DNA from: Meiothermus sp.
GTDB lineage: Bacteria; Deinococcota; Deinococci; Deinococcales; Thermaceae
Assembly: GCF_026004075.1 (NCBI RefSeq)
Contig: NZ_BPIK01000001.1
Span: 1,900,041 to 1,964,040 of the forward strand
Direction of reading: 5' to 3'
DNA length: 64,000 nucleotides
The notes below the pieces were generated by a model that saw only the letters and a list, made by a program, of their open reading frames with translations, searched no databases and was not told the DNA's origin. The translations under genes were made by a program, and so were the position numbers. This document shows, piece by piece, positions 1-64,000 of the stretch; the stretch's first letter is position 1; every line of letters starts with the position of its first letter.

Positions 1-2
1 AC

Positions 3-1184
3 GAGGGCAACTACTCGGCCTTTCGCCGCGAGCGGGCGCTTCAGGAAGAGCAGGAAGCCCGCGAATACGCCAACTGGCTCAAGGAGAAGGAGCGGCGCGA
101 GGGCATTCTGGAGCAGGCCCAGCGCTGGGCCCACAGCAGCGCCAAGCACGCCCGGCGCCTGCACAGCCTGGAAGCCCGTATGGCCCAGTTCATGGAGGAA
201 GCGGTGCAGGCGCCCGAGGCCGACGACCCCAGCCTGCGGATTCACTTCCCCCTGGAGAAGGAAGCCACCGCCGAGCGGGTGCTCGAGGGCTGGGAGTTAC
301 ACAAAACCCTGGGGGGCCGCCCGCTGTTTCAGATACCCCACCTGCTGGTGCGCAAGGGCGAGCGCATCGCCCTAATTGGCCCCAACGGGGCCGGCAAGAC
401 CACCCTGCTCAGGGTGCTGCTGGGCCTGCTGCCCTCCGACCATCCGGCGGGGCGGGTCAAAACCGGGCCGGGGGTGCGGGTGGGCTACTACGACCAGAAG
501 CTCTCCGGCTTCGACCCCGAGCTCACCCTGTTCGAGACCCTTTACCGGATGCTGGGCGAGAAGGCCCATGCCGCGCTGGGGGCCTGGATGTTTCCCTACG
601 AGGCCCAGTTCAAGCAGGTCAGGCACCTTTCGGGCGGGGAGCGGGCCCGGCTGGCCCTGCTCGCGCTTTCGTTGCAGCAGGCCAGCCTGCTGGTCTTGGA
701 CGAGCCCACCAACCACCTCGACCTCGAGACCGTGGAGGCCCTCGAGCAGGCCCTGCTGGACTACCCCGGTACGCTGCTGCTGGTCTCGCACGACCTGGCC
801 TTCCTCGACCGACTGGCTACCCGCACCTGGCACGTTCATAACGGGCAGTTCGCCGACTACCCGGCCCCGCCCGGCGAGTATCTGGAACGCCGGAATGTGC
901 GCATAGCGCCCGAGAAAAGCCCCGACCCCAAGCCCCAGAACCCCACCGCCAGGCCTGGCAGGGTTAAGGGCCGCTGGCACCTCGAGCGGGAAAAAGAACG
1001 GCTGGAGGCCGAGATAGCTGGGCTCGAGGCCCAGCTTCAGGCCGTGCTGGCCCAGGCCAACCAGCCCGGCCTGCACCACCTCGAGTACGCCCGGATTGCC
1101 GAGGAACAGCACCGACTCCAAGCCCTGCTCGAGCAGGCCTTCGCCCGCTGGGCCGAGGTCTCGGAGCGACTGGAAGCCCTGTAA
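3..1184 (+). CDS. ABC-F family ATPase, C-terminal part (5' end outside window)
   Basis: The reading frame is open from base 3, so the start lies upstream. The visible part begins in the arginine/glutamate-rich linker that joins the two ATPase domains of ABC-F proteins. The second ATPase domain follows with Walker A GPNGAGKTT (about base 382), signature LSGGERARLALL (about 628) and Walker B LLVLDEPTNHLDL (about 688). The tail (ERLEAEIAGLEAQLQ) is the coiled-coil C-terminal domain. There are no membrane segments. ABC-F proteins are soluble and mostly act on ribosomes (translation factors or antibiotic protection); which subtype this is cannot be decided from the half present. An internal ATG at 180 is not the true start. 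Confidence 0.93.
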   Translation, partial: EGNYSAFRRERALQEEQEAREYANWLKEKERREGILEQAQRWAHSSAKHARRLHSLEARMAQFMEEAVQAPEADDPSLRIHFPLEKEATAERVLEGWELHKTLGGRPLFQIPHLLVRKGERIALIGPNGAGKTTLLRVLLGLLPSDHPAGRVKTGPGVRVGYYDQKLSGFDPELTLFETLYRMLGEKAHAALGAWMFPYEAQFKQVRHLSGGERARLALLALSLQQASLLVLDEPTNHLDLETVEALEQALLDYPGTLLLVSHDLAFLDRLATRTWHVHNGQFADYPAPPGEYLERRNVRIAPEKSPDPKPQNPTARPGRVKGRWHLEREKERLEAEIAGLEAQLQAVLAQANQPGLHHLEYARIAEEQHRLQALLEQAFARWAEVSERLEAL

Positions 1185-1206
1185 GGGCGCCGTCACCCCC
1201 CACCTG

Positions 1207-1267
1207 ATTGTCCTAGCACAATCCGGCAACTTGTACCTTTCCCCGGCTGGAGCCCTGTGCATATAAT
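1207..1267 (+). promoter_or_regulatory. Promoter and candidate MocR operator
   Basis: The gap before the MocR gene holds an inverted repeat, ATTGT-N6-ACAAT (1207-1222), and a consensus TATAAT at 1262-1267. No convincing -35 box is found at 16-18 bp. The inverted repeat is a plausible autoregulatory site for the GntR-type regulator that follows. The -10 box is direct observation; the operator role is inference. Confidence 0.45.
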
Positions 1268-1291
1268 GCCCTCCATCACCAAGGAGGTTGC

Positions 1292-2746
1292 ATGGGGGTG
1301 CGGGTCAAGCTGCGGCATGACAAACATATGGCTTTGTACCGCCATATTGCCGAGGAGTTCCGCACCCGCATCGCCAAGGGCGAGCTGCCCCCCGGCACCC
1401 GGCTGCCCACGGTGCGGGCCCTGGCCCGCGAGGTAGGCACCACCCGCCTCACCGTGCACAACGCCTACCGCGAGCTACAGTCCGACGGGCTGATCGAGTC
1501 GGTGGTGGGGCGGGGCACCTTTGTGAGCCCGCAAGCCCGGCCCTCCACCCCGCTCAGCTTTGGCGAGCGGCTGGAGCCCGACTCGGTGCTCTCCGACCTG
1601 CACCGCCTGCAACACGCCCGGGTGTTGCACAACCTGGCCCTGGCCACCGCCGACCCTGCTCTGTTCCCGTATGCGGCGTTCTGGGCCTGCCTGGATAGCC
1701 TGAAGCCCCTGGCCCAGGAGGTTTTTGGCTATGGCTCCCTGATGGGCGAGCCCGAACTCCGGGTGGCTATTAGCGAGCTGCTGGAGCAGCGGGGCATCGG
1801 GGCCGACCCCAAGGAGGTGCTGGTCACAGTAGGGGGTCTGCAGGGACTGGCCCTGGTCTGCCGGGCCCTGGCCGAACCGGGCGAGGAGGTGCTGCTGGAA
1901 GAGCCCACCTACCTGGGCCTGCTGGGCATCCTCAAGCAGTTTCGCCTCAAGCCCCTGCCGGTGCCCCTGAACCCCGAAGGCCCCCGGCTCGAGGTGCTCG
2001 AGGCCCTGCTCAAGCGCCACCGCCCGCGCTTTTACTACACCATCCCCAGCTACCACAACCCCACCGGGCTGCGCTTCCAGGAGGGGCGGCTACAGGGTTT
2101 GCTCGAGCTGGCCCGCACCTACGGCTTCACCCTGGTCGAAGACGACACCCTGGGCCTCTTGTCCTACGAGAAAACCCCGCCCACCCCGCTCCTGGCCCTG
2201 GCCCAGCGGATGGGCCTGGAGGCCCAGGTAGTACACCTGGCCAGCCTCTCCAAGGTGCTGATGCCGGGCCTGCGCATCGGCTACCTGGTCGCCGCGCCGG
2301 CTTTGCTCGAACGCTTCCTCCCCCTGCACAACGTTTCCGACATCACCGGCCCCCCACCCCTCCTGCAGCGGGCCACCGCCCGCTTCATCCGCCAGGGCGG
2401 CCTGAAACAGCACCTCAAGCAGGTACTGCCTCTGTATCAGAAGCGGCGGGATACCCTCTTGCAGTCCCTGCGCCGCTACATGCCCAAAGGGGTGGAGTGG
2501 AGCCGTCCGGAGGGGGGCTTCTCCTGCTGGGTGAGCCTGCCCCGGCTTTTTTCCAACCTGGAGTTGCATCACCAGGCCCTGGCCCAGGGGGTAGCCATTA
2601 CCCCCGGCGAGGCTTTTTTAGTGCAGACCGACGAGACCATGCACTTCCGGCTGTGCTTTGGGGCCCAGACCGCCGAGGGCCTGGAGGAGGGGGTGAAAGA
2701 ACTGGCCAAACTGATCCGTGCGCGGGTTGCACAAGAACCGGCTTGA
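1292..2746 (+). CDS. MocR-type GntR/aminotransferase-like transcriptional regulator
   Basis: 484 aa, the usual MocR length. The N-terminal 70 residues are a GntR winged helix (LPTVRALAREVGTTRLTVHNAYRELQ). A fold-type I aminotransferase-like domain follows, with the PLP lysine in SLSKVLMPGLRIGY and the YHNPTG motif. The start is ATG 1292, with AAGGAGG four bases upstream. MocR proteins sense PLP adducts of amino compounds and usually control the adjacent catabolic or PLP genes. Here the gene ends 27 bp before the permease and reads in the same direction as the gamma-glutamylation genes, so it is the obvious candidate regulator of that cluster (inference). Confidence 0.9.
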   Translation: MGVRVKLRHDKHMALYRHIAEEFRTRIAKGELPPGTRLPTVRALAREVGTTRLTVHNAYRELQSDGLIESVVGRGTFVSPQARPSTPLSFGERLEPDSVLSDLHRLQHARVLHNLALATADPALFPYAAFWACLDSLKPLAQEVFGYGSLMGEPELRVAISELLEQRGIGADPKEVLVTVGGLQGLALVCRALAEPGEEVLLEEPTYLGLLGILKQFRLKPLPVPLNPEGPRLEVLEALLKRHRPRFYYTIPSYHNPTGLRFQEGRLQGLLELARTYGFTLVEDDTLGLLSYEKTPPTPLLALAQRMGLEAQVVHLASLSKVLMPGLRIGYLVAAPALLERFLPLHNVSDITGPPPLLQRATARFIRQGGLKQHLKQVLPLYQKRRDTLLQSLRRYMPKGVEWSRPEGGFSCWVSLPRLFSNLELHHQALAQGVAITPGEAFLVQTDETMHFRLCFGAQTAEGLEEGVKELAKLIRARVAQEPA

Positions 2747-2773
2747 AACGAGCGGATGGGAGGTAGCTCTGTT

Positions 2774-4231
2774 ATGGAAAACAAACCCAAAGCGGTGCGC
2801 GGGGCGCACTACGTAGACGTAGACAACACCTATCTAGAGAAGCGGCGCTTGCGCAAGAGCGCGGGCTGGGTGCTTTTGTGGGGTCTGGGGGTCGGCGCGG
2901 TTATCTCGGGCGACTTCTTCGGCTGGAACTTCGGGCTGGCCGCCGGGGGTTTTGGCGGGCTGCTGCTGGCCACGCTGGTGGTGGCGGTGATGTACGTGAC
3001 CATGGTGCTCTCCATCGCCGAGCTTTCCACCGCCCTGCCCCACGCAGGGGGCTTCTACTCCTTCACCCGCAGCGCCTTCGGCCCCAACTGGGCCTACCTG
3101 AACGGGGTCACCGACCTGATTGAGTACGTGATTACCCCGGCGGTGATCGTGGTGGGCATTGCTGGCTACATGAACGCGCTGGTTCCCGGTGTGCCGGCCT
3201 GGATCTGGTGGGCGGCCTTCTACGCCCTCTTTGTGGGCATCAACATCCGGGGTACGGCCCTTACCCTGCGGGTCTCGCTGATCGTAACCCTGCTGGCGCT
3301 GGCGGTACTGGTGGTCTTTTACGTAGCCGCGGGGTTCTCCGGCGCTTTTAGCTGGGATAAGGTCTTCAACATCGCGCCGCAGGAAGGGGGCTCGAGCTTC
3401 CTCCCCTTTGGCTGGTACGGGGTCTTTGCGGCGCTGCCGTTTGCCATCTGGTTCTATCTGGCCATCGAGCAGCTTCCCCTGGCCGCCGAGGAGTCCCACG
3501 ACGTGGTGCGGGACATGCCGCGGGCCCTCATCCTGGGCATTATCACCCTGCTGGTGCTCTCGGTGCTGACCCTCATCCTCAACACCGGGGTGGCCGGGGC
3601 CAAGGAGGTGGGCGAGTCGGGCGCGCCGCTGGAACTGGGCTTCAAGGCGGTCTTCGGCGACGCCGCTACCAGCACCTTCCTGACCCTGATTGCCATTACC
3701 GGTCTGGTGGCCAGCTTCCACGCCATCATCTACGCCTACGGGCGGCTCATCTTCGCCCTCTCGCGGGCCGGCTACCTGCCGACCGGGCTTTCCATCGTGA
3801 GCCGCTACCACACCCCACACTTCGCCCTGATTCTGGGCGCGGTGGTGGGCTTTTTGATGTGCGTGCTGATCAGCACCTTCTCGGACAGCGTAGGCGCGGC
3901 CTTGCTCAACATGGCGGTCTTCGGTGCGGTGATCTCCTACGCCATGGTGATGTTTGCCTATATCCGCCTGGCCCGCACCCGCCCCGACCTGCCCCGCCCC
4001 TACAAAAGCCCGTTGGGCGTGCCGGGGGCCTGGGTGGGGGCCATTCTGGCCCTGGTCTGCCTGGCCGCCACCTTCGCGGTGGAAAGCTACCGGCCGGGGG
4101 TGGTGGGCACGGCGGTGTTTGTGGTGCTGATGATGGCCTACTACTGGTTCTATAGCCGCTTCCGCCTGGTGGCCCAGGCCCCCGAGGAGGAAGCCGCCCT
4201 GATTGCCGAGGCCCAGCGGGAGATTCGCTAA
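2774..4231 (+). CDS. APC-family permease, ethanolamine-permease-like
   Basis: 485 aa from ATG 2774. That start is preferred over GTG/ATG codons 18 bp upstream because GGGAGGT at 2758-2764 then sits at normal spacing. About 12 hydrophobic helices are visible. The N-terminal helix region VISGDFFGWNFGLAAGGFGG closely resembles the ethanolamine permease branch of the amino acid-polyamine-organocation superfamily (VISGEYFGWN in the family, from memory). It would carry the amine substrate into the cell for the glutamylating enzyme encoded next. A role with putrescine or an amino acid is possible, since PuuP belongs to the same superfamily. Family confidence is high, substrate moderate. Confidence 0.85.
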   Translation: MENKPKAVRGAHYVDVDNTYLEKRRLRKSAGWVLLWGLGVGAVISGDFFGWNFGLAAGGFGGLLLATLVVAVMYVTMVLSIAELSTALPHAGGFYSFTRSAFGPNWAYLNGVTDLIEYVITPAVIVVGIAGYMNALVPGVPAWIWWAAFYALFVGINIRGTALTLRVSLIVTLLALAVLVVFYVAAGFSGAFSWDKVFNIAPQEGGSSFLPFGWYGVFAALPFAIWFYLAIEQLPLAAEESHDVVRDMPRALILGIITLLVLSVLTLILNTGVAGAKEVGESGAPLELGFKAVFGDAATSTFLTLIAITGLVASFHAIIYAYGRLIFALSRAGYLPTGLSIVSRYHTPHFALILGAVVGFLMCVLISTFSDSVGAALLNMAVFGAVISYAMVMFAYIRLARTRPDLPRPYKSPLGVPGAWVGAILALVCLAATFAVESYRPGVVGTAVFVVLMMAYYWFYSRFRLVAQAPEEEAALIAEAQREIR

Positions 4232-4332
4232 GCCCCGGCCCAATGCCGGGTCTGTTGTATGACCCAAAAGGTGTGTGAAGAGACCCTCGAGGGCAGCAAA
4301 TGTGCGCCGCCCAGGCGCAGAGGTGGTAATAG

Positions 4333-5709
4333 ATGACGGAAAACGCCGCAAGAAATCTCAGTTGGCTGGCCCATAAGGTCGGCATCGGCGAGATTGACAC
4401 AGTTTTGGTGGGCTTCCCCGACCACTACGGGCGGCTGATGGGCAAGCGCTTCGAGGCCGAGTACTTTCTGGAAGAGGTGGCAGAGCACGGCACCCACGGC
4501 TGCGACTACCTGCTCACCACCGACATGGAGATGGAGCCGGTGCAGGGCTACCGCTTTGCCAACTGGGAGCTGGGCTACGGCGACTTTCACTTAGTGCCCG
4601 ACCTTGCCACCCTGCGGCCTGCGACCTGGCTCGAGAAGAGCGCCATCGTGCTCTGTGACCTCGAGGACGAGCGCACCCACCGCCTGATTGGGGTGGCCCC
4701 CCGCACCCTTCTAAAGCAGCAGCTCGAGCGGGCCAGGGCCATGGGCTACACCGTGATGGCAGCCTCGGAGCTGGAGTACTACCTTTACCAAGTCTCCTAC
4801 CGCCAGGCCCACCAGCAGGGGTACGGCGGGCTCGAGCCCGCCGGGTACTACCTCGAGGACTACCACCTGCTCCAGGGCACCCGCGAGGAACCCTTTACCC
4901 GCGCGGTGCGCCAGCACCTGAAGGCTTCCGGCATCCCGGTGGAGAACTCCAAAGGGGAGTGGGGCCTGGGCCAGCACGAGGTAAACCTGCGCTACGCCGA
5001 GGCCCTGGAGATGGCCGACCGGCACGTCCTCTTCAAGCAATGCCTGAAAGAGGTGGCCGAGTCTATGAGCCTTTCCGTGACCTTTATGGCCAAGCCCCAC
5101 CACGGCCAGGCCGGTTCTTCCTGCCACATCCACCTCTCGCTCTGGAAGGACGGCCAGAACGCCTTCGCCGGCGAGGAGGCCTTTGGGCCGGTGCAGGGCT
5201 CGAGGATCTTCGGGCAGTTTCTGGCTGGCTGGATTGCCCACATCCCCGACTTCATGCCCTTCTACGCCCCCACCGTCAACAGCTACAAACGCTACGAGGA
5301 CGGCTCTTGGGCTCCCACCCGGCTGGCCTGGAGCTACGACAACCGCACCGCCGGGTTCCGCGTGGTGGGGCGGGGGGCCTCGCTGCGCATCGAGTGCCGA
5401 ATTGGAGGGGCCGACCTGAACCCCTACCTGGCCCTGGCCGCCGCGCTGGCCTCGGGGCTCGATGGGCTGGAGCAGGGCCTCACCCCGCCCCCCATCTTCC
5501 AGGGCGACATCTACCAGGCCCGCCACCTGCCGCGCGTACCCTACACCCTGGGCGAGGCCGCCGAGGGGTTTGCCCAGAGTACCTTTGCCAAAGCTGCCCT
5601 GGGCGAAGCGGCCCACGAACACTACACCCACTTCTTCAAGAGCGAGTGGCAGGCCTTCAACCGGGCCGTCACCGACTGGGAGCGCAAGCGGTATTATGAG
5701 CGGATTTGA
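4333..5709 (+). CDS. Glutamine synthetase-like gamma-glutamyl-amine ligase
   Basis: 458 aa. It has the glutamine synthetase catalytic domain (ELEYYLY, GQHEVNLRYAEAL, KPHHGQAGSSCHIHLS, NSYKRY, the arginine-rich RVVGRG and RIECRIGGADLNPYLALAAALA) but lacks the C-terminal adenylylation region of GlnA. Such proteins (PuuA; Streptomyces GlnA3/GlnA4) join glutamate to an amine using ATP. The company of an ethanolamine-type permease, an SDR, an ALDH and an amidotransferase points to gamma-glutamylation of an amine rather than ammonia assimilation. RBS GAGGTGG lies upstream of ATG 4333. An SDR follows after 12 bp. The exact amine is inferred only. Confidence 0.87.
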   Translation: MTENAARNLSWLAHKVGIGEIDTVLVGFPDHYGRLMGKRFEAEYFLEEVAEHGTHGCDYLLTTDMEMEPVQGYRFANWELGYGDFHLVPDLATLRPATWLEKSAIVLCDLEDERTHRLIGVAPRTLLKQQLERARAMGYTVMAASELEYYLYQVSYRQAHQQGYGGLEPAGYYLEDYHLLQGTREEPFTRAVRQHLKASGIPVENSKGEWGLGQHEVNLRYAEALEMADRHVLFKQCLKEVAESMSLSVTFMAKPHHGQAGSSCHIHLSLWKDGQNAFAGEEAFGPVQGSRIFGQFLAGWIAHIPDFMPFYAPTVNSYKRYEDGSWAPTRLAWSYDNRTAGFRVVGRGASLRIECRIGGADLNPYLALAAALASGLDGLEQGLTPPPIFQGDIYQARHLPRVPYTLGEAAEGFAQSTFAKAALGEAAHEHYTHFFKSEWQAFNRAVTDWERKRYYERI

Positions 5710-5721
5710 GGGAGGTCTTGC

Positions 5722-6492
5722 ATGCAACTAGCCGACAAAGTAGCCCTGATTACCGGAGCCGCCAGCGGGATTGGCCGCGAGGCCGCGCTGCTTTTTGCCC
5801 GCGAGGGGGCCAGGGTGGTGGCGGTGGATCTCTCGGAAAAAGGCCTCGAGACCGTGGAGGCCATTCGAAGCGCGGGGGGCCAGGCCCACTTCGTGCAGGC
5901 CGACGTCTCGAAGGCCGAGGATGCCCAGCGGATGGTGTCTGAGGCCGAACGGGTCTTTGGGCGGCTGGAGATCCTCTTTAATAACGCGGGCATCTCCCAC
6001 GCCGAGGACGACGACGCCATCCACACCAGCGAGGCGGTCTGGGATCTGACCTTCGCGGTCAACGTCAAGGGGGTCTTCCTGGGCTGCAAGTACGGCATCC
6101 CGGCTTTGCAGCGGGCCGGGGGCGGCAGCATCATCAACACCGCTTCCTTTGTGGCCTTTATGGGAGCCGCCACCCCCCAACTGGCCTACACCGCCAGCAA
6201 AGGGGCGGTGCTCTCCATGACCCGCGAGCTGGCGGTCATCCACGCCCGGCAGGGCATCCGGGTGAATGCGCTCTGCCCGGGCCCCTTGCAGACCGAGCTC
6301 TTGATGAAGTACCTGGACACCCCCGAGAAGCGCCAGCGCCGGCTGGTGCACATCCCCATGGGCCGCTTCGGCCAGGCCGCCGAGATTGCCCAGGCCGCTT
6401 TGTACCTGGCGAGCCCGGCCTCTTCGTTCATGACCGGGGCGGCTTTGCTGGTGGATGGGGGCATTACCGCCGCCTACGTCACCCCGGAGTGA
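5722..6492 (+). CDS. Short-chain dehydrogenase/reductase of the gamma-glutamylation cluster
   Basis: 256 aa, a classical SDR. It has a Rossmann glycine motif TGAASGIG near residue 12, an acidic residue after beta-2 (VVAVDLS) suggesting NAD rather than NADP, NNAG near 90, and the catalytic Tyr-x3-Lys in YTASKGA with an upstream Ser (NTASF). It would oxidise an alcohol to an aldehyde. In the E. coli Puu pathway this step is an amine oxidation by the flavoprotein PuuB. An alcohol dehydrogenase here implies that the glutamylated substrate carries a hydroxyl group, as ethanolamine does. RBS GGGAGGT precedes ATG 5722; the next gene starts 4 bp after the stop. Confidence 0.9.
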   Translation: MQLADKVALITGAASGIGREAALLFAREGARVVAVDLSEKGLETVEAIRSAGGQAHFVQADVSKAEDAQRMVSEAERVFGRLEILFNNAGISHAEDDDAIHTSEAVWDLTFAVNVKGVFLGCKYGIPALQRAGGGSIINTASFVAFMGAATPQLAYTASKGAVLSMTRELAVIHARQGIRVNALCPGPLQTELLMKYLDTPEKRQRRLVHIPMGRFGQAAEIAQAALYLASPASSFMTGAALLVDGGITAAYVTPE

Positions 6493-6496
6493 GGCC

Positions 6497-7885
6497 ATGC
6501 AGATTCAAAAAACCATCAGCCCCGTAGACGGGCGCGTGTACGTCGAGCGAACCCTGGCCGGGCCAGCGGAGCTCGAGCACGCCCTGGCCCTGGCCGCCCG
6601 GGCCCAGAAAGCCTGGGCCCAGACCCCGCTGGACGGGCGGCTGGCCGTGGTGAACCGCATGGTGGAGGTCATGCTGGGGGCCACAGAGGCAATAGCCGAG
6701 GAACTGACCTGGCAGATGGGCCGGCCCATCCGCTACAGCCCCAAGGAGGTTCAGGGGGGCTTTGCCGAGCGGGCCCGCTACATGGCCCGCATCGCCCCGG
6801 CCGCCCTGCAGGACATCCCCGCCGAGGCCCTGCCGGGCTTCACCCGCTTCATCCGGCGGGAGCCTTTGGGGGTGGTGCTGGTGCTGGCCCCCTGGAACTA
6901 CCCCTACCTGACCTCGGTCAACACCATCGTACCGGCCATCCTGGCCGGGAATGCGGTGCTGCTCAAGCACTCCGCCCAGACCCCCCTGGTGGCCGAGCGC
7001 TACGCCTGGGCCTTTCAGGAGGCCGGGCTGCCGGAGGGGGTCTTCCAGTACCTGCACATGGACCACGACCTCACCGCCCAGGCCATCGCCGACCCGCGGG
7101 TGGCCTTCGTGGCCTTTACCGGCTCGGTGGCGGGGGGGCGGGCGGTGGAGCGGGCCGCCGCGGGGCATTTCAAGGGGGTGGCCCTCGAGCTTGGCGGCAA
7201 AGACCCGGCCTATGTGCGGCCCGACGCCGACCTCGAGTACAGCGCGGTCAACCTGGTGGATGGGGCCATGTTCAACTCGGGCCAGTCGTGCTGCGGGGTG
7301 GAGCGCATCTACGTACACGAGTCCATCTACCAGCCTTTCGTGGAGGCCTTCGTGGCCGAGGCCCTGCGGCTTCGGCTGGGCAACCCCCTCGAGCCCGAGA
7401 CCACCCTGGGCCCCATGGTGCGCACCGAGGCCGCCGAGTTCGTGCGGGCCCAGATTGCCGAGGCCATCGCCCAGGGAGCCCAGGCCCTCATCAACCCCAA
7501 GGACTTCCCCGCCGACGCCCCCGGCACGCCCTACCTGGCCCCCCAGGTGCTGGTGAACGTGAACCACCGGATGCGGGTGATGGTGGAGGAGAGCTTTGGC
7601 CCGGTGGTGGGCATTATGCCGGTCAAAAGCGACGAAGAGGCCCTATTGCTGATGAACGACTCCCCCTACGGCCTCACCGCCTCCATCTGGAGCCAGGACG
7701 AGGACGCGGCCCTGCGGCTCGGGGCGGGCCTCGAGACCGGCACGGTCTTCCTCAACCGCTGCGACTACCTCGATCCGGCGCTGGCCTGGACCGGGGTCAA
7801 GGAGTCCGGGCGGGGCTGCTCGCTCTCGGTGCTGGGCTACGAGCAGCTCACCCGGCCCAAGTCGTATCATCTGCGTAAACCATGA
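6497..7885 (+). CDS. NAD(P)-dependent aldehyde dehydrogenase of the gamma-glutamylation cluster
   Basis: 462 aa from ATG 6497, four bases after the SDR stop, with a GGAG-type RBS in the SDR tail. An upstream in-frame start at 6455 lies inside the SDR gene and is rejected. ALDH superfamily marks are LAPWNYPYL, the cofactor-loop FTGSVAGG, the general-base Glu in LELGGKDPAY and the nucleophile Cys in NSGQSCCGVERIYV. It would oxidise the gamma-glutamyl aldehyde to the acid (gamma-glutamylglycine if the substrate is ethanolamine). It is translationally coupled to the amidotransferase gene through an ATGA overlap. Confidence 0.92.
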   Translation: MQIQKTISPVDGRVYVERTLAGPAELEHALALAARAQKAWAQTPLDGRLAVVNRMVEVMLGATEAIAEELTWQMGRPIRYSPKEVQGGFAERARYMARIAPAALQDIPAEALPGFTRFIRREPLGVVLVLAPWNYPYLTSVNTIVPAILAGNAVLLKHSAQTPLVAERYAWAFQEAGLPEGVFQYLHMDHDLTAQAIADPRVAFVAFTGSVAGGRAVERAAAGHFKGVALELGGKDPAYVRPDADLEYSAVNLVDGAMFNSGQSCCGVERIYVHESIYQPFVEAFVAEALRLRLGNPLEPETTLGPMVRTEAAEFVRAQIAEAIAQGAQALINPKDFPADAPGTPYLAPQVLVNVNHRMRVMVEESFGPVVGIMPVKSDEEALLLMNDSPYGLTASIWSQDEDAALRLGAGLETGTVFLNRCDYLDPALAWTGVKESGRGCSLSVLGYEQLTRPKSYHLRKP

Positions 7886-8577
7886 AACTCGCCGTACTGG
7901 TCTGCGACGAACCCCCGCCGGGCTTGAGCGGGATTGCCGGCGATTACCCCGCCATGTTCGAGCGGCTGCTGGGCCAGGCCCTCACCCCCTTCGACGTGCG
8001 GGCGGGGCAGTACCCGGCCCAGGTGGAGGATTTTCAGGGCTATCTGATTACGGGCTCGCGGGCCTCGGTCTACGACCCCCTGCCCTGGATTCCCCCGCTG
8101 GAAGATTTTGTGCGGGCCGTGGCCGCCTCGCCCAGCAAGCTGGTGGGGATCTGCTTCGGCCATCAGATGATTGGGCAGGCCCTGGGCGGACGGGTGGAGC
8201 GCTGGCCCCTGGGCTGGGGGGTGGGAATCCACCGTTTTTCGGTCTACCGGCGGGCCCCCTGGATGGAGCCATTCCTGGAGGAGTTTCGGCTCATCCTCTC
8301 CTGCCAGGATCAGATTACCCAGCTGCCGCCAGGGGCAGTGGTGCTGGGCGGGAGCGCGTTTAGCCCCCATGCCCTGATTCAGATAGGCCTCAACGTGCTG
8401 GGTATACAGCCCCACCCGGAGTTCCCCAAAGCCTTCGCCGAGGCCCTCCTGGAGCAGCGACGCCTCTGGGTTGGGCCGGAACGCTACGCCGAGGCCAAGG
8501 CCAGCTTTGCTCTGGAGCCCAGCGCCAAGGAGGTGGCCGGCTGGATTCGGAATTTTCTCGCTACCGGGCCTTCTTAA
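7882..8577 (+). CDS. Class I glutamine amidotransferase-like gamma-glutamyl hydrolase
   Basis: 231 aa. The nucleophile elbow Cys is in LVGICFGHQMIG and the catalytic His and Glu are in GIQPHPEF, so the triad is complete. There is no synthetase domain, so it is a stand-alone GATase1 protein. In gamma-glutamylation pathways this fold (PuuD is a related class) releases glutamate from the oxidised product. It starts 4 bp inside the ALDH gene (ATGA overlap), consistent with one transcript and the last pathway step. The fold is certain; assignment as the pathway hydrolase comes from gene order. Confidence 0.85.
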   Translation: MKLAVLVCDEPPPGLSGIAGDYPAMFERLLGQALTPFDVRAGQYPAQVEDFQGYLITGSRASVYDPLPWIPPLEDFVRAVAASPSKLVGICFGHQMIGQALGGRVERWPLGWGVGIHRFSVYRRAPWMEPFLEEFRLILSCQDQITQLPPGAVVLGGSAFSPHALIQIGLNVLGIQPHPEFPKAFAEALLEQRRLWVGPERYAEAKASFALEPSAKEVAGWIRNFLATGPS

Positions 8578-10343
8578 GGCAGTATCCCCCCTTCGATCAG
8601 CTCACCGAGGCCGACTGGGTAGGGCTCGAGGGGGCCCTTACCCTCCATCGCTTCGCCCCAGGGGCAGTGATCCTCGAGCCCACCGGGAAGGAGGCCGAGG
8701 GCCTGTACGTGGTTTACCAGGGCACGGTGCGGCTGGAGCAGGACAGGCAGGCCGTGGCCTGGCTCGAGCCCGGCGAGGCCTTTGGCTACCCCTCCCTGCT
8801 GGGCCAGCAACCCCCCAGCCTGACGGTGCGGGCCGAAGGCGAGGCCACCTGCTTGCGTCTGAGCAAAGAGGCCTTCCGTCAACTGCTGCAAAAACCCGGC
8901 TTTGCCCTGTTCTTTAGCGCCCGGCTGGCCGAGCGGCTGCGGCTGTTGCAGCCGGTGGCCCTCCACCTGCCCGACCTGGGGCAGCCGGCCGGCGAGGCCG
9001 CCGAAGCCCCGGTCTGGCTCGAGGCCGGCGCCACCGTCGCCCAGGCCGCCCGGCTCATGCGCGAGCGGGGGGTGAGCGCGTTGCTCCTCCAGCAGCCCCA
9101 GGGGCTCTCTATCCTTACCGACCGCGACCTGCGCAACCGGGTGCTGGCCGAGGAACTCGCCTACAGCACCCCCGCCGCCCGCGTAGCCAGCGCCCCGGCC
9201 AAAACCCTGCCCGCCAGCACCCCGCTCTACGAAGCCCTGGCCTATATGGAGCAACAGGGCATCCACCACCTGCCGCTCACCCAGGGCCACCAGGTGGTGG
9301 GCCTGCTGACCGACCGGGCCTTCCTGCGGCGCTGGCTTCAGACCCCTTTGGCCCTGCTGCGTCGGCTTTCACAAGCCGACGACCCCCGCGCGCTTTCGGA
9401 TTACCGCCCGCAGCTCGAGGCCATCGTGCAGCAGATGTTGGTGGCGGGGTTCGCGGTACAGGCCATCACCCGGCAGGTGAGCCTCCTCACCGACGCCCTC
9501 ACCCGCAGCCTCCTCCGCCGGGCCGAGCAAGCCCTGGGCCCCCCGCCCTGCCCCTACGCCTGGCTGGCCCTGGGCTCCGAGGGACGCGCCGAGCAGGCCC
9601 TGCTCACCGACCAGGACAACGCCCTGGCCTACCAGGAGCAAAGCGCCGCTGGCTACTTTCAGGCTCTGGCCCGGCAGGTGCTGGACGGGCTGTTGCAAGC
9701 GGGGCTCCCCCCCTGCCCTGGGGGTTTTATGGCCGACCGCTGGGGTTTTCCCCTGGCCGAGTGGGAAGCCCGCTTCGACCGGTGGCTAACCAACCCCGAA
9801 GGCGAGAACCTGCTGGAAGCCCAGATCTTCCTCGACTTTCGCAGCATTGCTGGGGGGCTTTCCCTCGAGCCCCTCACAGACCGCCTGCGCCGGGCCTCGC
9901 AAAACCGGCCCTTCCTTACCGCGCTGGCCCGCTCGGCCCTGGTCTTCACCCCGCCTCTGGGCTTGCTGGGCCGCCTCCGCTTCGAGGAGGGCACCATCAA
10001 CCTCAAGAAAGGGGGCCTGGCCGCTATTGTGGCGCTGGCGCGGGTGTATGGCCTCGAGGCCCAGAGCCTGGCCCGCCCCACCCTCGAGCGCCTGCGGGCC
10101 GCCGCGCTGGCCAGGGTGATCTCCAAAGAAGAAGCCGAAGACCTGAGCGAAGCCTTTTTGTTCCTGTCCCACCTGCGCCTGCGCCACCAGCTCCAGGCCC
10201 TGGCCCAGGGCCAGCCCCCCACCAACCGGGTGGCCCAGGCCGCCCTCACCCCCCGCGAGCTGCAGGTGCTGCGCCAGGTTTTTTTGCGGATACGCCAGGC
10301 CCAGCAGACCCTGGCGGCGCGTTTTCGGCTGCAAGTTTTGTAA
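8541..10343 (+). CDS. cNMP-binding / CBS / DUF294 nucleotidyltransferase-like protein, apparent CTG start
   Basis: About 600 aa. In order: an N-terminal cyclic-nucleotide-binding-like beta-roll, two CBS motifs (about residues 160-280), a GlnD-like nucleotidyltransferase core (ALGSEGRAEQALLTDQDNALAY) and a C-terminal DUF294_C helical region. The first in-frame ATG/GTG/TTG is GTG 8667, which would remove the start of the beta-roll. Upstream, the frame reads LDSEFSRYRAFLRQYPPFDQL from CTG 8541, with AAGGAGGTG six bases before it, inside the end of the amidotransferase gene. I therefore place the start at CTG 8541. Proteins of this class have poorly known signalling roles, often next to transport or exonuclease genes. 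Confidence 0.78.
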   Translation: MDSEFSRYRAFLRQYPPFDQLTEADWVGLEGALTLHRFAPGAVILEPTGKEAEGLYVVYQGTVRLEQDRQAVAWLEPGEAFGYPSLLGQQPPSLTVRAEGEATCLRLSKEAFRQLLQKPGFALFFSARLAERLRLLQPVALHLPDLGQPAGEAAEAPVWLEAGATVAQAARLMRERGVSALLLQQPQGLSILTDRDLRNRVLAEELAYSTPAARVASAPAKTLPASTPLYEALAYMEQQGIHHLPLTQGHQVVGLLTDRAFLRRWLQTPLALLRRLSQADDPRALSDYRPQLEAIVQQMLVAGFAVQAITRQVSLLTDALTRSLLRRAEQALGPPPCPYAWLALGSEGRAEQALLTDQDNALAYQEQSAAGYFQALARQVLDGLLQAGLPPCPGGFMADRWGFPLAEWEARFDRWLTNPEGENLLEAQIFLDFRSIAGGLSLEPLTDRLRRASQNRPFLTALARSALVFTPPLGLLGRLRFEEGTINLKKGGLAAIVALARVYGLEAQSLARPTLERLRAAALARVISKEEAEDLSEAFLFLSHLRLRHQLQALAQGQPPTNRVAQAALTPRELQVLRQVFLRIRQAQQTLAARFRLQVL

Positions 10344-10346
10344 TCT
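10341..10346 (+). promoter_or_regulatory. -10 box of a likely leaderless transcript (LCP gene)
   Basis: TAATCT lies 7 nt before ATG 10354, overlapping the stop codon of the preceding gene. There is no Shine-Dalgarno sequence between, which fits a leaderless mRNA. No clear -35 box is seen. Confidence 0.45.
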
Positions 10347-10353
10347 AGTGCTC

Positions 10354-11610
10354 ATGGCACAGCCGCCAAGTCGCCACCGTACCCGTTCAAGTGCCTGGGC
10401 GTATGGGCGTCGTTCTGGGCCACGGCTTTCGCTGGTTTTGCTCGGACTGGCCTTGCTTACCCTGGCTTTTGCGCTGGCCTATGAACCGCAGATTAATAAG
10501 ACACGGGCCGGGTTGTTGGGTGAATATCAGAACAGGGGCCTTTCCGAAGAACTTAGCCTGGTGGTAGCAGCCCGCGACACCGAATACTGCGGCTACCATA
10601 CCGCTTGTGGGCCGGGGCTCCGCACCGACACCATTTTTTACATCCGCTTGCGCGGCTCGGAGGCTACCGTGGTAGCCATTCCCCGCGATTTACGCTACGT
10701 TGGCGAAACACCCAAGGGCTACTTCGAGGGCAAAATCAACACCGTCTACGAACGAGGCGGAGCCGAAGGTCTGCGCCTGGCCGTGTCCGAATTGCTAGGC
10801 GTACCGGTAGAGCACCACGTGATTTTGACCTTTGAAGCCGTCATGAAGCTGGTGAATGCGGTGGACGGGGTGGATGTGGTGCTGCCCTATCCGATGAAGT
10901 ACACCGACCGGGCGGCTGGTTTGTACATCGACTTTCCCGCCGGCCCGGTACATCTGGATGGGAAAGACGCTGTCAAATACATGCGCTTTCGCCGCTGGGA
11001 GGGCTCCGACCTGGGCCGGCTGGATCGCATCAAGGAAGTGATGGGGCTGGCGCTTCGCAAAGCCCAGAATCCCCGCTACTGGTCGCGCTTGCCGGGGGTC
11101 GCCAGTGCGGTGTGGAACTCCCTCGAGACCAGTCTTGCCTCGAGCGAAGCCCTGCGTTTGCTGCCCAACCTGCGTAACCTGACCCTAAAAAGCGCCACCC
11201 TACCCACCCTGGAAGAGGGCAACTCTCTGATACCCGATCCGGCCGCCATGCCTTCCTTTGTCGCGGGGCTGCTGGGCCAGACCGCCGATGCCGAGGTGAT
11301 GGCCCGGCTGGTGCAGGCCGAGGCCCTGGGCCTCAAAACCCTGCTACTCGACCAGAGTGGAACCGGGCAAGGCGAGCGCTACCGGCAGGGCTTTATCGAG
11401 ATGGGCCTGCCACCGCCCGAAGTGCAGCTTGGAGAGGCAGGGGGCTCGAGCGTGGTCTTGGTACGCAGTGGTGTTTCGGTGGTGGGTCGCGAGTCCCCGG
11501 CTTTCGTGCTGGCTAGAGACTACGCCGATCTGCTGCATCTGCCACTGCAAACCCGCATCCGCCTCGAGCCCAGGGGCTACGATGTGATCATCGTGCTAGG
11601 GCCAACTTGA
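10354..11610 (+). CDS. LytR-CpsA-Psr (LCP) family glycopolymer transferase
   Basis: 418 aa from ATG 10354; a GTG two codons earlier is less likely given the -10 box position. A short basic cytoplasmic N-terminus is followed by one membrane helix (LSLVLLGLALLTLAFALAY) and then the extracellular LCP domain. Marks are RTDTIFYIRL, AIPRDLRY, KINTVYERGGAEGLRLAVSELLGVPVEHHVI and the VDGVDVVLP and MRFRRW segments with polyprenyl-phosphate-binding arginines. A C-terminal LytR_C-like domain follows. LCP enzymes transfer undecaprenyl-linked polymers to cell-wall components, so a role in attaching wall polysaccharide is expected. It stands alone, convergent with the LysW-like gene. Confidence 0.88.
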   Translation: MAQPPSRHRTRSSAWAYGRRSGPRLSLVLLGLALLTLAFALAYEPQINKTRAGLLGEYQNRGLSEELSLVVAARDTEYCGYHTACGPGLRTDTIFYIRLRGSEATVVAIPRDLRYVGETPKGYFEGKINTVYERGGAEGLRLAVSELLGVPVEHHVILTFEAVMKLVNAVDGVDVVLPYPMKYTDRAAGLYIDFPAGPVHLDGKDAVKYMRFRRWEGSDLGRLDRIKEVMGLALRKAQNPRYWSRLPGVASAVWNSLETSLASSEALRLLPNLRNLTLKSATLPTLEEGNSLIPDPAAMPSFVAGLLGQTADAEVMARLVQAEALGLKTLLLDQSGTGQGERYRQGFIEMGLPPPEVQLGEAGGSSVVLVRSGVSVVGRESPAFVLARDYADLLHLPLQTRIRLEPRGYDVIIVLGPT

Positions 11611-11635
11611 AGCGAAGCCCGTTTGACATTCAAGT

Positions 11636-11818
11636 CTACTCGTCGGGCAGGGGCTCCTCGTCGGGGTCAAGAGCGTAGTACAGCTTGAGCGGGTGCGTCC
11701 CCACCACCCGCAACACCTCTCCACACTCCGGGCACTCGACCTCGAGGCCCACCCTGGCATCGGCCACCTCGACCAGCTCACCACAAACCGGACATTTCGA
11801 GACCTCTAGGGTTTCCAT
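11636..11818 (-). CDS. Orphan LysW-like amino-group carrier / zinc-ribbon protein
   Basis: 60 aa. Two CPxC knuckles (SKCPVCGELVE and VECPECGEVLRVVG) form a zinc ribbon. The spacing, the VVG-x2-PLKL segment, the acidic tail and the C-terminal Glu all resemble Thermus LysW, which carries alpha-aminoadipate on its last Glu during lysine synthesis. The tail reads EEPLPDE instead of EDWGE. RBS GGGAGGTGAG precedes the ATG. No lysX, lysY, lysZ or other lysine gene is nearby; neighbours are an LCP gene and deoC. It may be a paralogous carrier or only a structural zinc ribbon. Its small size and isolation prevent a firm function. Confidence 0.72.
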   Translation of the reverse strand: METLEVSKCPVCGELVEVADARVGLEVECPECGEVLRVVGTHPLKLYYALDPDEEPLPDE

Positions 11819-12024
11819 CTCTCACCTCCCGGAGCTTTTGTCGAATCCGCAACACCCTGCGCACTACCAGCATGGCAGTTCGCAGGGAGGCCGAATGTCC
11901 TCTACTCCGTCTTTCTTCCCTATAAACCGCCCCGAGCAACAATTGCGGCATAGGCATTGTACGCCAACCTCAGTCCATCGGAACCGCTGCCGGAACTTTT
12001 TAGGTTCCATCACTGCAAAACCGC

Positions 12025-12030
12025 TATAAT
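12025..12030 (+). promoter_or_regulatory. -10 box of deoC
   Basis: TATAAT stands 22 bp before ATG 12053. The local sequence CAAAACCGCTATAATC is nearly the same as that before the 2-oxo acid dehydrogenase operon (28024-28038), suggesting a shared promoter class. No good -35 box is seen. The 230 bp upstream, between the LysW-like gene and this box, holds no gene I can support. Confidence 0.55.
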
Positions 12031-12052
12031 CGGCTGTACTCGAGGCCATCCT

Positions 12053-13036
12053 ATGGCAACCGCAACCCTACCCCACACCCATCCGCTGCCGGAGCGCAAC
12101 CCCGGCACCCCCTTCGACCCCGGCGCCCTCGAGGGCGCACTGGTCAACAAAAGTGCGGTCGAGCGGCGGGCCGCCACCCTGCCCACCCGCCGCACGGTCA
12201 AAAAGGAGTGGCAGGCCGCCTGGCTGCTGCACGCCATCCGCACCATCGACCTCACCACCCTCTCGGGCGACGATACCCCCGGCACGGTGCGGCGGCTGTG
12301 CGCCAAGGCCCGTCAGCCGGTGCGCCCGGAGCTGCTGCGCGACCTGGGCGTACCCCACCTGCGGCTCACCACCGGGGCGGTGTGTGTCTACCACGAGATG
12401 GTGCCCACCGCGGTGGAGGCCCTGGAGGGCTCCGGTATTCCGGTAGCCGCGGTCTCAACCGGGTTTCCAGCGGGCCTCACCCCGCACCGCCTCAAGCTAC
12501 AGGAGATCGAGGCCTCGGTGGCTGCCGGGGCCAGTGAGATTGATATTGTAATCTCGCGCCGTCACGTTCTGACCGGTAACTGGAAAGCCCTCTACCAGGA
12601 GGTGCGCGACTTCCGCGAGGCCTGCGGCCCGGCCCACATGAAAAGCATCCTGGCCGTGGGCGAGCTGGGCACCCTCAAAAACGTCTACAAGGCCAGTATG
12701 GTGTGCATGCAGGCCGGCTCGGATTTCATCAAAACCTCCACCGGCAAAGAGGCGGTCAACGCCACCCTGCAAAACAGCCTGGTGATGGTGCGGGCCATCC
12801 GGGCTTTTTACGAGCAGACCGGCTACAAGGTGGGCTTCAAGCCCGCCGGGGGCATCCGCACCGCCAAGCAGGCCCTGGACTGGCTCATTCTGATGAAGGA
12901 GGAGCTGGGCCACGAGTGGATGCAGCCGCACCTCTTCCGGATTGGGGCCAGCGCCCTGTTGAACGACATCGAACGGCAGCTCGAGCACTTCGCCTACGGT
13001 CGCTATGCCTCCATGCAGTACCAGCCGCTGGGCTAG
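12053..13036 (+). CDS. deoC: Deoxyribose-phosphate aldolase
   Basis: 327 aa from ATG 12053, which lies just after a TATAAT box; an upstream in-frame start at 11957 precedes the promoter and is rejected. This is the long form of DeoC, with an N-terminal extension of about 60 residues. The Schiff-base lysine is in DFIKTSTGKE and the second active-site lysine in GFKPAGGIRTA. It cleaves 2-deoxyribose-5-phosphate to glyceraldehyde-3-phosphate and acetaldehyde. The aldehyde dehydrogenase gene begins 31 bp downstream, which fits disposal of the acetaldehyde. Confidence 0.95.
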   Translation: MATATLPHTHPLPERNPGTPFDPGALEGALVNKSAVERRAATLPTRRTVKKEWQAAWLLHAIRTIDLTTLSGDDTPGTVRRLCAKARQPVRPELLRDLGVPHLRLTTGAVCVYHEMVPTAVEALEGSGIPVAAVSTGFPAGLTPHRLKLQEIEASVAAGASEIDIVISRRHVLTGNWKALYQEVRDFREACGPAHMKSILAVGELGTLKNVYKASMVCMQAGSDFIKTSTGKEAVNATLQNSLVMVRAIRAFYEQTGYKVGFKPAGGIRTAKQALDWLILMKEELGHEWMQPHLFRIGASALLNDIERQLEHFAYGRYASMQYQPLG

Positions 13037-13067
13037 CAGCCTTGCCCCTCGAGCCCAGGAGTCCATC

Positions 13068-15419
13068 ATGACCCTCACTGAACTTATGGAAACCCTCCCC
13101 TACGGCCCCGCCCCCGAGGCGGCCCAACCCGCCCTGGACTGGATCCAAGCCCACAAGGGCCGGTTTCAGCTCTTCATTGCAGGCCGGTGGCGCAAGCCGG
13201 CCAGCCAGGAATGGTTCACCACCCTCAACCCGGCCAACAGCCAGCCCCTGGCCGAGGTGGCCCAGGCCAGCGCTGCCGACGTGGACGAGGCGGTCAAGGC
13301 CGCCCGCAAAGCCTTTGCAAGCTGGAGCCAGACCAAAGGCCACGTGCGGGCCCGCTACCTGTACGCCATGGCCCGCCAGATTCAGAAGCACGCCCGCCTG
13401 TTTGCCGTGCTGGAAACCCTGGACAACGGCAAGCCCATCCGCGAGACCCGCGATATTGATATCCCCCTGGTGGCCCGCCATTTCTACTACCACGCGGGCT
13501 GGGCCCAGCTCATGGAAAGTGAGCTGGCGGGCTATGGGCCGGTGGGGGTGGTGGGGCAGATTATCCCCTGGAACTTTCCCCTGCTGATGCTGGCCTGGAA
13601 GATTGCCCCCGCCCTGGCCATGGGCAATACGGTGGTGCTCAAGCCCGCCGAGTTTACCCCCCTGACCGCGCTTCTGTTCGCCGAAATTTGCCAGCAGATT
13701 GGCCTGCCGCCGGGGGTAGTCAACATTATCACCGGCGACGGGAAGACCGGCGCGGCCCTGGTGGAGCACCCTGGGGTGGACAAGATCGCTTTTACCGGCT
13801 CGACCGAGGTGGGCCGCCTGATCCGAAAAGCCACCGCCGGCAGCGGCAAAAAGCTCTCCCTCGAGCTCGGGGGCAAGTCGCCTTTTGTGGTCTTCGAGGA
13901 TGCCGACCTCGACAGCGCGGTGGAGGGCGTGGTGGACGCCATCTGGTTCAACCAGGGCCAGGTCTGCTGCGCGGGCTCGAGGCTTTTGGTACAGGAGAGC
14001 ATCGCCGAAAAGATGTACGCCAAGCTCCGCGCCCGCATGGAAAAACTGCGGGTGGGCGACCCACTGGACAAGGCGGTGGACATCGGGGCCATCATCGCGC
14101 CGGTGCAGTTGCAAAAAATCCAGCGGCTGGTGCAAAAAGGCGTGGAGGAAGGAGCCAGGCTCTGGCAGCCGAGCTGGGCCGTCCCCGCCGAAGGCTGTTT
14201 CTACCCCCCCACCCTCTTCACAGACGTCGCCCCGGCTTCCACCATCGCCCAGGAGGAGATTTTCGGGCCGGTGCTGGCCGCTCTCACCTTCCGCACCCCC
14301 GAGGAGGCCGTCCGGCTGGCCAACAACACCCGCTACGGCCTGGCTGCCTCCATCTGGAGCGAGGACATCAACCTGGCCCTGGATGTGGCCACCCAGATCA
14401 AGGCCGGCACCATCTGGATCAACAGCACCAACCTCTTCGACGCCGCCAGCGGCTTTGGCGGCTACCGCGAGAGCGGTTTTGGACGCGAGGGGGGCAAGGA
14501 AGGGCTGTGGGAGTACGTCAAGAAAACCGCCAGAGCGCCAAAGGCAAAAGCGGTGGCCGGGAAAACCAGGGCCGCACAGCCGGTAGCTGCTGTGCCCCCC
14601 ATTGACCGCACCGCCAAACTCTTTATCGGCGGGAAGCAGGTGCGCCCCGACAGCGGCTACAGCAAGGTAGTCTACGACCCCGATGGGCACCCCATCGGCG
14701 AGGTGGGGCTGGGCAACCGCAAGGATATCCGCAACGCGGTGGAGGCCGCTCGAGGGGCCTTTGAGAGCTGGCGCAAAACCAGCGGCCACAACAAAGCCCA
14801 GATCCTGTACTTCCTGGCCGAGAACCTTTCCGAGCGGGCCGAGGAGTTCGCCCGGCGCATCGCACAGCAGACCGGGCAGGACGGCGCCGCCGAGGTCGAG
14901 GCGGCCCTCGAGGCCCTCTTCACCGCCGCGGCCTGGGCCGATAAGTACGAGGGCGTGGTGCACAACACCCCCATCCGCAACGTGACCCTGGCCGTCCCGG
15001 AGCCCATCGGCGTGATGGGCATCCTCTGCCCCGACGACCAGCCCCTCCTGGCCCTGGCCCGGCTGGCCGGAACCGCCCTGGCCATGGGCAACACCCTGGT
15101 GGTGGTGCCCTCTCCCCTGGCCCCCCTCACGGCCACCGACTTCTACCAGGTGCTGGAGACCTCCGACATCCCCGCCGGAACCTTTAACCTCGTGACCGGC
15201 GAGCGCGACGACCTGGCCAAGACCCTGGCCGAGCACGACGACGTAGACGCCCTCTGGTATGCCGGCCCCCAGGCCGGCTGGGCCCTGGTAGAAAAGGCCA
15301 GCGCCAGCAACATGAAGCGCACCTGGACGCTACCCGCCAGCGGCCCCCTGCCCGACTTCGACGAAATACTCAGGCAGGCCACCCAGGTTAAGAACATCTG
15401 GGTTCCTTATGGGGCCTAA
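13068..15419 (+). CDS. Two-domain ALDH16-type aldehyde dehydrogenase
   Basis: 783 aa from ATG 13068 (weak AGGAG upstream). Residues about 40-500 are a complete ALDH with cofactor loop FTGSTEVG, general base in LELGGKSPF and nucleophile in NQGQVCCAGSRLL. After a linker rich in Ala, Lys and Pro (about 500-520), a second ALDH-like domain begins (KLFIGGKQV) but stops after the NAD-fold part: no Glu motif and no catalytic Cys. This layout of an active domain plus a degenerate half domain is that of ALDH16. It is paired with deoC, so acetaldehyde or a sugar-derived aldehyde is a likely substrate. Its stop codon shares bases with the convergent gene's stop. Confidence 0.9.
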   Translation: MTLTELMETLPYGPAPEAAQPALDWIQAHKGRFQLFIAGRWRKPASQEWFTTLNPANSQPLAEVAQASAADVDEAVKAARKAFASWSQTKGHVRARYLYAMARQIQKHARLFAVLETLDNGKPIRETRDIDIPLVARHFYYHAGWAQLMESELAGYGPVGVVGQIIPWNFPLLMLAWKIAPALAMGNTVVLKPAEFTPLTALLFAEICQQIGLPPGVVNIITGDGKTGAALVEHPGVDKIAFTGSTEVGRLIRKATAGSGKKLSLELGGKSPFVVFEDADLDSAVEGVVDAIWFNQGQVCCAGSRLLVQESIAEKMYAKLRARMEKLRVGDPLDKAVDIGAIIAPVQLQKIQRLVQKGVEEGARLWQPSWAVPAEGCFYPPTLFTDVAPASTIAQEEIFGPVLAALTFRTPEEAVRLANNTRYGLAASIWSEDINLALDVATQIKAGTIWINSTNLFDAASGFGGYRESGFGREGGKEGLWEYVKKTARAPKAKAVAGKTRAAQPVAAVPPIDRTAKLFIGGKQVRPDSGYSKVVYDPDGHPIGEVGLGNRKDIRNAVEAARGAFESWRKTSGHNKAQILYFLAENLSERAEEFARRIAQQTGQDGAAEVEAALEALFTAAAWADKYEGVVHNTPIRNVTLAVPEPIGVMGILCPDDQPLLALARLAGTALAMGNTLVVVPSPLAPLTATDFYQVLETSDIPAGTFNLVTGERDDLAKTLAEHDDVDALWYAGPQAGWALVEKASASNMKRTWTLPASGPLPDFDEILRQATQVKNIWVPYGA

Positions 15420-16132
15420 AGTGAAGATTCGTAGTGTTGCAATTGGGGCCACAAGGTTAAGCGGGCGGTGCCCATAAGCAAGGCCAGCTTGAACCAGTCC
15501 CACTGGGTGTAGGGAGCCAAAAAAGGGCCGGGGCGGGCTCCCTTGGCAAATCGTTTTCGGTCGGCCTCGAGGCTTGGCAGACCCAGCCGCTTGCGCTCGA
15601 GCGCCACCACCTCGAGGGGTTCTGAGGGCCACTCACCCAAACCCACCCCAAAGGTGGCAAACAGGGTGGGCTTGCCCTCGAGGGCCCTCGCCCGATCCAC
15701 AATATGGGCATAGGCCCGAGGGTCGGCCTCGTGCTTTTCTGCCGCCAGCCGCATCTGGCTCAAGGCTATCTGCCGTAGGCGAGGCTCATGGTCGGCATGC
15801 GCCAGTAAAGCAGCCGCTGCAAAAGCCCCCGCCGCCCCTACCGCCCGCCTACCAGGCCATCCCCATTGAATCGCCTCCCAAAGCAAATGGGTATAGGCGT
15901 CCACCACCAACAAGTAGCGTCGCACCAAGACGGGCTGGGGCTCTGGGAATCTTCGTAGGCCAGCTTGAAAGACAAACATCGCCGGCACACCCGCCGCTGC
16001 CGCCTCTTGCTCGGCAGCTTTCATTTGAACCGCAAAACCGGGCATACTAAGCTTTGCCCTTTCGATAGCGAGCATACAATCTTGCTCAGCAAAAAATAAA
16101 TGTAGTAGACTCCTCCGCAGCCTCCAATTCAT
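15416..16132 (-). CDS. Protein of unknown function
   Basis: 238 aa from ATG 16132; an in-frame ATG at 16168 would give 250 aa, and neither has a perfect RBS. I do not recognise the family. The protein is soluble, rich in Ala, Leu and Arg and mostly helical, with an Ala-rich stretch (GAAGAFAAAALLAHAD) and a conserved-looking C-terminus with several aromatics (APYTQWDWFKLALLMG). Codon use matches the neighbours, so it is probably a real resident gene. It is convergent with the ALDH16 gene, the two stops interlocking in CTAA. The IS630 element begins about 120 bp upstream of its start and may have displaced its original promoter. Confidence 0.6.
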   Translation of the reverse strand: MNWRLRRSLLHLFFAEQDCMLAIERAKLSMPGFAVQMKAAEQEAAAAGVPAMFVFQAGLRRFPEPQPVLVRRYLLVVDAYTHLLWEAIQWGWPGRRAVGAAGAFAAAALLAHADHEPRLRQIALSQMRLAAEKHEADPRAYAHIVDRARALEGKPTLFATFGVGLGEWPSEPLEVVALERKRLGLPSLEADRKRFAKGARPGPFLAPYTQWDWFKLALLMGTARLTLWPQLQHYESSL

Positions 16133-16276
16133 GTCTAGTACACCCCCAAACCTCCAAATTCGCAGCATGAAACCATTAGTTCTAGCTGTATGCCTTATCG
16201 TTGATTTTTCCTCATCCTGAGGTTCTTATGGGAAGCACGAATAGGTTTTCATATGAAATCCTTTTGATTCATTCCC

Positions 16277-16837
16277 CTAACATCCCCCCGGCCACCAGTG
16301 AAATAGGGTGTAGCTCTGGATAAGCGCGGGCTGGGTTTGTAGGTAAGCGCACCGGGCTTCCACCTTGGCCCACAGCTCCTCTTCATCCTGCACCTGCCCA
16401 TTGGCCACGACCGCGTCAATGAGCCCCCAGACTCGTTCTACCGGCTGCAACTCGGGCGAGTAGGGTGGCAGATAACACAGCCCCAGGCCCTTGGCTGGCT
16501 CCACCCGCCCCGAGGTGTGCCAGCCAGCCTGATCCAGCACCACCAGTACCAGCTTGCCCGCCCCCGCCCCCCGTAGCCGGGCAAAGGCCTCCAACACCAA
16601 CTGGAACCCCTCCACCGAGACCGAGGGCAGCAGCCAGTACTCGCTTTCCCCCGTACCCGGTCTTATGAAGGCGTACACATACAGCCAGCGATAGCGGGGC
16701 CGCTCCTGCGCTAGCGGCGTCCTCCCTCGCAAGGCCCATACCCGTCGGCGGATGGGCTTCAGCCCTATTCGGCGCTCATCAAAGCCCCACACCTCCAACT
16801 CCAGTTCAGGAAAGAGCAACCTGAACAGGAAAACCAT
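16277..16837 (-). CDS. IS630-family transposase, C-terminal frame (DDE catalytic part)
   Basis: Open to 186 aa from ATG 16837, which overlaps the stop of the first frame. Catalytic acids are visible: Asp in VWGFDERRIGL, Asp in LVVLDQAGWHTS and Glu in YSPELQPVERVWGLID. It is probably expressed mainly as a fusion with the upstream frame through slippage at the seven-A run rather than from its own ATG. The catalytic residues are intact, so the element may still be active. Confidence 0.88.
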   Translation of the reverse strand: MVFLFRLLFPELELEVWGFDERRIGLKPIRRRVWALRGRTPLAQERPRYRWLYVYAFIRPGTGESEYWLLPSVSVEGFQLVLEAFARLRGAGAGKLVLVVLDQAGWHTSGRVEPAKGLGLCYLPPYSPELQPVERVWGLIDAVVANGQVQDEEELWAKVEARCAYLQTQPALIQSYTLFHWWPGGC

Positions 16838-17349
16838 CAGAAAGAGCTTTTTTTGAAAGCCTCCTGCCGCTTCGCATCCGCCTCCCGGTGGCGCGGCCGG
16901 GGGCGCAGCGGGGCCAGGCCCAGGCGACGCATCCAGTACCAGGCCCGCCGCCCATCCACCGGACGTCCCAGCCTTTCAGCCAGCCACTCCGCAGCGTTGC
17001 GTATGCTCCAAAGCCCGTCCCTGGGATGGGGCTGGAGGAGGGCCTGGCGGAAGCCCTCCTGGAGTTCGGGCGGTACGAGGGGGGCCCGGCCTTTGTTCTC
17101 GTGCCGCAGATTCTTCATGGGCAGGCCCTGATTGTAGCGGTGGATTACCTGACGCACCCAGCGATCGGTATAGCCCAGATTCCTGGCTACCTCGGGGATG
17201 CTCTGACCCCTGGCCAGCAGCCAGAGAGCGTGCCAGCGGGCGCGTTCGGTGTGGTCTTGGGACTCCCGGTAGAGGGCGTGGAGGTTATCCGGATGGTGTC
17301 GCAGTTGGAGTTCCAACCGGGGGCGGCGCTGATGTTGGGCCAGTTGCAT
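16837..17349 (-). CDS. IS630-family transposase, N-terminal frame (HTH part)
   Basis: 170 aa. Helix-turn-helix region SIPEVARNLGYTDRWVRQVIHRYNQG followed by the winged part with RLGRPVDGRRAWYWMRRLGLAP, typical of the DNA-binding half of IS630 transposases. The frame ends EAFKKSSF-stop. A run of seven A (minus strand, 16848-16854) lies just before the stop. A -1 shift there continues as FKKKLFLMVFLF directly into the catalytic frame, giving one protein of about 360 aa, the normal family length. Confidence 0.88.
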   Translation of the reverse strand: MQLAQHQRRPRLELQLRHHPDNLHALYRESQDHTERARWHALWLLARGQSIPEVARNLGYTDRWVRQVIHRYNQGLPMKNLRHENKGRAPLVPPELQEGFRQALLQPHPRDGLWSIRNAAEWLAERLGRPVDGRRAWYWMRRLGLAPLRPRPRHREADAKRQEAFKKSSF

Positions 17350-17526
17350 GGCTCCATTTTAGTGGAAAGAGTCTTGAAGATTTCTTATCAAACAGGAAAA
17401 CGCTATTTGCTGCTACGGGCTAAGGGGCGAAGCCTCTAGCCAAATTATAGGGCCATCTTCTCGGAATCAGAGCGATCGCCATGACCAAGAAGAGAGCACC
17501 GCCCGTAAGCGAACCATCGTGGTCTC

Positions 17527-17663
17527 ATACGCATTCCGGCAGTATCGTTCACTTCTGAAAGCCTAAACGATACTGCCGGAATGCACTTCTACTCCCTTCG
17601 GTCGGCTTAAATCCTTCACCTTTGACTACGCATGGCGGTAAAGAATTCAAGCGGAAACGGTAT
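17527..17663 (+). repeat. Structured 137-bp repeat, copy A
   Basis: Aligns without gaps to 63292-63428. A perfect 19-bp inverted repeat (arms 17531-17549 and 17566-17584) with a 16-nt loop forms the first half. A weaker second stem occupies the second half. It has no open frame of its own. It lies 140 bp from the IS630 end and before the BMP remnant. Within the roughly 380 bp between the IS and that remnant, I see nothing else. Confidence 0.75.
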
Positions 17664-17768
17664 CACAAACCATTGAAGGGACAAGGAGATCGCCTTTACA
17701 GAGCGCAGCGCACCCCGTTTGGTGGGGGCGGACTATCTACATTCAGTACACTGCCTGCTAACCTGGTA

Positions 17769-18116
17769 CTAGCGTTTATCTGGCACCACAATCCGCCCGG
17801 CCACAATGGCCTGGCGGATGGCGTTCACTTCGCGGCGCAGGCTTTCGGGCAAGAGCGCCTGGTTGTAGGCATCCAGCGCATAGCCCAGGCCGTTTTCCCT
17901 GAGCCCCAGGCTGATCAGGCCGCCCTGGAAGGTGTTGCGGGCCACCGATTCCACCGCGCGCTGGGCTGCCACATCCACCCGCTTGAGCATGCAGGTGAGG
18001 GCGTGGTTGAGGGTAGCGGGGTTGTTGTCGGTATCGCCCAAAAAGTTCAGGTTGCCGTCGCCCCCGATGAAGAACATCGGTCGGGTATCCCCGGCGCACT
18101 CCCGGGTGTAAGCCCC
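17769..18116 (-). pseudogene. C-terminal remnant of a BMP-family ABC substrate-binding lipoprotein
   Basis: About 115 codons of the C-terminus of a basic membrane protein (PnrA/BMP) nucleoside-type binding lipoprotein. The frame contains NHALTCMLKRVDVAAQRAV, ARNTFQGGLISLGLRENGLG and EVNAIRQAIVAGRIVVPDKR. The family is normally about 330-370 aa with a lipobox; the first two thirds are missing and the frame runs backwards into the end of the ATL gene without a start. The GGDGN region at the break does not look like an intact BMP core. The truncation probably came with the rearrangements around the repeat and IS. An internal ATG at 18077 should not be read as a real start. Confidence 0.7.
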
Positions 18117-18581
18117 TCAGGGCGACAACTGAGCCCCCTCCCATCGCAAAAGCCACTCCTTAACGCCCTCCCGCCCGGCAAAACCCCCCAGCCGCCCATC
18201 GGCATGAATCACGCGCTGCGCCGGAACCACCAGGAAAAACGGACAGGCCCGCATACCCGCTCCCGCTGCCCGAGGCGTGAGGCCACACAAGCGCCCCATC
18301 TGGGCGTAGCTGCGGGTCTGGCCGAGGGGAATGCGCCGCACTGCTTCGTATAGTGCGACCCGGCGGGCCTCGAGGCCGCCGTAATCCAGGGGTACTTCCA
18401 AAAAAGTTTCACCTTTACCGGTAAAGTAGGCCTCTACCCGCCGGGCCAGGTCGTTGAGCAGGGCGTTGGGACGTTCGGGAAAGCCCTCCCCCAAAACCAG
18501 CAGCTCCACCGACAGCAGCCCCTGGGCACCAGCTTTGGCGTAGAGCGGACCAATGGGGGTAGGAATCAGCAGGCTATACAT
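18117..18581 (-). CDS. Alkyltransferase-like protein (ATL), Cys-less Ogt homologue
   Basis: 154 aa with the O6-alkylguanine-DNA alkyltransferase fold: an N-terminal domain, then VRRIPLGQTRSYAQMGRLCGL (recognition-helix region with the arginine finger). Where active enzymes have PCHRV, this one reads VVPAQRVI, so the methyl-accepting Cys is Ala and the His is Gln. ATL proteins bind alkylated guanine and flag it for nucleotide excision repair; Thermus thermophilus has one with Ala at this site. The usual Asn-Pro after the recognition helix is not evident (MRACPFFL), so damage binding should not be assumed. It sits 9 bp downstream of the TetR gene, probably in one transcript. Confidence 0.82.
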   Translation of the reverse strand: MYSLLIPTPIGPLYAKAGAQGLLSVELLVLGEGFPERPNALLNDLARRVEAYFTGKGETFLEVPLDYGGLEARRVALYEAVRRIPLGQTRSYAQMGRLCGLTPRAAGAGMRACPFFLVVPAQRVIHADGRLGGFAGREGVKEWLLRWEGAQLSP

Positions 18582-18590
18582 GGACTTGCT

Positions 18591-19220
18591 CTAGCCCCGT
18601 GCAGCTTTTACAGGCTTGCCGGTTTCTCTAGCCAAGGCACCTTCCAGCATCAGGTTAAGGAATTTGGTCATCTCATCCTTGAGTTGTCGGCCCGGTGTAT
18701 AGGCGGCCCAGCGCAAAGCCGAGAGCAGGTACACGTCGGCGATTGAACGGGAGATGCGCTCGAGCGACATATCTTTTCGTAGCTGGCCTTCCTTTTTTAG
18801 GGGGCTTAGAATTTCCGCGATCAAGTCGCCCAGGGGCAGGGCTTCAAAGGCGGCCTTGGCCCGCTCAGGATCCGGGTTCAAAAGCTCATAGGCTAGCGGT
18901 GAGAGCAAAACCCGCTCCCGCTCACTAACCTCGGCCAGGCGGCTCCATAGCCGGCGCAACACCTCGAGCGGCGGCACACCTTGGCTTAGCTCGGACAGGG
19001 CCTGCTCGCGCAGCTCGCCCAGCAATTGTGCCCCAAAGTCGAGTAGAACGGCTTCCTTATAAGCATAGTAGTTGAAAAAAGTGCCCCTTGAAACGTGCGA
19101 GGCTTTGGCAATATCGGTGGCTGTGGTCTGGTGGAACCCCTTCTCACGAAAAAGGTTGATGGCGGTACGGAAAATGCGGTCTCGACGGCGCTGTTTCTGC
19201 CTTTCCCGAAGCGTGAGCAT
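18591..19220 (-). CDS. TetR-family transcriptional regulator
   Basis: 209 aa. The N-terminal helix-turn-helix is typical (RIFRTAINLFREKGFHQTTATDIAKASHVSRGTFFNYYAYKEAVL), and a helical ligand domain without recognisable specificity follows. A TACAAT box at 19227-19232 stands 6 nt upstream of the ATG, so the mRNA is likely leaderless. A CTCAG-G-CTGAG inverted repeat at 19261-19271, in the gap shared with the PLD gene, is a candidate operator. The gene is probably co-transcribed with the ATL gene downstream and divergent from the PLD gene. Its effector is unknown. Confidence 0.88.
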   Translation of the reverse strand: MLTLRERQKQRRRDRIFRTAINLFREKGFHQTTATDIAKASHVSRGTFFNYYAYKEAVLLDFGAQLLGELREQALSELSQGVPPLEVLRRLWSRLAEVSERERVLLSPLAYELLNPDPERAKAAFEALPLGDLIAEILSPLKKEGQLRKDMSLERISRSIADVYLLSALRWAAYTPGRQLKDEMTKFLNLMLEGALARETGKPVKAARG

Positions 19221-19380
19221 GAAGAGATTGTACCCGAGTCCAATAAGTTGCGCTAGTCAGCTCAGGCTGAGAATATCTCTTTCCAGGGCATATGGTAAAG
19301 CCCAGTGGAGTAGTTTCAAACAAAGCCCCGCCAAGGCAAACCGATAAAACTTCCGTTGCGTTGTACAGTAAACATTTGTT

Positions 19381-20511
19381 ATGCGTCGTCGTTCCCAATT
19401 CAGCCTGCTGTGGGCCATATGGAACCTATTCCAACCCAAAGCAAGCCGCAGCCGAGGCCGCCGCAGGGGTGACCAAATATGGCTGTTTCTGCTGTTTTTG
19501 GGGGTGGTGGGCTATCTGGTCTGGGATGCCTACCTTCGCCCAATTCCACCAGTGTACAAAGCTTCCGGCGGCCTCGAGCTGTACTTTGCTCCCGAGCAGG
19601 GGCGTGCGGCCAAGGGTCGCCTGATTGGTCTGATCGGTGCTGCCCAAAACCGTATTGAGGTAGCCGCGCTCGAGCTCGAAGACCGCGAAATTGGGCAGGC
19701 GCTGGTACAGGCCGCGGCCAGAGGTGTGCGGGTGCGGATGCTCAACGATAGCGACTACCGTCGCGAAACCCACGAAAGCCTGGGCGTAAGCAGCAGCAGC
19801 CCGGCCCGCTGCGAAACCCTACAGCGGATACAGGTCTGCTACGACAGCCGCCCCAACGCCCTGATGCACCACAAGTTTGTAGTGGTGGACGACCTGGGGG
19901 TCTGGACGGGCAGCACCAACCTGACCTGGAACGCCTTTGAGCGCAACAACGAAAATAGCCTGTGGCTGCCGGTGCCGGGCCTGGTGCAGGTCTACCGGGC
20001 CGAGTTCGAGGCCCTGTTCGCGGGTCAGGAAAATGGGCTGGGTCGTTCTGCACGCTTCCAGATTGGGAGCACCCTGGGCGCGGTTTACTTTAGCCCCGCA
20101 GGTGGACAAAAAGCCCGCAACGCCATCCTCGAGCTGCTGGGACGGGCTCAGCGGGAAATTTGGGTGGCCGCTTATGTTCTGACCGATACCCGCATTGTAG
20201 AGGCTCTGGTAAAAGCCCATCGGCGCGGGGTGCGGGTTCGGGTCGTCATCGACACGCGCAACCTGGAGAACTCGCGGGACGAGACCCTGAAGCAGGCCGG
20301 GGTGGATGTGCGCAAAGACGGCAACCCCTACACCATGCACCACAAGGTAATGGTGGTGGACGGTGAGTGGGTGATTACGGGCAGCTACAATTTCACCAAT
20401 TCCGGGTTCGGCCGCAACAACGAAAACCTGCTAATTTTGCGGGACAGCGCACTGGCCCAGCGCTATCAGCGCGAGGTGGAAAGCATCTGGCGGGCAGGCA
20501 GACGTTTATGA
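19381..20511 (+). CDS. Membrane-anchored phospholipase D-like protein
   Basis: 376 aa. A basic N-terminus (about 35 residues) precedes one membrane helix (IWLFLLFLGVVGYLVWDAYL). Two PLD domains follow, each with an HxK motif: MHHKFVVVDDLGVWTGSTNLTWNAF and MHHKVMVVDGEWVITGSYNFTNSGF, with RNNEN segments after each. Both catalytic motifs are intact, so it should be an active phosphodiesterase of the PLD or cardiolipin-synthase-like/nuclease type. The topology places the domains outside the membrane. The Maf gene overlaps its stop by 4 bp. Substrate is not evident. Confidence 0.87.
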   Translation: MRRRSQFSLLWAIWNLFQPKASRSRGRRRGDQIWLFLLFLGVVGYLVWDAYLRPIPPVYKASGGLELYFAPEQGRAAKGRLIGLIGAAQNRIEVAALELEDREIGQALVQAAARGVRVRMLNDSDYRRETHESLGVSSSSPARCETLQRIQVCYDSRPNALMHHKFVVVDDLGVWTGSTNLTWNAFERNNENSLWLPVPGLVQVYRAEFEALFAGQENGLGRSARFQIGSTLGAVYFSPAGGQKARNAILELLGRAQREIWVAAYVLTDTRIVEALVKAHRRGVRVRVVIDTRNLENSRDETLKQAGVDVRKDGNPYTMHHKVMVVDGEWVITGSYNFTNSGFGRNNENLLILRDSALAQRYQREVESIWRAGRRL

Positions 20512-21113
20512 AGAACCTTCCTACCCTGATCCTGGCCTCGCAAAGCCCGCGCAGGGCCGAGCTGTTGCAGCGGCTGGCCCTGCCCTTTGAAGCGCGCCCT
20601 GCCGACATTGACGAAGAAACCTTGGGGCACCTCGAGCCCGCCCAGATGGCCCTGGAGCTGGCTACCCAGAAAGCCCAGGCCGTCTGGCAGCCCGGGCAGT
20701 GGGTGCTGGCGGCCGATACCGTGGTGGCGCTGGAGGATGAAACCCTGGGCAAGCCCCGCAACCCCCAGGAGAACCGGCGATTCTTGCAGCAGCTCTCGGG
20801 GCGGCAGCACACGGTGTACACCGGCTTTGCCATTCTCAAACCAGGCGGAGGCCTGCACCGTGAGGTGGCCCTGGCGCAGGTCACCTTCCGCCCGCTACAG
20901 GCCTGGGAGCTCGAGTGGTATGTTCAAAGCGGCGAGGGGCTGGACAAAGCCGGAGGCTACGGCGCACAGGGGCTGGGCATGGTGCTGCTAGAGCGCATCG
21001 AGGGCGACTTTTACACCGTGATGGGCTTACCCGTGAGCCGGGTCTGGCAGCGGTTGTACGAGCTGGGCTATTTTGGCCTCGAGCCCCATCTGCCAGACCC
21101 AAAGGAGCTGTAA
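20508..21113 (+). CDS. maf: Maf-family nucleoside triphosphate pyrophosphatase
   Basis: 201 aa from ATG 20508 (ATGA overlap with the PLD gene); an earlier in-frame start at 20367 lies inside that gene. Maf marks are LILASQSPRRAELLQ at the N-terminus, the ADTVVALEDETLGKPRN loop with the catalytic Asp, and TVYTGFAIL and DKAGGYGAQG. Maf proteins hydrolyse non-canonical or modified NTPs (dTTP/UTP class) and were first described as septum-formation inhibitors. It is convergent with valS, 7 bp apart. Confidence 0.93.
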   Translation: MKNLPTLILASQSPRRAELLQRLALPFEARPADIDEETLGHLEPAQMALELATQKAQAVWQPGQWVLAADTVVALEDETLGKPRNPQENRRFLQQLSGRQHTVYTGFAILKPGGGLHREVALAQVTFRPLQAWELEWYVQSGEGLDKAGGYGAQGLGMVLLERIEGDFYTVMGLPVSRVWQRLYELGYFGLEPHLPDPKEL

Positions 21114-21120
21114 GCCTCCC

Positions 21121-23713
<2,593 letters not shown>

Positions 23714-23727
<14 letters not shown>

Positions 23728-24535
23728 GGCTTCTCCTCGGTGACAGGTAATAACGCTTTTCTTTGTCCTCAAAGCTGGCTTCCTCGTAGGCCACCCCAAT
23801 CACTTCGGTGTTTTCATCGAAGGTGTGGCTCCAGAAACCCACGGTCAGGCGGTTGCCCTCGAGGCTCACCATACCCACCGCAATTTCCTCCCAATCCTGC
23901 TCTTCCTCCTCTTGTTCAAAGTCTTCGTCGTCCTCCAGAAGGTCGAGGGGCTCGAGGTCGTCTTCATTCAGGTCGTCCAGGTCCTCCGGGTCGTCCTCAT
24001 CGAGCAGCTCGAGGTCTATTGCGCTAAGAGTGCAGACCTGGCCCACCAGGCTGCGGATGGGGTTGTTGGGCCGGCCGAAGCGGGTGCTGAACTCCGATCG
24101 GAAAGGGGTGTAATCAATGCTGGCAACCAGCAGGTAGTCGCCCAGCTCCCATTTGCACGAAAGCAAGGGGGGTAGCGGTTTGTCCCGGTCGGGGTCGTAG
24201 TCGGGCGGGGGGGTGGCGATGGGGGTATTGAGCAACTCGATGACCATCTGCTTGCGGACTTTACCACTGACCTCAATGGGCGCACGTCGGCCCAGCAAGT
24301 CTTCCATGTTCCAGTGCTTGAGGCGGGACTTCAGGGTGGCCAGGGCCTCCTCGAGGCTATCTACAATTCGCATGGAATCGCCGCGCTGAAGAAAGTACCA
24401 GCCGGGGTACTCCTCCGACTCTGTGGCCGGTATTTCCTCCCCTAGCAGCTTGAGGGACTGTGGCTCCCGGCTGAACCAGTAAAGGCCGGGTTCATAATGG
24501 GGCTCGAGCTGCCATTCCTTGGGAATATCGTTCAT
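23714..24535 (-). CDS. Acidic protein of unknown function in the valS operon
   Basis: 273 aa, with RBS GGGAGGTG before the ATG. I do not recognise the family. The N-terminal half is mixed alpha/beta with many aromatics (YEPGLYWFSREPQ, YPGWYFLQRGDSM). A highly acidic stretch runs from about residue 177 to 217 (DEDDPEDLDD, EQEEEEQDWEE). The C-terminus is beta-rich (VGMVSLEGNRLTVGFWSHTF). No signal peptide, membrane helix or catalytic motif is seen. It lies between the valine T-box and valS and overlaps valS by 14 bp, so its dose follows tRNA-Val charging. A link to translation or to valine supply is inferred from position only. Confidence 0.8.
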
Positions 24536-24689
24536 AGCACCTCCCTAACGTGGCCGGGAAAAAAGAGATGGCTCCATAAAACAAGAAGCGCGTGCGATCG
24601 GTTTCTCGAGGTCGTCAGGATAGAACCCGAACACCGTCCACCTTGATGCTGGCCTACAGCCTGTCCGCTGCTCCCTCATCCTCACCCTG

Positions 24690-24957
24690 CCCTATAAACA
24701 AAAACGCCCCTGCAGGCTTTGCTGCACGGACGAGGAAAACCCCGCGGTACCACCGCGCTTCCTGAAGTACTGGTAGGAACTTCAGGCACTCAGATGTGCT
24801 GTGACGGGCACCCCCGGCAGGCTCTACTGGGCCGGTTGGCTGTTCTTCCTGCGGGCTCGCGGGCGACGTTCGGCTGGTGCGTTTCCAGGTGCCCTCTCAG
24901 CCGGTGGGGCACCCTTTCTGTGGGCGCAGTCAGCCTACTCTTCCCGGTCTACGCCAT
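24690..24957 (-). promoter_or_regulatory. Valine-specific T-box riboswitch leader
   Basis: On the minus strand, GCGGTGGTACCGCGG (24742-24756) is the T-box antiterminator sequence that pairs with the tRNA acceptor end. A hairpin just before it (CCTGAAG...CTTCAGG) matches Stem III. At the 5' end, the Stem I loop-E motif AGTA (24936-24939) is followed by GGCT. This pairs with AGCC ahead of GAAC-GTC (GTC at 24865-24867), the geometry of a Specifier loop reading GUC, a valine codon. CGGG/CCCG close the loop. The leader precedes the acidic-protein/valS operon. The region between it and the ATG at 24535 holds no other feature. Confidence 0.88.
24696..24732 (-). terminator. Intrinsic terminator of the T-box leader
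   Basis: An 11-bp stem with one mismatch (24705-24715 against 24722-24732) and a 6-nt loop is followed by a T5-G-T3 tract. It lies directly after the antiterminator sequence and overlaps it functionally, as expected for transcription attenuation. Confidence 0.82.
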
Positions 24958-24962
24958 AACTT

Positions 24963-24968
24963 AGTATA
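24963..24968 (-). promoter_or_regulatory. -10 box of the valS operon
   Basis: TATACT on the minus strand, 7-8 bp before the predicted 5' end of the T-box leader. No clear -35 box is seen in the 16-18 bp window upstream, where copy 1 of a 95-bp repeat begins. Confidence 0.5.
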
Positions 24969-24970
24969 CA

Positions 24971-25067
24971 GCAACCCAAAGCGGCTCTCGCGAAGAACCC
25001 GGCAATCCTCAGCCGTCAATAAGCTGCGCTGAACGTGTTTCTTCCGCTAGGTCTGGCGAAAATACAG
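24971..25067 (+). repeat. Dispersed ~95-bp repeat, copy 1
   Basis: Shares GCAACCCA-AGCGGCTCTCGC at its left end and GCGCTGAA...CGTxTTT...CCGC further on with 27909-28004, with a diverged middle. It has no open frame. This copy lies upstream of the valS operon promoter, in the opposite orientation to that operon. Confidence 0.5.
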
Positions 25068-25100
25068 AGGCAACCGCAACTGCGCTGCCTCGGAAATCCG

Positions 25101-25247
25101 CTAAAAGGCCTGGGTTAGCTCCAAAATGAGCCAGCCCAAAAAGAGTACCGCTGAGAGAACCGCTACCCTGTAGCGTAGCGGGATTCTGTCCTTGATTTCA
25201 CGGTGGTCTGCGAGGCGCTCGAGGGGGTTGTGGGCGGGGCTGATCAT
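25101..25247 (-). CDS. Small single-helix membrane protein
   Basis: 48 aa, starting at ATG 25247 with AAGGAG about 9 bases before it. Residues 1-27 are charged and hydrophilic (MISPAHNPLERLADHREIKD). Residues 28-46 form one hydrophobic helix (VAVLSAVLFLGWLILEL). It follows the GGDEF gene by 18 bp on the same strand and so may be co-expressed with it. I do not recognise a family. The good RBS and clean topology support a real gene. Confidence 0.6.
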   Translation of the reverse strand: MISPAHNPLERLADHREIKDRIPLRYRVAVLSAVLFLGWLILELTQAF

Positions 25248-25265
25248 GGCGAATCACTCCTTGCG

Positions 25266-25943
25266 TTAGTAGTAAAGTCCGGGGAAGGTTTGGTTGCGGC
25301 CCGAGCTTTTGGCCTCGGCCTGGAAGCGGTCTGCGCGTGCAAGTACTTCCTGGGCCGAAGGCTCGTCGTCGCGGCAAGCAAAGCCCAGGCTGATGGTGAC
25401 TTTGAGTTCGGGGTGGAGCTGGTTCCAGGGGTATTTGAGCACGGCCAGGCGCAGCCGCTCGCAGACGCCAAAGGCCCGGTCGCCGGTAATGCCGCGCAGG
25501 ATCAGGGCAAACTCCTCACCGTCTATTCTTCCAGCCACATCCGAGGCGCGCAGGGCTTTGCGCACCAGCTGGCCGATGCGGCGCAGCACCTCGTCACCTA
25601 CCTCACTGCCAAAGCGCTCATTGATCGCCTGGAAGCCATCGATGTCGAAGGTTACGACGCTGAAAGCCTCGCTGCTGGCGAAAGCCCGCTCGAGGGCCTT
25701 CTCGAAGGCTATTTTTCCGGGCAGTCCGGTAAGTTTGTCGTCGTCTTCGGCTCCATAGCCTTCCAACAGGGGGCTGCGGGCATTGAGCAAGCTCTGGTTA
25801 CGTTCCTCCACGAGGCGCCGGGCTAACTCGAGGGCCTCCTTGAGGGACTCCAGGCTGCTGCTCGACTGGGCAATTTGGCCTTGCATCTGCTCGAGCAATT
25901 GCAGCAGCTTGAGATCTTCTTCGCGCAGCTTTTCCGCACTCAT
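25266..25943 (-). CDS. GGDEF-domain protein with variant signature
   Basis: 225 aa from ATG 25943; a longer in-frame start at 26105 would run across the divergent Mrp promoter and is rejected. Residues 1-60 form a coiled coil (LKLLQLLEQMQGQIAQSSSSLESLKEALELARRLVEERNQ). The remainder is a diguanylate cyclase fold (DKLTGLPGKIAFEKAL, TFDIDGFQAINERFG). The signature reads GRIDGEEF instead of GGDEF/GGEEF, so the first Gly is Asp; activity is uncertain. It lacks a sensor domain apart from the coiled coil. It is divergent from the Mrp gene. Confidence 0.88.
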   Translation of the reverse strand: MSAEKLREEDLKLLQLLEQMQGQIAQSSSSLESLKEALELARRLVEERNQSLLNARSPLLEGYGAEDDDKLTGLPGKIAFEKALERAFASSEAFSVVTFDIDGFQAINERFGSEVGDEVLRRIGQLVRKALRASDVAGRIDGEEFALILRGITGDRAFGVCERLRLAVLKYPWNQLHPELKVTISLGFACRDDEPSAQEVLARADRFQAEAKSSGRNQTFPGLYY

Positions 25944-26119
25944 CTTGCTACGGAGTATATTCAGGCCCAGGCCTTGCCCCTGTGCGTTTTGACCATCACC
26001 AACAGACAGGAAGTTACGAATCCACCGTTGGGTGGATTGACAAGACTGTGTTTGGGTCAGCTCTAATGTGAGCCTTGCCCCGTTCATTGGCATATTTCCA
26101 GGCATAATCTGAATACGAG

Positions 26120-27169
26120 ATGAGTACGCTCACCGAAGCTCTGGTATTGGAAGCCCTGAAAACCGTCCACGACCCCGAGCTACACAAGGATCTGGTGTCG
26201 CTCGGCATGATCGAGCAAATCGCCGTGAAAGGAACCAAAGCCACGGTCAAGATCAACCTAACCACCCCGGCCTGCCCCCTCAAAGAAAAAATCGAGGGGG
26301 ATGTGCGGCTGGCCCTGGGCAGGATTGGCGCTACCGAGGTTGAGGTGCATTTTGGCGCCCAGGTGCGTGGGCCCCAGAACCTGCCTCTGCCGGGAATCCA
26401 GCACATTGTGGCGGTGGGTTCGGGCAAGGGGGGCGTGGGCAAAAGCACCGTTGCCGCCAACCTGGCCGTCGCGCTGGCCCAGGAAGGTGCACGGGTAGGC
26501 TTGCTGGACGCCGATATCTACGGCCCCAGCCAGGCCCAGATGTTTGGCACCCAGGGCGAGAAGCTACGCGTAGACGAGCAAAAGCGGATGGTGCCCCTGG
26601 AGCGCTACGGCATCAAGCTCATCAGCATCGCCAATATTGTGCCGCCGGGCCAGGCCATGGTCTGGCGCGGCCCCATTTTGCACGGCACCCTCAAGCAGTT
26701 CCTGCAGGAGGTGGCCTGGGGCGACCTCGACTATCTGATTGTAGATCTGCCGCCCGGCACAGGGGATGTGCAGCTTTCGCTCGCGCAGCTCACCCGGCTT
26801 TCGGGGGGTGTGATCGTGACTACCCCGCAGGATGTGGCCCGCATCGACGCTGAGCGAGCTTTAGATATGTTCAAGCGGGTGCAGGTCGACATCCTGGGCA
26901 TCATCGAGAACATGTCGTTTTTCGAACAAAACGGGCAGAAGACCTACATCTTTGGGCAGGGGGGCGGCCGCAAGATGGCCGAGCAGTACAACACCGCCTT
27001 TCTGGGCGAAATCCCCATCGCGCTCTCGGTGCGCGAGGGGGGGGACAGCGGTGTGCCGGTGGTGATTGGGGCGCCCGATTCGCTCGAGGCGCTGGCTTTC
27101 CGTCAGGTGGCGCGCAATTTAGCAGGTCGATTGTCGGTGCAGGCCTACATGCTGCTGCCGATGGCATAG
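26120..27169 (+). CDS. Mrp/ApbC-type iron-sulfur cluster carrier ATPase
   Basis: 349 aa. An N-terminal MIP18/DUF59 domain (LEALKTVHDPELHKDLVSLGMIEQI) is followed by the deviant Walker A GSGKGGVGKSTVAANLA at about residue 98. DADIYGPSQ and IVDLPPGTGDVQLSL are typical of Mrp/NBP35 proteins. These load and transfer Fe-S clusters. The C-terminal CxxC of many family members is not visible. A CATAAT box lies about 12 bp before the ATG. It is followed after 7 bp by a SufR-like regulator, which strengthens the Fe-S context. Confidence 0.92.
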   Translation: MSTLTEALVLEALKTVHDPELHKDLVSLGMIEQIAVKGTKATVKINLTTPACPLKEKIEGDVRLALGRIGATEVEVHFGAQVRGPQNLPLPGIQHIVAVGSGKGGVGKSTVAANLAVALAQEGARVGLLDADIYGPSQAQMFGTQGEKLRVDEQKRMVPLERYGIKLISIANIVPPGQAMVWRGPILHGTLKQFLQEVAWGDLDYLIVDLPPGTGDVQLSLAQLTRLSGGVIVTTPQDVARIDAERALDMFKRVQVDILGIIENMSFFEQNGQKTYIFGQGGGRKMAEQYNTAFLGEIPIALSVREGGDSGVPVVIGAPDSLEALAFRQVARNLAGRLSVQAYMLLPMA

Positions 27170-27176
27170 GGGAACT

Positions 27177-27800
27177 ATGGCTTTTGGGATGGGTGAAACC
27201 AAGTTACGGATTCTGGAAACCCTGCGCTCGAGGGCAAGTTGCGCGGGTTCGCTGGCCGAGTCGCTGGGCATTTCCAAGGTAGCCGTGCACCGCCACCTGG
27301 AAGATCTCGAGCGCGAAGGGTTGGTACGGGCCCGCCTGGAGAAAAATGAGGGCCGGGGCCGTCCCAAACAGGTCTACCAGGCTGTGGACGAGCAGGCCCC
27401 GTATGCCCGCATGTGCGCCGACGTGCTTACCCATCTCAAAGAGCTTTTTGGGGAAGGGTTGGTACTGGAGGTGCTGACCCGGCGCAACAACAAGCTGCTC
27501 GAGGAGTTAGCCCCGCATATGGAGGGTCTGAGCCTCGAGCAAAAAATTTACCGCCTGGCCGAGTTTCTGACCCAGCAGGGCTACCAGGCCAGCTTTTACC
27601 AGGAAAACGGGGCCTGGTACTTAGAGCAGGCGCGCTGCCCCAAGCTGGCGCTTTCCCTCGAGCACAACGAGTTTTGTCAGACCGAGCTCGAGATGTATCA
27701 GAAGCTTCTGGGTGTCCCCATCACCCGCGAAGAACGTATCGCTGTCGGGAGCGACTGTTGTCGCTACCGTATTGAGCCCACGCTCGAGTCTGGCGAGTAG
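27177..27800 (+). CDS. SufR-like Fe-S-sensing transcriptional regulator
   Basis: 207 aa. The N-terminal winged helix (LRSRASCAGSLAESLGISKVAVHRHLEDLEREGLV) is of the ArsR/DeoR type. The C-terminal half carries the cysteine pattern of SufR relatives: ARCPKLALSLEHNEFC (Cys-x12-Cys), then LLGVPITREERIAVGSDCCRYRI. In SufR these cysteines ligate an Fe-S cluster that controls DNA binding at the suf operon. Its position 7 bp after an Fe-S carrier gene supports the same theme. An ATG at 27189 is an alternative start. Cluster binding is inferred from the pattern. Confidence 0.82.
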   Translation: MAFGMGETKLRILETLRSRASCAGSLAESLGISKVAVHRHLEDLEREGLVRARLEKNEGRGRPKQVYQAVDEQAPYARMCADVLTHLKELFGEGLVLEVLTRRNNKLLEELAPHMEGLSLEQKIYRLAEFLTQQGYQASFYQENGAWYLEQARCPKLALSLEHNEFCQTELEMYQKLLGVPITREERIAVGSDCCRYRIEPTLESGE

Positions 27801-27828
27801 TACCCGAACGAGAGTTATCAGCAAAGCG

Positions 27829-27864
27829 AGGTAGGCCGCCCTCGGAAGGGAGGCGCTTTTTTTA
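27829..27864 (+). terminator. Intrinsic terminator after the SufR-like gene
   Basis: A GC-rich hairpin (CGCC-CTC / GGG-A-GGCG with one bulged A, GGAA loop) is followed by seven T. It lies about 30 bp after the stop and likely ends the Mrp-SufR transcript. Confidence 0.72.
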
Positions 27865-27908
27865 CCGGGCAACGTGCGGGGGGATCCTCTGCGCCGACAG
27901 AATCGTGA

Positions 27909-28004
27909 GCAACCCAGAGCGGCTCTCGCAAAGGGCCAGCCTTTAGAGCCAAAAAAATGCGCTGAATTCGTTTTTTTGCCGCAATAACTGGCGGTAAACA
28001 TATA
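27909..28004 (+). repeat. Dispersed ~95-bp repeat, copy 2
   Basis: Related to 24971-25067. The best shared blocks are GCAACCCAGAGCGGCTCTCG at the left and GCGCTGAATTCG further right. The middle has A7...T7 tracts that can pair. This copy stands just upstream of the 2-oxo acid dehydrogenase promoter, in the same orientation as that operon. Confidence 0.5.
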
Positions 28005-28023
28005 GCTAACCGCGATGGGCGCA

Positions 28024-29385
<1,362 letters not shown>

Positions 29386-29398
29386 AAGCGGAGGATAT

Positions 29399-30373
29399 AT
29401 GCCAACCATGACCCTGATCCAGGCCATAAACACGGCCCTGGACGAAGAGATGAAGCGCGACGAACGCGTGATGTTGCTGGGCGAAGACGTGGGCAAACGG
29501 GGCGGGGTGTTCCTGGCTACCGAGGGCCTCCAGCAAAAATACGGCCCCGACCGGGTGATGGACACCCCTCTCTCGGAGGCTGCCATCATCGGGGCGGCGG
29601 TGGGGCTGGCCGCGCATGGGATGCGCCCGGTGGCCGAAATTCAGTTTGCCGACTATGTATTCCCCGGCATCGACCAGCTTTTTTCTCAGGCCGCCAAACT
29701 GCGCTACCGCTCGGGCGGCCAGTTCAGCGCACCCATGGTGGTGCGCATGCCCACCGGCGGCGGCGTAAAGGGCGGGCACCACCACTCGCAAAGCCCGGAA
29801 GCCCACTTTGCCCACACCGCCGGCCTGAAGGTAATTGTGGTCTCGACCCCCTACGACGCCAAAGGGCTCCTGAAGGCGGCCATTCGCAACGATGACCCGG
29901 TGGTCTTCATGGAGCCCAAGCGCCTGTACCGGGCGGTAAAGGAAGAGGTGCCCGCCGACGACTTTCTGCTGCCCATCGGCAAGGCGGCGGTTCGCCGGGA
30001 GGGCCGGGACATCACGCTGGTTTCCTACGGGGGGCCGATGGTCGAGACCCTCAAAGCCGCCGAGGAGATGGTGGCCGCGGGCCTCGACCCCGAGGTGATC
30101 GACCTGCGCACGGTGATGCCCTGGGACAAAGAAACGGTGCTGGCCTCGGTAGCCAAAACCGGCCGTCTGCTGATGATCTCCGAAGCGCCGCGCACGGCCA
30201 GCATCGCCTCGGAGGTCACCGCTACCGTTTCGGAAGAACTCTTCGACCAACTGCTGGCCCCGCCCCTGCGGGTCACCGGGTTCGACACCCCCTACCCGCT
30301 GGCGCAGGATAAGCTCTATATGCCAACTGTTACCCGTATCCTGGCTGCGGCCAAACGTCTACTGGACTACTAG
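29399..30373 (+). CDS. Branched-chain 2-oxo acid dehydrogenase E1, beta subunit
   Basis: 324 aa, with GCGGAGG before ATG 29399. Family marks are [15 protein letters not shown] with the ThDP-activating Glu, [32 protein letters not shown] and [26 protein letters not shown]. It forms an alpha2beta2 heterotetramer with the preceding product. Second gene of the complex operon, 9 bp before E2. Use of branched-chain substrates rather than pyruvate is inferred from similarity to the Thermus complex. Confidence 0.94.
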
Positions 30374-30382
30374 GGAGGAATC

Positions 30383-31786
<1,404 letters not shown>

Positions 31787-31804
31787 TTTTTCGCCGTGTG
31801 GATT

Positions 31805-31833
31805 TTGTTTTTCACACCTAGCTCGACTAGAAT
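31805..31833 (+). promoter_or_regulatory. Promoter of lpd
   Basis: TTGTTT (31805-31810), 17-bp spacer, TAGAAT (31828-31833). The transcript would start within a few bases of ATG 31843, so lpd can be expressed apart from E1/E2, as expected for an E3 shared by several complexes. Confidence 0.6.
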
Positions 31834-31842
31834 GGAGTGTCT

Positions 31843-33237
31843 ATGTCCACCATCTACGACGTAATCGTGATCGGAACCGGCCCCGGCGGCTACCATGCGG
31901 CCATCCGGGCCGCCCAGCTTGGCAAGAAGGTGCTGGCGGTAGAGGCCGAGTATGTGGGGGGGGTCTGCCTGAACGTGGGCTGCATTCCCACCAAAGCCCT
32001 GCTGCACGCTGCCGAGGAGTTGGAGGGCACCAAGCATGGCAGCACCTTTGGTCTGGAAGTTAAGGAGGCCAGGCTCGACCTGAAAAAGCTGGGCGGCTGG
32101 CGCGACGGCATCGTCAAGAAACTGACCGGCGGGGTCTCGCAGCTCTTGAAGGGCAACAAGGTAGATCTGAAAACCGGCTTTGCCAGGTTTGTTGATAAAA
32201 ACACCATCGAGGTAGGGGGCGAGCGCATCCAGGGCAAGACCTTCATCGTGGCTACCGGCTCGGAGCCCAACACCCTGCCCGGTTTCGAGGTTGACCAGAA
32301 AGACATCGTGGACTCCACCGGGGCCCTGCGCGTCGAGGATAAGTTCCCCAAGCGGATGCTCTGCATCGGCGGGGGGGCGATTGGGCTCGAGTTCGCCCAG
32401 GTCTACAAGCGCATGGGGGCCGAGGTCACAGTGATCGAGTTCATGGGCCAGATTCTGCCCGCCGCCGACCCCGAGACCGCCAATCTGCTGGCTAAAATCC
32501 TGGGCAAGCAGGGCATCGCCATCAAAACCCACACCAAAGGCGTGAAGGTCGAGCGCAAGAAAGACGGCCTTTACGTCACCCTCGAGCACACCCAGACCGG
32601 CCAGCAGGAAACGCTGGTGGTGGACAAGATTCTGGTGGCCACCGGGCGCAGGCCGCGGGGCAAGGGGCTGGGCCTCGAGGCCATCGGGGTGGTGGTAGAC
32701 GAGCGCGGTTACATCCCCACCAACGAAAAAATGGAGACCAACGTACCTGGCATCTACGCCATCGGCGACGTCACCCGCCCGCCCCTGCTGGCCCACAAAG
32801 CCATGAAGGAGGGCCTGATTGCCGCCGAGAACGCCGCCGGGGGCAACGCGGTAATGGACTACCAGATTCCCAACGTGGTCTACACCAGCCCCGAGTGGGC
32901 CGCGGTGGGCCTGACCGAGGAAGAAGCCACCAAGGCCGGCTACAAGGTCAAGGTGGGCAAGTTCCCGCTCTCGGCCTCGGGCCGGGCCATGACCCTGGAA
33001 GCCACCGACGGCCTGATCAAGCTCATCGGCGACGCCGAGACCGACCTGTTGCTGGGGGGACATATCGTGGGCCCCAACGCTTCCGACATGATCGCCGAGA
33101 TCGCCCTGGCCCTGGAGATGGGCGCCACCGTGACTGACGTGGGCCTCACCGTGCACGCCCACCCCACGCTCTCCGAGGGCATCATGGAGGCCGCCGAGCA
33201 CCTGCACCGCCAGGCCATCCACATCGCCAACCGCTAG
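31843..33237 (+). CDS. lpd: Dihydrolipoyl dehydrogenase (E3)
   Basis: 464 aa from ATG 31843; a GTG two codons earlier overlaps the RBS. FAD-binding [17 protein letters not shown], the redox-active disulfide [16 protein letters not shown], the NAD-binding motif [19 protein letters not shown] and the C-terminal interface with catalytic His-Glu (HAHPTLSE) are all present. It reoxidises the E2 lipoyl group with NAD. It has its own promoter, so it probably also serves the pyruvate or 2-oxoglutarate complexes or glycine cleavage. Confidence 0.96.
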
Positions 33238-33260
33238 GCTTTCTGGTATAACTGCCTTGC

Positions 33261-33803
33261 ATGCGGATTCGTGCGACCCTAAACGCCCTGGCCCTCCGGC
33301 TCGACGGCAACGAAACCCCGGAACTGCTGCACAAAGCCCTGGCCGACCTGCCCCCGCTGCCCCTCGAGGTCGAGGTGGCCGGGGTGGTGGGCCAGGGGGT
33401 GCTGGAGGCCCTGCTCGAGCTCGGACGCGAGCGGGGCTTGCAGCTCAGGCCGCCGCGGGGCGAGAAATACATCCCCTACACCGAGGTGATTGACCAAACC
33501 GTCCGCTCGGGCGTGCGCATCGAGTCGCCGGGCACGGTGGTCATCCTGGGCGACGTAAACGCCGGGGCCGAAGTGGTGGCCGCCGGCGACATTATCGTGG
33601 TGGGCAAGCTACGCGGGCTGGCCCACGCCGGGGCCACCGGCCAGGAAGAGGCCGCCATCTGGGCCATGAGCCTGGAGGCCAAGCAGATCCGCATCGCCCA
33701 TCATGTGGCCCAGGCCCCTGCCGGCGAGGCCAGCGCGCGCAACCCCGAGCGGGCCAGGGTTGTGAATGGCCAGATCGTGCTGGAAGCCTGGGGCAAGCGC
33801 TAG
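33261..33803 (+). CDS. minC: Septum site-determining protein MinC
   Basis: 180 aa. The N-terminal FtsZ-inhibiting domain is short and diverged. The C-terminal beta-helix is clear: VRSGVRIESPGTVVILGDVNAGAEVVAAGDIIVVGKLRGLAHAGATG. A TATAAC box at 33247-33252 lies 8 nt before the ATG, suggesting a leaderless mRNA separate from lpd. MinC blocks polar division with MinD; no minD or minE gene follows here, since the next gene is convergent. Confidence 0.9.
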   Translation: MRIRATLNALALRLDGNETPELLHKALADLPPLPLEVEVAGVVGQGVLEALLELGRERGLQLRPPRGEKYIPYTEVIDQTVRSGVRIESPGTVVILGDVNAGAEVVAAGDIIVVGKLRGLAHAGATGQEEAAIWAMSLEAKQIRIAHHVAQAPAGEASARNPERARVVNGQIVLEAWGKR

Positions 33804-33869
33804 GCAGCCCAGGTAATTTTCCCTCACCCCAGGACAAATACGTGGTTGACTGCAACGGGCCAGGGGGCT

Positions 33870-34307
33870 CTAAAAACCAATCCCCCCCGCCGGCTCTCCG
33901 TAGCGCTTGAGCACCAGGTCAATCACCCAGCCCGTCACCGCCACATACAACCAGACCGGCACCGTCCAGCGAGCCCAGGCCTTATGGATAGTAAAGCGCT
34001 GCTTGAAGGCGTTGTAGAGCAGCCACAAAACCAGCGGGCCGTTCAGGGCGGCCAGGATGGTGTGGCTGATTAGCAAGGCATAGTACGCACCGCGCCACTC
34101 CTCGGGCCCGACGTAGCGGGTGGTGCCATACAGCCCCCATTTGAGCAGGTAAAACACCAAAAACAAAGCGGCCAAACCCGTTGCCAGCAGCATGACCCGT
34201 GGGTGCCAGACCCGATCCCCTCGCTTGATCAAGATCACGCCCACCACCACCGCCAAACCCGAAAGCGCAATAAGCGTCGCAGCGATATCTCCCAGTAACT
34301 CTCCCAT
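33870..34307 (-). CDS. DUF420 (CtaM/YozB-like) membrane protein
   Basis: 145 aa with four membrane helices (IAATLIALSGLAVVVGVILI, MLLATGLAALFLVFYLL, YALLISHTILAALNGPLVLWLL, WTVPVWLYVAVTGWVIDLVL) and several histidines near helix ends (WHPRVM, ISHTIL, IHKAWARWT). These are the marks of DUF420. The Bacillus member CtaM is needed to make active cytochrome caa3 oxidase. No oxidase genes are adjacent. It is convergent with minC; the 66 bp between them contain nothing I can name. Confidence 0.85.
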   Translation of the reverse strand: MGELLGDIAATLIALSGLAVVVGVILIKRGDRVWHPRVMLLATGLAALFLVFYLLKWGLYGTTRYVGPEEWRGAYYALLISHTILAALNGPLVLWLLYNAFKQRFTIHKAWARWTVPVWLYVAVTGWVIDLVLKRYGEPAGGIGF

Positions 34308-34381
34308 CTAAATCGGCTCCTCACTTGGGCCACAGGGTTCTCCTATGGCATGCTCGAGTAGTGTAGGGGTCTGCGGACTAG

Positions 34382-34720
34382 TTATCCCTGGCGTTGGCTC
34401 ACAAATTCGCTGTTGAGTTTTTCCGCCAACCGACGTACCCGCTCCTGCCTCGAGCTGCGGGCATAGCTATAGCCTAGCATAAAAAACCGCTCGGCCTCGT
34501 TACGCTTGCCTAACTGGCGCTGTAACTGGGCCAGCCGCAGATAGGCCAGGGCCATCAAGCCGTCGCGCTCCTTGGAGGGGCGGGCAGCTTCCAGCAAGGC
34601 CACCGCTTCCTTTAGCAAACCCACCGCCTGCTCGAGCGGGGCCTCACGGGCATCCCGAATAAACACCGCGGCCTGATCGAGCAAGCGTTGCACAAACCCC
34701 AGTATATCGAGCCAAAGCAC
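34382..34720 (-). CDS. Small TPR-like helical protein
   Basis: 112 aa from GTG 34720, or about 103 aa from GTG 34693. The second is attractive because TATACT (34701-34706, minus strand) stands 7 nt before it, the leaderless pattern. Two to three helical pairs resemble tetratricopeptide repeats (LMALAYLRLAQLQRQLGKRNEAERFFMLGYSYARSS). No other domain is present, so it is probably a protein-binding adaptor. It is divergent from the DapA-like gene; no partner is evident. Confidence 0.7.
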   Translation of the reverse strand: MLWLDILGFVQRLLDQAAVFIRDAREAPLEQAVGLLKEAVALLEAARPSKERDGLMALAYLRLAQLQRQLGKRNEAERFFMLGYSYARSSRQERVRRLAEKLNSEFVSQRQG

Positions 34721-34734
34721 TCAGGGATAGCCTT

Positions 34735-34763
34735 TTCAATTAACCCTGGCCTTGCGATACAAT
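34735..34763 (+). promoter_or_regulatory. Promoter of the DapA-like gene
   Basis: TTCAAT (34735-34740), 17-bp spacer, TACAAT (34758-34763), then an AAAAGGA RBS before ATG 34795. The -35 is weak, the rest good. Confidence 0.5.
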
Positions 34764-34794
34764 CACCTGGCTTTATAAAAAGGAAAACAGCCCT

Positions 34795-35655
34795 ATGATC
34801 ATCCCGCCCCTACCCACCCCCTTCGACCACAACGGCCGCCTCGATACCGAAGCCTTCCGCGCACTGGCCCAGGCCATCGAACCCCATGTGGACGGCCTGC
34901 TGTTCTACGGCTCCAACGGCGAGGGCGTTCATCTGACCCGCGAGGAGCGGGCGGCGGGCCTGGCCGTCCAGACCCCCCAGAAGCCCGCCATGGTGGGCCT
35001 GATGGAAGAGACCCTGGCCCAGGCCGCCATCGCCCTCGAGGAGGCCGCTAGCCTTGGGGCCAAAGTGCTGGTCACACCCCCCCGCTACTACGAGGCCAAC
35101 CTGGGCCCCGACGGCCTGCTGCGCTACTTCGGCGGGATTGCCGATATGGGCCGGGCCGAGGTCTGGCTGTACCATGTGCCGGCCAATACCAAAGCCCCGC
35201 TACCCCTACCGGTGGTGGCCGAGCTGGCCCGGCACCCCAGGATTGGAGGACTGAAAGACTCCAGCGGGGAGCTGGCCCGCATGGCCTTCTACGCCTCGCA
35301 AAACCTGGGCATCCAGCTTTACACCGGCCACGCCCCCACCTTTCTGGGGGCTTTAGCGCACGGCGCCCACGGGGGTATTCTGGCGGTCTCGAACCTGGCC
35401 CCCAAACCCTATAAAAGGCTGCTCGAGCTCTGGCGGGCCGGCCAGGTGGCCGAGGCCCAGGCCCTGCAAGCCGAACTCGAGCCCTTTGGCCGGGTGCTGG
35501 CCCAGGGGGGCTTTGTGCTCCTGAAGCAGGCCCTGCGCCACCTGGGCCTGCCCGGAGGCTACCCCCGCCCCCCCTACCCTGCCGAAAGCCCGGTCTGGCC
35601 TAGCTTCAAGCCCCTTCTGGAAGCCTTCAAAGAACGGGGCTGGACAGTAGGTTAA
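34795..35655 (+). CDS. Dihydrodipicolinate synthase/N-acetylneuraminate lyase superfamily aldolase
   Basis: 286 aa with a TIM-barrel DapA fold. The YGSNGEGVHLTREER segment corresponds to the GTTGE motif with an altered lead. The proton-relay Tyr is in WLYHVPANT and the Schiff-base Lys in IGGLKDSSGELARM. The G-S-N-G-E change and the lack of lysine genes nearby make a sugar-acid, hydroxyproline or 4-hydroxy-2-oxoglutarate type aldolase more likely than true DapA. It is a stand-alone gene with its own promoter. Family is sure, substrate unknown. Confidence 0.88.
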   Translation: MIIPPLPTPFDHNGRLDTEAFRALAQAIEPHVDGLLFYGSNGEGVHLTREERAAGLAVQTPQKPAMVGLMEETLAQAAIALEEAASLGAKVLVTPPRYYEANLGPDGLLRYFGGIADMGRAEVWLYHVPANTKAPLPLPVVAELARHPRIGGLKDSSGELARMAFYASQNLGIQLYTGHAPTFLGALAHGAHGGILAVSNLAPKPYKRLLELWRAGQVAEAQALQAELEPFGRVLAQGGFVLLKQALRHLGLPGGYPRPPYPAESPVWPSFKPLLEAFKERGWTVG

Positions 35656-35722
35656 GGCTCGCTAAGTGAGCAATTCGGTGTTAGGCTACCGCAAATTCGG
35701 TAAGCTCAACTGGGAGATAACC

Positions 35723-36508
35723 ATGAAGCGATACGCACCGTGGCTCTTGTTCGTACTGGCTTTGCTGCTGAGCGCTTGCGTACCCCAGGCGGTGCGGCCC
35801 CAGCCCCCCCAGGTCGAGCTGTTGCAGTTTAGCCTGGTCTCCATAGACCCCTTCAGCGGGCGGGGCGAGTTTGACGTGCGCCTGCGCCTGACCAACACCA
35901 ACTCCTTTACCCTGCCCTTGCTGGACAGCACCCTCACCGCCGAGCTGGGGGGCTCGCAGTTCCGCCTGACCCTGCCCGCTCTGGAAATCCCCGCCGGGGC
36001 CAGCCGCGAGGCCCAGACCCGCCTGGTGGTGCCCCTGGTGGAGGGCACCCGCGCCCTGGCCAGCCTGGTGGGCGGCCAGAGCACCCGCTTCCGCCTCCTG
36101 GGTGAGCTGCGGGTGCAGCTCGGCCCGGCAGTGGTTCCGATTGGGCCGGTGACGCTCCTGGATCGCGAGGTGCGCATCCAGTTCACCTTCCGGCTCCCTA
36201 CCATCCGCCTGGTCGAGATCCGGCTGGACGGGCTGGCCGTCCGGCTGGTGCTGGAGGTAGAGAACCCCAACCCCATCGGGTTTACCCTGGAGGGCCCGCT
36301 GCGCCTCCTGGTTGGCGGGCGGAGCGTGGCCGAGAGCGCGTTCAACCTGGGGCTTGGGCCCAATGGGCGCAACCGGGGCGAGCTGCGCCTGGGTTTGTCG
36401 GGGCTGCCGGGCTTTGGGGGTGTGAGCGTAGACCTGGGGCTTACGGCCCGCATTCCGGGCATCCTGGATCGGCCGGTGGTGCAGGTTTTGCAGGGGGTGT
36501 TGCGGTAG
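35723..36508 (+). CDS. LEA14/WHy-domain lipoprotein
   Basis: 261 aa from ATG 35723 (GGGAG upstream); an in-frame start at 35666 would bury the signal peptide. It has a lipoprotein signal, KRYAPWLLFVLALLLSAC, with the +1 Cys at about residue 19. Two tandem beta-sandwich repeats of the water-stress/hypersensitive-response (LEA14) type follow, each beginning with a strand of the VRLRLTNTNSFTLPL or LVLEVENPNPIGFTL kind. Such proteins are associated with desiccation or membrane-linked stress. Anchored at the outer face of a membrane. There is no operon partner. Confidence 0.82.
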   Translation: MKRYAPWLLFVLALLLSACVPQAVRPQPPQVELLQFSLVSIDPFSGRGEFDVRLRLTNTNSFTLPLLDSTLTAELGGSQFRLTLPALEIPAGASREAQTRLVVPLVEGTRALASLVGGQSTRFRLLGELRVQLGPAVVPIGPVTLLDREVRIQFTFRLPTIRLVEIRLDGLAVRLVLEVENPNPIGFTLEGPLRLLVGGRSVAESAFNLGLGPNGRNRGELRLGLSGLPGFGGVSVDLGLTARIPGILDRPVVQVLQGVLR

Positions 36509-36565
36509 CCAACGGGCTGTACCCAAACAGCATAGTCTGAGTCTGGTGGTAGACTATCGTTACCC

Positions 36566-37132
36566 ATGCCCGATCTGCCCCTTGAGCTGGCTCAGATTTT
36601 TCACGACCCAAACCTGCTGCGGCTGCTCGAGGCCTTCAAAACACCCTGCACCACGGCGGAGGCAGCGCGCAAGCTGGGCGAGCCCGCCAACCGGATTGGT
36701 CACCGCGTACACAAGCTCAGGAGAGCGGGCCTCCTGATCGAGGTGAGGCGCCAGGGGCGCAAAGTCTTCTGGCAAGCCCGCTCCCTCAGGCACACCCTAC
36801 CGCCCTCGAGCGAGCTTTTGGTCGCCAGCCTCGAGCACGTGGACAGGCTGCTGGAAGAGTTGGGCGCTGCCATCAAGAAACAGCTCGAGCGGCGCTTTTT
36901 GCTAGGTGACAGGCCTGCCGATCCTGCGCCCACCCTGGTAAGCCTTCAAGACCACCCCGATCTCGAGCCCCTCTTGCCGCAAGTCTACCTGGCCACCAAA
37001 GCACTTTCTGAATCGAGCCGCCAGCAGCTACGGGCTCTGACCCACCAAATTCGAGAGGTGGTTCGGTCGGAAGCGAACCGCCAAGGTTCCAAAACCGTGG
37101 TGGGCATCTTCGTGGTTGAGCTGAGTGATTGA
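36566..37132 (+). CDS. ArsR-type winged-helix regulator
   Basis: 188 aa. The N-terminal winged helix (LLRLLEAFKTPCTTAEAARKLGEPANRIGHRVHKLRRAGLLIEV) is followed by a helical region and an alpha/beta C-terminal part without metal-site cysteines. A TATCGT box lies 5 nt, and a TAGACT box 10 nt, before the ATG, so the mRNA is probably leaderless. It stands upstream of an AT-rich unknown gene and an ABC exporter on the same strand and could regulate either; no operator is evident. Confidence 0.75.
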   Translation: MPDLPLELAQIFHDPNLLRLLEAFKTPCTTAEAARKLGEPANRIGHRVHKLRRAGLLIEVRRQGRKVFWQARSLRHTLPPSSELLVASLEHVDRLLEELGAAIKKQLERRFLLGDRPADPAPTLVSLQDHPDLEPLLPQVYLATKALSESSRQQLRALTHQIREVVRSEANRQGSKTVVGIFVVELSD

Positions 37133-37209
37133 TCTCGCATGACAGCAAAGGCACTTGAAACTGTTATCACACAAACGTAAATGTTTTGTCGAGCCAAAAG
37201 GAGGCTACT

Positions 37210-37752
37210 ATGCTCAAGTCACAGCATCAGAGCGATAAAAATTTTCAAACTGTTTCGCTAGTAGAGCAAGCCATCGCGCTCGGAGCAAAGTCACCGCTAG
37301 AACTCGATAAAGTTCTAAGGCACATGGGTTTAGAGCCCCGCCTTGTCAACCCCTTTCTTGCAACAAAGGTTAGTTATTTGGGACACACTTATCTTTACCT
37401 ACCCATCCAAATATCTGACGACCCGGGAGGTCGCCGTTCAATTTATTTTCTCAACACTTCTGAGGAGGCTCCCACTGGATTCATAATTCCCCTTCAAGAT
37501 GATTCTGACCAAATTTTGGTTCGATGGATTGAGAGAATATCCGGGAATGGTAAGGCGAAAACTGGAGACCAGTATATTGAGCGCATTAGGTACCTGAGTG
37601 GCGAAGTTCTTGCCGAGTGCAAGTGCGAGTTAGAAGTTCTTGATGAAGAAAAAGGCCTAGGCCGCTTCAAACAAATGGCAGCGCCTTTTGCAACAATAAC
37701 ACCTTTTGGCAGGGTCTGGATTGGTTGGAGCTTGATACTCATAGAGTGGTAA
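37210..37752 (+). CDS. AT-rich hypothetical protein, likely acquired
   Basis: 180 aa from ATG 37210, with AAAAGGAGG at ideal spacing. Codon use stands apart from the window: many A- or T-ending codons (AAA, GAT, ATT, CTT, TTT) where neighbours use G/C almost only. The product has no signal peptide or membrane helix. It is beta-rich at the end (ATITPFGRVWIGWSLILIEW) and carries a short CKCEL motif. I do not recognise a family. Composition suggests recent transfer, although no IS or repeat flanks it. Confidence 0.75.
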   Translation: MLKSQHQSDKNFQTVSLVEQAIALGAKSPLELDKVLRHMGLEPRLVNPFLATKVSYLGHTYLYLPIQISDDPGGRRSIYFLNTSEEAPTGFIIPLQDDSDQILVRWIERISGNGKAKTGDQYIERIRYLSGEVLAECKCELEVLDEEKGLGRFKQMAAPFATITPFGRVWIGWSLILIEW

Positions 37753-37754
37753 CT

Positions 37755-37931
37755 ATGAACCTCTGGCTTTGGATCGGCGCATTGCTCATGGCTGGCTCTT
37801 TGCTGACCTGGGCTGTCACCGGGGTTTCGGGCATGGGCGAGGGAAGTCTGCGGGTTCTGCCCCGGTTGCTGCTAGCACTGGGGCTACTGACTACTCTGGT
37901 GGGCCTAGGAAAACGTTTGATGATAATCTAA
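37755..37931 (+). CDS. Small two-helix membrane protein
   Basis: 58 aa from ATG 37755, three bases after the previous stop. Two hydrophobic helices (LWLWIGALLMAGSLLTWAV and VLPRLLLALGLLTTLVGLG) are separated by a short Gly-rich loop. Codon use is normal for this genome, unlike the preceding gene, and the ABC ATPase gene starts 6 bp later. It may therefore be an accessory part of the exporter. No known family. Confidence 0.65.
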   Translation: MNLWLWIGALLMAGSLLTWAVTGVSGMGEGSLRVLPRLLLALGLLTTLVGLGKRLMII

Positions 37932-37937
37932 AGCCTG

Positions 37938-38843
37938 ATGAACGCTGTGCTCGAGGTCACCGGCCTGCGCAAACGCTTTGGCAGTCTGGTTGCGGTGGAT
38001 GGGGTGAGCCTGCATCTGGCGGCGGGGGAGGTGCTGGCCTTCCTGGGCCCCAACGGGGCGGGCAAGACCACCACCATCAAGATGCTGGCCGGGTTGCTCT
38101 GGCCCGATGGGGGCCAGGTGCAACTGCTGGGCCAGAGCCCTCACCAAAACCCCTGGGCCCTGCGCCACCTGGGGGCGGTGCTGGAGGGCAACCGCAACGT
38201 CTACTGGCGCATGACCGCACTGGAGAACCTGGTCTATTTTGGGGTGGCCCGTGGGCTGCGCTACCAGGCGGCCCAGCGCCGGGCGCGGGCTTTGCTCGAG
38301 CAGCTCGAGCTTGGCGCCAAAAGCCACACCGAGGTGCGCCACCTTTCGCGCGGGATGCAACAAAAGCTCTCGCTGGCGGTGGCCCTGATGCACGACCCCG
38401 AGCTTTTGCTCCTGGACGAGCCCACCCTGGGGCTGGACGTGGAGAGCGCCCTGCGGGTCGAAAGCATGGTGCGGGAGCTGGCCCAGGCCGGCAAGGCCAT
38501 CCTCCTGACCACCCACCAGCTCGAGGTGGCCCAGCGCCTGGCTGGCCGCATCGCCATCATCCAGCAGGGGCGCATTGTGCTAGAGGGCCGCACGCCCGAG
38601 CTGCTGGGCCGCTTTGCCGGGGAGCACTACCTGATCGAAACGGAAACCCCGCTCTCACCCGCGCAGCTCGGCCACCTGCGCTCGCTGGGCCTCGAGGGCG
38701 AGGGGCCACCATATGTGTACCATGGCGATAGCGACGGATTGTGGCGGCTGCTCGAGGCCCTCAAGCCCACACCCCTCAAGAAGGTAGCGCGGGCCGAGGC
38801 CGATCTGCTCGAGGTTTTCCTGAAGGTGGTGGGCCGTGCTTGA
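37938..38843 (+). CDS. ABC-2 type exporter, ATP-binding protein
   Basis: 301 aa. Walker A FLGPNGAGKTTTIKML, a Q-loop region, signature LSRGMQQKLSLAVAL and Walker B LLLLDEPTLGLDV, with the switch His in LTTHQL. A C-terminal extension of about 80 residues is usual in DrrA/CcmA-type ATPases. It pairs with the permease gene, which starts 8 bp inside its end. The exported substrate (drug, polysaccharide or lipid) cannot be deduced. Confidence 0.92.
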   Translation: MNAVLEVTGLRKRFGSLVAVDGVSLHLAAGEVLAFLGPNGAGKTTTIKMLAGLLWPDGGQVQLLGQSPHQNPWALRHLGAVLEGNRNVYWRMTALENLVYFGVARGLRYQAAQRRARALLEQLELGAKSHTEVRHLSRGMQQKLSLAVALMHDPELLLLDEPTLGLDVESALRVESMVRELAQAGKAILLTTHQLEVAQRLAGRIAIIQQGRIVLEGRTPELLGRFAGEHYLIETETPLSPAQLGHLRSLGLEGEGPPYVYHGDSDGLWRLLEALKPTPLKKVARAEADLLEVFLKVVGRA

Positions 38844-39606
38844 TCTGTTCTGGGTGGAGTTCAAACGTAGTTGGCTGTATCTGCGCCGTTACCCCAGCGA
38901 GTTTGTGGGGGCGGTAGTCAGCCTCAGCATCCTTTTCTTGCTGTTGTTTCTGGGGGCCCGGTTCCTGGCCGGGCCGGGGGCCGACTTCGGCGAGCGAACC
39001 GAGGCCCTCCTGGTAGGGTTTTTGCTCTGGACGCTCACCATCTTCGCCTACAACTCGCTTTCCTTTGGCCTTTCGGAAGAGGCCCAGACCGGAACCCTCG
39101 AGCAGCTCTTCCTCACCCCCTATGGCCCCATTCCTCTGTTTTTGCTGCGCAACCTGGCCGGCCTGGGAACCCAGCTCCTGATGCTGGGCAGCATTGCCCT
39201 GGTGCTAATGCTCCTGACCGGGGCCCGCCTGAGCTTCCCTCTCTTCGTGGTGCTACCTATTCTTACAGTACTGATTGGCAGCTATGGCCTGGGTTTTGCC
39301 ATGGCCAGCCTGGCCCTGCTTTTCAAACGGGTGCAGCAGATTCTGGGGATCAGCCAGTTTCTGCTAATTTTTTTGTTGCAGGTGCCGCTCGATGGCAGCG
39401 GCTGGCTGGCTCAACTGGGCTACTTTCTACCCCTGGCCCCCGGCGCCCACCTGGCCCGGCAGATGATGAGCGCCGGTGCCAGCCTGGACTGGGGCCTGCT
39501 GGGCCTAGCCTTTTTGAACGGGCTCTGCTACCTGGGGCTGGGCCTCTTGATCTTTAGCCGGGCCGTGCGTGCGGCCAAGCGACGGGGGCTTTTGTTCGGG
39601 TACTAA
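38836..39606 (+). CDS. ABC-2 type exporter, permease
   Basis: 256 aa from GTG 38836, overlapping the ATPase gene by 8 bp. Six membrane helices are arranged as in ABC-2 permeases, with the first after an amphipathic N-terminus (FWVEFKRSWLYLRRYPSEFVG). The segment EEAQTGTLEQLFLTPYGP is the conserved cytoplasmic motif of this family. It forms the membrane channel with the preceding ATPase. Convergent with hutH, 21 bp apart. Confidence 0.9.
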   Translation: MLDLFWVEFKRSWLYLRRYPSEFVGAVVSLSILFLLLFLGARFLAGPGADFGERTEALLVGFLLWTLTIFAYNSLSFGLSEEAQTGTLEQLFLTPYGPIPLFLLRNLAGLGTQLLMLGSIALVLMLLTGARLSFPLFVVLPILTVLIGSYGLGFAMASLALLFKRVQQILGISQFLLIFLLQVPLDGSGWLAQLGYFLPLAPGAHLARQMMSAGASLDWGLLGLAFLNGLCYLGLGLLIFSRAVRAAKRRGLLFGY

Positions 39607-39627
39607 CTCCCAGCAAACAGGCAGGCC

Positions 39628-41148
39628 CTATTCCAGCCCCCCCACCGCCTGCTCGGCCACCCGCACCAGCTCGCCGGAACGAATCAGTTCGCACAGGCGG
39701 GCCAGCTCGGGCTTGAGGTAGCGGTCGCGGTCGAGGTGGGGGATCTCCTGCCGTATACGGCGGTAGACCGCCTCCACCCCCCGGCCCGGGCGCAGCGGGG
39801 CGTGGAAGTCGAGGGCCTGGGCCGCCGAAGCCAGCTCGATGGCCAGCACCCAGAGGGTGTTCTCGAAGATGCTACGGGCCTTGCGGCAGGCAATGGTGCC
39901 CATCGAGACGTGGTCTTCCTGGTTGGCGCTGGTGGGAATCGAGTCCACCGAGGCCGGGTGGGCCAGCACCTTGTTCTCGCTCACCAGGGCCGCCGCGGTG
40001 TACTGGCTGATCATCAGGCCGGAGTTGAGGCCGCTGCCCTCGGCCAGGAAGGCCGGTAGGCCCGAGAGGGAGGGGTTCAGCATCTGCTCGATGCGGCGCT
40101 CGGAGATGCTGGCGATTTCGGCCAGGGCCATGCCAGCGTAGTCGGCGGCCAGGGCCAGGGGCTGGCCGTGAAAGTTGCCCGCCGAAAGGGTACGGCCCTC
40201 TTCGGGCAGCACCAGGGGGTTGTCGGTGACGCTTTGGAGCTCGCGCAACAGCACCGCCCGCACGTGCTCGAGCGCATCGCGGCTGGCCCCGTGCACCTGG
40301 GGGGCAGCCCGCAGGCTGTAGGCATCCTGTACCTTGTCGCAGTCCTGGTGCGAGCGCATAATTTCCGAGTCTTCCAGGAGCTTGCGCACGTTGGCGCAGG
40401 TCGCCCGCATACCGGGGTGGGGGCGCAGGCGGGCCACCGCTTCGTCGAAGGGCCGGTGGCTGGCCTTCAGGGCCTCCACGCTCATGGCCACCGCGATATC
40501 GGCGGTTTTGAGCAGCACCTCGCTATCCAGAAGCAACAGCCCCAGCAGCGAGGCCATGGCCTGGGTGCCATTAATCAGCGCCAGCCCTTCCTTGGCCTGC
40601 AACTCCAGCGGCGCCAGACCCACCGCCCGCAGCACCTCCGCCGCAGGCCGCACCTGGCCCTGGTAGGTCAGTTCGCCCTCGCCCATGAGCGGCAGACACA
40701 TGTGGGCCAGGGGGGCCAGGTCGCCCGAGGCCCCCACCGAGCCCTGCGAGGGCACCACCGGAATCAGGTCGTGGTTCAGAAAATTCAAAAGCCGCTCCAC
40801 CACCTCCACCCGCACCCCGGAGTAGCCCAGGGCCAGGCTCTGGGCCCGCAGCAAAAGCATCCCCCGCACCACCTCGGGGGCGAACGGCTCCCCCACCCCA
40901 ATGGCGTGCGAGAGCAGCAGGTTGCGTTGCAGCAGCCGGAGGTCTTTGGCCTCGATGCGCACCGTGGCCAGCTTGCCAAAGCCGGTATTGAGGCCATAGA
41001 CCGGCTGGTTTTGCTCGACGAGCTGCTCCACAAAGGCCCGGCAGCGCAGCAGGCGCCCCCGTGCGGCTTCGCTCAGGCGCACCGACGCTTTTTCCCGCAC
41101 CACCCGGCGAAAATCGGCCAGGCTCAGTTCTGTATCCAGTTCTAGCAT
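39628..41148 (-). CDS. hutH: Histidine ammonia-lyase
   Basis: 506 aa from ATG 41148 (GAGGAAG upstream); an in-frame start at 41178 precedes the RBS. The Ala-Ser-Gly triad that cyclises to the MIO prosthetic group is in [15 protein letters not shown]. Other marks are [11 protein letters not shown] and the C-terminal [12 protein letters not shown]. It deaminates histidine to urocanate, the first step of histidine use. It is transcribed away from hutC-hutU-hutI, and a HutC-type operator lies in the intervening 59 bp. Confidence 0.97.
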
Positions 41149-41180
41149 CGCTTCCTCGCTTGACCCATTGCCGGGCAAGG

Positions 41181-41192
41181 TTGTATATACAA
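41181..41192. promoter_or_regulatory. HutC operator between hutH and hutC
   Basis: TTGTATATACAA is a perfect 12-bp palindrome in the divergent hutH/hutC gap. It has the TGTATA-type core known for HutC-family operators. One site could control both directions, relieved by urocanate. Confidence 0.75.
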
Positions 41193-41207
41193 GTGAGAGG
41201 ATAAACG

Positions 41208-41899
41208 GTGAAATACCTGCGCGTCAAGGAAGCCGTGTTGCAGGAGCTGCGCAAGCCCAGCCCCGGCTTTCCCCTATCGGAGAACAGCCTGGCCCGCCGC
41301 TTCGGGGTGAGCCGCATGACCGCCCGCCGGGCCTTGCAGGAGCTCGAGCAGGAGGGGTGGCTCCAGCGCACCCAGGGCCGCCACAGCACCCCCGCCCCCC
41401 GGCGCTTTAGCCAGGGCTTCCTGCGGGTGCGCCCCTTCTACGAGTTCGCCCAGGCCCAGGGGGCCAGGCCCAAAACCCAGGTGATGGCCGCCGAGTTGCG
41501 CCCCACGCCCCCAGAGGTACAGGCCCGGCTGGGGGTAAAGCAGGCGGTTTATGTGGAACGGCTGCGCTTTCTGGACGAGGAGCCGGTGCAGCGCGAAGCG
41601 CGGTATCTGAATGCCGAGCTGTGTGGGGAAATCCTCGAGCACGACCTCACCAGCGAGTCCATCCACGACCTGCTCGTCCACACCCTGGGCCTGCCCCTGA
41701 CCAAAGTCTGGCAGCGGCTGGAGGCGGTGGCTTTGCAGCAGGAAGTCGCCCGCCTGCTCCAGCAGCCCGAAGGCGCACCGGCCCTGCGCCTCGAGCGGGT
41801 CACCTACACCCTCCTTCAGCCCGTCACCTGGGTGGAGTACCTGATGCGGGCCGACCGCTACTACCTGGAAGACACCTTTATCCCCCAAGGAGAACGCCC

Positions 41900-41903
<4 letters not shown>
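41208..41903 (+). CDS. hutC: HutC-type GntR repressor of histidine utilisation
   Basis: 231 aa from GTG 41208. The winged helix is at residues 5-65 ([30 protein letters not shown]), then the UTRA ligand domain ([39 protein letters not shown]). HutC proteins bind urocanate and release the hut operator. Gene order and the palindrome 16 bp upstream support this. The stop overlaps the hutU start (ATGA). Confidence 0.9.
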
Positions 41904-43546
<1,643 letters not shown>

Positions 43547-43547
43547 C

Positions 43548-44519
43548 GTGGCGAAAAGGCTCGAGCAAAAACTAGCCCAGATTGCCGAGCTGCGGAGGGG
43601 CGAACCCACGCCCGCCGCCATCCAGACCCTTCAAAGCATCGTGGCCAAAGACGAGGGCGCCGCGGTAGCCAGGGCCGCCGAACTGATGATGGAGTGGGGT
43701 TTATTTGACCAGCAGGCCCATCTGGCCCAGGCCTTCAAACGGCTGCTGGCAGGCGGCGCAGAAACCGACCCCCAGTGCTGGGGCAAGGTGGCGCTGATTA
43801 AGGCCCTGCGAACCCTGGGCTGGCACGACCCCGAGGTGTATTTGCTGGGCTGCCGCTGCGTGCAGCTCGAGCCGGTCTGGGGCGGTCAGGAGGACAGCGC
43901 ACCATCGCTACGGGCTCTGTCGGCGCAGGCCCTAGCCGAGTGTCCTGGTGTCTCTTACGACCGCGCGATAGACGCGCTGGTAATTCTGCTGGCCGACCCA
44001 GCCTGGAACGTGCGGGTCGGCGCTGCACAGGCCATTGCCAGCCTGGGCTACCCCCAGGGCGCACCCCTGCTCAAGCTAAAGGTGCTCCTGGGCGACCTCG
44101 AGCCCCGAGTGGTAGGGGCCTGCCTGGAAGGCCTCCTCCACCTTGCCCGCACCGAGGCTATACCTTTTCTGCGGGAGCTGCTGGGGCATAAAGATACCGC
44201 GGTTCGTCTGGAAGCGGTCTGTGCGTTGGCGGCCTCGAGCCTGCCCGAAGCCGTGAACCTGGCCACCAGCACCTGGAAAACCCTCACCGACCCCCGCTCG
44301 CGTAAGGCCGTGATTGCCGCGCTTGCCAGTTCACACACACCCGAGGCCCTGGACTTCCTGCTGGAATTGCTGTCCAAGGCCAGCCGCTCCGAGGCGATGG
44401 CGGTGCTGGGAGCCATCGGCCCCCGGCTGCGCGAACCCGAACTGCTCGAGCGGGCCCGGCAGGCAATCGCCCAGAACCCCAGCCCCGCCTTGCGAGACGA
44501 GCTCGAGGCCCAGCTATGA
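43548..44519 (+). CDS. HEAT-repeat protein in the hut operon
   Basis: 323 aa from GTG 43548, one base after the hutU stop. Repeated helix pairs of HEAT type run through the chain, e.g. AIDALVILLADPAWNVRVGAAQAIASLG, LGDLEPRVVGACLEGLLHLARTEAIPFLREL and GHKDTAVRLEAVCALAASS. It has no catalytic motif. HEAT solenoids bind proteins or nucleic acids. It is embedded between hutU and hutI with overlaps, so it is co-transcribed, yet it is not a known step of histidine breakdown. It may be an assembly factor or a regulator. Confidence 0.82.
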   Translation: MAKRLEQKLAQIAELRRGEPTPAAIQTLQSIVAKDEGAAVARAAELMMEWGLFDQQAHLAQAFKRLLAGGAETDPQCWGKVALIKALRTLGWHDPEVYLLGCRCVQLEPVWGGQEDSAPSLRALSAQALAECPGVSYDRAIDALVILLADPAWNVRVGAAQAIASLGYPQGAPLLKLKVLLGDLEPRVVGACLEGLLHLARTEAIPFLRELLGHKDTAVRLEAVCALAASSLPEAVNLATSTWKTLTDPRSRKAVIAALASSHTPEALDFLLELLSKASRSEAMAVLGAIGPRLREPELLERARQAIAQNPSPALRDELEAQL

Positions 44520-45703
44520 ACCGTGTCTTCGTCGGTATCTCCGAGCTATACACGCCCAACGAAAGGCTCGAGCAGGCCGCTTTGGCCGTGCAGGACGGGC
44601 GGTTTGTCTGGGTGGGAATCGAGTCCAATCTACCCAGCGAATATCGAAGCTGGCCCCAAACCGACCTGGGCGGGCGCGGGGTGGTGCCCGGCATCGTGGA
44701 CGCCCACACCCACCTGGTCTACGGCGGCGACCGGCTGGGCGAGTACCTGCAGCGCGCACGAGGCGACAGCTACGAGGCCATCCTGGCCGCGGGCGGTGGG
44801 ATTTACGCCACGGTGCGGGCCACCGACGCGGCCTCCGAAGAGGAGCTATACGAGCTGGCGCGGGCTCGAGCGCACATCTTCCTGGCCCAGGGGGTCACCA
44901 CCCTGGAAATCAAGAGCGGCTACGGCCTCCTGCCCGAGGCCGAACTCAAAATGCTGCGGGTGATCAAAAAACTCAAAGAAACCCTACCCCAGCGGGTCTT
45001 CCCCACCCTGCTGGCCCACGTGATCCCCCAGGGCTGGGCGCGCGGGGGGTACGTGGAGATGTTCTGCCAGGAACTCATCCCCGAGGTGGCCCGCAGCGGG
45101 CTGGCCGAGGCGGTGGACGTCTTCTGCGACCAGGGAGCCTTTACGCTCGAGGAAACCCGGAAAATCCTCGAGGCCGCCCTGTCCCACGGCCTAAAGATTA
45201 AGCTCCACGCCGAGCAGATCGCCCACACCGGAGCCACCCGGCTGGCAGCGGAACTGGGGGCTTTGTCGGCGGACCACCTTGAGCAGTCCACCCCCGCCGA
45301 CTGGCAGGCCCTGGCCCTAAGCAGCACCGTGGGCACCGTTCTGCCGGGCGCTGCGGTGATCCTGCGCAAGCCCTTCCCCAAGGCCAGAGCCATGTGGGAT
45401 GCAGGCGTAAAGGTAGCAATTGCCACCGACCACAACCCCGGCAGCAGCCCGCTTTATAGCCCCTGGCTGGGGATGCAGCTCGCTATTAGCCTGGGCGGCC
45501 TGAGCGCCGAGGAAGCCCTGGTGGCCCATACCGCGCACGCCGCCCTCGCGCTGGGGCGGGCAGACCTGGGCCGGATTGAGGTGGGGGCACAGGCCGATTT
45601 TGTGGTGCTGAACTCGAGGAAGGCGCTCGAGGGCCTCTACCGCTGGGGGCATCTGCCCTTGTGGAAAGTGTTCGTGGGTGGGACAGATTGTGTTGCCACC
45701 TAG
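44516..45703 (+). CDS. hutI: Imidazolonepropionase
   Basis: 395 aa, starting at ATG 44516 with a 4-bp overlap. Amidohydrolase-fold metal ligands appear as DAHTHLVYGGDR, LLAHVIPQ, KLHAEQIAHTGA and ATDHNPGSSP. The motif RGDSYEAILAAGGGIYATVRAT is specific to HutI. It opens imidazolonepropionate to N-formimidoylglutamate, the third step. The enzyme for the last step (HutG or HutF/HutG route) is not in this window. Confidence 0.96.
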   Translation: MNRVFVGISELYTPNERLEQAALAVQDGRFVWVGIESNLPSEYRSWPQTDLGGRGVVPGIVDAHTHLVYGGDRLGEYLQRARGDSYEAILAAGGGIYATVRATDAASEEELYELARARAHIFLAQGVTTLEIKSGYGLLPEAELKMLRVIKKLKETLPQRVFPTLLAHVIPQGWARGGYVEMFCQELIPEVARSGLAEAVDVFCDQGAFTLEETRKILEAALSHGLKIKLHAEQIAHTGATRLAAELGALSADHLEQSTPADWQALALSSTVGTVLPGAAVILRKPFPKARAMWDAGVKVAIATDHNPGSSPLYSPWLGMQLAISLGGLSAEEALVAHTAHAALALGRADLGRIEVGAQADFVVLNSRKALEGLYRWGHLPLWKVFVGGTDCVAT

Positions 45704-45709
45704 CCGCTT

Positions 45710-46297
45710 TCACTCCAGCGCCCGCCACAGATACCAAGCTGCGTGGGAGCGGTAGGGCCTAAAGCGCTCGCCCAGCGCCTCTAGCTCGTCCCGCTCGGCC
45801 ACCCCGTACAGCTTCTGGGCGCCTTTACGGATACCCAGATCCAGCACTGGCCAGACATCGGGGCGGCCCAGGCCAAACATCAAAAACATCTGCACCGTCC
45901 AGACCCCAATGCCCTTTACCTGGGTCAGGTGCGCAACAAGTGCCTCGTCGGGCTGGTGCTCGATCTCCCGCAGCCCCCCTTCCAGCGCGAAGCGCGACAA
46001 GTCCTGCACGTAGCGGGCTTTGGCGCTGGATAGCCCCACCGCCCGTAAGTCCTCGAGAGCAGCCCGGTACAGCACCTCGGGCTCGATGGCAAAGCGGCTG
46101 GATAAGCGCTGCCAGATAGTATCGGCGGCCTTGCCTGAAAGCTGTTGGCCAACAATGGAGCTGAGTAGCACCTGGTAAGGTGCGCGCCGCGGAAATGGGT
46201 GGGGTGCAAAGGGAGCCGGGCCGTGTTGGTGGGCCAGCTTTCGCATAACTGCATCGGCAAAGTCGACCTGGAGTCTAGGGAGCCTCGAGCGAGCCAT
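45710..46297 (-). CDS. AlkA-type DNA-3-methyladenine glycosylase
   Basis: 195 aa from ATG 46297, with GGGAGGGG upstream; an in-frame start at 46324 lies inside moaC. Helix-hairpin-helix glycosylase: hairpin LTQVKGIGVWTVQMFLMFGLG followed by the catalytic Asp in VWPVLDLGIRKG. It has no Fe-S cysteines and lacks the N-terminal domain of E. coli AlkA, like the short archaeal/Deinococcus form. It removes alkylated purines; together with the ATL protein, this window carries two alkyl-damage functions. It follows moaC by 8 bp and is convergent with hutI. Confidence 0.88.
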   Translation of the reverse strand: MARSRLPRLQVDFADAVMRKLAHQHGPAPFAPHPFPRRAPYQVLLSSIVGQQLSGKAADTIWQRLSSRFAIEPEVLYRAALEDLRAVGLSSAKARYVQDLSRFALEGGLREIEHQPDEALVAHLTQVKGIGVWTVQMFLMFGLGRPDVWPVLDLGIRKGAQKLYGVAERDELEALGERFRPYRSHAAWYLWRALE

Positions 46298-46305
46298 GGC
46301 CGATT

Positions 46306-46782
46306 CTACCCCTCCCGCCGCCACTCTCCCGACTTACCCCCCGACTTGTGTAGCAAGCGCAGGCTGGCAATTTCAAGGCCCTTGCTGGCCGCCTTGAGCA
46401 TGTCGTAGACAGTGAGGGCAGCCACCGCGCAGGCCGTCAAAGCCTCCATCTCCACCCCGGTCTCGGCCTTGGTCTTGACAGTGGCGGTAATGTGAACGCG
46501 GGCTTCCTCTGGCCGGAACTGCAGTCGCACTTCGGCGCTGGTGATGGGCAATGGATGGCACAGGGGAATCAGATCTCCAGTTTTTTTGGCTGCCATTATC
46601 CCGGCCAGCTGGGCTACGCTCAGGGGATCGCCTTTGCCCACCCCACCTTCCTGGAGGGCTTCCACTGCCTCCGGGGTAAGCAACACGGTCGCCTCAGCAG
46701 TCGCCGAGCGCAGGGTGGCGGCTTTCTCGCTTACGTCCACCATGCGCGGCTTTCCGTCTTCAAAGTGTGTGAGCTTCCCCAT
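46306..46782 (-). CDS. moaC: Cyclic pyranopterin monophosphate synthase
   Basis: 158 aa. MoaC motifs [39 protein letters not shown] and [23 protein letters not shown], with the active-site Lys and His residues. It makes cPMP from the MoaA product in molybdenum cofactor synthesis. No other moa gene is adjacent; the partner downstream is a DNA glycosylase. Confidence 0.97.
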
Positions 46783-46796
46783 ATACCAAGCCTACT

Positions 46797-47567
46797 TCAA
46801 ATGTCCTTTCGCTCAAAAATTAGCAGGGCCAGCACAGAAAACCCTACGGTGTAGATGATGAGCAGTGGCAGTCCCAACCCCACTGCCGCCGGGCGGATGT
46901 ACAGGTCGAGGTAGCTGGTCAGCAAGAACGGCTGGATAGCCGGAAAGGCAATTAGGAGGCGCATCAGGAGGAGCGTCGAGACTGCCGCCAAAGCCGCCGA
47001 AGTGGTACTCAAGAAAATGACCGCGTAGAGCATGGCCAACGCCGAAAGTGGCCAGAGCACCACACCGGCCAGCGCATGGGCCCGCAGCAGCTCCGTCAGG
47101 GCCCCTACAGGGCTAAGCTGGCCCACGCCGGCAAAGCTACCCGCGCCCAGGCCGGTTCCACCAAAAAAGCTCCCCAGGCCAAAGGGTAGGCCTGCCAGCA
47201 ACGAACCCACCAAGCTGATTGCCAGCAGAATGAAGGGGTAGACCAGCACCACGATAATTTTGGCCAAAAGCAGGCGGCTGCGGGGACTGGGCCGCAGCAA
47301 CACCGACTTGAGGGTGCCCATCGAGACCTCCGAGCCCAGCACCTCCGCTGCAGCCATGGCGGTTAGAAAGGGGAACAAAAAATCCATCCCGGTCAGCAGG
47401 GATAAGGCCGGCACCTGCCAACCCGAGACCAGCTCGAGGCCGTACTGAGCACGCAAACCAGGCGCAAAGGCCCACAACAGGGGTAGCACCAGGGCGGCCA
47501 GCAAGCCAATCTGCACCGAGCGCAGCCGCATCAGTTTGCCGAACTCCCAGATCAATACGCGCAGCAT
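46797..47567 (-). CDS. ABC-2 type transporter, permease
   Basis: 256 aa with six membrane helices. AEVLGSEVSMGTLKSVLLRPSPRSRLLLAKIIVVLVY is the characteristic segment of the NatB/YhfC-like ABC-2 permeases. It lies 54 bp downstream of its ATPase gene on the same strand. The substrate is unknown. Confidence 0.9.
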   Translation of the reverse strand: MLRVLIWEFGKLMRLRSVQIGLLAALVLPLLWAFAPGLRAQYGLELVSGWQVPALSLLTGMDFLFPFLTAMAAAEVLGSEVSMGTLKSVLLRPSPRSRLLLAKIIVVLVYPFILLAISLVGSLLAGLPFGLGSFFGGTGLGAGSFAGVGQLSPVGALTELLRAHALAGVVLWPLSALAMLYAVIFLSTTSAALAAVSTLLLMRLLIAFPAIQPFLLTSYLDLYIRPAAVGLGLPLLIIYTVGFSVLALLIFERKDI

Positions 47568-47621
47568 GGTTCGCTCCCGATAAGAAGCCCAGGGCCTTGC
47601 ATTCGTATGCTGATTTTAGCT

Positions 47622-48539
47622 CTAAGCATTTTTTACCCTTTCGCGGTAGTAATCGTAGAGGTCGAAGTAGTCGGGTTCCAAGAACTGCACCTGGTAGTGC
47701 TCACGCACCAGGGCGGCCAAGGCCACGCTGGGCGAACCCTCAAAAATCACATTCACGCCGCGCAGACTCACGTTTTGTACGCCTGGCACTGTTTTCAGGA
47801 AGGCCGCAGCTTTGGCTGGGTCATCCACGCGCAGGCGGTAGGTCTCACCCTTGGTACCGAGCTTAACCTCCTCCAAAAGCCGCCCACCTCCCAGAATGCC
47901 AACTTTATCCACATAGGCCGAGACTTCGCGCAGGTGGTGGGTGGAGAGCAGCACCGCCACGCCTTTCCAGGCCAGCTCTGCTAGAATCTCGTGCACCTTG
48001 TTGATGCCCTGGGGGTCCAGGCCGCTGGTCGGCTCATCCAGAATCAGGATTTGCGGCTCGTGCAGAATAGCCGAGGCCAGTCCCAGGCGTTGGCGCTGGC
48101 CCAGTGAGTAGGTGCGCACTGGCTGGTCGGCCACGGCCAAAAGCTCGAGCCGCACCAACACCTCCCGGATACGGGCTTCCGCGTCGGCCATACCGGTTAG
48201 GAAAGCGATCATCTCCAGGTTCTGCCTTCCGGTCATGTGTGGATAAAAGGCCGCCGGAGCCTCCACCACCGCCCCCAGGGCCCGTCTTGCCACATAGCCA
48301 CCGTTGTAGACGTCCTGCCCCAGCATTCGCACCACCCCGGAGGTAGGAAAGGCCAGACCCGTGAGCAGGCGAATCAGGGTGGTCTTGCCGGAGCCGTTGG
48401 GCCCGGCCAGGGCATACACCTCGCCCGGCTGTACGGCGAAAGTGATGTTTTCTAGCACGGGTTTGCGTCCGTACTTTTTCCCCAGCCGCTCGGCCTCGAG
48501 GGCGGCTCCCGGGGTGCTGCTGACCTCAGCTTCACTCAT
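47622..48539 (-). CDS. ABC-2 type transporter, ATP-binding protein
   Basis: 305 aa. Walker A ALAGPNGSGKTTLIRLL, signature YSLGQRQRLGLASAI (a Tyr-Ser-Leu-Gly-Gln variant common in BcrA-type ATPases), Walker B ILILDEPTSGLDP and switch His LLSTHHLREV. A C-terminal extension of about 80 residues is typical. With the permease encoded downstream it forms an exporter of the bacitracin-resistance/CcmA class. Substrate not deducible. Confidence 0.92.
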   Translation of the reverse strand: MSEAEVSSTPGAALEAERLGKKYGRKPVLENITFAVQPGEVYALAGPNGSGKTTLIRLLTGLAFPTSGVVRMLGQDVYNGGYVARRALGAVVEAPAAFYPHMTGRQNLEMIAFLTGMADAEARIREVLVRLELLAVADQPVRTYSLGQRQRLGLASAILHEPQILILDEPTSGLDPQGINKVHEILAELAWKGVAVLLSTHHLREVSAYVDKVGILGGGRLLEEVKLGTKGETYRLRVDDPAKAAAFLKTVPGVQNVSLRGVNVIFEGSPSVALAALVREHYQVQFLEPDYFDLYDYYRERVKNA

Positions 48540-48646
48540 GGGTGCGATTATACGCGCGTAACGCGCCAGGATATGTTCACCTGTGGCCCCTCCTTAACCT
48601 AGAGTGCCCCACGAGCACCGTTGAGCGTTGGGGTAGACTGTGAGAC

Positions 48647-49225
48647 GTGATTTATTCGCTCGAGCAAGCCCCAAAGCAACCCCTGGGCGAAGTGGCCGAT
48701 CTACAACAGCTCCTCAAAGCCGGCCTGCCCGTAACGCCTACCCTGGTGCTGGAGGGGGTAGAAACCGAGTTCTACCAGCTAGGCAACCTGGCCGAGCAGA
48801 TCCGGCGGGCCTTTGAAGGGGTGTTTGGCGCACGCCTGGACGAAGAAAAGCTGGAAAAGGCCTGTGCTTTTGCGGAAAAGCTGCTGCGCGAGTCGTACCT
48901 GCTGCCCGAACGCGCCGACGAGGTTCGCGCGGCCTTGCCGGAAGGCCCGGTGCTGGTACGCTACGCGGGCGAGGCTCCTTTTGGCCTCGAGGCCGGCAAA
49001 CAAGAAGCTCTATGGGCCCTCAAGCGCCTGTGGGCCAGCCGCTGGCAACTCGACGCGGTGCTGCTACGGGGGCCCGAGCTAGCCCCCCCCGAGGCGGCCA
49101 GCCTGGTACAAGCAGCAGGGGATGAACTAGTTCTGGATGAGGCACTCTCGGCGCAGGCCGGTCTGGTGTTGGGACGCGCGGTCAAGGTCTGGGCCAGCCA
49201 GGGCCGGGTGGTACGGGTGGTATAG
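48647..49225 (+). CDS. Protein resembling a degenerate PEP-synthase-type N-terminal domain
   Basis: 192 aa from GTG 48647, 7 nt after a TAGACT box (leaderless pattern). Segments LQQLLKAGLPVTPTLVLEG and GPVLVRYAGEAPFGLEAGKQEALWALKRLWAS resemble the N-terminal nucleotide-binding domain of PEP synthase/PPDK (GLPVPPGFV... VRSS...). The chain is far shorter and the usual ATP-site residues are not evident, so catalysis is unlikely. It is followed by the histidinol phosphatase gene after 9 bp, possibly in one transcript. The resemblance is weak. Confidence 0.6.
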   Translation: MIYSLEQAPKQPLGEVADLQQLLKAGLPVTPTLVLEGVETEFYQLGNLAEQIRRAFEGVFGARLDEEKLEKACAFAEKLLRESYLLPERADEVRAALPEGPVLVRYAGEAPFGLEAGKQEALWALKRLWASRWQLDAVLLRGPELAPPEAASLVQAAGDELVLDEALSAQAGLVLGRAVKVWASQGRVVRVV

Positions 49226-49234
49226 GAGAAGTAG

Positions 49235-50023
49235 ATGTACGACAGTCACATGCACACCTCCCTCTGCAAGCACGCCGTGGGCACGCCCACCCAGTATGTG
49301 CAGGCCGCCAAGGACGCCGGGCTCGAGGGCATCGTCATAACCGACCACAGCCCCATGCCGACCTGGTTCGACCCCGAGGTGCGCATGGAGCTGGAGGAGC
49401 TACCCTTCTACCACGCCCTGCTCGAGCGGGTGCGGGCCGAGGCCGGCGATTTTTACGTGGGAATTGGCCTCGAGGCCGACTATCACCCCGGCACCGAGTA
49501 CTTTGTGAAAAGGCTTCTGTCCAGCTACGACTACGACTACATCATCGGCTCGGTGCACTACCTGGGAGCCTGGCCTTTCGACAACCCACGCTATGCGAGC
49601 GAGTTCGAGGAGCGCGACCTGCGCGCGGTCTACCGGGCCTACTTCAAGCTGGTGGCCGAAGCCGCCCGCACGGGCCTTTTTCACGCCATTGGGCACCTGG
49701 ACCTGCCCAAGGTGATGGGCTACCGGCCCCCCGAAGGCTACGCCGACCTGGCCGAGGAGGCCCTGCAGGTGATTGCGGGTGAGGGGCTGGCCCTGGACGT
49801 CAACACCGCCGGATGGCGCAAAAAAGCCGGCGAAATCTACCCCAGCCCCGAGCTCCTAGAGCGGGCCCGCGCCCTGGGGATTCCCGTGGTGCTGGGCTCC
49901 GACGCCCACCGCCCGGAGGACGTGGCCCACCGCTTCGCCGACGCGGTAAAACTGTTGAAATCGCTGGGCTATACCCAGGCTGTGGTGTTCAGGTCAGGGA
50001 AGCCAGCACCCTATGCTTTATGA
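49235..50023 (+). CDS. PHP-type histidinol-phosphatase
   Basis: 262 aa, with GGAGAAG before ATG 49235. PHP metal-site motifs run in order: DSHMHTSLCKHA, VITDHSPM, GIGLEADYHPG, IIGSVHYLG, AIGHLDLPK, LDVNTAGW and VLGSDAHRPEDV. This is the HisK/HisJ family, which dephosphorylates histidinol phosphate in histidine synthesis; a Thermus protein of this family has been structurally studied. Its stop overlaps the start of a small membrane-protein gene. Confidence 0.92.
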   Translation: MYDSHMHTSLCKHAVGTPTQYVQAAKDAGLEGIVITDHSPMPTWFDPEVRMELEELPFYHALLERVRAEAGDFYVGIGLEADYHPGTEYFVKRLLSSYDYDYIIGSVHYLGAWPFDNPRYASEFEERDLRAVYRAYFKLVAEAARTGLFHAIGHLDLPKVMGYRPPEGYADLAEEALQVIAGEGLALDVNTAGWRKKAGEIYPSPELLERARALGIPVVLGSDAHRPEDVAHRFADAVKLLKSLGYTQAVVFRSGKPAPYAL

Positions 50024-50163
50024 GCATTTACCTACTGCTGGGAGTCTTGCTGGTGCTGGTGTTGCTGTTGCCGGGGGTGTTGCTGGCAGTTTGGTTCGAG
50101 CGACGCTATGGGCCGCAGTTTGAGCGATGGGTGCAGCAAGTAAAGCGCCGATGGCGGCTCTAG
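50020..50163 (+). CDS. Small single-helix membrane protein
   Basis: 47 aa, ATG 50020 overlapping the phosphatase stop (ATGA). A strongly hydrophobic helix (IYLLLGVLLVLVLLLPGVLLAVWF) is followed by a basic cytoplasmic tail (ERRYGPQFERWVQQVKRRWRL). No family recognised. The overlap suggests translational coupling. The 180 bp after it contain no further gene, only the polX promoter region. Confidence 0.6.
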   Translation: MSIYLLLGVLLVLVLLLPGVLLAVWFERRYGPQFERWVQQVKRRWRL

Positions 50164-50345
50164 TGCTCCGGTAACTTAATTCCTGCGATGGATTTGGCTC
50201 CTTTAGTATCTGGGAGTTGCTTTGAGCGCTTCATTTTGGGAACTTCACGGCATATCAATTTTTAACTTACCAAACCACTAGCCTGGCAGACGCAGACCGA
50301 TGTTTTCCCTGTGAACCCAATGGCTTTTGGCATTAGGCTAATACC

Positions 50346-51956
50346 ATGAACCGTAAAGACCTGGCGGGGATGCTCGAGTACGCCGCCGACTTGATGGAGG
50401 TGCTGGGCGAGGGGGAGTTCCGGGCTAGGGCCTACCGCAACGCCGCCCGCAACCTGGAGCAGCAGGAGGCCGAACTGGCCGAGCTGGCCGCACAGGGCTT
50501 CAAGGGGGTGCCGGGGGTGGGGCCGGCGCTGGCCCCCCTGCTCACCGAGATTGTGCAGACCCAGGAGTTCCCTTACCTGGCCGAGCTCGAGGGCCGCGTA
50601 CCGCCGGGGGTGCTCGAGCTCTTCCGGGTGCAGGGCCTGGGCCCCAAGCGCATCCGGGCGCTGTGGGAGAACGGGGTCAATAGCCTAGAAGAACTGGTGC
50701 GCTGGGCCGAACAGGGCAAAATCCGCGCCCTGCCGGGCTTTGGGGCCAAGAGCGAAGCCAGCCTGCTCGAGGCGGCTCGCTACGCCCTGAGCAGTATGCG
50801 CCGGGTGCTGCTGCCGGTGGGGCTGGAGGCAGCCCGGCTGCTACTGGCCGACCTGGAAAACGCCGGACTGAAAGCCGAACTGGCTGGCAGCGTGCGGCGG
50901 GGGCTGGAAACCGTGGGCAATCTGGATCTGGTGGTGGTGGGCACCCCCCAGCAGGTGCGCTCGGCGCTGGGCCGCTTCGTGGAGGAGGCGCAGGGAGACA
51001 TACTGCTGGGGCGGCTCGAGGGCCTGCCTTTGCGGGTGTTCTGCACCGATGCGGCCTCGTTTGGCAGCGTGCTGGTGCAGGCCACGGGTTCGCGGGAGTG
51101 GCTGGAAGCCCTGGGCGCCATTCCCCCTGCGCTTGCAACCGAAGAGGCGGTGTTCGAGGCCCTGAACCAGCCCTTTGTGCCGGCCTACTGGCGAGAAAAG
51201 GAGCACCTGGGACTGCCAGCACCCCAGGCCATGCTGCAACCCCCGCAGCTCCGGGGCCTGATTCACGTGCACTCCACCTACTCCGACGGCAGCGCCACCC
51301 TGCGCCAGATGGCCGAGGCCGCCATGGCGCAGGGCCTCGAGTACATGGTGATCTGCGACCACTCCCAGACCGCGGCCTACGCCGGGGGCCTGCGCCCAGC
51401 GGACGTGCTGCGCCAGTGGGCCGAGATCGAGGCCCTCAACGCCGATCTGGCCCCCTTCCGCATCCTGCGCGGCATCGAGTCCGACATCCTGCCCGATGGC
51501 TCCCTGGACTACCCCGACGAACTGCTGGCCCGCTTCGAGGTGGTGGTGGGCAGCCTGCACGCCAGTCTGGGCCTGAGCAAGGCTGAGCAGACCCAGCGCC
51601 TCTTGCGGGCCCTGGACAACCCCTACCTGAGCATCCTGGGCCACCCCAGCGGGCGGCTGCTGCTACGGCGCAAAGGGGCCGAGGCCGACTGGGAGGCGGT
51701 GCTGGAGCGCGCCCGGCAAAACCACAAGGCGGTGGAGCTCAACTGCAACCCCTACCGCCTCGACCTGGACTGGCGGCTCATGCTGGCCTGGCGCGATCGG
51801 CTCAACTTCTCGCTGGGCCCCGATGCCCACAGCCTCGAGGGCCTCTCCGATATTCAGTACGGCCTGCTCTACGCCCACAAAGCAGGCCTGCACCCCGACC
51901 AGATTGTAAATACATGGCCCGCCGAACGGGTGATGGCGCTGAAGAAGATGGGCTAG
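50346..51956 (+). CDS. polX: Family X DNA polymerase/PHP protein with degenerate polymerase site
   Basis: 536 aa. In order: helix-hairpin-helix 8-kDa-like domain (1-60), second hairpin (FRVQGLGPKRIRALWENG), palm (about 150-290) and a PHP domain (about 300-536). The PHP metal motifs are complete (HVHSTYSDGSAT, ICDHSQ, RGIESDI, GSLHAS, LGHPSG, ELNCNP, GPDAHS). The palm motif reads GSVRRGLETVGNLDLVVV: the first catalytic Asp is Asn, and the third Asp position reads LPLRVF. Polymerase activity is doubtful, while the PHP nuclease should work. TAGGCT 6 nt before ATG suggests leaderless expression. Confidence 0.9.
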   Translation: MNRKDLAGMLEYAADLMEVLGEGEFRARAYRNAARNLEQQEAELAELAAQGFKGVPGVGPALAPLLTEIVQTQEFPYLAELEGRVPPGVLELFRVQGLGPKRIRALWENGVNSLEELVRWAEQGKIRALPGFGAKSEASLLEAARYALSSMRRVLLPVGLEAARLLLADLENAGLKAELAGSVRRGLETVGNLDLVVVGTPQQVRSALGRFVEEAQGDILLGRLEGLPLRVFCTDAASFGSVLVQATGSREWLEALGAIPPALATEEAVFEALNQPFVPAYWREKEHLGLPAPQAMLQPPQLRGLIHVHSTYSDGSATLRQMAEAAMAQGLEYMVICDHSQTAAYAGGLRPADVLRQWAEIEALNADLAPFRILRGIESDILPDGSLDYPDELLARFEVVVGSLHASLGLSKAEQTQRLLRALDNPYLSILGHPSGRLLLRRKGAEADWEAVLERARQNHKAVELNCNPYRLDLDWRLMLAWRDRLNFSLGPDAHSLEGLSDIQYGLLYAHKAGLHPDQIVNTWPAERVMALKKMG

Positions 51957-52390
51957 TGGTTGGTCTCGGCGCCCACCAAGAGTTCGGCCTCGCGCTGCAA
52001 GAAGGCCCTTAGCACATCGGTGACGGTCACAATGCCCACCAGCTTACCCTCGTGCACCACCGGCAGGCCCCCCACCTTGTGCTCGAGCATCAGCTTGGCG
52101 GCGGCCTGCAGGGGCATGGTGTCGGCCACAGTGATGGGGTCGCGGGTCATGATCTCGCCCACAGTGAGCTTGGAAATCAGATAGTTGAGCTCCCAGATGG
52201 AAAGCGTGGTGGCATCGGAGGGCATGGCTTCCTTGAGGTCGCGGTCAGTGATGATACCGATCACCCGACCTTCCTTGACCACCGGCAAGCGGCGGAAGCC
52301 CCCCTTTTTCATGATCTGCGCAGCCTCGGGCACGGTAATGTCGGGCGTAACCACATCGGGGTTGGGGGTCATGCAGTCTTTCACCAGCAT
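51953..52390 (-). CDS. CBS-domain pair protein
   Basis: 145 aa from ATG 52390 (a second ATG lies three codons upstream). It consists only of two CBS motifs: DCMTPNPDVVTPDITVPEAAQIMKKGGFRRLPVV and EIMTRDPITVADTMPLQAAAKLMLEHKVGGLPVV. Stand-alone CBS pairs bind adenosyl ligands (AMP, ATP, SAM) and act as energy sensors for unknown partners. The stop codon interlocks with the polX stop in CTAG (51953-51956). Confidence 0.9.
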   Translation of the reverse strand: MLVKDCMTPNPDVVTPDITVPEAAQIMKKGGFRRLPVVKEGRVIGIITDRDLKEAMPSDATTLSIWELNYLISKLTVGEIMTRDPITVADTMPLQAAAKLMLEHKVGGLPVVHEGKLVGIVTVTDVLRAFLQREAELLVGAETNH

Positions 52391-52485
52391 TGCTATCACC
52401 TCGAGTTCAAGTTACTCCCCAAGGCAGGGGGCAGATGTCTCTACAGTCCGGGTAGGGGCGGGCATAGCCTTAGAATGTGGGGACT

Positions 52486-53061
52486 TTGCGTATCCTGATT
52501 GCCTATGCCAGCCGCCTGGGCAGCACGCGCGAGATCGCCCAGGTAATTGGGGAGGTGCTGGTCCGACGGGGCATCGGGGTGGAGGTACGGCCGGTGGAGG
52601 AAGTAGAGCACCTCGAGGGCTACCAGGCCGTGATGGTGGGCAGCCCAATCCGTGAAGGGCGGTGGCTCCCAGAAGCCAGGGATTTCGTACAGACACACCG
52701 CGATGCCCTGCGCCAGCTACCCCTGGTGTACTTCGCGGTTTCGGGCTTGATGAGCAACCCTACACCCGAGCATTTTCATGAGGTCTACGGGTATCTGTCC
52801 GAGGTTCGAGCGATGGCGGAGCCCTGGGAAGTGGGTATTTTTGCTGGCTCGCTGGATTACGACCGCCTCGAGCCCCACCAGCTTTTCAAGGTATTGAGCA
52901 AGGGGCTGCCCGAAGGCGATTTCAGGCGCTGGCAGGATGTGCAGGCCTGGGCCGAGGATGTGGCCGACCGGCTGCTGCTCGAGCAAGCCCAACAGCAGGT
53001 CAGCCGATCCGGCGAGAAATCGTTCAGGCCCTCTTCCAGTGATACACCAAAGCCGGGGTGA
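52486..53061 (+). CDS. Flavodoxin-fold protein, HemG-like
   Basis: About 191 aa. The start is placed at TTG 52486, 9 nt after a TAGAAT box (52471-52476); GTG 52477 directly abuts the box. The flavodoxin FMN loop is LIAYASRLGSTREIAQVI. VMVGSPIREGRWLPEARDFV and VYFAVSGLM match menaquinone-dependent protoporphyrinogen dehydrogenase (HemG)-like flavodoxins. It may serve haem synthesis or other electron transfer. The C-terminal 25 residues are polar and probably disordered. Confidence 0.82.
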   Translation: MRILIAYASRLGSTREIAQVIGEVLVRRGIGVEVRPVEEVEHLEGYQAVMVGSPIREGRWLPEARDFVQTHRDALRQLPLVYFAVSGLMSNPTPEHFHEVYGYLSEVRAMAEPWEVGIFAGSLDYDRLEPHQLFKVLSKGLPEGDFRRWQDVQAWAEDVADRLLLEQAQQQVSRSGEKSFRPSSSDTPKPG

Positions 53062-53084
53062 ATGCCTTTATTACGGCGCTTCAG

Positions 53085-54539
53085 CTATCTTTTGCGCTTA
53101 CCACTGCCGCCCAACAGCCCCCCCAGCACCCCCCGCACGATGCGCTGCCCCTCGCGGCTGGCCAGGAAGCCCACTGCCCCTTTGGCCAGGTCGCCCAGCA
53201 AGTTGCCCCCTGCGGGCTGGGCCGGGGCCTGAGGTTTGGCGCCCGAAGGGGCCGGCTGCACCGATTCGGCGGCGCGGGCCCGCAGGATTTCGTAGGCCGA
53301 CTCGCGGTCAAGGGCCTTTTCGTAGTGCCCGTACACCGGCGACTGCTGGATCACCTGCCGGCGCTCTTCGGGGCTGAGCGGCGGCAACTGGGTGCGGGGT
53401 GGGTAGATGAGGGCCCGCTCCACAATGCTGGGAATGCCTTTTTCGTCCAGGGTCGAGACCAGGGCCTCGCCCACCCCCATCTCCAGAATGACGGTCGCCA
53501 CGTCGAGTTTGGGGTTGGGCCGGAAGGTTTCGGCAGCGGCCTTGACCGCTCTCTGGTCGCGCGGGGTGAAGGCCCGAAGCGCGTGCTGCACGCGGTTGCC
53601 CAGTTGCCCCAGCACCTCGTCGGGGATGTCCAGGGGATTCTGGCTCACGAAGTAGACCCCCACGCCCTTGCTGCGGATGAGCCGCACCACCTGCTCGATT
53701 TTTTCCCGCAGGGCCTTGGGAGCTTCGTCGAAGAGCAGGTGAGCTTCGTCGAAGAAGAAGACCAGCTTGGGTTTTTCGGGGTCGCCCACCTCCGGGAGCC
53801 GCTCGAACAGTTCGGAGAGCATCCACAGCAAGAAGGTGCTGTAGAGCTTGGGGGACTGCATCAGCTTATCGGCGGCCAGGATGTTGATGACCCCTTTACC
53901 GCCCTGGGTCTGGATAAGGTCTTCGAGCTCGAGGGCCGGTTCGCCAAAAAACCGATCCCCCCCCTGTTCTTCCAGCGCAATGAGGCCGCGCTGGATGGTG
54001 CCAATGGAGGCCGCCGAGATGTTGCCGTACTCGGTTTTGAACTTCTCGGCGTTGTCACCCACATACTGCAGCATGGCCCGCAGGTCTTTGAGGTCCAAGA
54101 GCAAGAGTCCGTTGTCGTCGGCAATCTTGAAGACCAGGGTGAGCACCCCGCTCTGGGTTTCGTTGAGGTCGAGCAGGCGGGCCAGCAAGAGCGGCCCCAT
54201 CTCCGAAACGGTCGCGCGCACCGGGTGCCCTTGCTCACCGAAAACGTCCCAGAACACCACCGGGCAGGCTTCGAAGCGGAAGTCCGTAAGGCCCAGCTTT
54301 TCAATGCGCTCGGCGATTTTGGGGTGCTCGCCTCCGGGCTTGCACAAGCCCGAGAGGTCGCCCTTCACATCGGCCATAAAAACCGGTACGCCAATGCGAG
54401 AAAGCTGCTCGGCCAGCACCCGCAGGCTCACGGTCTTGCCGGTGCCGGTGGCCCCGGCAATCAGGCCGTGGCGGTTGGCCATCTTAGGATAGAGGAATAC
54501 TTCGGATTCACCTTTGGCAATGGGAATGGGCTCTGGCAT
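53085..54539 (-). CDS. DUF853 (YjgR/HerA-like) ATPase
   Basis: 484 aa from ATG 54539 with CAGGAG upstream; an in-frame start at 54674 is rejected because it precedes the RBS and adds an unrelated leader. Walker A is [22 protein letters not shown] and Walker [16 protein letters not shown], with [22 protein letters not shown] as in HerA/VirB4-like helicases. A basic, Gly-rich C-terminus ends [11 protein letters not shown]. Biological role poorly known. The opposite strand is open for 700 codons, a codon-bias shadow and not a gene. Confidence 0.9.
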
Positions 54540-54692
54540 ACTGGACTCCTGCGAAGTACCCCACGGGAAGCATCCCCCTTGGCCCGTCGCAGCAAGCAGC
54601 GTTTTCCTGTTCGAATAGCTATATGCGCTTCCCGCGGGGGCCCCAGGATGAGGGAAAATCCAATGGCAGGGCACTCAGTCATAATACTTTTG

Positions 54693-55160
54693 ATGCCGCA
54701 AAAGCTGTATAGCCCTTGGTCGCACAGCTTGCAGACCGCCATCTGGCGGCGGGAATGGGGCCGGTTGTACGCACTGGTGGAGGCCGAGCTTCCGACCCCA
54801 GCGGCCCTGCGCCTCTCCAACCCCCCTGCCTTTACAGACTTTACAGACCCCCACGAAGCCCGCTTCGATATCGAGGTAATCCTCCTTTCGTGGGCACTCC
54901 CCGGCTTTGTGGCTTATATAGAGGCGCTCAGTACATGGCTGGGTAAGAGCGCCTTCCTCGAGCCCGATACCCCTTACCCCTGGTTGGAACGCTGGCCTGG
55001 CGACCTGAAGCAGCCTCCGGCTGAACCGCCCGACCTGTGGGATGAGCTGCTCGGGCGTTTGCGCTGGCCCAACCCCGATGGCTTTGTGGCTGCCAGTCTG
55101 CTGCAACTGATGGCGACAGCTCGAGGCGTGGTTCGCTACCGCGAAGGGTTATCTCAGTAA
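54693..55160 (+). CDS. Protein of unknown function
   Basis: 155 aa from ATG 54693, 7 nt after a CATAAT box (54680-54685), so probably leaderless. Soluble, rich in Trp, Leu and Pro (YSPWSHSLQTAIWRREWGRLY, PYPWLERWPGDLKQPPAEPPDLWDELLGRL). I do not recognise a family and see no motif. It is the true 3' part of a longer open frame that runs antisense through the DUF853 gene. It ends 7 bp inside the convergent csaA-like gene. Confidence 0.65.
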   Translation: MPQKLYSPWSHSLQTAIWRREWGRLYALVEAELPTPAALRLSNPPAFTDFTDPHEARFDIEVILLSWALPGFVAYIEALSTWLGKSAFLEPDTPYPWLERWPGDLKQPPAEPPDLWDELLGRLRWPNPDGFVAASLLQLMATARGVVRYREGLSQ

Positions 55161-55483
55161 ACGCGCCCACCCAGCGGCACCTCACGCTCGGCCGAAAGCA
55201 ACACCACCCGCCCCTGTTCATCGGGCAGGCCCAGCACCAGCACCTCGGACTTAAAACCGGCGATGTGGCGTTCGCCCAGGTTGGTCGCACAGATGACCAG
55301 CCGCCCCACCAGGGTCTCGGGGGTGTAGAGATCGGTGAGCTGGGCGCTGCTCTGCTTGACTCCGAGTGAACCCAGGTCTATCCACAGTTGGTAGGAAGGT
55401 TTGCGGGCTTTGGGATGGGGTTCGGCTTTTTGAATACGTCCAACGCGCAGCTCGAGGAGCTGAAAGGCTTCATATGGCGACAT
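55154..55483 (-). CDS. csaA: CsaA-type tRNA-binding-domain protein
   Basis: 109 aa, a single EMAP/Trbp111-like OB fold. ELRVGRIQKAEPHPKARKPSYQLWIDLG, VKQSSAQLTDLYTPETLVGRLVICATNLGERHIAGFKSEVLVLG. The order and length match CsaA of Bacillus and Thermus (chaperone-like, tRNA-binding). It stands alone and converges with the unknown gene at 54693. The 130 bp between it and the SRP RNA carry no gene. Confidence 0.9.
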   Translation of the reverse strand: MSPYEAFQLLELRVGRIQKAEPHPKARKPSYQLWIDLGSLGVKQSSAQLTDLYTPETLVGRLVICATNLGERHIAGFKSEVLVLGLPDEQGRVVLLSAEREVPLGGRVY

Positions 55484-55580
55484 GGAGCAAGTTTCTATGT
55501 TTGATAGCCTGCCGTCAAGCTGGTTGGGTCGAGCTTTTCGGAGCCTGTAGGGGTGGTCGGAAGGTAGGAATACAGCTGTT

Positions 55581-55608
55581 TTGCCTTTAGGCTCTCTTGT
55601 GTTATTCT
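55581..55608 (+). promoter_or_regulatory. Promoter of the SRP RNA gene
   Basis: TTGCCT (55581-55586), 16-bp spacer, TATTCT (55603-55608). The predicted start, 7-8 bp on, coincides with the 5' end of the RNA stem. Confidence 0.65.
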
Positions 55609-55615
55609 CGAGGTC

Positions 55616-55718
55616 GCGTCCTCGGTCTGACGCGGCGCACCAGCGTGAACCGGGTCAGGGCCGGAAGGCAGCAGCCCTAAGCGCCACGGAGCGGGTGCCG
55701 TCAGGGAGCCGGGGACGC
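55616..55718 (+). ncRNA. ffs: Signal recognition particle RNA (small bacterial type)
   Basis: The apical loop is unmistakable: GGGTCAGGGCCGGAAGGCAG followed by CAGCCC (about 55653-55676), with the GGAA tetraloop and the symmetric and asymmetric internal loops that bind Ffh. The ends pair (GCGTCC-TCGG with CCGGGGACGC), giving about 103 nt. A T tract directly after the 3' end acts as terminator. The remaining 240 bp up to lptF contain two TTCCCGCGGG motifs and the lptF promoter only. Confidence 0.95.
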
Positions 55719-55730
55719 TTTTTGTTTTTT
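55719..55730 (+). terminator. T tract ending the SRP RNA
   Basis: T-rich run (TTTTTG followed by T6) immediately after the closing stem of the SRP RNA, which itself supplies the hairpin. Confidence 0.6.
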
Positions 55731-55951
55731 TCGTCCTGGGGTGATGTGTGGAGAAGTCCCCAAGCTAGGCGTTTTTTGAAGGGATTAATCTAGACCGGAC
55801 AATAAAAGTGCCCCATCACTCATTTCCCTCATCGTGGGTTCCCGCGGGAAACGCAAATGCACTGCAGCAGGCCAAGAGGTGAAGCTTCCCGCGGGTATTT
55901 GAAGCCAGCTGCGAAGCGGCAAACTTGACCGCTTCTCACCAAACAGCAACG

Positions 55952-55957
55952 TATACT
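55952..55957 (+). promoter_or_regulatory. -10 box of the lpt operon
   Basis: TATACT 10 nt before ATG 55968. A TTGACC lies 21 bp upstream (55925-55930), too far for a standard promoter but noted. No RBS precedes the ATG, so expression is probably leaderless or nearly so. Confidence 0.5.
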
Positions 55958-55967
55958 TCGCTCTGGG

Positions 55968-56984
55968 ATGTTGCAGCGTTATTTGTTGCGCGAAACGTTG
56001 TCGCTGTATCTGCTGGGCGTGCTGCTATTCGTCGGGCTGATCACCTTCGATCTGCTCTCCTCGCTGTCGGGGGCCTTCTTGAGGGCCAAAACCCCTGTGG
56101 CTGAGATTGCCCAGATGGTGGCCTACCGGGTGCCCTATACCCTGGGCATCGCACTGCCGCTGGGTCTGGTGTTCGCGCTGCTGGTAGCGCTAGCCCGCTG
56201 GGTTCGCCAGTCCGAGCTCAAGGCCACCTATGCTGCAGGCGTGCCCCCCCGTAGCTTTATTGGGCCGGTGCTGCTGCTGGCCCTGGTGGTGGGAGCTGTG
56301 GTACTGCTCAACGAGGGCTGGCTCAAACCCATCGCCCAGGAACGCTTCGAGGCTTTGCAGTACAAAATCTACTACGGCTCCGAGCCATCGGGCGTACTCA
56401 CCGACCGCACCTACACGCCCCAGGGCTTGGGGGTGTACTACGCCCAGCGCATCTACCCGCCCGCTGCGGGGGGTGAGGGTTCCCGCCTCGAGGGCGTCCG
56501 GGTGGTGGAGCCGGGCGGTTCGATCTGGAGCGCCGACCGGGGGGTCTGGGTCAACGGGGCCTGGCGACTGCAAAACGCGTACCGCGTGGACCCCAATGGC
56601 AAAATCTTCCAGGAAGCCGAGCACCCTCTGCCCTTTCCCATAGGGGTACAGCCCAAGGCCATCTCCTATGAAGCCATGCGCATGCCCGACCTGCACGCCG
56701 TAGCCAAGGCCGATCCCGCTGCGCAATTCCCGCTGGCCCGGCGCTACGCCAACGCAGCCGGCGCGGTGGTGCTGGCCTGGCTGGCCATTGTGATTGGCCT
56801 CTCGCTGCGCGAGGCGGCCTGGGCCTTCATTGCTGTGGTGGGGCTTATTTTCGGCTACTGGACGCTTTTTACCCTCTCGGCCCAGTTTGCCCGCTTCGAC
56901 CTGCTGGGAGCCTACGGCGCCTGGCTACCCAACATCGTGTATGGCGGTCTGGCCCTATTGGGAACCTGGAGGCTGGCCCGATGA
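55968..56984 (+). CDS. lptF: LptF/LptG (YjgP/YjgQ)-family permease, first copy
   Basis: 338 aa. Six membrane helices are split 3+3 around a soluble periplasmic beta domain (about 130-245), the LptF/G layout. N-terminus LQRYLLRETLSLYLLGVLLFVGLITFDLL and ARWVRQSELKATYAAGVPP (coupling-helix region) are typical. In Gram-negative bacteria LptFG with LptB extracts lipopolysaccharide from the inner membrane. Assignment of F versus G is arbitrary here. The second copy follows after 82 bp. Confidence 0.87.
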   Translation: MLQRYLLRETLSLYLLGVLLFVGLITFDLLSSLSGAFLRAKTPVAEIAQMVAYRVPYTLGIALPLGLVFALLVALARWVRQSELKATYAAGVPPRSFIGPVLLLALVVGAVVLLNEGWLKPIAQERFEALQYKIYYGSEPSGVLTDRTYTPQGLGVYYAQRIYPPAAGGEGSRLEGVRVVEPGGSIWSADRGVWVNGAWRLQNAYRVDPNGKIFQEAEHPLPFPIGVQPKAISYEAMRMPDLHAVAKADPAAQFPLARRYANAAGAVVLAWLAIVIGLSLREAAWAFIAVVGLIFGYWTLFTLSAQFARFDLLGAYGAWLPNIVYGGLALLGTWRLAR

Positions 56985-57066
56985 GCCGAGGTGCCGCAAG
57001 ACACCTTTGGAGTCCGCGAGACGGGGGGTTAAAACCTAAAAGACCTCCCCAATTCTGGAGGTGGTC

Positions 57067-58107
57067 ATGACCGTGCTTGATCGGTATCTGAGCCGAGAGG
57101 TAGGGGCTTATGTGCTGGGCACCCTGGCGGTGGTAGTACTGGCCTTGCTGGGCGGGGCCTTGTACGAGGTGCTGGCCCCGCTACTGGCCCGCGGCGCCGA
57201 CCCCTGGGTGGTAAGCCAGTACCTGGCCTTCCGGGTGCCCGAGGCGCTGGTACGCGGGGCACCGCTGGCCTTTTTGTTTGCCCTGCTGCTGGTGCTCTCG
57301 CGCATGGGCGAGGAGTCCGAGCTCAAGGCCATGCTGGCCGGGGGGGTTTCCAAGCTGCGGGTGCTGTTCCCATTGCTGCTGCTAGGCACTGCTTTGTTTG
57401 TGGTGTGTCTGGTGGCCGCCGATAGCCTGGTACCGCGCAGCCTACAGCAAGGTCAGAACGTACTGCGCCAGGCCGTGCTGCAAAAACCCAGGGCCCTCTT
57501 GCAGCCTGGCACCCGGCTGGTGGACGCCTATGGCCGTATTGTGTACGTGGGTGAAGTCAGCGATACCGGCATTGGCAATGTGCGGGTAATTACCGCCGAA
57601 GAAATTCTGGTAGCCGGAAAGGGCCGCTTTGAGCAAGGGGCGCTGGTGCTCTCCGAGGGCATGCGGGTGACCTATGGCGGGGCCCGGCCCCGCACCGTCG
57701 CCCGGTTTGAGCGAGCCACCGTGCCGCTGGTGGAGCTTTCCCTCGAGCCCCCGGGGGGCCTCTTTAGCCTGACCGTGGCCGAGCTACGCCAGCGCATCGC
57801 CCAGTACCGCGCCCAGGGGCTACCCTACCACGCCGAACTCACCGCCCTGCACCGCAAGTGGGCCGAGCCCGCGGCGGTGTACTCGTTCGCCATTTTTGCG
57901 GTGGGGCTGGCCTTCTTCTTGCTGGGTGGCAGCCGCAGCCTGGGCATGCTGGGGGTGGTGGTGCTGACCTTCATCTACTACGCCACCTGGAGCGTGGGGC
58001 GCATCATGGGCGAGCAGGGAGCGCTGCACCCCATTCTGGCAGCCTGGGGGCCCAACCTGCTCTACGCGCTGGCCGGACTGGCCTTGCTACGGCTGGGGAA
58101 GAGGTAA
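57067..58107 (+). CDS. lptG: LptF/LptG (YjgP/YjgQ)-family permease, second copy
   Basis: 346 aa from ATG 57067 with GGAGG at normal spacing; a GTG at 57061 overlaps the RBS. Same topology as the previous gene: MTVLDRYLSREVGAYVLGTLAVVVLALLGG, MGEESELKAMLAGGVSKLRVL, a periplasmic beta domain and three closing helices. It would form the heterodimeric extraction permease with the first copy. No lptB-like ATPase gene lies here, so the ATPase must be encoded elsewhere. The LptD-like gene starts 2 bp after its stop. Confidence 0.87.
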   Translation: MTVLDRYLSREVGAYVLGTLAVVVLALLGGALYEVLAPLLARGADPWVVSQYLAFRVPEALVRGAPLAFLFALLLVLSRMGEESELKAMLAGGVSKLRVLFPLLLLGTALFVVCLVAADSLVPRSLQQGQNVLRQAVLQKPRALLQPGTRLVDAYGRIVYVGEVSDTGIGNVRVITAEEILVAGKGRFEQGALVLSEGMRVTYGGARPRTVARFERATVPLVELSLEPPGGLFSLTVAELRQRIAQYRAQGLPYHAELTALHRKWAEPAAVYSFAIFAVGLAFFLLGGSRSLGMLGVVVLTFIYYATWSVGRIMGEQGALHPILAAWGPNLLYALAGLALLRLGKR

Positions 58108-58109
58108 GC

Positions 58110-61040
58110 ATGTGGGCGACGAGGCTTTGGCAGCAGCGCACACGCCCCCCCATCTCTTTGCTGCCCCTCGTGTTCTTGTTGTTGGTGTTTTTCATACCCG
58201 CCTTTGCCCAGGAAACCGAAGCGCCCCAAGCAGGCGGCAAAAAACTGAAAATCCTCGAGGCCGAGCGCCTGGAACTGCGCAACGAGGCGGGCGAGGAGCT
58301 GGTGATTCTGGTGGGCAGTCCGGTCAAGATGGAACGGGACGGGGAGCGCATCGAGGCTCCCAGGGTCATCTACAACCGCACCCGTAAACGCCTGGTGCTC
58401 ATGGGCGGGGTGCGTTATCAGGACAAGCAGGGGCAGCTTATCGAGGCCGGGGAGCTCGAGCTTTTCACCGACGACGAGAGCTTCGAAGCCCTGGAGGTGA
58501 AGATCGAGTCGGGCGAGTTTTTCCTGAGCGGCCCCATCTGCCAGCGGGCTGCCGGGCAGATTCTGCTGCAGGAGGGCTACCTGACCCCCTGCCAGCGCTG
58601 CGAGCAGGAGGAGGCCGACTACGCCTTCCAGGCCCGCGAGGTGCTGCTCTATCCGGGCGACCGGATTATCGCCCGGGGGGTCTGGGTGTTGTTGCGCGGG
58701 GAGCGCACCCTGTACCTGCCGGTGCTGCTGCTATTCCTGAACGAGCGGCGGCCGAAGCTCGAGTTCGGCCAGAGCGAGAGCGATGGGGTGTTCGTAACCG
58801 CCGACCTGCCCTATGTCTCGGACTTTGGCATCGGCTTTACCCTGCTGCGCTATTTCGAGCGGCGGGGCTGGGGGTTTGGCTTCGACCACTTTGGCATCGG
58901 GGCGGCCCAGGAGCGCTACCAGTTTCTGTACCTGCCCCCGCCGGCCGGGCCGGTGCTGCCTGACAGCGACCCCCGCAAGGACGGCATCTTCAAGTACCGC
59001 TTGAGTTACAAGCTGGAAGAACCCGACTGGCGGATCGAAGGCCTCGTCGTCCGCGACGACAGCCCACAGGCCGAGCCGCGCTTTTTGCAGGGGGCGGGGG
59101 GCCAGCCCGACTACACCACTTTTCTGATTGAAGGGGCCACCCGGGCCACCCCCAGCAACCCCGAGCCCCTTTACCGTCTGACCCTGGACGGCTATCTAGA
59201 CCACAACCCCCTGGCCCTGCCCAACGAGCGCACCACCCCCAAACGCCTGCCCGAGGCCGAGATTACTTTTCCGCGCGGCATCGAGGGCGAGTTCCGCCTG
59301 AACGGGCGGGTTCTGCTGGGCTACTACGAGGCCCCCTCCAACCCCCTCAACCGCAGCGCCCGGCGGCTGGGGCCCTACATCGGGGCGGGCCGGCTCTGGG
59401 TGGAGCACCGCAGCAGCTACCGACCTGCCACCCCTCCCTGGCCGGGCCTGAGCTTTAGCGTCGAGAACACCTTTATCGGACGCTACTACAGCACCCAGAA
59501 CTTTGACCCCCAGGGCAACCCCACCGAGTTCGAGCGGCTCATCCGCTGGAGCACCAGCGCCAGTCTGGGCCAGACCCTGGGGGCTTTTAGCGTGAACCTG
59601 CGCGTGAGCCGCAGCGTGGTGGAGGGCGAGACCCCTTTCCAGTTCGACTTCGAGCGGCCCCAGCGCAACAGCCGCCTCGAGGGCTCGGTAAGCTTCAACC
59701 CCGACCCCCTCTTCTCCCTCACCGCACGGGCCAGCCGCGACCTCGAGCGCCGCGTCTTCGACCCGCTGGCCGAATTTACCCTGGCCTCGCGCCCCTTTCC
59801 CTGGCTCAACGCAACCACCAGCGTCAGCCGCGATATAGAGCTGGGCCGCTGGGGCCTGCTGCGCAGCAGCCTGGGCCTCGCGCCGACCCCCTTCAGCCTC
59901 AACCTGACCTACGAGCGGCAGCTCGAGCTGGGCCTCGACCGCCTGCTCACCCTGAGCGCAGCCTACAACCCCCTGCCCTTCAACTTCTCGCTGCGCACCG
60001 GCTACCGCTACTGGGACGTGCAGGAAAAAGAAACCCGGCCCCCCGAGCAGATTCCCCTCATCGCCCGCTACGACCCCCTCGAGCTTTCCGCCAGCTACAA
60101 CCCCCCCGGCAACACCACCTCGCTCACCCACAGCCGCGACCTGAACAACGGGCAGGCCATCCGCACCGAGCTGAACGTGGTCTTGCAGGAAGCCCCCAAC
60201 AGCTTCCGCCTGCGCCAGAGCTTTACCCACCTCTACCAACCCCTGCCCTCGCTCACCAACCCCAACCCCGTCCCCATCCCGGCCCTGCTGGACGGGCTGG
60301 CCCAGCTCACCCTGAGCCTGCACACCTTTGTGTTCGCGCATACCATCGGCTTCAGCCCCGGCAGCGAGACCCGCTTCCGGCTGGGCTACCAGTACAGCAC
60401 CGACCTGTTGCAGGCCGACCTGCTGTGGAATTACCGCGAGGGCCTGCTGCGCAACCCCCGCCTGGCGGTACGGGCGGCGGTGCGCGAGCCCGAAGTTTTC
60501 ATCAACGAGGTCTCGGCAGAATTTCACTTCCCCGAAAGCGAAAACCCCCTGACCCTCGAGGACGACACCCAGGCCTTCCTGCGCTTTTTGCGCTTTACCG
60601 GCGAGCTGGAGCTTCTCCCCGCGCCGCTGCGCCCGGAAGACCCGCCCGGCCTCTCGTTGCAAGGGTTTGTGGGCCTCGAGCGCCTCTCGGGCAACAGCGG
60701 GCGCTTCCGCGTAACCCTGCGCGAGTTTGGCCCCACCATAAGCTTTATGGGCCAGGAGAAAACCCGCCTGTTCTACCGCATCGTCTGGAACGCCCCCGAA
60801 AGCGGCGGGACAAACCCCAGGGAGTTTTTTCTGCCCAACCTCGAGGGCACCATCCTGCGCCCCCGCTTCGATCTGATTATCGACCGCTGCTGCTGGGCCT
60901 TCCGGGCCAGCCTCGATACGCTCAAGCAGGAGTTCAAGTTTTCCTTTGCCTTAGGGGGCGAGGCCGCCGAGTTTTTGTTCAACCAGAACAACATCGTCCT
61001 GCCCGGCGGCATCAAACTCCCCACCCCTGGAGGACGCTAG
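58110..61040 (+). CDS. lptD: LptD-like outer-membrane assembly protein
   Basis: 976 aa from ATG 58110; the frame extends upstream into lptG but that part is a shadow. Signal peptide ISLLPLVFLLLVFFIPAFAQE. An OstA/LptA-like beta-jellyroll follows (EAERLELRNEAGEELVILVGSPVKM..., VRYQDKQGQLIEAGELELF), then a C-terminal beta barrel of alternating strands to the end. Two N-terminal Cys clusters (ICQRAAG; TPCQRCEQEE) and a late Cys pair in DRCCWAFRAS recall the interdomain disulfides of proteobacterial LptD. It would insert an envelope lipid at the outer membrane. The ligand in this phylum is unknown. Confidence 0.85.
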   Translation: MWATRLWQQRTRPPISLLPLVFLLLVFFIPAFAQETEAPQAGGKKLKILEAERLELRNEAGEELVILVGSPVKMERDGERIEAPRVIYNRTRKRLVLMGGVRYQDKQGQLIEAGELELFTDDESFEALEVKIESGEFFLSGPICQRAAGQILLQEGYLTPCQRCEQEEADYAFQAREVLLYPGDRIIARGVWVLLRGERTLYLPVLLLFLNERRPKLEFGQSESDGVFVTADLPYVSDFGIGFTLLRYFERRGWGFGFDHFGIGAAQERYQFLYLPPPAGPVLPDSDPRKDGIFKYRLSYKLEEPDWRIEGLVVRDDSPQAEPRFLQGAGGQPDYTTFLIEGATRATPSNPEPLYRLTLDGYLDHNPLALPNERTTPKRLPEAEITFPRGIEGEFRLNGRVLLGYYEAPSNPLNRSARRLGPYIGAGRLWVEHRSSYRPATPPWPGLSFSVENTFIGRYYSTQNFDPQGNPTEFERLIRWSTSASLGQTLGAFSVNLRVSRSVVEGETPFQFDFERPQRNSRLEGSVSFNPDPLFSLTARASRDLERRVFDPLAEFTLASRPFPWLNATTSVSRDIELGRWGLLRSSLGLAPTPFSLNLTYERQLELGLDRLLTLSAAYNPLPFNFSLRTGYRYWDVQEKETRPPEQIPLIARYDPLELSASYNPPGNTTSLTHSRDLNNGQAIRTELNVVLQEAPNSFRLRQSFTHLYQPLPSLTNPNPVPIPALLDGLAQLTLSLHTFVFAHTIGFSPGSETRFRLGYQYSTDLLQADLLWNYREGLLRNPRLAVRAAVREPEVFINEVSAEFHFPESENPLTLEDDTQAFLRFLRFTGELELLPAPLRPEDPPGLSLQGFVGLERLSGNSGRFRVTLREFGPTISFMGQEKTRLFYRIVWNAPESGGTNPREFFLPNLEGTILRPRFDLIIDRCCWAFRASLDTLKQEFKFSFALGGEAAEFLFNQNNIVLPGGIKLPTPGGR

Positions 61041-62153
61041 ATGAAGCGGTTTATCCAAGCCCTGGGCCTGCTGCTCACCCTTTCGGCCTGTACCGGCAGC
61101 AGCGAAGAACCCACCCGCGCCTTGCTGGTAGCCAGCGTCAACAACCCCAGCAGCAACACCTACCAGGTTCGCTTTTTCCAGAGCAGCACCCTCCTGCCCG
61201 GCAATTTCGACCTGCCCCGCCGGGTGGGTAGTTGGGACATCGGCGAACCCATCGTAACGCTCCTTTACCGCCGCAGCCTGGGGGTGGGCAACGACCAGCT
61301 CTGGGTGCTCACCCAAAGCCGCCTGCGCCGCTACATCGCCAACAACCTCACCATAGACGATGTGGGCACCTCCCAGCTCGACGGCTTCGACGAGGCCCTG
61401 GGTGTGGACTGTAGCGGGGGCTATCTGCGCCAGGGGCAGAGCAGCATCCTGCTGGTCTGCCCACCCGCCCCCACCACCCCCCCGCGCCCCATCGAGGAGT
61501 ACCGGGCCTGGATCATTCCCTTTACGGCCACGGCCCTCCCCACCCCCATTGATTTTTTGAATCCCAACCTGGTGCGCCTGAGCACCCCCGCCCGGCTCAC
61601 CCTGGGCCCCAACGACCAGTTGCTCTACCTGACCCCCACCCAGTTCAGGCAGTACGATTTCGTCAACCCGTTCATTGAGCGGCCCCTGAGCCTGAGCACC
61701 TCGAGCCCCAGCGATCTGATTTTTGTGAACGGCCAGGCCCTGGGGCTCTTCGACGACAACGACCCCACCACCACCGACACCACCCTGGCCGCCTGGAACC
61801 TGAGCGCCACCGGGGAGGTAGGGCTGAGTCGGGACAGCAATATCGCGGCGCGGTTGTTTGCTCGAGGAGCCCCGCCGGTCTTCGTGCTGGGCACCGGCCT
61901 GGCCCGGTTCGAGGGGGGTTTCCAACTGCCCCGCGAGACCGAGACCGGTCTTTTGCGCACGCGCCGCTACAGCACCGCCACCGTGGGGATTGACCAGTTT
62001 CTCTACCTGGCCGACCAGGACTTCCCCACGCTTCTGGTCATAGACCTGACCGTGAACATCACCAGCGCCCTCACCACTGCAGGGATTCGCTCCTCCTCGC
62101 TGGGCAGCTTCCAGGAGCGCATCACCGGGCTGGCTTTTATCCCAGTGGAGTAG
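61041..62153 (+). CDS. Lipoprotein of the lpt operon, beta-propeller-like
   Basis: 370 aa; the ATG immediately follows the lptD stop. Lipoprotein signal KRFIQALGLLLTLSAC with +1 Cys at about residue 17. The mature part is beta-rich with repeated blades (LWVLTQSRLRRYIANNL, LLYLTPTQFRQYDFV, FLYLADQDFPTLLVID), suggesting a propeller. In Gram-negatives the lipoprotein partner of LptD is LptE, but this protein is larger and has a different fold. Its position makes it a candidate functional counterpart (inference). The stop lies 46 bp before the epimerase gene. Confidence 0.75.
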   Translation: MKRFIQALGLLLTLSACTGSSEEPTRALLVASVNNPSSNTYQVRFFQSSTLLPGNFDLPRRVGSWDIGEPIVTLLYRRSLGVGNDQLWVLTQSRLRRYIANNLTIDDVGTSQLDGFDEALGVDCSGGYLRQGQSSILLVCPPAPTTPPRPIEEYRAWIIPFTATALPTPIDFLNPNLVRLSTPARLTLGPNDQLLYLTPTQFRQYDFVNPFIERPLSLSTSSPSDLIFVNGQALGLFDDNDPTTTDTTLAAWNLSATGEVGLSRDSNIAARLFARGAPPVFVLGTGLARFEGGFQLPRETETGLLRTRRYSTATVGIDQFLYLADQDFPTLLVIDLTVNITSALTTAGIRSSSLGSFQERITGLAFIPVE

Positions 62154-62199
62154 GCGAGTGTCCCTGTTCTGCCAAAAGCGATTAGGGTAGTTTGAGGGT

Positions 62200-62595
62200 A
62201 TGGAGATTCACCATATCGGCATCGCAGTGCAGGATTTACAGGAGGCCGCCCAGCCCTACCTACGCCTGGGGTATGCGCTCGAGGCCCAGGGCAGCGTGGA
62301 GAGCCAGGGGGTCGAGGTCTGGATGCTCAGGAGCGGGGGAAGCCGGCTCGAGCTCCTCAAGGCCACCCGCCCCGACTCGGCCATCGCCCGCTTCATCGAG
62401 AAGCGCGGGCCGGGCCTGCACCACATCGCCCTCGCCACCCCCAACATTCGGGCCGAGCTAGAGCGCCTGGCCGCGGAAGGCACGCCATTGATTGACACCA
62501 CCCCCCGCCCCGGTTTTGGGGGCCACCTGGTGGCTTTTATTCATCCCAGATGGTCGGGTGGTGTGCTGGTCGAGCTGGTGGAGGCCCACGTCTGA
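62200..62595 (+). CDS. mce: Methylmalonyl-CoA epimerase
   Basis: 131 aa, a glyoxalase/VOC fold. Metal ligands His in IHHIGIAV, Glu in RLELLKA, His in GLHHIALA and the late Glu in VLVELVEA match the epimerase family. The usual sequence HPKDTHGVLIEL is replaced by HPRWSGGVLVEL. It interconverts (R)- and (S)-methylmalonyl-CoA, needed for propionyl-CoA from valine and isoleucine breakdown, which fits the 2-oxo acid dehydrogenase operon in this window. TAGTTT 6 nt before ATG indicates leaderless expression. Confidence 0.9.
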   Translation: MEIHHIGIAVQDLQEAAQPYLRLGYALEAQGSVESQGVEVWMLRSGGSRLELLKATRPDSAIARFIEKRGPGLHHIALATPNIRAELERLAAEGTPLIDTTPRPGFGGHLVAFIHPRWSGGVLVELVEAHV

Positions 62596-62596
62596 G

Positions 62597-63205
62597 CTAC
62601 CCCGTTCGTCGGCTGGGCCAGCGCAGGTGGCCCGAACGGTAGGCCCGCCAGGCCGCCAGGGCCACGCCAAAACCCACCCCGGCCAGCAGAATCAGGTAGA
62701 TGTAGCGCTCGAGGTGCGGGATTTTCGAGCCCACGTAGTAGGCCAGCAGGGTCAGGCCCTGCGTCCAGAGCAGGCTGCCCAGCAGGCTCAGCACGAAAAA
62801 ACGCGGCCAGGGCATCTTGACCGTGCCACACATGAACGGCACCACTGCCCGAAAAACCGGCACATAGGGGCCAATCAGAATCGAGAGCGGGCCAAAGCGG
62901 GCCATAAAGCGCCGGGTGCGCTCGAGGTCATCTGACTTGACCTTGGCCTTGTTCAAAAGCGCCGGCCCCACCTTGTAGCCCAGATAGTAGCCGAGATTAT
63001 TACCAAGCACCGAGCCCAAAAAAAGCGCCAGCAGCGCAATAGACAACTGAAGCTTTTTAGCTGCGGCCAAGAGTCCCACCGCAATCAAAAGTGAGTCGCC
63101 GGGCAAGAAAAACCCCACCAGCAGGCCGGTTTCAACAAATACCGTGGCAAAAATACCCAGGTATCCCACGGCCTGCACATACGCGGTAACGTCCATAAGC
63201 TTCAC
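62597..63205 (-). CDS. DedA/SNARE-associated family membrane protein
   Basis: 202 aa, or 199 aa from the second Met at 63196. DedA marks are VETGLLVGFFLPGDSLLIAVGLLAA, GSVLGNNLGYYLGYKVG, FMARFGPLSILIGPYVPVFRAVVPFMCGTVKMPWPRFFVLSLLGSLLW, including the basic residue pair required for function in E. coli DedA proteins. About five membrane segments, two of them re-entrant. DedA proteins act as undecaprenyl-phosphate or phospholipid translocases. It is convergent with mce, one base apart. Confidence 0.92.
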   Translation of the reverse strand: MKLMDVTAYVQAVGYLGIFATVFVETGLLVGFFLPGDSLLIAVGLLAAAKKLQLSIALLALFLGSVLGNNLGYYLGYKVGPALLNKAKVKSDDLERTRRFMARFGPLSILIGPYVPVFRAVVPFMCGTVKMPWPRFFVLSLLGSLLWTQGLTLLAYYVGSKIPHLERYIYLILLAGVGFGVALAAWRAYRSGHLRWPSRRTG

Positions 63206-63291
63206 CCTAAGACAAAAGACACCAAATAGGCAAGCAAATTTGAACTATTTGAATTTTGCCCGACTGTTTAGGCGCAGGCTCCGAGAGGCTA

Positions 63292-63428
63292 ATACGCATT
63301 TCGGTAGTATCGTTCACTTCGGCAAGTCTAAACGATACTAACGAAGTGCTTTTCTACTCCCTTCGGTCAGCTTGAATCCTTCGCCTTTGACTATGCCCAA
63401 CAGTGAAGGATTCAAGCGGAAACGGTAT
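63292..63428 (+). repeat. Structured 137-bp repeat, copy B
   Basis: Gapless alignment with 17527-17663. First stem arms are 63296-63314 and 63331-63349, with two paired substitutions relative to copy A that keep base pairing. The second stem is perfect over 12 bp (63371-63382 with 63405-63416). Its right end touches the IS5-family element. The 90 bp between the DedA start and this repeat carry no visible feature. Confidence 0.75.
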
Positions 63429-63430
63429 AA

Positions 63431-64000
63431 GAGACTGTCTTAATACTTTCTAGGAGGCCAATCTTCTGACCATAAGCCGAATCATCGCTGTGTGGATGAA
63501 GGTCTCTGAGCTCTCAGGTAGAAGCTCATAGTCCCGGTTCAGCCTCCGATTGAAGCTCAGCCAGGCAAACGTCCGCTCCACCACCCATCTGCGGGGAATC
63601 ACCACAAACCCCCGATGCCCCCGCGTCCTCTTCCGCACTTCCTCCTCCAAGTCCTCCGGAAGAGGCTGGTCTTTAGGCCACCAAATACCCCGGAAGTTGG
63701 CATCCGGCCTGCGCACCACCTCCACCGTCCAGCCCAAGGTGCGCCGAACCCATTCCTCAAACCTGCGCTTGTACCCCCCATCCACAAACAGATGCGACAA
63801 CCGCTTCGACAGCCCCCTGGCCCCCTCCAGCACCTCTCGCCCGCCCTCCGCATCCGTGAGGTGGGCGGGCAGCACCTTGACTCCCAACACCAGCCCTTGT
63901 GTATCCACCAGCAGATGCCGTTTGCGCCCCTTTACCTTCTTGCCCGCGTCATACCCCCTGACCCCCCTTTTCCCGAGGTCTTCACGCTCTGGCTATCCAG
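63431..64000 (-). mobile_element. IS5-family insertion sequence, cut by window end
   Basis: The left end is probably GAGACTGTCTTAATAC at 63431, 20 bp from the transposase stop. The other end lies outside the window, so the inverted repeat could not be confirmed. It contains a DDE transposase of the IS5 superfamily with an internal frame change at A4G6. Confidence 0.75.
63450..64000 (-). CDS. IS5-family transposase, C-terminal part with internal frameshift
   Basis: The catalytic frame reads YDAGKKVKGRKRHLLVDTQGLVLGVKVLPA, then Asp in LFVDGGYKRRFEEW and Glu in VIPRRWVVERTFAWLSFNRRLNRDYE: the second Asp and Glu of the DDE set and the Y-(2)-R-(3)-E-(6)-K-like signature of IS5 transposases. Upstream of about 63967 the protein LDSQSVKTSGKGG continues in another frame; a -1 shift at AAAAGGGGGG (63963-63972) joins them as SGKGGVRGYDAG. 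The 5' part, including the first Asp, is outside the window. Whether the shift is programmed or a mutation cannot be told from one copy. Confidence 0.85.

Follow-up and report, generated by a model that had tools for sequence, protein, structure and literature searches.

A structured repeat occurs twice in the window, i.e., the 64,000-nucleotide stretch of DNA from a hot-spring Meiothermus analyzed here, with compensatory base changes between the two copies. An earlier note on this sequence had considered a small RNA, a small mobile hairpin element and a hairpin recognized by a transposase, and the question was which of these the repeat represents. Both copies were re-read and aligned. As described, they align without a gap, and both reported double changes are present: C17536-G17579 in copy A becomes T63301-A63344 in copy B (element position 9/52), and C17540-G17575 becomes T63305-A63340 (element position 13/48). 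When the copies were lined up with their flanks, the unit was found to be exactly 135 bp, 17528-17662 in copy A and 63293-63427 in copy B, both on the forward strand. The repeat is real, but it is not 137 bp long as had been proposed, since the outermost base on each side belongs to a target-site duplication, which according to the flank alignment is TCA for copy A (17525-17527 and 17663-17665) and TAA for copy B (63290-63292 and 63428-63430).

The unit contains two hairpins joined by a linker, all read on the forward strand. By folding and covariation, the 5' arm of stem 1 in copy A (17531-17549) lies within the left terminal repeat, and the 3' arm (17566-17584) is an inverted internal copy of that repeat. 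The 19-bp stem reported for each copy is perfect in copy A, whereas in copy B (63296-63314 and 63331-63349) it consists of 17 Watson-Crick pairs, one G.U pair and one G.A mismatch, the latter two counted on the 3' arm. The linker (17585-17604 in copy A) carries CTCCCTTCGGTCGG, which is common to the two families distinguished below as type I and type II. In stem 2, the 5' arm of copy A (17605-17620) faces a 3' arm (17637-17652) within the right terminal repeat, which matches IS630-type ends. In copy B (63370-63385 and 63402-63417) the second stem has 13 perfect pairs counted from the base, and not 12 as stated before. Elsewhere in the window, a bacterial small signal recognition particle RNA (Rfam RF00169) at 55619-55718 was the sole Rfam match.

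Alignment of further copies of this type I family showed that the unit runs TACGCATT...CGGTA, bounded by direct repeats of TNA. Perfect 3-bp TNA duplications flank 37 of 41 copies, all four bases being represented at the middle position, and the outer flanks vary between copies; such duplications together with copy-specific flanks represent the signature of transposition. The terminal inverted repeats are short and imperfect (TACGCATTTC / TACCGTTTCC), and no transposase open reading frame is present inside the 135-bp element. In the host genome (3.25 Mb, two contigs), 40 full-length copies at 85-100% identity were scored by a DNA search. The type I copy counts given for the host genome are based on a covariance model built from 41 copies, which yielded 146 matches corresponding to 92 separate loci at a score of at least 50 bits, roughly 70 of them near full length; the remaining matches, which were either weaker or arose from the palindromes read on the opposite strand, were excluded. 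The covariance-model search of Thermaceae genomes that the earlier note had proposed as a check thus returned about 92 loci in the host and many further matches in other Meiothermus genomes. Type I is abundant in five genomes of the genus, the host, G008, G010, G012 and G016, and exact-pattern matches in named genomes were obtained in Meiothermus sp. KatS3mg071 and Meiothermus taiwanensis DSM 14542.

The insertions are mostly intergenic, as 31% of the type I insertions, compared to 85% of random positions for the same loci, fell within open reading frames of at least 150 amino acids. A type I site without the element was identified in G016, with flanks about 85% identical and an imperfect junction, and a type II copy of G008 has a clean empty counterpart site in the host genome. 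All characteristics of a miniature inverted-repeat transposable element (MITE) were accordingly found: a short, non-coding unit in high copy number, target duplications, terminal inverted repeats and empty orthologous sites. We therefore consider the repeat a non-coding MITE; that it is a mobile element is about 95% certain. The earlier suggestion of a small mobile hairpin element is borne out by the TNA duplications, the approximately 90 copies and the element-free orthologous site in another species. In the literature searched for repeats and MITEs of Meiothermus or Thermus, no description of the type I element was found.

Several matches deviated from the standard unit. Derivatives of only 29-66 bp, which retain the ends or one hairpin and in several cases perfect TNA duplications, occur at L092:2254-2319, L093:281-352, L094:220-270 and L209:146-177. 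Matches of the end pattern and of the model near the end of host contig 1 (C1:2483213-2494597) recur with equal spacing at the start of contig 2 (C2:29265-40649), which suggests that the contigs overlap or that at least 11 kb have been duplicated. Three viral contigs matched the linker but were rejected, as no element is present there.

The type I model also led to a second family, type II, of 125 bp, which was found in other Meiothermus genomes and in two sister genera. Its layout is that of type I, with a terminal TAC, hairpin 1, the CTCCCTTCGGTCGG linker, hairpin 2, a terminal GTA and TNA duplications, and its terminal inverted repeats are TACCGGATTC / TACCAGATTC; the stem sequences are unrelated to those of type I. 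A type II model matched in 20 of 41 genomes, the matches covering three genera and one genome having at least 124 of them. As this model also recognized type I copies, with identical borders and E-values of around 1e-7 to 1e-8, both families were treated as related. Together, they appear to form a MITE superfamily that has not been described before and that many Meiothermus genomes carry in tens to more than one hundred copies. In G008 (e.g., contigs C7, C8, C12 and C52), more than 25 type II copies have practically equal scores, which suggests recent amplification; the same genome also carries several copies of an IS630-type element bearing TACCAAATCT ends. At L191-L205, mainly in G023, which belongs to another genus, type II elements are 157-474 bp long and their linker contains nested small hairpin modules; one of these, a palindrome of about 39 bp, is repeated in tandem up to six times. 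Both ends of these elements are retained, and the TNA duplications are mostly intact.

Folded as single-stranded DNA, both window copies were far more stable than any of 200 dinucleotide shuffles (z = -5.7 and -7.1). Among 66 distinct aligned type I sequences, 95.2% of the stem cells were paired, and 43 cells were changed on both sides compared to 18.3 in shuffles (0 of 500 as high); this pairing signal was destroyed when the partners were slid against each other. For type II (15 distinct sequences), 98.9% of the stem cells were paired, seven pairs were doubly changed, and 28 cells were changed on both sides against 9.4 in shuffles (0 of 500). The excess over shuffles in both families supports that the covariation seen in the two window copies is real.

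To separate changes by age, variants were classed as private, i.e., occurring in one copy and mostly arisen after insertion, or as shared, i.e., occurring in four or more copies and inherited through transposition. In 59 distinct copies of the host genome, private variants occurred at similar frequencies in the stems (0.47 and 0.59 per site) and the loops (0.62), whereas shared variants were rare in the stems (0.13 and 0.19) compared to the loops (0.66; Fisher P = 0.008). The linker was also poor in shared variants (0.20 per site). In the full type I set, 38 of 42 private stem changes had left the partner unchanged, so that the pair was broken or turned into a wobble. Thus, shared variants avoid the stems or mostly preserve the pairing while private ones usually break it, and the constraint acts on the moving lineage and not on each resident copy. 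The structure is selected or transmitted, as had been supposed, in the transmitted lineage only, but resident copies lose pairing freely. C.A mismatch states at positions 9/52 and 13/48 are common to 9-10 copies, and movement thus does not strictly depend on perfect pairing. A constraint at the level of the lineage fits a sequence and symmetry requirement of transposition.

These data bear on the idea that the repeat is a conserved small RNA, or an RNA processing or terminator element, whose pairing is kept for the function of a transcript at each locus. The stable folds on both strands, the covariation in type I and type II and a T-rich stretch 3' of stem 1 would agree with such a function. 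However, a constraint limited to the moving lineage speaks against selection for a small RNA at the individual loci, as private mutations hit stems and loops alike and usually break pairs. A strand-specific wobble bias, with C.A on one strand, appeared strong among the first 41 copies and was dropped with the larger set: mismatches were distributed 80 versus 43 between the strands in 66 distinct copies, about 59 versus 42 without two subfamily positions, and 14 versus 17, i.e., without bias, in type II. As the repeat also matched no Rfam family, and neither a terminator nor a promoter was predicted at copy A, we regard a small RNA as very unlikely, and this part of the earlier proposal was given up.

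Long near-perfect palindromes are known substrates for template switching between their arms, and the compensatory changes could therefore be a mutational by-product that arose without selection. This explanation addresses nothing but the covariation, and the repeat could still be a MITE if it held. A few private double changes do exist. However, a matching partner change accompanied only 4 of the 42 private stem changes of type I, and copying alone does not predict that shared variants are depleted from the stems; template switching as the source of the covariation is accordingly rather unlikely. The MITE reading then leads to the question which transposase moves the element.

The ends of type I pointed to the IS630 family. 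After about 15 IS ends had been compared, the right 26 bp of type I were found to agree with an IS630-type terminal repeat at 20 of 26 positions, a match reached by 0 of 20,000 shuffles, and the left 26 bp at 18 of 26 (shuffle P about 1e-4), and none of the other IS ends in these genomes matched both type I ends. The matching elements, of about 0.95-1.08 kb, occur in G022, G023 and other Thermaceae genomes, have ends of the form TACCCTTTCnTGyTGnATCCTTC and encode proteins assigned to the IS630 family by NCBIfam. Canonical IS630 elements duplicate TA (PMC2170065), which was not observed here; the MITE and the ISs show 3-bp TNA duplications, as seen in the matching group, IS-B, IS-C and IS-E. 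IS-B (G013, G016) starts with TACC and ends with GGTA, and its 3-bp duplications are TAA at one site and TTC at two. Further IS630-family elements of Thermaceae with 3-bp TNA (sometimes TTC) duplications were noted at L211, L222, L231, L234, L246, L252, L255, L291 and L292 as well as at 16252-17387 of the window.

The latter is IS-C, an IS630-family element of 1136 bp on the reverse strand with two open reading frames and a TCA duplication. It shares the TNA signature with the MITE, at nearly all sites examined, but its terminal repeats (TATGAAATCC/TAAGAAATCT) are unlike the type I ends. In G012, one IS-C copy is located inside loop 2 of a type I element, where a single TGA target had been duplicated, as revealed by comparison with intact MITEs. 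IS-C with its different terminal repeats was the only IS630-type transposase found in the host genome, and an autonomous element with exact type I ends was found neither there nor in the relatives of the host. An IS630-type element located just inside the left end of a type II element (G023, L262) was rejected as the type II parent, as its own ends differ (TACCCC...); it is instead an insertion into, or a recombinant with, the type II element.

Taken together, type I is probably a non-autonomous element mobilized in trans by an IS630-type transposase. The earlier notion of a hairpin recognized by a transposase likely holds, but with ends that match IS630-type DDE elements and not the Y1/REP-type suggested. 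To our knowledge, Y1 transposition makes no target duplication, and a Y1 enzyme is disfavored because type I duplicates its target. A REPIN moved by a Y1 (RAYT/IS200-type) transposase would resemble type I in several respects, as REPINs are likewise non-autonomous, intergenic and hairpin-forming, with compensatory changes reported (PMC3116915). However, REPINs are linked to RAYT tyrosine transposases (PMC3116915), whereas type I makes perfect 3-bp target duplications and has ends matching those of DDE-type IS630 elements, which renders a REPIN extremely improbable.

Both copies had also been thought to border IS elements. This is correct for copy B, which abuts an element starting at 63431, but copy A is separated by 137 bp from the IS630-type IS-C. 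The element at the right end of copy B, IS-A (63431-64000, reverse strand, extending beyond the window), is a 930-bp member of the IS5 family with perfect 15-bp ends (GAGACTGTCTTAATA) and TNA duplications, and it took the TAA at 63428-63430 as its target. Of the ten IS-A copies found, six are inserted precisely at the TNA to the right of a type I MITE, with both orientations represented (window 63428-64000; C1:466149, 1549393, 1963468, 2180894; C2:527940, 542298). With about 90 MITE sites among an estimated 100,000 or so TNA sites, chance adjacency is negligible. This adjacency and the shared TNA target would suit mobilization of the MITE by an IS5-family transposase such as that of IS-A. However, the IS-A ends are dissimilar to the MITE ends, and since the IS-A copies are nearly identical, the adjacent MITEs diverged and both orientations present, IS-A inserted later, into the right TNA of old MITE copies, which explains the adjacency. 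IS-A was therefore rejected as the parent, and mobilization by such a transposase is improbable. A type II MITE in G008 had inserted at the same spot of a type I element, and the right TNA thus represents a hot spot reused by other mobile elements. A 268-aa IS5-type transposase between two MITE halves (L091) was likewise dismissed as a parent; it belongs to a separate IS inserted in the MITE loop (L091:1574-2556), with about 18 identical copies on both contigs of the host genome and apparent YTAR targets.

Among known systems, RUP of Streptococcus pneumoniae, a 107-bp element with terminal repeats like those of IS630-Spn1 that has been proposed to insert near IS elements (PMC3049150), is similar to type I as a short MITE with about 100 copies, IS630-like terminal repeats and a stable fold. 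When the RUP transcript folds, its two terminal repeats pair with one another (PMC3049150), whereas each terminal repeat of type I pairs mainly with an inverted copy of itself inside the element, so that two hairpins form; type I further differs in its TNA duplication and is unrelated in host and sequence. For the cyanobacterial MITE Nezha, an IS whose terminal repeats resemble those of the MITE has likewise been proposed to act in trans (PMC3049150), the host and the driving IS being different. ISY100 and other IS630/Tc1/mariner elements share the transposase family of the ISs that match the MITE ends, but ISY100 duplicates the 2-bp TA (PMC2170065) and the Thermaceae group the 3-bp TNA. ISs that insert preferentially at repeated palindromic REP sequences are known (PMC1525189), while here the target of an IS5-family element is the TNA that borders a MITE on its right. 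Type I adds a new family to an established class of elements and is not a new RNA.

In the proposed mechanism, an IS630-type DDE transposase would bind the terminal 26 bp or so of the MITE and join them into TNA targets. As the terminal repeats include the 5' arm of stem 1 and the 3' arm of stem 2, each hairpin would consist of a terminal repeat and its adjacent inverted internal copy. In the moving lineage, variation in the stems would be held back and changes would mostly be paired; after insertion, each copy would drift and lose its pairing. The role of the hairpins is one we infer: the simplest cause may be symmetric recognition of paired transposase-binding sites, or a DNA hairpin or cruciform formed during transposition, and an RNA function at the insertion loci would be unnecessary. 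More speculatively, and with a rather low likelihood, transposition by the Thermaceae IS630-type group may need a folded or symmetrically doubled end, i.e., a terminal repeat paired with its inverted internal copy; two MITE families whose stems are unrelated in sequence have both retained the two-hairpin layout.

The results explain a covarying structured repeat without a new RNA and define a set of IS630-family elements with 3-bp TNA duplications. Covariation that is kept by transmission of a mobile lineage and lost in resident copies also calls for caution in covariation-based RNA discovery. If transposition indeed needs a folded or doubled end, a group of DDE transposases with 3-bp TNA targets would recognize the two ends of the element by their DNA structure or as a paired-site synapse, and its end recognition would be unlike that of canonical IS630/Tc1/mariner elements.
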